In this document: positions 1 through 21,707 of the stretch, piece by piece
How the letters are laid out: each line of letters starts with the position of its first letter
Position numbering within the stretch: position 1 is the stretch's first letter
The notes under the pieces: model-generated
Databases searched by the model: none
What the model saw: the letters and a program-made list of their open reading frames with translations, nothing else
Told to the model about the DNA's origin: nothing
Program-made: the position numbers and the translations under genes
DNA from: a virus
IMG/VR virus record: IMGVR_UViG_3300032579_001191
Span: 1-21,707 of that record
Direction: 5' to 3' (one strand)
DNA: 21,707 bases

Positions 1-2634
1 AATGTCGGCAGGTGATTGGTTGGGCTGTGGGTAAATATTGATATTAATTGGCGCCGATGACTGGGCATTGGCATAACCACCGTTTGCCATTGATGCGGTA
101 ATGGGCTTACGGGTGTCAAATTTGATTTGACTGGTATCCATCGCGCTGCGCAAATTGTCGGATGTGCGAATCATTGATTGAATAGGGGCATTGTTGGCAA
201 GTAAGCCGTTGTTAAGCCCTGCCATGATGTTGTCGCCGTAACCCATGAATACACGGCTAGGGGAGTGGATACCCATCATTCCTGCAAAGGCGGATTTTAT
301 TCTTGATGCTGCAGATTGTATGCTTGAGACAACGCCATTTATACGACTCATAATGCCGTTTTTGAGTCCATCCATAATCTGACCGCCCATGGCTGACATC
401 TGAGCGGGTAGTCCTGCTAAAAATGCCATAAATCGCCCTGGTAAACTTGCTACATAGGCAACCGCTTGCCCCCCATGTACCACGACCATCGCAGCGAAAG
501 TGCCGATAGCTTGACCAATAGTTTGCAGTCCTAAAGCCAAGGCGCCGACGAGTCCAGCTACCACCTGTCCAATGAGTCCGACAATTATGCCTAATATCAT
601 ACCAAACGATTGTCCCGCACTGGTTGCCCCTGCAAGTTGTGCTTGGGTCATTTGTGCTGGGGCAAACAACGACATGAATGCACTGGCAAGCCACCCAATG
701 GCAAAAACAATGGCGTCGATAACAGGTTTGAGGGGTGCAAAGATTTGCCCAAGCATTGACCACAGACTTGATAATGTCACCATTAATGGGGCAAGCCCCG
801 CTTTAAACCCGTCCCAAAATCCGATAAAAAACGCCTTGATTGGTGCCCAGTATTTATAAATCAATAAGGCTGCCACGGCGATTGCCATAATTGCCCAGCC
901 GATAGGCGTGGTCAGTAATACGGTTGCTAATTGCCCAATGGCAGTAATAACAAATGGGATAGATTGACGCGCCAAAAACATAAACGCTTGACCAAATAAC
1001 CGCGCAAACATCATTACCGCCTGTCCCATGAGCCTAAACTTGCCCCAAAAGCTGATGCCGAATTTTGCCAATATGGCATTAACCAGCATCATCATTGCGC
1101 CGAACTTGATAAAGTGAGCAAGCATACCGAAAAATGACCCTAGCACCAGTGCCACGCTGTATTTAATAGCAAACAAAATCAGATTTAATTTGATGAATTT
1201 AAGTAGCAAACTACCAATAGTTTTGACTAGCTCTGGGTTAGCTTGTGCCCACGCCGTGATTTTATTGATAGTATCGGTCAATCCTTGCACAAATGAGCGT
1301 AGGGTAGCATTGAGCACGCCGCCTTGACCGCCTAGCGCAATGGATAATGATTCCCACGCGCCCTTGAGCTGGTCAATATCACCTGCGAGGTTATCCATTT
1401 GGATATCAGCAACTTTTTTTGCAGCCCCTGCAGAGTTTTCTAATTGTGTGGTCAATTCTTTAAATTTATTGACGGTTTGCCCTGTATTTTTGTCAATGAC
1501 CCCTGTGGCAGCAACGAGCGGTTCTAGCTTGCTAAAATGCTCTTGTCCTGCGATACCTTTAAAGATATCCATGCGCTGGTCAGTTGATAGTTTTTCTGTT
1601 TTGGTGCGTATTTCATTGAGTAAGGCACCAAAGTCTTTCATTGTGCCATCTTTATTGACTGGGTTAACTTTGATTGTGTCCAGTGCGTCTTTAGCAGGTT
1701 TTGGCAATGTGGCAAGCCGCGCCATAATAGCTTTGATGCCTGTGCCAGCGTCTGAGCCTTTAATACCCACATTACCAAGTAGTCCAATAGCCGCATGAGT
1801 TTGCTCAAGGCTTGCCCCGTACATCTTAGCTACGGGTGCTGCCATTTTCATGGCTTCGCCGATATCTTCGATGCCGACGGATGTTTTGTTGGCGGTGGAT
1901 ACCATCACATCACCAAGTCGCCCCATTTCTTTTGCTTGCATACCGAATGCATTGAGTACGCCACCTGAGATTTCAGCAGCACGGGCGACTTCCAATTGAC
2001 CTGCCGCGGCTAAGTCCAATGTACCTGCTAACGATTCAAAGACTTGCTGACTGTTGAGACCTGCTGCACCAAGTTCGTACTGTGCTTGGGCGGCTTGGCT
2101 GGCAGAGAAAGCCGACCTTGCCCCTTCAGTGATAGCTTGATTGCGGAGCATGGCTAGTTCACTTGACTTGGCATCTAGCTCAAGCACCGCTTGCGTGGCA
2201 CTCATTTGCTTATCAAATGCAATAGCAGGTTTGAGCATTTGATAACCTGCGACAGCTGCGCCGCCCATTTTGGCGATACTGCCCATCGCTTGCTCTCGCA
2301 GACCTTTGCGGTAATCGGCAAATGATTTTGATAAGCTATCCGCTTTTTTTTGCACGCCTACAATGGCACTAAATACCAGTTTTAAATCACTGGCAAGTCC
2401 CCGTGCGTGTTCACGGGCTTTTGAAAATAATGAATTAGTTTGATTGAGCGGTTGGTTAAGACCATTTAGGCGGCTACTATTAACCTTTGATAATGTCTCG
2501 TTGAATTGCTCAACCGATGCTGTAGTTTTGTCAAACGCTTGGTTCAGGCGCTCAGATTGAGCAACGATAGACTGCAAAGGGGCAGAAATACGGTCAATGA
2601 GTTCGAGTGTCGCGGATAAATCAAGATTTGCCAT
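1..2634 (-). CDS. T: Tail tape measure protein gpT (C-terminal end beyond window)
   Basis: Open reading frame of 878 codons from an ATG at 2634 to the left edge without a stop, so the gene is truncated only by the window; P2 T is about 815 residues, so little should be missing. The start follows an AAAGGGG Shine-Dalgarno. The product begins MANLDLSATLELIDRIS and has the TP901-type tape-measure pattern: an N-terminal helical region, then an Ala/Gly-rich conserved core (QYELGAAGLNSQQVFESLAG, later GIEDIGEAMKMAAPVAKMYG), then several long hydrophobic segments (for example NLILFAIKYSVALVLGSF) and a Gly/Ala-rich C-terminal half. Tape measures set tail length inside the tube and are ejected during infection. 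It follows E/E', as in P2. Family assignment is confident; the exact C-terminus cannot be seen. Confidence 0.93.
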   Translation of the reverse strand, partial: MANLDLSATLELIDRISAPLQSIVAQSERLNQAFDKTTASVEQFNETLSKVNSSRLNGLNQPLNQTNSLFSKAREHARGLASDLKLVFSAIVGVQKKADSLSKSFADYRKGLREQAMGSIAKMGGAAVAGYQMLKPAIAFDKQMSATQAVLELDAKSSELAMLRNQAITEGARSAFSASQAAQAQYELGAAGLNSQQVFESLAGTLDLAAAGQLEVARAAEISGGVLNAFGMQAKEMGRLGDVMVSTANKTSVGIEDIGEAMKMAAPVAKMYGASLEQTHAAIGLLGNVGIKGSDAGTGIKAIMARLATLPKPAKDALDTIKVNPVNKDGTMKDFGALLNEIRTKTEKLSTDQRMDIFKGIAGQEHFSKLEPLVAATGVIDKNTGQTVNKFKELTTQLENSAGAAKKVADIQMDNLAGDIDQLKGAWESLSIALGGQGGVLNATLRSFVQGLTDTINKITAWAQANPELVKTIGSLLLKFIKLNLILFAIKYSVALVLGSFFGMLAHFIKFGAMMMLVNAILAKFGISFWGKFRLMGQAVMMFARLFGQAFMFLARQSIPFVITAIGQLATVLLTTPIGWAIMAIAVAALLIYKYWAPIKAFFIGFWDGFKAGLAPLMVTLSSLWSMLGQIFAPLKPVIDAIVFAIGWLASAFMSLFAPAQMTQAQLAGATSAGQSFGMILGIIVGLIGQVVAGLVGALALGLQTIGQAIGTFAAMVVVHGGQAVAYVASLPGRFMAFLAGLPAQMSAMGGQIMDGLKNGIMSRINGVVSSIQSAASRIKSAFAGMMGIHSPSRVFMGYGDNIMAGLNNGLLANNAPIQSMIRTSDNLRSAMDTSQIKFDTRKPITASMANGGYANAQSSAPININIYPQPNQSPADI

Positions 2635-2650
2635 AGTGCCCCTTTAAAGA

Positions 2651-2832
2651 TTATTTTTTGGTTTCTGAACGTTCCCTTGCCTTGTCGTGCCACATCATCA
2701 GCTCTGCTAAATCCATCTGATCGCACACATCGGGCGACCAATGGAACACCACGGCAAGGTCTGCTATCACGTCATCTATGCTGACTGGGATTCTAGGCTC
2801 GCTTTTGCCTTGGCTCGCTCCGCTGGACTGGC
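2651..2832 (-). CDS. E': GpE' extension reached by -1 frameshift from gpE (E+E' tail chaperone)
   Basis: In the -1 frame relative to gpE an open frame runs from the slippery site through the end of gpE to a TAA at 2651-2653. Its C-terminal part reads AVVFHWSPDVCDQMDLAELM followed by MWHDKARERSETKK, a clear match to the conserved GpE'/GpE tail family of P2-like phages (HWPP/SPDV and LMMWHDKARER signatures). Shifting after gpE residue 113 adds 60 residues and gives a 173-residue E+E' fusion (P2: 142). A GTG at 2770 could be called as an independent start, as some annotation pipelines do, but P2 makes this protein by frameshifting. The fusion is expected to be the assembly chaperone that brings tail tube protein to the tape measure. 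The T start lies 17 bp downstream. Confidence 0.9.
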
Positions 2833-3171
2833 GAAAAAACCCACCACCGCTGTGGCTACCTTGGTAAAGTCTGCCAAGTCCATATCCGCCAAGTCGTGCT
2901 CAACGAGTACAGGGGAGGCGACACGGGGGACTAGTTTGGCAATGGCATCAAATTCTAGCTTGAGTACGTCAGTTAGTGATAAGCCGCGCAATGACCCTGC
3001 CTTTGGCTTGCGAATAGTGATTTGACTGATGACGGTATCGCCACGAACAATCGGGGTGTCAAGGGTGACGGTTTCAAGGTCTGGGTCTTGTGGTAATGAT
3101 TGTTTTTTGCTTTCTTCATCGGCATTCAATGCTGCGACTTCATCGGCGTGTTCGTTTGAGTAGGCTTTCAT
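2776..3171 (-). CDS. E: Tail assembly chaperone gpE
   Basis: Protein of 131 residues beginning MKAYSNEHADEVAALNADEE. The first 40 residues are acidic and Lys-rich; the central part (TVTLDTPIVRGDTVISQITI and KPKAGSLRGLSLTDV) has the pattern of P2 gpE and related tail assembly proteins, which carry TLxxPIxxG and GxLRGLxLxDV motifs. It is longer than P2 gpE (91 residues), mostly through the N-terminal extension. It carries the slippery heptamer near its C-terminus, so it is made both alone and as E+E'. It follows the tube gene FII after a 144-bp structured gap. It is not itself a virion component in P2. Confidence 0.88.
   Translation of the reverse strand: MKAYSNEHADEVAALNADEESKKQSLPQDPDLETVTLDTPIVRGDTVISQITIRKPKAGSLRGLSLTDVLKLEFDAIAKLVPRVASPVLVEHDLADMDLADFTKVATAVVGFFASPAERAKAKASLESQSA
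2833..2839 (-). promoter_or_regulatory. Programmed -1 ribosomal frameshift site T_TTT_TTC in gpE
   Basis: On the minus strand the heptamer TTTTTTC lies in gpE frame as GGT TTT TTC, that is X_XXY_YYZ. Both tRNA-Phe anticodons can re-pair after a -1 slip, and the -1 frame is open from here to 2651. P2 uses T_TTT_TTG at the equivalent place. No strong downstream stem-loop was recognised by eye. Confidence 0.88.
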
Positions 3172-3315
3172 GCATAATTTCCTATGTTGCGAAAAATTTT
3201 GATATTAAATAAAAACGAGTGATTAATATTCTTCGTATTAATCTGACCATCGTCGCCTTGGTAAACCATCACTTCACCAACTAGCTAATAGCCACTTTAC
3301 TCGTTGATTGATGGT
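3172..3315 (-). other. Structured 144-bp FII-E intergenic region with nested inverted repeats
   Basis: No gene is seen. Three inverted repeats are visible: GATTAATA/TATTAATC (3221-3228 and 3236-3243, perfect 8-bp arms, 7-nt loop); AAACCATC/GATGGTTT (3263-3270 and 3310-3317, reaching into the FII stop codon); and ACGAGT/ACTCGT (3215-3220 and 3299-3304). Not all can form together. No long T tract follows, so this is not an obvious intrinsic terminator. It could set the FII to E expression ratio by RNA folding or processing; that is inference. Confidence 0.45.
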
Positions 3316-3831
3316 TTATAAGCCTAGCATGGCGTTAATTTGGCTGGTTTTGTCAACGCCGCCCAAAATACAGATGCCGTTAACAAGGTCGATTTCGCAT
3401 AGCTCAAAGCCGTCATCAACGACTTTTAAATAAGTGACGCCATACAGCAACTCTTGCTCGTTGATGCTGCCTAGCTCCATCTCACCGAGCTGAAACTCTT
3501 TGAGCGAGCCACGCATATAGACTTCGCGGATAACGTGCTTGCAAATATCTTGGCGTTCATAAGCGCCGACATAGCGAATTGGTAAATCACTGACGCCACA
3601 CTTTGCCAACTGTGCAAAGTGACGGCTGTCAACACCTGTGTAGGTGATGGTGCTTTCCATCTTCTCAAAACCCATATCAAGGTCGATGTCACCAATCATA
3701 CCGGCGCCGCGGTACTCCTCGGTTTTTTTGACGATTTCGGGTAGTTCGATGGTCTTGGCGGTACCAGCGTAGCTATCACCATCGACAAAAACGTTGTAGT
3801 TTTTGAGGACGGCTGGGAGTTGTTTTGCCAT
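3316..3831 (-). CDS. FII: Major tail tube protein gpFII
   Basis: Protein of 171 residues, essentially the P2 FII length (172). It begins MAKQLPAVLKNYNVFVDGDS and shows the family pattern: a short N-terminal segment ending in NxFVDG, a TIELPEIVKKTEEYRGAGM motif (P2-type tubes have LPxLxxKxxExRxGGM), then beta-rich sequence ending with an aliphatic/Ile-rich strand (ICILGGVDK). The start is backed by AAGGAT seven bases upstream. It polymerises into the rigid inner tube inside the contractile sheath. It follows the C-terminal sheath fragment closely (10 bp gap). High confidence. Confidence 0.95.
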   Translation of the reverse strand: MAKQLPAVLKNYNVFVDGDSYAGTAKTIELPEIVKKTEEYRGAGMIGDIDLDMGFEKMESTITYTGVDSRHFAQLAKCGVSDLPIRYVGAYERQDICKHVIREVYMRGSLKEFQLGEMELGSINEQELLYGVTYLKVVDDGFELCEIDLVNGICILGGVDKTSQINAMLGL

Positions 3832-3841
3832 TTTTTTATCC

Positions 3842-4432
3842 TTACGCCGTTTGGGCGATTAGTTTGCTAAAGTCAACCAAATAGCGGTCGGTAATACGCT
3901 GGTTCAAAAACAAGTTTTCTAGCGTTGGCACAGGGGTATAGTCATAGTCGATATACATAATGCCTTGGCTTAAGTCTTGGGGATTGTTAATCTCTTCGTT
4001 GTACCAGCAGCTTGCACCGATGAGCCAACCTTTGGCGAAGAATTGGCGTAACTTTGCGTTGATACTGTCGATGATGTCACGGGCTAAAATAGGCGTGAGC
4101 GGCTTGTCAATGAATGGAAAACAGCCTGCAATAATGGTATCAAGCAAAAATTGGGCTGTGCGTGTGGTGGTCTCAAAGGCAAAGCGGGGGTCGTCGCTAC
4201 AGGTGCGATTACCCCAAAAGCGAAAGCCCTCGTGTTGGATGAGACTGGTGACTTCATTGGCGTTGAGAAAGCCGACCTCGGTGTCTGGGTCCTCCAAGTC
4301 CCACGTGCGTGGGTAGCTAATGCCGTCCACCGTTGAGATTGCGACATTGCTGATTGACTTGGTAAATGAGGCTGGGTCGGTCTCATCAATTTTTGCCCGT
4401 AAGGCTAGGGCGGTTGCGATAATTGGGGTCAT
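3842..4432 (-). CDS. FI: Tail sheath gpFI, C-terminal piece of a split gene
   Basis: Protein of 196 residues that matches only the C-terminal half of P2-type sheath (P2 FI 396 residues). Visible landmarks: LALRAKID near residue 10, NANEVTSLIQHEGFRFWGNR, TCSDDPRFAFETTTRTAQ, LTPILARDIIDSINAKLRQF, and the C-terminal MYIDYDYTPVPTLENLFLNQ with RITDRYLV. No stop or frameshift interrupts it. The ATG overlaps the stop of the preceding 198-residue gene (ATGA), has AAGGAG six bases upstream, and is preceded by an in-frame TGA six codons back, so it would be made as a separate polypeptide. The matching N-terminal half lies at 6413-6958, about 2 kb away. About 15 residues of a typical sheath (the segment after RELxxI, including the WPDF-like part) are missing between the halves. 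Confidence 0.92.
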   Translation of the reverse strand: MTPIIATALALRAKIDETDPASFTKSISNVAISTVDGISYPRTWDLEDPDTEVGFLNANEVTSLIQHEGFRFWGNRTCSDDPRFAFETTTRTAQFLLDTIIAGCFPFIDKPLTPILARDIIDSINAKLRQFFAKGWLIGASCWYNEEINNPQDLSQGIMYIDYDYTPVPTLENLFLNQRITDRYLVDFSKLIAQTA

Positions 4433-5025
4433 TTGGGCTCCTTGGTATCAAACAAAAAACGGTTAGCAGTACCCATGCCGATTTTGACTAGCTGGGTTTT
4501 GGGTGGTAATTGGTGTAATACATGCTCGGTGCCGTAGCGCTCACGTTGATAGCGACAGCAAAGTTGGTCATTATTGATATAGGCGAAAATCACATCAGAA
4601 TTAGCGGTGTTAAAAGCGCGTTTATCATCTAAAGACACACGCGGATTTTGGACATTTGGAAAGTCGGTGATGGTTTGAGATTGACTCACCGTGTCGTACC
4701 AATACAACTTTGCGATACCACCTGACACATACGCCAAAACTGGCCGCATACTTTGGTCAAAGGTTAAGTCAACCTCAGTGATATCTGACGCCGCTAGTAA
4801 TGTTTTTAACGTATCCTTTGGCAAATCGGTGCGCTGAATATAAATAGCCTTGCTATCCGTCCATGCGCGCCATGTATGCGAGACTAAGCCTTGAATGGTG
4901 TCGGATAAACCAACACCACCTGATTCCCAAGACTCGGCGAGCGGATAAGCTCTACTACGGGGTGATAGTAGGCTGTCGTTGTCTGTTGACTCAACGGTTG
5001 CAAGGTCAGTGGCTTGTGGCAACAT
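4429..5025 (-). CDS. Putative minor virion protein (198 aa), inserted within the sheath gene
   Basis: Protein of 198 residues with no signal peptide or membrane segment. Its pattern (AYPLAESWESGGVGLSD; EVDLTFDQSMRPVLAYVSGG; AKLYWYDT; NPRVSLDDKR; DVIFAYINNDQLCCRYQRER) resembles a family of small structural proteins I recall from non-contractile phages of Pseudomonas, Burkholderia and Acinetobacter, where they lie beside tail-tip or fibre genes. Repeated strands such as 'RPVLAYVSGGIAKLYWYD' suggest a propeller-like beta fold, but this is inference. Its ATG overlaps the stop of the 321-residue gene (TAATG) and its TGA overlaps the ATG of the C-terminal sheath piece, so the inserted genes and the sheath fragment are translationally coupled. 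The precise role is unknown. Confidence 0.72.
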   Translation of the reverse strand: MLPQATDLATVESTDNDSLLSPRSRAYPLAESWESGGVGLSDTIQGLVSHTWRAWTDSKAIYIQRTDLPKDTLKTLLAASDITEVDLTFDQSMRPVLAYVSGGIAKLYWYDTVSQSQTITDFPNVQNPRVSLDDKRAFNTANSDVIFAYINNDQLCCRYQRERYGTEHVLHQLPPKTQLVKIGMGTANRFLFDTKEPK

Positions 5026-5990
5026 TACAATGCACCCTCATAGCGACCCCATGAAAACTCGATAGGGAGTGATAGGGTTTGGGTGTTAGTTTTGGTTATT
5101 GGGCTGTCATTAGCGACTGAGCCAAAGCGTATTTGCCACAATATATAGTAATAATTCAGTCCTGATGCTAAGAATAAAGTTCTATTACCTTGGTTATGTA
5201 AACTAACAGGGGCTGTATATGTATAAGTACGTTTATAACTAGAGTTTGTATAACTAGATGCCACCGGTAGATAAGCACTATTTGGGTAATCAGACACATA
5301 AGGAGCTGAAGTAATAGCAACTGGCTCTGATGTTCTTAATTCCCAAAACATAAGCCGTGTTTCCATTGCGAAACCGATATTTTGCGCAAATGCATCTGTA
5401 AGACCAACATTAGCTAATCGTGTCTTATAGTTGTAAGTAACACTACCACCCACGCCATCTAAGACGCTCATTTGCCCTGTTTTATCTGTGATATCATAAA
5501 CAGCCCACAGCTTGTAATAAATTTCTAAAATTTCACCATTTAATACTGTAATTGTGGTTGGGTTGCCGCTGCTATCTTTAATCAGTGCACGAGTACATAG
5601 ATAATAATTTGTGGTATCGGAATAAGACGATGCAAGCCCAACTTCACTGATATTAACGTTGTTTAATCCAGTAAAGGAGTATTTACGCACTTTATTAGTT
5701 TTATATAGGTTGCCATCTCGTGCTGCATCATAATCATATTTTGTTGAGGAAGCAGTCCCAGCTACACCACTTACAGCGGTATCTAATTTATTTTGCGTAT
5801 AAACTGGTTGGCTATTGCCACTGCCAATAACGCAATACGACATCATGTCCGTGCCTTTGCCACCACCAAAAAAGTCCAATCCTTGATTTAAAATCAAATT
5901 CTTTTGACAGCCAGTATCAATCTTTGTACTGCCATCGGCTCGTTTCACTACAACACGAAACTCACCTGCTATACCCATATTTGCTTGCAT
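5025..5990 (-). CDS. Putative tail-tip/fibre-like virion protein (321 aa), inserted within the sheath gene
   Basis: Protein of 321 residues. The N-terminus (GEFRVVVKRADGS, then DTGCQKNLILNQGLDFFGGG and the VIGSGNSQP segment) is a pattern I recognise from minor virion proteins of various tailed phages, where a GxFxxxVxRxDG strand and a NLILxxGLD segment precede variable beta-rich, Tyr/Ser/Thr/Asn-rich sequence. The C-terminal 100 residues hold many aromatic and polar residues (SYTNSSYKRTYTYT, LNYYYILWQIRFGS), as is common in receptor-binding or tail-tip proteins. The start has AAGGA six bases upstream, overlapping the stop region of the repeat-protein gene. DNA lines counted in the gene (5161-5280) are 35% GC against 50% for a line in gene J, which fits a foreign origin. 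Exact role unknown. Confidence 0.72.
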   Translation of the reverse strand: MQANMGIAGEFRVVVKRADGSTKIDTGCQKNLILNQGLDFFGGGKGTDMMSYCVIGSGNSQPVYTQNKLDTAVSGVAGTASSTKYDYDAARDGNLYKTNKVRKYSFTGLNNVNISEVGLASSYSDTTNYYLCTRALIKDSSGNPTTITVLNGEILEIYYKLWAVYDITDKTGQMSVLDGVGGSVTYNYKTRLANVGLTDAFAQNIGFAMETRLMFWELRTSEPVAITSAPYVSDYPNSAYLPVASSYTNSSYKRTYTYTAPVSLHNQGNRTLFLASGLNYYYILWQIRFGSVANDSPITKTNTQTLSLPIEFSWGRYEGAL

Positions 5991-5999
5991 AAAATGTCC

Positions 6000-6437
6000 T
6001 TAAACTGTTTTTAATGTGATATCTAGTGGCTTAACTGTCGGCTGATATGCATCACCATCAACATTGCTACTGACAACCACCCGTTTTAACGTGATATCTA
6101 ACGGTTTCACTGTGGGTTGATACGCATCACCATTAATATTTACCGTGCTTACGATTGATTTAAGCGTGATATCTAACGGCTTGATTGTCGGCTGATAAGC
6201 GTCTTTATCATCAATCGGTTTATTTAGCACAATATCCCGCATGGTGATATCTAACGGTTTGATTGTCGATTGATAAGCGTCTTCACCGTAGCCACGTTTT
6301 AAGATGTCTTGAAGCGTGATGTCTAATGGCTTAACTGTCGGCTGATACGCATCTTCTTTTGCAATCAACGTTGGATAAAGACGGCTAGCGTAGACAACGC
6401 GCTTACCAGCTGCTACTTTCCCAGCGGCTTCCCCCAC
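6000..6437 (-). CDS. Tandem-repeat protein with five DAYQPTVKPLDITL-type units, inserted within the sheath gene
   Basis: Protein of 145 residues if started at GTG 6437, which lies inside the end of the N-terminal sheath piece and lacks a visible Shine-Dalgarno; an in-frame TGA lies just upstream. After a 28-residue leader (GKRVVYASRLYPTLIAKE) come five near-identical 14-residue units (residues 29-42, 53-66, 79-92, 104-117, 129-142) separated by 10-12 variable residues, a period of 24-26. The units are beta-prone and alternate charged and aliphatic residues, so a solenoid or stacked hairpin is plausible. The frame could be entered by a -1 shift at G_GGA_AAG (6416-6422), by reinitiation, or from the GTG. 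I do not recognise a characterised homologue. Together with the next two genes it looks like a transferred virion-surface module. Confidence 0.68.
   Translation of the reverse strand: MGEAAGKVAAGKRVVYASRLYPTLIAKEDAYQPTVKPLDITLQDILKRGYGEDAYQSTIKPLDITMRDIVLNKPIDDKDAYQPTIKPLDITLKSIVSTVNINGDAYQPTVKPLDITLKRVVVSSNVDGDAYQPTVKPLDITLKTV
6012..6353 (-). repeat. Five in-frame coding repeats, period about 75 bp
   Basis: The 42-bp units lie at 6312-6353, 6240-6281, 6162-6203, 6087-6128 and 6012-6053. They encode DAYQPTVKPLDITL with only P/S, V/I and L/M substitutions. The spacers differ in both length and sequence, so amplification is not very recent or the units are under purifying selection. Confidence 0.9.
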
Positions 6438-6958
6438 TGATTTTCAATCAAATGCAACTCACGGTCGCCAAAGGTATCGCGATATGCTGCAATCTCAGTT
6501 TTATCAGTAATCAATGTGCCGTCATCTTTGCGTGGTGACGCATAGACAAAACCACGGCGGCGCTTGGCAATGCTGACTAACTTGCGTACCACAGCAGGGG
6601 TGTCAATCTCAGGCGCACCTAGGATTTTTGGCATGACGCCTAAACGTGATTGACAAGCGAGCAGCTCGTCTAACACATCGACGTTATCAGCATTGCTCAC
6701 ACGCATGACAACCACGGTTGGGTTGGTGATGTCACGGATAGTCTGCAATGCTGTTTTGAGCGTGCCTTGGGTGCCTGCTTTATCAATATTGTCTTTGGTG
6801 ATACCTGTTAGTAATACTGGGGTATCGGCTGGGTACATTGTGGTATCGGCATCGGTCGACGTGGCGATTAAACCGATGACGCTAATGTTGGCGTTTCGCA
6901 TCGGGAGGATGCCTTGGGTAAGTTCTTGGGCGGTGATGCCGTGGTGAAATGTTGCCAT
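6413..6958 (-). CDS. FI: Tail sheath gpFI, N-terminal piece of a split gene
   Basis: Protein of 181 residues, matching only the N-terminal half of P2-type sheath. Landmarks: FHHGITAQELTQG at the start (P2: YHHGVQVLEINEG), ISVIGLIATSTDAD, DTPVLLTG, GTLKTALQTIRD, TVVVMRVS, PKILGAPEIDTPAVV and AYRDTFGDRELHLI near residue 171. There the family normally continues into a WPDF-like strand; here it diverges (ENQWGKPLGK) and stops at TAG. The start is strong (AGGAG upstream of ATG) and follows gene H by 18 bp. The rest of the sheath resumes at 4432 in the same frame phase. The piece alone could not be a full sheath subunit; whether it assembles with the C-terminal piece is unknown. Confidence 0.92.
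   Translation of the reverse strand: MATFHHGITAQELTQGILPMRNANISVIGLIATSTDADTTMYPADTPVLLTGITKDNIDKAGTQGTLKTALQTIRDITNPTVVVMRVSNADNVDVLDELLACQSRLGVMPKILGAPEIDTPAVVRKLVSIAKRRRGFVYASPRKDDGTLITDKTEIAAYRDTFGDRELHLIENQWGKPLGK
6416..6422 (-). promoter_or_regulatory. Candidate -1 frameshift heptamer G_GGA_AAG at the stop of the N-terminal sheath piece
   Basis: In sheath frame the last codons read CTG GGA AAG TAG, so GGGAAAG is X_XXY_YYZ immediately before the stop. This is the heptamer used for the lambda G/GT frameshift. A -1 shift continues in the open frame of the repeat protein (next codons GTA GCA GCT). It is seen directly in the sequence; its function is inferred. Confidence 0.45.
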
Positions 6959-6976
6959 GATTATTTCTCCTATTAA

Positions 6977-8476
6977 TTAAGGTGCTGGGTAGTCGATTGC
7001 TATTCTGTTTATTCGTTGGGTCGTATCGAATGGTATGCTGCTTGGGTAACCGTATATTTGAAATTCAGAACCGCTTTCTTGTATCACTCCAAACGGCTGT
7101 ACTTGATAAGAAGCCCCATCGCTATTGGTTAACAATGAAGGCTGCTGCGTGACAACTACCTGTGTATTACTATTGGTTACGGATGATGGAAAATCAGGAA
7201 TGCCAATCCAATACGAAGAACCAGACATGCCATTTGCTCTAAAAACAACAGAGTCTATATTTTTTACCACATGGCCAACAAAATCAGAACCCGACTTATA
7301 GACATCAACAACAATCCTTCCATCGATATCAGTCGGTGCTGGCGGCGCATCACTGACCGTATTATTAATCGCAAGCGGTGCATTGATAGCTGTCTCGACA
7401 TCGACAGTTGGGTCGTTTAAGACGAACCCCCAATTTAACGTGACAGGGTTATCTACACTGTAATTATCCTGTGGAATGGAGACGAGTAATGTTTTGCCAT
7501 TATTAACGGTTTTTGGGTGGTTAATATTTGAATTGGTTAAGTGAATGGTGCCGCTTGCATCTGACAAGAAGCTGATTATTTGGATAGGTTGAGTGGCGTT
7601 TGCCACGTTTAACCATAGATAAATCGGCGTTTCTTCGCCAATAACTGTGACGCGGTTTAATCCTGCTTCGTCTGACGTGTAATACATATCAAACGTTGGA
7701 GCAATGTAGTCATGTGGCAAACGCTTCCAAAATTGCGCCACAATGGCTTTTTGATTCTCAATTTCTGAACCAATTTCAAAAACATTTCCCATTGTTTTGA
7801 ATTTATTATCATCGGTAGCAATGGTTGAAAACCCAGCTAAAATTTTACTCTGGGCGTAAAGTGCCCAAACGCCATAGCCAAGTTCGGCGTGAACATCTTG
7901 ACCGTTGGCGTAAAGTTTTGCAGTCGCGTAAATACCACCAACAGCAATCGCCTCGAAAATACGATTTTCAAGGGCAGTTAAGCGATCAAGCATATCCTGA
8001 TGGTTATGACCAATGGCCGCAAAATTGGCATTGACCCACGACTGTGTGGCTGTGATTGCGTTGGTATCAACGACAATCGATATAGCAGGGTTATCAATCT
8101 GCACCACCGCTTTGAGTCGATAATCAACTGCCGACAGGCTATCGGCGGTGGGTTTTTGTACTTCGGGTAAACTACCCACCCATACAAGCACCCCATCACT
8201 ATCAATCAATCCAAACTCACGAATGGTAAAACCACCCACGTCGACAGGGACGACACACACAATCTCGTACTTGTTTGGGGCGACAAGATTGACAGACTCG
8301 ACCTTGCCTTGGTGACGCTTGGCGACCAAGGTTTGCTTGTCAAGGCGTGTACTGAAGTCGACATTAACGCCTTGTCCCACCGCAAAGTCAGTAATATGCA
8401 AGGGTGTCCCACCTGCATTACTGGCGGTAGCGATTTTGGCAGCGCCCGCGTTTGTTAAGAGTAATTGATAGCTCAT
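6977..8476 (-). CDS. H: Tail fibre protein gpH
   Basis: Protein of 499 residues. The N-terminal 165 residues are the conserved tail-collar/fibre attachment domain of P2-like and Mu-like fibres: TNAGAAKIATA, HITDFAVGQG, the GGFTIREFGLIDSDGVLVWV strand and ATQSWVNANFAAIGHNH, leading into a short helix DMLDRLTALENRI. The C-terminal 330 residues are variable, beta-rich and Ser/Thr/Asn-rich, as expected for a receptor-binding region, and end with RIAIDYPAP. No tail-fibre assembly chaperone (gpG) follows; the sheath begins 18 bp downstream. The fibre may therefore fold without a dedicated chaperone or the chaperone may lie elsewhere. Confidence 0.9.
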   Translation of the reverse strand: MSYQLLLTNAGAAKIATASNAGGTPLHITDFAVGQGVNVDFSTRLDKQTLVAKRHQGKVESVNLVAPNKYEIVCVVPVDVGGFTIREFGLIDSDGVLVWVGSLPEVQKPTADSLSAVDYRLKAVVQIDNPAISIVVDTNAITATQSWVNANFAAIGHNHQDMLDRLTALENRIFEAIAVGGIYATAKLYANGQDVHAELGYGVWALYAQSKILAGFSTIATDDNKFKTMGNVFEIGSEIENQKAIVAQFWKRLPHDYIAPTFDMYYTSDEAGLNRVTVIGEETPIYLWLNVANATQPIQIISFLSDASGTIHLTNSNINHPKTVNNGKTLLVSIPQDNYSVDNPVTLNWGFVLNDPTVDVETAINAPLAINNTVSDAPPAPTDIDGRIVVDVYKSGSDFVGHVVKNIDSVVFRANGMSGSSYWIGIPDFPSSVTNSNTQVVVTQQPSLLTNSDGASYQVQPFGVIQESGSEFQIYGYPSSIPFDTTQRINRIAIDYPAP

Positions 8477-8496
8477 AGTCGTATTAAGTCAGTTGA

Positions 8497-8919
8497 TTAA
8501 ACGGTTGGTAAGTCTAGGCCACGGTCACTGAGCACGTATTGACCATTTACCAGGCGCAGCTCAAGGTGGCGTTTTTCGTTAGCCTTGATGATTAGTGGAT
8601 AACTTGCGATAAAATAATTGGCTTTGTCAGCATTGGCTTTGGCAATATCAACAATCGGTTGTTTGGCGATATGGATGTTGAGCGCAAGCTCTGCGTCACC
8701 GGTGTTGTCGACCGCAAATACCATGCTGTCTTGATGGGTGCGTAGTAGCCCGTCATTGACGACCAGCTCGGCAGTGCCTGAATGCCCTGTGCCGTCGATA
8801 TTGACTAGATTTGGAATTGTGGTTTGTCCATCTTCTTTAAACTCAATAGGATAAAAAGGCATGGCGACAGCAAGTGCAACGGCTAAAATAACGCCTTGGG
8901 GTTGACATAAGTTTGACAT
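8497..8919 (-). CDS. Hypothetical protein (140 aa) between baseplate gene I and fibre gene H
   Basis: Not recognised. Protein of 140 residues with a hydrophobic N-terminal stretch (GVILAVALAVAMPFYPIEF, residues 9-27) followed by a soluble region rich in beta-type sequence (TAELVVNDG, HLELRLVNGQYVLSDRGLDL). The stretch could be a membrane anchor or the core of a virion domain; there is no convincing signal-peptidase site. The start is backed by AAGGA eight bases upstream. In P2 gene H directly follows I, so this is an extra gene placed inside the baseplate-fibre operon. A structural or adaptor role next to the fibre is a guess from position only. Confidence 0.75.
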   Translation of the reverse strand: MSNLCQPQGVILAVALAVAMPFYPIEFKEDGQTTIPNLVNIDGTGHSGTAELVVNDGLLRTHQDSMVFAVDNTGDAELALNIHIAKQPIVDIAKANADKANYFIASYPLIIKANEKRHLELRLVNGQYVLSDRGLDLPTV

Positions 8920-8934
8920 AATAAAGTCCTTTAG

Positions 8935-9507
8935 TTAGGTGGAAACAGTAAGTTCAACGCCGACCACGGGGACGGCATAGGCAGCAATAACAGCGGGTAA
9001 GGTGTAACCTAGATAAACGTCGTAGTGAGCGGATAAGCGTTTGACCGCGTCTATCATGGCTCGTATTTGTAAAATATTGTCAGCGATAATACCTGTCGTT
9101 GGGTGTACCTCGACGCTAAAAGTACCTGCTTTGCCACGGGGTGATTTTTGAAACCACTCAATGATGCTAGCGTCATAATTCATGGCTGACAGTGAGCGTT
9201 TGACGGCACTAAGTGTTCCTTTACGCTCATGCACCCAAAGACTGTCACGGATGACTTGGCGTTTGGTCTCGGCTGTCCAGTTGTCGTTCCATTCGTCCAC
9301 GCTCCAAGCATAGGCAAGGTAAGGCAACAAACTATCGGGGGCGGTGTCTACGTCCCAGATAGTGTCAAACGGCACTGGTATTGGCTCAAGCTTGGCGGTT
9401 GCTCCTGCTAGCGCATGCTCCAGTGGACGGCTATTGGCGGGGAGTAGCGATTGATAGCGATCATTGATAGCGATTGGTGGCTGGGTAGGGTCGGCGGTAT
9501 AAATCAT
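8935..9507 (-). CDS. I: Baseplate/tail protein gpI
   Basis: Protein of 190 residues (P2 I 176). Family landmarks: SLLPANSRPLEHAL near residue 20, PFDTIWDVDTAPDSLLPYLA then YAWSVDEWND, KRQVIRDSLWVHERKGT and ALSAMNYDASIIEWFQKSP. This is the phage tail protein I family, part of the P2 baseplate wedge. The start overlaps the stop of J (ATGA-type overlap), with GGAGGG just upstream of the ATG, so translation is coupled. The C-terminal tail is hydrophobic and Val/Ala-rich. Confidence 0.93.
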   Translation of the reverse strand: MIYTADPTQPPIAINDRYQSLLPANSRPLEHALAGATAKLEPIPVPFDTIWDVDTAPDSLLPYLAYAWSVDEWNDNWTAETKRQVIRDSLWVHERKGTLSAVKRSLSAMNYDASIIEWFQKSPRGKAGTFSVEVHPTTGIIADNILQIRAMIDAVKRLSAHYDVYLGYTLPAVIAAYAVPVVGVELTVST

Positions 9508-10445
9508 GTACCCTCCGATTTGGCAATGATGTTATAGCCTGTGCAATGAGCCACTTCGCCAATGGCGGTCATCACGTCATTTTTGGGTTCGGTCAATTCA
9601 ATACGGCTAACACACATCACGTCTAGCGCCCCAATGATACGGCTGGTTGCCACGCGCGCGTTTGGCTTAAAGTTGTCTGTGAGATACGCTCGTAGGGAAG
9701 TCATGCCTTGGCTCAAAATCAACTGGGGACTAATGCCGTTTTTGACATAGACGACAGCATCGATACGGTAGGCTTTGGCGGTGGCAGACTGGACACGCAC
9801 TAAATCCGTTAAAGGTCGCACGTCATCGGCGACAAGCGCGTTATATACATCAGTCACCGCTTGGGCTGACACGCCTACAGTCTTGTTTGCTTGCACAAGT
9901 ACGTCGCCATCAATTTGCCCAGCTAAATAAACATCCACTTCAGTAGGGGCAGGGCTATGGACGGTGACACTATGCACTTCGGCACTGGCTGATAAGGCGT
10001 GGAATTCATAACTGCCTGCAGAACCTGCCATTGTCATCGCTTCAACGGACAAGGCTAGGCGGTAGCGGTAGTCGTCATCGGTCTCGTAAATCGCAGTTTT
10101 TGGCGGAGTGGCAGTTTTGTCCTCGGCTTGTAATAATTTACGCTCGAGGCGGTAATAGGTTACGCCAATATGGTCAAGGTCTGACCCTGTAGCGAATGCC
10201 AACATCAAGCTACGGGCTTTGCGATTAATTTCGCTAATCTTTAATACATAGCGGTAGGCGAGAACTTCGATAATTTTGTTAATCGGCTCGGATTCAAGGC
10301 TTAATGCGGCTTGAATGGGGTGGTCATCGGCAAATTTTGCAGATAGCTCGGCACGGATACGGGTGACCTCAAGCTCAAAGTCTATCGGCTCAAGCACGTT
10401 TGGCAAGGGTAATCCTGCTAGGTTGATGGCATTGTAAACGCTCAT
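9504..10445 (-). CDS. J: Baseplate wedge protein gpJ
   Basis: Protein of 313 residues (P2 J 302). It shows the baseplate J-like pattern: LAGLPLPNVLEPIDFELEVT at residues 9-28, LSLESEPINKIIEVLAYRYV, LAFATGSDLDHIGVTYYRLE, DDDYRYRLALSVEAMTMAGS and YEFHALSASAEVHSVTVHSP, then a C-terminal half with VSAQAVTDVYNAL and RPLTDLVRV. With I and W it forms the wedge of the contractile-tail baseplate. It overlaps W upstream and I downstream by 4 bp, an arrangement consistent with fixed stoichiometric synthesis. Confidence 0.94.
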   Translation of the reverse strand: MSVYNAINLAGLPLPNVLEPIDFELEVTRIRAELSAKFADDHPIQAALSLESEPINKIIEVLAYRYVLKISEINRKARSLMLAFATGSDLDHIGVTYYRLERKLLQAEDKTATPPKTAIYETDDDYRYRLALSVEAMTMAGSAGSYEFHALSASAEVHSVTVHSPAPTEVDVYLAGQIDGDVLVQANKTVGVSAQAVTDVYNALVADDVRPLTDLVRVQSATAKAYRIDAVVYVKNGISPQLILSQGMTSLRAYLTDNFKPNARVATSRIIGALDVMCVSRIELTEPKNDVMTAIGEVAHCTGYNIIAKSEGT

Positions 10446-10825
10446 GATGCCCCCCGTGCCAGTGTCAAAGTGGTAGGTAGTTTCGTATTGTCGCTACGGC
10501 GCAAATCTAGTAATACGTTAACGCCTGTGTTGCCTGTGTCATTGGTGCCGTCTGCATTCATGGATAATTGGACTTGACGTACTTTGACCCGTGGTTCCCA
10601 TTTGATAATCGCGGTGGCAATGGCTGCCATCATTTTTAGTTTGGTCGCTGGGTTCACCGGCTGGTCAATCAAAAACGGAATCAAACTGCCATACTCACGG
10701 CGCAGCAGACGGCTGCCAATCGGGGTCATTAACAAATCATAGATGGATTGTTTTAGATGGTAGTCAGGTGATAATAGTGCGCCCGTGGTACGGCTCATGC
10801 CCATGGCAAAATTGATATCCATCAT
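10442..10825 (-). CDS. W: Baseplate wedge protein gpW (gp25-like)
   Basis: Protein of 127 residues (P2 W 115). The sequence is typical of the gp25/lysozyme-like wedge family: an N-terminal MGMSRTTGALL, DYHLKQSIYDLLMTPIGSRL, RREYGSLIPFLIDQP and IIKWEPRVKVRQVQL. Two adjacent ATG codons (10825 and 10822) overlap the stop of V; AGGGG lies upstream and either could be used. Its role is to connect the wedge to the central hub, where the sheath starts to polymerise. Confidence 0.93.
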   Translation of the reverse strand: MMDINFAMGMSRTTGALLSPDYHLKQSIYDLLMTPIGSRLLRREYGSLIPFLIDQPVNPATKLKMMAAIATAIIKWEPRVKVRQVQLSMNADGTNDTGNTGVNVLLDLRRSDNTKLPTTLTLARGAS

Positions 10826-11370
10826 TGCGGCGCCCCTGTTGTCGAGTTACCGCCCATGACGCCACCATGTTTGTGTTTTTGTAGGCTGATTGACCCTGCG
10901 ACGGTGTCACCGTCTGAATGGATATTGCCATCAACTTGGACATTACCATTCACCGCTAAATTGCCGGTGAGTGTGGTGCTGTTAACATCAAAGATAACGT
11001 CGTTAATCTTTAATATTAGCTGGCTATCTTGGGTGTTAACGCTTAAAAAATCGCTATCGTTAAAACGCACGCGAATTTCGTTGGGGTCGTTTGATGGGCT
11101 TGGGTATTGATTGCTGTAAAGCGATAAAACAGGGATGGCGTTGGCAAGCTCACCACTTGGACTGACTAACAAAAATTGTTCACCGACGGATGGGCAACGC
11201 CATACACGCACTTGTCCAGCCGCCAAGGCAGGTATAGGCAACCAGTCAGTTTGGTTGTCGCCGACGTCTAGGCGCATGGTTTGGTCGTCTGGGTTGACGT
11301 CAAACACAGTGCCAATGGTGGCAATGTTATGTAAGCGGCGTTGTTGTTCGGATAAAATTTGCGCAGTCAT
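10822..11370 (-). CDS. V: Baseplate spike protein gpV
   Basis: Protein of 182 residues (P2 V 211). An N-terminal OB-fold region (LHNIATIGTVFDVNPDDQTM, DWLPIPALAAGQVRVWRCPS, VGEQFLLVSPSGELANAIPV) is followed by beta-helix repeats (LTGNLAVNGNVQVDGNIHSD) and the apex motif KHKHGGV. In P2-type spikes the HxH histidines bind an iron ion at the tip of the trimer. This is the membrane-piercing tip under the tail tube. It begins the V-W-J-I-H operon downstream of a strong terminator-like dyad, in keeping with the separate late promoter PV known in P2. Confidence 0.93.
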   Translation of the reverse strand: MTAQILSEQQRRLHNIATIGTVFDVNPDDQTMRLDVGDNQTDWLPIPALAAGQVRVWRCPSVGEQFLLVSPSGELANAIPVLSLYSNQYPSPSNDPNEIRVRFNDSDFLSVNTQDSQLILKINDVIFDVNSTTLTGNLAVNGNVQVDGNIHSDGDTVAGSISLQKHKHGGVMGGNSTTGAPQ

Positions 11371-11430
11371 GGCTCAGTACCTAATGATTGGGTAAAGTGT
11401 GGCATGAGTGAGCAATGGGTAAAATAAGCA

Positions 11431-11460
11431 AAAGACCGCAATCAATAATTGCGGTCTTTT
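11431..11460. terminator. Perfect 12-bp dyad AAAGACCGCAAT/ATTGCGGTCTTT with T tract (copy 1)
   Basis: Arms 11431-11442 and 11448-11459 with a 5-nt loop and T runs on both strands, so it can act as a bidirectional intrinsic terminator. It lies just after the 85-residue gene and 61 bp before V. A nearly identical dyad stands between O and P (18810-18840). Ending transcription of the cargo cassette is the simplest role; an operator role for a late promoter is an alternative. Confidence 0.75.
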
Positions 11461-11475
11461 TATGGTTAGGGATAA

Positions 11476-11733
11476 TTAAGCGATTTTAAAATCTTGGTAG
11501 GTGATTTTGTTCAGGCGGTCAAGGTTATCATCATGCGTACCGACAATAAGCTGTTTTAGGCGGTCGGCTTTTTCGTCATTGTTCATGACTTGGGTTGCCA
11601 TATAAAACAAAATGTCGTGGGTAGAAATAATTAGGTTTGATAGGCTCTGTGGTAGTCGGCTGTGGTTGTCTACAAGGGTAACATTTGAGCCGTCAATGTA
11701 AATGGTATATTGGCTAGATTTTAAAGTTTTCAT
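11476..11733 (-). CDS. Hypothetical small protein (85 aa) in the S-V cargo cassette
   Basis: Not recognised. Protein of 85 residues starting MKTLKSSQYTIYIDGSNVTL, with a helical, charged C-terminal half (NNDEKADRLKQLIVGTHDDN, LDRLNKI). No signal peptide or membrane segment. The start has AAGGA about seven bases upstream. It lies between the methylase terminator and the dyad before V, so it is a separate transcription unit inside the cassette. Bounded by terminators on both sides, it looks like an independently expressed cargo gene; functions such as host interference are possible but nothing in the sequence shows this. Confidence 0.7.
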   Translation of the reverse strand: MKTLKSSQYTIYIDGSNVTLVDNHSRLPQSLSNLIISTHDILFYMATQVMNNDEKADRLKQLIVGTHDDNLDRLNKITYQDFKIA

Positions 11734-11834
11734 CGTGGTTTTCCTTTTTTTAGGGCTTCCGATTTCAGGCGGTTGCCGTTGGGTGTAGCGACAGTATCAC
11801 TCTGGTGGCAAAGGATAGCCAGTCTTGTTTGCAT
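11730..11834 (-). CDS. Possible small leader ORF (34 aa) upstream of the 85-aa gene
   Basis: ATG at 11834 opens a 34-codon frame (MQTRLAILCHQSDTVATPNG, then NRLKSEALKKGKPR) whose TGA overlaps the ATG of the 85-residue gene by the ATGA arrangement. No Shine-Dalgarno is seen, because the ATG sits at the end of the T tract of the methylase terminator. It may be a translated leader or chance; the overlap and basic C-terminus are the only support. Confidence 0.3.
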   Translation of the reverse strand: MQTRLAILCHQSDTVATPNGNRLKSEALKKGKPR

Positions 11835-11835
11835 A

Positions 11836-11863
11836 AAAAACGTGTCCACTGCGACACGTTTTT
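11836..11863. terminator. Bidirectional intrinsic terminator after the methylase gene
   Basis: Inverted repeat AAAAACGTGTC/GACACGTTTTT (11836-11846 and 11853-11863) with a 6-nt loop and A/T tracts on both sides. It lies 18 bp past the methylase stop on the minus strand. An outer pair TCTTGTTT/AAACAAGA (11823-11830 and 11873-11880) extends the symmetry. Confidence 0.82.
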
Positions 11864-11880
11864 ATTGGTTAAAAACAAGA

Positions 11881-12720
11881 TTAGAAACGATAAATCATAT
11901 TATCTTCATAAGCTCGTTCATGATTGACATGAGCCTGAATGGTGACACGCTCAAAACCGCCTAGCCTTTGCCAATCGTCATTATTTAGTTGTTTGAGATA
12001 ATCCAAATAATCCATTAGCTCGGACTTGGTCGAACTAAAGAAAATATAGGGCGGACGGGTCAAACTCATTAAATATAAAAAATCGACCATCGCAAAATAT
12101 TTTTCTTGCTTATACGCCCCTTGCCCTGTGTAAAGATAAGGTGGGTCTAGCAAAAATAGGGTTTTTGGCTGGTCTTTATATCTTGCCATTAGCGTTGTAT
12201 AGGATTCTGTCGTGACAACCAATCCATCCAAATAGCCAGTTGCTTGCTCATAGGGGCTACGACGTACGGTGTTATAAAAAGTGTTGCTATATAATTCATC
12301 AAGTGTGCGGACTTGCTTCCCACTAAACAATAACCAGTTTGCTACGCTATGCACATCAATAAATCCATCAAAGGATTTGATGATACCAATAACCACTTCT
12401 TTGTCATTTTGCGATAATGCTTTTTGCCGTGGCAAATGTTCAATGGCACTATAAATTTGTTGGCGTAGTCGCTCGGTATCCTCGATATAATTAAGGCGGT
12501 CAACATAGCCATCAAAATCGTTGTAAACCACTGTGGCTTTTGGTAGTAAATGCTTGGCGTTATGAGCGAGTAAGCCACTGCCACCGAACACATCTACCAC
12601 TGTCCAACCCTCACCGTCATCAATAATATTGGCGTTAATAATATGGCGAAATGCTTTAATAAAATTACGTTTTTGCCCAATAAATGATAGCGGGGCTTTA
12701 CTATAGGGAATTTTTGTCAT
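11881..12720 (-). CDS. DNA adenine methyltransferase, D12 (Dam-like) class
   Basis: The ATG at 12720 is preferred (279 residues): AAAGGA lies about eight bases upstream, and similarity starts with PYSKAPLSFIGQKRNF (the FxGxK motif, residues 12-18). An upstream frame extension to 12783 exists but lies wholly inside the Com-like gene. FGGSG (residues 45-49) is the AdoMet-binding turn and LLDPPYLY (DPPY 192-195) the catalytic motif of N6-adenine methylases. It is expected to methylate phage or host DNA, protecting against restriction; the target site cannot be read from sequence. The start lies within the last codons of the Com-like gene, copying the com-mom layout of phage Mu, and its ribosome-binding site can be hidden by a stem. 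Confidence 0.9.
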   Translation of the reverse strand: MTKIPYSKAPLSFIGQKRNFIKAFRHIINANIIDDGEGWTVVDVFGGSGLLAHNAKHLLPKATVVYNDFDGYVDRLNYIEDTERLRQQIYSAIEHLPRQKALSQNDKEVVIGIIKSFDGFIDVHSVANWLLFSGKQVRTLDELYSNTFYNTVRRSPYEQATGYLDGLVVTTESYTTLMARYKDQPKTLFLLDPPYLYTGQGAYKQEKYFAMVDFLYLMSLTRPPYIFFSSTKSELMDYLDYLKQLNNDDWQRLGGFERVTIQAHVNHERAYEDNMIYRF

Positions 12721-12892
12721 GACTGCGTCCTTTGGATTGATTAAGGCGTTCTGGACGCTCATGGTTTGGACGCTCGATGGCATTCTTGAAAGTATTTAAA
12801 GTCTTGCATCGTGGACATTTAACGGCGACCACTGCCTCACCAGTCATGCGAAAAAGTAATTTTTCGCAGACATTGCAACGATAATCTTGCAT
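12701..12892 (-). CDS. com: Com-like zinc-finger translational regulator
   Basis: Protein of 63 residues, MQDYRCNVCEKLLFRM at the N-terminus, with a four-cysteine finger (C6, C9, C26, C29; RCNVCEKLLF ... VKCPRCKTLN) followed by a basic, polar tail. This is the Com family of Mu and Mu-like prophages; Mu Com is 62 residues with the same RCxxCxKLLF and IRCPRCK signatures. In Mu, Com binds mom mRNA and melts a stem that blocks its translation. Here the next gene is an adenine methylase rather than mom, and its start lies inside the com end. The start has AAGGAA upstream. It follows tail completion gene S by 8 bp. Confidence 0.88.
   Translation of the reverse strand: MQDYRCNVCEKLLFRMTGEAVVAVKCPRCKTLNTFKNAIERPNHERPERLNQSKGRSHDKNSL
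12725..12773 (-). promoter_or_regulatory. Candidate translation-inhibitory stem hiding the methylase ribosome-binding site
   Basis: In the com-methylase mRNA, GGACGC (12725-12730) includes part of the methylase AAAGGA signal. It is complementary to GCGTCC at 12753-12758 (22-nt loop) and to a second copy at 12768-12773; both lie in a tandem GAGCGTCCA motif coding ERP in Com. Either 6-bp GC-rich stem would block initiation at 12720. Confidence 0.5.
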
Positions 12893-12900
12893 AGTTTCCT

Positions 12901-13353
12901 TCAGTTAAGATTCATAAAAAAATTCTCAAATTCTTCGATGATAAGCTGCTCATCCTCGCTACTAAATCCCACCGTTTCCCTTACCGCATATTGTACCGCT
13001 CGGGCATTGGGCGATGGCTGGGCAACTTGTCCGTATTGATGTACCGCCATAATCGCGGCCAACCGCCCTGCAAATCCAATCTCGGCATGGTTCGAGCTGT
13101 AGGCAGTTTTCAGCTGGCGATGGGCTTTTGTAAACATTGCTCCCGTTTTGACCCGCTTACCCCGAAATTTGCGGGGTTTGGCTTTACGGGGGACAAATCC
13201 CGCACCGCTTGGGTCACGTTGTGAGCGGATACGCTGTGACCATTTTTGCTTGATTTTGGTACTGATACGTTGCATTAGACGGCTTTTGCCGTTGTCGTCA
13301 AGCTGGTCGTCAATGCGTTGTAGCCAGTCGCTTAATCCGCTAAAGTCGCTCAT
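12901..13353 (-). CDS. S: Tail completion protein gpS
   Basis: Protein of 150 residues, the P2 gpS length (150). Landmarks of the virion morphogenesis/tail completion family: LSDWLQRIDDQLDDNGKSRL, RISTKIKQKWSQRIRSQRDP, GAGFVPRKAKP and IGFAGRLAAIMAVHQYGQVA. It is needed to finish the tail so that it joins the head. The start overlaps the stop of R by 4 bp. Basic N-terminal half, acidic C-terminal end (EDEQLIIEEFENFFMN). Confidence 0.93.
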   Translation of the reverse strand: MSDFSGLSDWLQRIDDQLDDNGKSRLMQRISTKIKQKWSQRIRSQRDPSGAGFVPRKAKPRKFRGKRVKTGAMFTKAHRQLKTAYSSNHAEIGFAGRLAAIMAVHQYGQVAQPSPNARAVQYAVRETVGFSSEDEQLIIEEFENFFMNLN

Positions 13354-13745
13354 GGCTGGACGATTGCTCCATTGATAAAGGTGCTAAGTGCTTCTGACCA
13401 AACAAGCGGATAGCAGATAGTGGTCGTGCCATCGGTGGCGATGCTGAGCTTATCTGATAAGGCAATATCAATCTGTAAGTCGTAAGTCTCAAGATCTATC
13501 ACATCACAGTCAAAGTTAAGCTGTGGCGTGTCAAGTGAGCGACCCTCAAACCAAATACGGATAAAGCCTATCACGTCAAACGGGCTAGGCAGTCGGCAGT
13601 CAAGCAAGATAAAACGGGCGATGTAGTTGACGGTGTGGGTGTCCTTGCCAAGTTCGCCATTGACGATTTGGAGCTGGGTATTGTCGCCTGTTAGCTCGGG
13701 GAAACGGGCTAACAGGTCGTTTTTAAGGTCGATTAGGTATTTCAT
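13350..13745 (-). CDS. R: Tail completion protein gpR
   Basis: Protein of 131 residues (P2 R 155). The pattern YNYIARFILLDxRL near residue 40 (here VNYIARFILLDCRLPSPFDV) and the FDCDVIDLETYDLQIDIALS segment near residue 78 match the GpR family. P2 R and S together complete the tail end that joins the head. It overlaps S downstream and the endolysin upstream by 4 bp each, so no space is left for Rz/Rz1 (lysB, lysC) genes, which lie between K and R in P2. Confidence 0.88.
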   Translation of the reverse strand: MKYLIDLKNDLLARFPELTGDNTQLQIVNGELGKDTHTVNYIARFILLDCRLPSPFDVIGFIRIWFEGRSLDTPQLNFDCDVIDLETYDLQIDIALSDKLSIATDGTTTICYPLVWSEALSTFINGAIVQP

Positions 13746-14347
13746 GCGTTAAATTGTTTAAAAGCGGCGGCAAGTTTGCCGTGATAATTATTGGCTCTGT
13801 AGCCCTCGCCATTGTAACGGTAAGCAAACGCTGACCAGTCTTTGTTTTTTAGTGCATCAATAAGTTTATTTTGGCGGATAAATCGGCACATGGTGTCAAG
13901 TTGCGCGCCTTCATCTTTGTATTGGGCGTTGATAAAAGCTTGTAGCGTTGGGTATCCCAAGTCTTTCCAATTAAAGCCCATCACTTGTCCCAATCCCCAG
14001 CTGGCAGACTCGAGGGCAGATTCACGGTGGTATTGACTGGCGGCGGTCAAGCGTTGGTGTTGATAGCGACCTTCAACACCGTAGGACTTTGGTTTCCATT
14101 TTGGATAGCAAAGGTCTGGACGTTCTCGCATCACTTTTGCACGAATATCCAGCAAGCCTTTTTTGGTGAGCTGCTTATAAAAAATATGTGGCTCAAACAA
14201 AATCACAGGTTCACCCGTGGACAAAAACCCTTCGCCTTTGGATTCGACTGAATGCACAGCACGCATGGCGGCTAAGGGTACGCCAAGACTATCGGCACAG
14301 GCTTTGATTTGGGCTAGGGTTATTTTTTTGTGGGCAGGTGTGCTCAT
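13742..14347 (-). CDS. Endolysin, N-acetylmuramidase family
   Basis: Protein of 201 residues with the N-acetylmuramidase (DUF3380) pattern: MRAVHSVESKGEGFL with candidate catalytic Glu35, VILFEPHIFYKQL (residues 48-60), ESASWGLGQVMGFNWKDLGY (113-132) and AFAYRYNGEGY near the C-terminus. It should cleave the glycan backbone of host peptidoglycan at the end of the lytic cycle. There is no signal peptide or SAR-type N-terminal membrane segment, so release depends on a holin. It sits at the place of P2 lysozyme K but belongs to a different lysozyme family. Overlaps of 4 bp join it to the membrane-protein gene upstream and R downstream. Confidence 0.92.
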   Translation of the reverse strand: MSTPAHKKITLAQIKACADSLGVPLAAMRAVHSVESKGEGFLSTGEPVILFEPHIFYKQLTKKGLLDIRAKVMRERPDLCYPKWKPKSYGVEGRYQHQRLTAASQYHRESALESASWGLGQVMGFNWKDLGYPTLQAFINAQYKDEGAQLDTMCRFIRQNKLIDALKNKDWSAFAYRYNGEGYRANNYHGKLAAAFKQFNA

Positions 14348-14673
14348 TGGCTCTCCTTAAAGATGTGATTGATACGGTCATTAAATCGCTGGCGACGATG
14401 ATTTTTACGTTCGCAGTGCAGTAAAAACCACAAAAATGCTAATGCCATGGTTAAGGTGGCAAAACCAGAGCGAATCAAAATCAGGCTCAATGACATCGTA
14501 AACCCTGCATGCATGGCGTCATATGCCATATAGACAACTGCAACCAGACTATGGAGCAATAAACATCGCAGTGCCCACCAAAGGATGTCATCATAGCGGC
14601 GTGTCAGCCATAAAAACGCTGTTAAAATGGTCATGCTAAGTAGCATTAAGCCGACGTGTAATAGGTAAATCAT
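14344..14673 (-). CDS. Small membrane protein, holin candidate (109 aa)
   Basis: Protein of 109 residues with three likely membrane helices (about residues 3-22 YLLHVGLMLLSMTILTAFLW, 31-50 and 60-86) and a strongly basic cytoplasmic tail (HCERKNHRRQRFNDRI). This layout is typical of class I holins. It lies directly before the endolysin and overlaps it by 4 bp. Either this or the adjacent 152-residue protein may be the pore-former, the other an antiholin. No family member recognised by name. Confidence 0.7.
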   Translation of the reverse strand: MIYLLHVGLMLLSMTILTAFLWLTRRYDDILWWALRCLLLHSLVAVVYMAYDAMHAGFTMSLSLILIRSGFATLTMALAFLWFLLHCERKNHRRQRFNDRINHIFKESQ

Positions 14674-15128
14674 TTATCCACCCCCATAAATTTGGCAAGC
14701 CAATCGGGCAAAATGGCTTTGATACGATCAGAATTTGCAACCGCGATTAATAGACGCAAAATAAAATATCCACCGACAGCCCACAAAAAGCTAACGAACA
14801 AAACCACGTCTTCGCTAGAATTGTTACGACCCATGAGCTCAAGACTGCCACGGGTAAAGAACAATCCTGCACCCAAACCTAAAAGCACGTGTCCTACGCT
14901 AGTGGCAGATGGGGGGAATTTTTTATCTTCGCCGAATGCAAGGTAACCACCAATCGCACCGATAATCGTTGCTACTAGCATAGCGTTGGTAATGGTAGAA
15001 ATAGGTAATAGCTGGTTAGAATAGGCAAAGACGGGATTAATCGTGGCAAGCAGCCAGAGAAAAGCAACAATACTCCATCCAAGCATACAGCCAATGATGT
15101 CGAAAATTAGGCTAGATTTTTTTAACAT
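14670..15128 (-). CDS. Four-helix membrane protein, lysis module (152 aa)
   Basis: Protein of 152 residues with four likely membrane helices: residues 8-30 (FDIIGCMLGWSIVAFLWLLA), 48-66, 78-95 and 108-130 (VVLFVSFLWAVGGYFILRLL). It is longer than most holins. It lies between tail gene X and the holin candidate, overlapping the latter by 4 bp, and corresponds in position to the P2 holin Y. A holin, antiholin or lysis-timing protein is likely from position and topology only. Confidence 0.65.
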   Translation of the reverse strand: MLKKSSLIFDIIGCMLGWSIVAFLWLLATINPVFAYSNQLLPISTITNAMLVATIIGAIGGYLAFGEDKKFPPSATSVGHVLLGLGAGLFFTRGSLELMGRNNSSEDVVLFVSFLWAVGGYFILRLLIAVANSDRIKAILPDWLAKFMGVDK

Positions 15129-15129
15129 A

Positions 15130-15348
15130 TCAATCCCAAAGTTTTAACCGTTGCTGCACGTTGGCGACGGTTGTCGTAAAAGGTAAAATCACGGTACTCC
15201 GCATAGGTAAAATAGCGAGCGGGGTAAATTGTGGGTTTAATTCAACGATTTTTGGTAAGTATGCGTTTGACTGATTACCAAAAAAGCGATAAGCAATAGC
15301 GTCGAGCGTGTCAAATTGTTGTGATGCTATGGTGCGTTGTATTGTCAT
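15130..15348 (-). CDS. X: Tail protein gpX (LysM-like)
   Basis: Protein of 72 residues (P2 X 67). The pattern is the short LysM-like tail X family: DTLDAIAYRFFGNQSNAYLP with PKIVELNPQF then a C-terminal hydrophobic strand (STVILPF). It sits between L and the lysis genes as in P2 and overlaps the end of L by 4 bp. It is required for tail formation in P2; the domain resembles the linker found in gpD/gpU-type tail proteins. Confidence 0.9.
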   Translation of the reverse strand: MTIQRTIASQQFDTLDAIAYRFFGNQSNAYLPKIVELNPQFTPLAILPMRSTVILPFTTTVANVQQRLKLWD

Positions 15349-15887
15349 AACAACCTCACACGGTTACGGCTTTTGCCGGTCAAGTCAGCAATCGCATGGT
15401 TGACGATACGGCGCAGGGCGTCAGATTTGGTTTGTTCATTATTGCCGCGTGTGATGCCTTGACCAATGGTGTCAAAGTCCATGTAGTTATCAGCCATGAG
15501 TGCGGCGGCTTCGTTGAGAACCGCGCGCTTATAAGTGCGCTGCCAGCGATGGTGAGTAACCAATTGGGTAAGCGTTAGAAATCCGTCAGCCCAGCGGGGT
15601 AATATTGACATGATATTCGATGATAATCGGTGGTGGTGGCTAATCAGAGCAGGGGCGGACTCCCAAACGCAGGTACCGCCCACAACAAAACCAAACTGGT
15701 CGTCATCCAGGTAAGGGATTTGTGCATTAATATTGTCATAAGCATCACTGATGTAGCCTGCAATACGGTCGCTGCCCATTGTCTTGTCAATACGCATCAT
15801 TTGCACCAAGTCTGTCGTTGAGACCGATGGCAAGCCCTTAATGGGATTTGGTACTTCGGCATGATTGATTTGCTGATTGATAAGCAT
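15345..15887 (-). CDS. L: Head completion/stabilisation protein gpL
   Basis: Protein of 180 residues (P2 L 169). Landmarks: TTDLVQMMRIDKTMGSDRIA, YISDAYDNINAQI, HHRWQRTYKRAVLNEAAALM, LMADNYMDFDTIGQG and SDALRRIVNHAIADLTGKSR. GpL seals the capsid portal after DNA packaging and forms the connector to the tail. The start is weakly supported (GGAT upstream). A long hairpin separates it from M, so its level relative to M, N and O may be reduced. Confidence 0.92.
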   Translation of the reverse strand: MLINQQINHAEVPNPIKGLPSVSTTDLVQMMRIDKTMGSDRIAGYISDAYDNINAQIPYLDDDQFGFVVGGTCVWESAPALISHHHRLSSNIMSILPRWADGFLTLTQLVTHHRWQRTYKRAVLNEAAALMADNYMDFDTIGQGITRGNNEQTKSDALRRIVNHAIADLTGKSRNRVRLL

Positions 15888-15901
15888 GGGTTATCCAAAA
15901 T

Positions 15902-15973
15902 AAAAAGGCGGTAGTTATTAAAAAAGTGCTGGTAAAAGTTAATTTACTTTTCAGACAAATTTAATAAGCCGCC
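15902..15973 (-). terminator. Long imperfect hairpin with U tract between M and L (attenuator candidate)
   Basis: On the minus strand GGCGGC-TTATTAAA (15960-15973) pairs with TTTAATAA-CTA-CCGCC (15907-15922), leaving a small bulge, and an inner hairpin AAAAGT/ACTTTT (15934-15939 and 15946-15951) closes the loop. A T5-A-T4 run follows. It is shaped like an intrinsic terminator with a long stem, lying inside the head operon. Confidence 0.5.
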
Positions 15974-15991
15974 TACCCGTGGTGGGGTCTG

Positions 15992-16738
15992 TTAGCCTTG
16001 AGCGGCTTTAAGTTTTGATAAGTCGGTTTTGCAACCAACATCAGGGTAAATTGCAATTGCTTTTTCATAAGCAGCAATGGCGTCCGTTGGCTTGTCGGCT
16101 TTTAACGCATCACCATAAGCTCGATACAACTTGGCACGTACAGGGTCTGGCATATCGTGGTCGTTGGTGACTTCGATTGCTTTTGCCAGAATGTCAGTGT
16201 GTTCGCTTGGGTTATCCGCTTTTTTTGTCACTTCAGATGCCAATTGCTCGGCATATACGGTCGCAACGTCACGGGTAAATGGTTCTGGCATAGCCATGTC
16301 GTTGAGTAGCGCAAACTCTGCAATGCGGGTAGCGGTATCAAATTCATGGGTATCAAGCGCCCAGACCATCAATTGAACTAGCATATCGTTTTGAGCGCTA
16401 ATCCCCGCGGCTAGTGTGCCTTCAATCCAAGGTAGGTAATAAGGCAAAAAGTCAGCCTTTAACTCGTTCTTTTTGGCCTGCGATTGGATGCCTTGTAGAG
16501 ACTGCCAGTCATTAAAAAACTTGAGTTCAATAGGGCTTCCTGCATCGGGGTTGTCGTCATCAAGCGGATATTCGCCATCAGGCTGCCCATCAAAAACAGG
16601 CTGATTTTGGCGGATCATGGTGCTGCCTAATGGGCGGTTTAACTGACGACCACGGGCAGATAGTCGGGGGTCGGCATTGGCTTGGCGCGCCGCTTTTTCG
16701 GCACGCACGCGTTCAAAATGGTCTCGTAAGCTGCTCAT
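15992..16738 (-). CDS. M: Terminase small subunit gpM
   Basis: Protein of 248 residues (P2 M 247) when started at ATG 16738, which has AAGGGG seven bases upstream; a further upstream frame to 16786 lies inside N and lacks support. The N-terminus (MSSLRDHFERVRAEKAARQA) and the FLPYYLPWIEGTLAAGISAQ, MLVQLMVWALDTHEFDTATR and YRAYGDALK segments are typical of the P2 M family. GpM recognises the cos site and, with gpP, cuts and packages phage DNA. The C-terminal region has a TPR-like PTDAIAAYEKAIAIYP segment. It lies 11 bp after N. Confidence 0.92.
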   Translation of the reverse strand: MSSLRDHFERVRAEKAARQANADPRLSARGRQLNRPLGSTMIRQNQPVFDGQPDGEYPLDDDNPDAGSPIELKFFNDWQSLQGIQSQAKKNELKADFLPYYLPWIEGTLAAGISAQNDMLVQLMVWALDTHEFDTATRIAEFALLNDMAMPEPFTRDVATVYAEQLASEVTKKADNPSEHTDILAKAIEVTNDHDMPDPVRAKLYRAYGDALKADKPTDAIAAYEKAIAIYPDVGCKTDLSKLKAAQG

Positions 16739-16749
16739 CAATATCCCCT

Positions 16750-17757
16750 TTATGCTTCGATAACAAGGTTTTCGATGAACGCACATTTGTCATAGTCTTC
16801 GACGACAAAGCACTCATTCACTGATTGATAATCAGAGGTGCGGTTCCACTCTGGCTCATCTTTGATAAGACGACGCATACTGCCACGTTGTTGATAGATA
16901 GACAGATTGTCGTAGCTGGTAATCAACAAACCATTAGCTGGGAAATACGCAGGTGTATCGACTGGCAACGTACCAAGCTGTTTTTTCTGATATAAGGCAT
17001 TGGCAGCCGCCTGCTCGGTTGGGGCTAAGGTTTGATTGATAAGGTTTTGGTATTTATCCGTGACCAGACCGCGCGAGGTAATGACAACCAAATCGCTATT
17101 GTCGCGGAATTGTTCGGCGATTAGGTCATTGACTGCCATTTCGACCAGCGCATCAATATTTTTAAATTCTTTGCTTGCGCCAATTACCAGCTCATCAATA
17201 TGACGCTCGGGGGCAAAGGCACGAATTTTTTCTAACCAGCCAACATTCACGTCTTGCAATTTTGGATACAAGGTCTTGTTGGTGGTCTTCGCGCGGTGAG
17301 TACCGTTAAAGCCAACCATTTGCTTGTCTTGGGCGATGAGTTTAATCGCCAAGTTTTGCAGGCGTTTTTGGAAATCGGGGAACGCTGACCAGTTATCAAT
17401 TACTGCCCAGTCGTAGGCAACGTCGTAGTCGGTATTGGTACAGACATAGTCGTCAATATGTTCAATATTCCCAATAGGGGTTGGGCGACGTGGTTGAATA
17501 CGGGTGTCGGTGTTGCTGGCAACACGTTTGTCACTGCCAAGACCTAATTTATCAGCGGTGGCTTGTTGTACTTGTACGATATTGATGCGTTTTAAAAAGT
17601 CGGTTTGTTGTTGATAACGATCAATTAAAGTTTGCTGTCGCGCAGGTTGGACTTCGATTGTTGTAGCAAAGTTTTCAGCGCCATTAATGGTCGCGATCTG
17701 TTTTTTATAGGCTTCTAAACCTTGACGAGTTAAAGCGGATAATGCGTAGCTTCCCAT
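16750..17757 (-). CDS. N: Major capsid protein gpN
   Basis: Protein of 335 residues when started at MGSYALSALTRQGLEAYKKQ (ATG 17757, AGGA seven bases upstream); the longer frame from 17775 has no better signal. P2 N is 357 residues. Landmarks: FATTIEVQPARQQTLIDRYQ, FLKRINIVQVQQATADKLGL, NTDYDVAYDWAVIDNWSAFP, MVGFNGTHRAKTT and the late strand PAYFPANGLLITSYDNLSIY. It has the HK97 fold by family. The N-terminal 30 residues are normally cut by the gpO protease during maturation; the site is not evident here. Confidence 0.94.
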   Translation of the reverse strand: MGSYALSALTRQGLEAYKKQIATINGAENFATTIEVQPARQQTLIDRYQQQTDFLKRINIVQVQQATADKLGLGSDKRVASNTDTRIQPRRPTPIGNIEHIDDYVCTNTDYDVAYDWAVIDNWSAFPDFQKRLQNLAIKLIAQDKQMVGFNGTHRAKTTNKTLYPKLQDVNVGWLEKIRAFAPERHIDELVIGASKEFKNIDALVEMAVNDLIAEQFRDNSDLVVITSRGLVTDKYQNLINQTLAPTEQAAANALYQKKQLGTLPVDTPAYFPANGLLITSYDNLSIYQQRGSMRRLIKDEPEWNRTSDYQSVNECFVVEDYDKCAFIENLVIEA

Positions 17758-17797
17758 GATTTTTCCTTTTAGCAATTTAAATTGTGTTGAAAACTAG

Positions 17798-18214
17798 TTA
17801 GCAGTCAGCGAGTTCATGGCTGACACCCGCTGGCGGCGTGACGGTCATGGGTACAGGCTCGGTGGACAGCTTGGTTTGTAAGCTGGCAAAACTCTGGTTA
17901 AGCTGGTTCACCGTGGCGGTTAATTGGGTGACACTTTCAGCGATTTGGGCAGTGGTAGCAGTGTTGGTATCTGTTTTTTCATTTAGGGTATTAAACCCTT
18001 GTAATACCATGTCCTGCTCATCTTTAGTCATGCCTGATGATTTGCTGGTAAACATATTTGCCATTTTTTGTAAAAAGCCATCTTCTGCTTTGTGTTGTTG
18101 TGGTTGAGCTGGTGGCTGTGGCGTTTGAGTTGGCGCTGGCGCTTGTTCGATTGGAGCTTGACCTTCGGTAGTAGCGGTGGTTGGTGTTTGGGTTTGGTTG
18201 GTTTGGGTAGTCAT
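17798..18214 (-). promoter_or_regulatory. Possible internal start producing the scaffold part of gpO alone
   Basis: In-frame ATG at 18214 (Met169) is preceded by AGGAA with nine bases of spacing and opens exactly at the linker MTTQTNQTQTPT. A product of 138 residues would contain only linker and scaffold domain, like lambda Nu3 nested in C. Whether it is used is not known. Confidence 0.4.
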
Positions 18215-18718
18215 AAGGATGAGTTCCTGATGTTCAGAAAAAAGGGTGTTATTTGCGGTATTGTTAAATTTAAGCGGTTCTGTGCCACGACTTGCAGGAA
18301 TGTCGGTCACTGCCAAGCCGACCAAATAGGCTTGATTGGTGTCAGCAAATTTCGGATAAAACTCGATGCTAGTGAATAGTTTTTTGCCTTGTTTATTGGC
18401 TTCAACAAGGACAGGCAGAGCCGAAAGTGTGGCGTATAAGCCCATCAGTTGAACCTTGACACCATTAATGGTGTATTCATCCAATTGGGCATCAACGGCA
18501 ATAACATCGCCCAAAATTGGATAGTTATCACTACTTAAACCGCCCCATCCACTTGAGTGTTCCACGTTAATTCGGGCGGTGTATTCGACTGGGTCGTAGG
18601 TGTTTGCCATTTCCAAAATATGCTGGCGGCTGATGGCTCGACCGTCCACTGTCTGCCCTTCACGGGCGACACGGAAACGTTTAATTGTGCGTTGACCTGC
18701 TAAATCTGGCATAGGCAT
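17798..18718 (-). CDS. O: Capsid scaffold and maturation protease gpO
   Basis: Protein of 306 residues (P2 O 284). The N-terminal half is the serine protease domain with Asp25 (QTVDGRAIS), His54 (VEHSSGWGG) and Ser117 (FTSIEFYP); the Asp-His spacing of 29 equals that of P2 (D19, H48, S107). A Gln/Pro/Thr-rich linker (about residues 170-210) joins it to the helical scaffold region ending near residue 300. GpO guides N assembly, cleaves N, L and Q, and then itself. Two ATGs (18718, 18712) are possible. A second start with its own Shine-Dalgarno lies at 18214. Confidence 0.93.
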   Translation of the reverse strand: MPMPDLAGQRTIKRFRVAREGQTVDGRAISRQHILEMANTYDPVEYTARINVEHSSGWGGLSSDNYPILGDVIAVDAQLDEYTINGVKVQLMGLYATLSALPVLVEANKQGKKLFTSIEFYPKFADTNQAYLVGLAVTDIPASRGTEPLKFNNTANNTLFSEHQELILMTTQTNQTQTPTTATTEGQAPIEQAPAPTQTPQPPAQPQQHKAEDGFLQKMANMFTSKSSGMTKDEQDMVLQGFNTLNEKTDTNTATTAQIAESVTQLTATVNQLNQSFASLQTKLSTEPVPMTVTPPAGVSHELADC

Positions 18719-18874
18719 TCCAATAGATTAATCGGCGAAAATGTATCGGCTTATAAATTTGGTTAAGTAGCCCTTAGTTTGTTGGCTGTATAGGTTGTAA
18801 GCAATATTTAAAAGACCGCAATCAGCACTTGCGGTCTTTTGCTGTGTGGTGCGGTGGCTGACTGTCTATAAGCT
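18719..18874. promoter_or_regulatory. Divergent O-P late control region
   Basis: The 156 bp between divergent O and P must hold the two late promoters (PO and PP in P2). A TATACA at 18787-18792 (minus) and a TATAAG at 18867-18872 (plus) are candidate -10 elements; the second is three bases from the P ATG at 18875, so the P message may be leaderless or start at ATG 18881. No P2 Ogr-type TGT-N12-ACA was found. A strong dyad lies in the middle. Confidence 0.45.
18810..18840. promoter_or_regulatory. Perfect dyad AAAAGACCGCAA/TTGCGGTCTTTT (copy 2) between O and P
   Basis: Arms 18810-18821 and 18829-18840, 7-nt loop; the arms are nearly identical to those of the dyad at 11431-11459. It has a terminator shape, but its place upstream of two divergent genes gives a terminator little to end, so an operator role, or a barrier between the two units, is possible. 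Confidence 0.55.
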
Positions 18875-20692
18875 ATGCGTATGACTGATACCACCGCCAA
18901 TTCGACTCAAAATCAATCGCTAACTCAAAAACGTGAACAAGCAAGGCTACTTTACGCCCAAGGACTAGGCGTGACCCAAATCGCCCGTCATCTCGATGAA
19001 AAGCGGGCAACGGTTGCCAGTTGGAAAAAAAGAGATGGCTGGGTACGTGCGGACATTTTTACCGACGTCAATCTAGCCATGAAAGCGCGTTTGTTGTCGT
19101 TGATCGGAATGGATAAAAAGGGAAATGGGGAATATAAAGAAATTGATGAGCTCATGCGGCAGCTTGAGCGAATCGCCAAAATCCAAAATTATAACGATAG
19201 TGGTAATGGCGGTGATTTAAATCCAAAGCTGCGTGATCGTTACAAGCCAGACCGTAAAGAAAAGGTCAAAAACTTATTTACTGAAGAAGAAATTGTGGCG
19301 TTGGAGGACGCCTTTAAAATCATGCTGTATCCATTCCAACAGGAATGGATTGATATTCTTGATGGTAAAAAGGTCAACGGTAAGAAAAAGTACGCACCCG
19401 CGCGTATTTTTATGATGCTGAAAAGCCGACAGATTGGGGCAACGTATGTCATTGCAATTTGGGCACTCATCAATGCCTTAAGAACCAAGAAAAATAAAAT
19501 CTTTTTATCGGCGTCAAAAGCTCAAGCTTATCAATTTATTGAATATATCAAAAATTTTATCTTTGAAGTACTTGGTCGACAAATTGGTGGCGACCCGATT
19601 GTTATCTCATTCGAGGATAACACCCAAGTTAATTTTTATTACATGGGGACCAATGCCTTAACTGCCCAAGGTCGACATGGTGATGTGGTTATTGATGAGT
19701 TCTTTTGGATTCGTAAATTCAAAGAATTTCGGGACGTGGCATCAGGGATGGCATCGCAGAGTCAGTACCAACAGATTTACTTATCAACGCCTAGCTCTGT
19801 TATGCATGAGGCGTATAAATTCTGGACGGGTACCGATAGCGTTAATAAGCATGAGATTGATGTTAGCCATGCCACGCTAAAAACACCAACGCTTTGCATG
19901 GATGGCAAATGGCGGTTGATGGTCACCGTACGCGATGCGATGCGTGGGGGTTACGACAAACTTGATATTGATCAGCTGCAGCTTGAGTACACGCCTGACC
20001 GATTTGATAATCTGTTTATGTGCGTGTTTTTGGATGACAGCTCAAGTTATTTCCCACTGTCTATTTTATCGCCGAACATGATTGATAGCTGGGAGGTGTG
20101 GAAGGACTTTAAGCCGCTTGGCAGTAATCCGTATAAAAAACCGGTTTGGGTGGGTTATGACCCGTCATTCACTGGTGACCATCCTGCTTTGGCAGTAGTC
20201 GCGCCGCCAACTAGACCAGGGCAGCCTTACCGAGTACTTGAGCGTAAGCATCTTGATCACATGTCGCCACTTATGCAAGCTCAATATATCCAAAAAATCT
20301 GTGATCGGTACCAAGTTGAATATTTGGGCATTGATACCACAGGGGCGGGTATTGCAGTCGCCGAACACGTCAAGGCGTTCTATCCTGCCTATACCCCGAT
20401 TAACTATAGCATTGAAGTCAAAACCCGTATGGCGATGCGTGCCAAAGAATTGTTTGAACGTCGCAAGCTGCATTTCGACGCTGGCTATATTGATATTGTC
20501 AAAGCCTTTATTGCCATCAAAAAACAAGTCACCAACGGCGGGGGGCGTATGACATTTGTTTCAAAACGCTCACAAGAAACGGGTCACAGTGATGTTGCCT
20601 GGGCAATTATGCACGCGATTGATAATGCCCCGCTTGCAAGTACTGAAAACATCACCGCCGCCACCAAATCCCGTGTATCCGTTCACCGCTAA
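18875..20692 (+). CDS. P: Terminase large subunit gpP (ATPase/nuclease)
   Basis: Protein of 605 residues (P2 P 590). An N-terminal helix-turn-helix (GVTQIARHLDEKRATVASWK, residues 32-51) precedes the packaging ATPase: Walker A-like MLKSRQIGATY (181-191; P2-type terminases have KSRQIGAT), Walker B DVVIDEFFWI (270-279) and the coupling motif YLSTPSS (302-308). The C-terminal nuclease has D429 (WVGYDPSFTGD), D487 (LGIDTTGAG) and an SDVAWAIMHAI segment. It drives DNA into the procapsid and cuts at cos. No Shine-Dalgarno precedes either ATG 18875 or 18881. It is transcribed away from O, as in P2. Confidence 0.96.
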   Translation: MRMTDTTANSTQNQSLTQKREQARLLYAQGLGVTQIARHLDEKRATVASWKKRDGWVRADIFTDVNLAMKARLLSLIGMDKKGNGEYKEIDELMRQLERIAKIQNYNDSGNGGDLNPKLRDRYKPDRKEKVKNLFTEEEIVALEDAFKIMLYPFQQEWIDILDGKKVNGKKKYAPARIFMMLKSRQIGATYVIAIWALINALRTKKNKIFLSASKAQAYQFIEYIKNFIFEVLGRQIGGDPIVISFEDNTQVNFYYMGTNALTAQGRHGDVVIDEFFWIRKFKEFRDVASGMASQSQYQQIYLSTPSSVMHEAYKFWTGTDSVNKHEIDVSHATLKTPTLCMDGKWRLMVTVRDAMRGGYDKLDIDQLQLEYTPDRFDNLFMCVFLDDSSSYFPLSILSPNMIDSWEVWKDFKPLGSNPYKKPVWVGYDPSFTGDHPALAVVAPPTRPGQPYRVLERKHLDHMSPLMQAQYIQKICDRYQVEYLGIDTTGAGIAVAEHVKAFYPAYTPINYSIEVKTRMAMRAKELFERRKLHFDAGYIDIVKAFIAIKKQVTNGGGRMTFVSKRSQETGHSDVAWAIMHAIDNAPLASTENITAATKSRVSVHR

Positions 20693-20711
20693 TCCATCGT
20701 TAAGGAATCTT

Positions 20712-21707
20712 ATGGAAAACGAAGTATCCAACAAAATTATTATGACAGGCTTTGGTGACCCCGAGCCGGTGCTCGAAGGTCGCCGTCTGTTTGAATATGA
20801 TTACTGCCCGCAAGTCGGCGAATACTATGAGTACCCGTATGACATTGCCGCTGTTGCCAATCTTTACCGTGCTACTAGCCACCATACCTCTGCCCTCGTC
20901 ACAAAGCGTAATGTACTGACCAGTTTATTTAAACCCAACGCTCAATTAAGCCGCCGTGACTTTGAATCGATGGTGCAAAATTTATTGGTATTTAACAATG
21001 GCTACCTGCAGGTGGTGCGTAACCGCATGGGGGGTGTACTTAAAGCGACTGCACGTCTGGCACGTCATACTCGACGGGGGATAAACGGTAACTACTTTCA
21101 TGTTGATTATTATCAGGGTAATCCAATTGAATTCCGTTCAGATGAGATTATTCATGTATTCAACCCTGATATCCAACAAGATATGTACGGCGTTCCTGAT
21201 TACCTAAGCTCAGTCAATGCGATATTGCTCAATGAGGCGGCCACGCTGTTTCGCCGTAAGTATTACAAGAACGGTGCTCATGCGGGATATATCCTTTACT
21301 TGTCAGACGCGCTTACTACTCAGCAAGATGTTGATGACTTGGAAGACGCAGTACGAGAATCAAAAGGTGCTGGCAACTTTAAGAACCTGTTTATGTATGT
21401 GCCCAACGGTAAGCCTGATGGGGTTAAGGTTATTCCACTCGCTGAAGTTGCTGCCAAAGATGAATTTATGAATATTAAAATCGCCAGCCGTGATGATCAG
21501 TTGGCAGGGCATCGAGTACCGCCCCAGCTGATGGGTATTGTCCCCAATAACACAGGTGGCTTTGGTGATATTAAGAAAGCAGCTGAAGTGTTCTATTGGC
21601 ACGAAATTTACCCGTTGCAGAACCTACTCATGGACATCAATAACCAAGTCGGCCAAGAGCTCATCACATTTAATGATTACTCACTGACTGCTATAACCGA
21701 TTCATAA
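20712..21707 (+). CDS. Q: Portal protein gpQ
   Basis: Protein of 331 residues (P2 Q 344), ending with the TAA that closes the window. The start at MENEVSNKIIMTGFGDPEPV is chosen because AAGGA lies five bases upstream; a longer open frame upstream overlaps gene P. Landmarks: YDYCPQVGEYYEYPYDI, LVFNNGYLQVVRNRMG, EIIHVFNPDIQQDMYGVPDY, LLNEAATLFRRKYYKNGAHA, KNLFMYVPNGKPDG and HRVPPQLMGIVPNNTGGFGD, all typical of P2-type portals. Twelve copies form the channel at the capsid vertex where terminase docks and the tail joins. It lies 19 bp after P and is probably cotranscribed with it. Confidence 0.96.
   Translation: MENEVSNKIIMTGFGDPEPVLEGRRLFEYDYCPQVGEYYEYPYDIAAVANLYRATSHHTSALVTKRNVLTSLFKPNAQLSRRDFESMVQNLLVFNNGYLQVVRNRMGGVLKATARLARHTRRGINGNYFHVDYYQGNPIEFRSDEIIHVFNPDIQQDMYGVPDYLSSVNAILLNEAATLFRRKYYKNGAHAGYILYLSDALTTQQDVDDLEDAVRESKGAGNFKNLFMYVPNGKPDGVKVIPLAEVAAKDEFMNIKIASRDDQLAGHRVPPQLMGIVPNNTGGFGDIKKAAEVFYWHEIYPLQNLLMDINNQVGQELITFNDYSLTAITDS

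Follow-up and report, generated by a model that had tools for sequence, protein, structure and literature searches.

A probable Com translational-control cassette with tandem hairpins ahead of a Hia5-like DNA adenine methylase gene in a P2-like phage or prophage

How is a DNA methylase gene controlled when its start codon lies inside the gene of a Com-like regulator, behind a repeated sequence complementary to its own ribosome-binding site? The question is raised by a viral DNA of 21,707 nt (positions 1 to 21,707 of IMG/VR record IMGVR_UViG_3300032579_001191; hereafter the window), whose relevant features are as follows.

11881-12720, minus strand: DNA adenine methylase, 279 aa, DPPY motif, Hia5-like (Pfam MethyltransfD12; ATG at 12720)
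12701-12892, minus strand: com, encoding a 63-aa CxxC...CxxC zinc-ribbon translational regulator (Pfam Zn_ribbon_Com, E = 4e-7; PHROG gpCom)
12725-12733, minus strand: methylase Shine-Dalgarno (SD) region, AAAGGACGC
12745-12760, minus strand: predicted Com site 2 (proximal), pentaloop hairpin GA-GCGU-CCAGA-ACGC-C
12753-12763, minus strand: proximal masking arm CAUGAGCGUCC, the 5' arm plus loop of hairpin 2, which pairs with GGACGC-AG-UCAUG over SD and start
12759-12769, minus strand: 11-nt linker joining hairpins 1 and 2, with a CC that belongs to the distal anti-SD
12768-12773, minus strand: distal anti-SD GCGUCC, the 3' arm of hairpin 1 plus the linker CC, which pairs with 12730-12725 (P 0.17-0.41)
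12769-12785, minus strand: predicted Com site 1 (distal), Mu-type hexaloop hairpin GA-AUGC-CAUCGA-GCGU-C

We assigned to the Com family short proteins with two CxxC pairs and a score above the curated cut-off. The window protein, whose four cysteines are each invariant among relatives, scores 29.8 bits against the 22.9 set for Zn_ribbon_Com (PF10122), bearing out its initial description as Com-like. As in a Mu-type operon, com (12892-12701) stands upstream of and overlaps a DNA-modification gene: the methylase ATG (12720-12718) lies within com, whose stop codon occupies 12703-12701, an overlap of 20 nt. The longest methylase frame (11881-12783) opens at ATG 12783, inside Com site 1, and automatic annotation may pick this unlikely start. 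It is unsupported; ATG 12720 is the best choice, with an AAAGGA signal 7 nt 5' of it and homologue alignments that begin there.

The methylase (motif LLDPPYLYTG) is 49% identical over 275 aa to a com-linked enzyme of Haemophilus aegyptius and 78-99% identical to its close viral relatives; homology and the DPPY motif place it among the Hia5-like enzymes. Viral homologues at 33-41% identity (L005-L046) have no com upstream, and no solved structure matches the methylase sequence. The downstream gene belongs to MethyltransfD12 and falls outside the Mom family (PF25680); the cassette would resemble com-mom in its working, yet it is not a Mom system. Hia5 methylates adenine with little sequence specificity. 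It has been employed as a non-specific adenine methylase (PMC11952428). Because the neighbouring genes are P2-like tail genes (GpR, tail S, baseplate V and J) and a gpP-type terminase, the element looks like a P2-like phage or prophage rather than a Mu-like one.

The repeat GAGCGTCCA occurs at 12775-12767 and 12760-12752 (minus strand), each time in the com frame as E-R-P. GCGTCC, the complement of GGACGC at 12730-12725, accordingly stands at 12773-12768 and 12758-12753, 38 and 23 positions upstream. The initial annotation had located the methylase start, the repeats and this complementarity correctly, and had read the repeats as tandem anti-SD copies. The anti-SD complementarity is real, but the copies appear to be chiefly parts of two Com-recognition hairpins, each GAGCGTCC supplying one half of a predicted Com site. 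Four GA..CC cores are present because two bipartite sites lie in tandem, and two of these cores make up the repeat first noticed.

Both predicted hairpins match the motif selected in vitro with a Haemophilus Com. SELEX on the H. sputorum protein gave the consensus NGAGNNCC(N)2-3GAGNNCCNN, in which Com protects the loop GA (PMC6483171), and the bipartite GAGNNCC(N)2-3GAGNNCC hairpin of that work (Nowacka et al. 2019, PMC6483171) is the natural motif found here; the SELEX ligand is an in vitro product, and that study did not extend to natural homologous sites or tandem copies. Site 1 is also nearly identical to the Mu hairpin, GA-AUGC-CUGCGA-GCAU-C. As in Mu com-mom, a zinc-ribbon Com overlaps the modification gene, a Com-recognition hairpin with the loop C-N2-3-GA precedes the downstream start, and RNA is predicted to cover the start region. 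Mu differs in combining a single strict Com hairpin with a second stem, CCCAC/GUGGG, that contains its GUG start, whereas in the window the arms of the two hairpins also serve as the predicted masking strands, and the cargo is an adenine methylase, not Mom.

To place these hairpins in the family, com loci were gathered from viral contigs, named phages and genomes (110 non-redundant loci) and searched for GA-N4-C-N(2-3)-GA-N4'-C, a 4-bp stem on a C-N2-3-GA loop. The strict motif is present in 78 of the 110; 13 of the 32 loci that lack it precede an ORF called methylase-like by a loose motif. Among 58 test loci that had no part in framing the motif, 34 carry a perfect hairpin (200 dinucleotide shuffles: mean 0.8, maximum 3); the runner-up among 64 loop patterns yields only 3 matches. 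A second batch gives 31 of 39, or 30 of 38 strictly new loci once the window, present through re-clustering, is removed. The third set comprises seven named phages, several of them near relatives (D108, a near-copy of Mu, is not counted): AP3, Smp131, JD024 and Mana have two hairpins each, and KS5, DVM-2008 and TJ1 one each. With no stem demanded, four pairs flank 108 of 521 C..GA loops; sliding the partner by 1-3 nt leaves 0-11 such loops. Pair counts on 73 distinct hairpins show 97.8% paired cells (72.3% shuffled), 110 two-sided changes (32 shuffled) and a covariation of 0.82 (0.28 shuffled; slid controls ≤0.19), although these 73 were picked for pairing, and the 58- and 39-locus batches and the slid-partner loop test are less biased. 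The flanking G, A and C, outside the selection criterion, are ~90% conserved. A search of Rfam at E ≤ 1 matched no family. By itself, the 111-nt region folds at an energy only weakly below that of shuffles (z = -1.5), and this was dropped as evidence; it is the comparative tests that exclude chance for the predicted pairing.

Two hairpins are found in 30 of the 110 loci, separated by a 9-nt linker in 24 of these and by 11 nt in the window, L053 and L054. With start codons of relatives picked by rule, the last hairpin ends a median of 22 nt (quartiles 19-24) ahead of the downstream start. In many loci with one hairpin (Mu, Pasteurellaceae) a separate covarying stem such as CCCAC:GUGGG or GCCAUAG:CUAUGGC contains the start codon, and in these stems own partners pair at -8.6 kcal/mol and swapped ones at -5.8. 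In two-hairpin loci the SD pairs chiefly with the linker (mean 0.44), at -8.65 for own against -5.71 for swapped partners. None of 20,000 permutations reached the observed value in either comparison, with p-values that are optimistic because the permuted loci are related and non-independent. The masking strands differ from locus to locus: GCGUCC:GGACGC in the window, CGUCCAA:UUGGACG in L053, GCGUCCUUGU:ACGAGGAUGC in L054 and CUUACCUG:CAGGUAAG in Acinetobacter. The letters of the GCGTCC/GGACGC pair, whose covariation in homologues was proposed at the outset as a check, are not conserved, but masking persists through other complements (L053, Acinetobacter). The latter of the two start-codon stems quoted above, GCCAUAG:CUAUGGC, is that of Haemophilus aegyptius NCTC8502 (L112), where it accompanies a Com hairpin in the leader of a Hia5-like methylase, a family now in use as a chromatin-mapping reagent.

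Does the window RNA hide its methylase start? Folding predicts both of the alternative stems over the ribosome-binding site that the initial annotation had envisaged. The distal and proximal pairings have P = 0.41 and 0.59 in the local fold and 0.17 and 0.75 in the whole com-methylase fold, and the proximal stem can be extended to CAUGA:UCAUG, covering the start codon too. Across two-hairpin loci, opening SD plus AUG costs 8.2 kcal/mol against 4.4 (maximum 4.98) in controls with everything but the elements shuffled, and forcing the hairpins cuts this cost by 1.6 against 0.2. Raw SD pairing probability is not above the shuffled control (0.58 vs 0.60); the excess is seen only in the SD-plus-start opening cost.

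In the local fold of the window, opening costs 8.1 kcal/mol when neither hairpin is imposed; hairpin 1 alone brings this to 7.8, hairpin 2 alone to 7.7, and the two together to 1.9. With one hairpin the start is predicted to stay closed, since the anti-SD copy left over can stand in for the one sequestered. This two-site behaviour, and with it the Mu-like masking of the downstream start, holds in contexts to ~110 nt upstream and is weaker in longer folds (for example 4.5/6.1/7.7/3.4). A graded off state had been suggested for the two stems; folding points elsewhere, towards local folds that resemble an AND gate, and the two-site switch of the window is a prediction from them. L054 follows the same trend; for L053 most of the drop in cost comes from hairpin 1 by itself. 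When the hairpins are forced in the Acinetobacter relatives, start and SD stay closed in most of them, so that Com would there have to act differently, on the linker or otherwise.

Several other readings of the repeat have to be weighed against a Com operator. It might be kept for the Com tail (ERP...ERPER) with RNA pairing incidental, and both window copies are indeed in frame as ERP, with E-[HR]-P at that position in Mu and some relatives. The hairpins, however, fall in two reading phases of com (45 and 39) and beyond its stop (22), so that it is RNA and not protein that is conserved; in L047 the same nucleotides encode SVKNA in another phase, and in Pasteurellaceae com ends before the hairpin. 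We rejected protein-level conservation on these grounds and give it hardly any credence. ERP codons kept with the pairing lost, the outcome that the initial annotation had set against its own proposal, did not occur. Another reading makes Com protein minor and has methylase translation coupled mainly to that of com, by ribosomes crossing or terminating in the overlap. The 20-nt overlap is in its favour, as ribosomes translating com would melt the masking stems. Among relatives, however, the com stop falls anywhere between 88 nt ahead of the downstream start and 86 nt past it (s.d. 47 nt), whereas the hairpin-to-start distance is tight (19-24), and the Pasteurellaceae arrangement again runs counter to it. 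Termination-reinitiation was rejected as the conserved mechanism, the com stop position not being conserved, and coupling as the main control is unlikely, if the least so of these alternatives.

A slightly smaller chance attaches to anti-SD masking acting alone, with the GCGTCC copies duplicating an anti-SD arm and the Com hairpins as by-products. In its favour, each copy complements the SD hexamer exactly and folding yields both stems, yet GA-N4-C-NN-GA-N4'-C is kept through compensatory change across loci with differing SD sequences, and in L001 the proximal copy, GCGUCU, weakens the anti-SD to wobble but keeps a legal Com loop, CUAGA. The hairpins could also serve mainly autoregulation, Com repressing its own message, or mRNA protection, and in most loci they do lie inside com. 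Against this stand their fixed distance to the downstream start, the adjoining predicted masking of that start and the known role of Mu Com as an activator (PMC6483171); we regard such a function as quite improbable, though less so than protein-level conservation.

We consider it probable that the window carries a Com translational-control cassette that drives a Hia5-like DNA adenine methylase through tandem Com hairpins in a P2-like prophage. As long as Com is absent, a stem with either upstream GCGUCC copy would hold the methylase ribosome-binding site and, in one conformer, the start codon with it. Each copy doubles as an arm of a predicted Com-recognition hairpin, so Com bound here to both hairpins would lock both copies away and leave the ribosome-binding site unheld. 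Com would thereby act as an activator rather than a repressor, with both sites required, and methylase translation would be switched on, probably late, making the phage DNA restriction-resistant. A wider claim is more tentative, and we put it at rather less than even: that the usual Com operator outside Mu and Pasteurellaceae consists of tandem hairpins about two helical turns apart, with arms or linker masking the start and two Com molecules needed as an AND switch, Mu, the textbook case, being a reduced form.

The annotations of SuMu, AP3, KS5 and Smp131 already show com preceding a DNA methylase gene where Mu has mom, and the Haemophilus enzymes are a further case, the Hia5-like member there being the 49% identical relative of the window methylase. 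The pairing of com with a non-mom modification gene, pointed out initially, is hence true but not new. A single hairpin together with a start-codon stem occurs in SuMu and Haemophilus; AP3 and Smp131, like the window, have two hairpins. In the papers found, we saw no description of the RNA control element of these com-methylase pairs, nor any paper on natural Com sites outside Mu or on tandem Com sites, most subscription literature being outside the search. As far as the searched literature shows, the family-wide tandem Com operator and the predicted two-site switch are new.

The control module is exchangeable, as had been proposed: com loci precede D12 adenine, C5-cytosine and N6/N4 methylases as well as Mom. 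A hairpin is present in 61 of 74 loci with a recognizable downstream methylase and in 17 of 36 without, as called by a loose motif. In L106 (2149-3978), L093, L110, L303 and L086, com is followed by a small protein and an ABC-ATPase/GNAT fusion, several of these loci also having a formyltransferase-like protein; this is possibly an uncharacterized DNA-modification cassette, with Com hairpins in some loci. The GenBank records of Moraxella phages Mcat3 (L047, 1329-1574) and Mcat1 (L050) have no com gene annotated, where we find a two-hairpin com before the methylase. In WOR-1/Saganbacteria (L069, L071, L072, L075, L076 and L083), Com-like zinc ribbons have no Com hairpin and directly precede a gene that by eye resembles aspartyl-tRNA synthetase, which suggests a different role. 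Near-identical com loci number 9-12 in some genomes (L117 and 11 others in Methylophaga thiooxydans, G006; nine in G377), suggesting many prophage copies or assembly duplicates.

In the literature found, detailed work on Com is essentially confined to Mu and one in vitro selection. A covarying Com operator before at least four families of DNA-modification enzymes provides a recognition rule for phage annotation, one that also catches com genes missed in GenBank and helps in asking how Com opens RNA; its tandem form predicts two-site dependence. If true, this would explain how DNA methylases that are broad in action and potentially harmful stay silent in phages until required.
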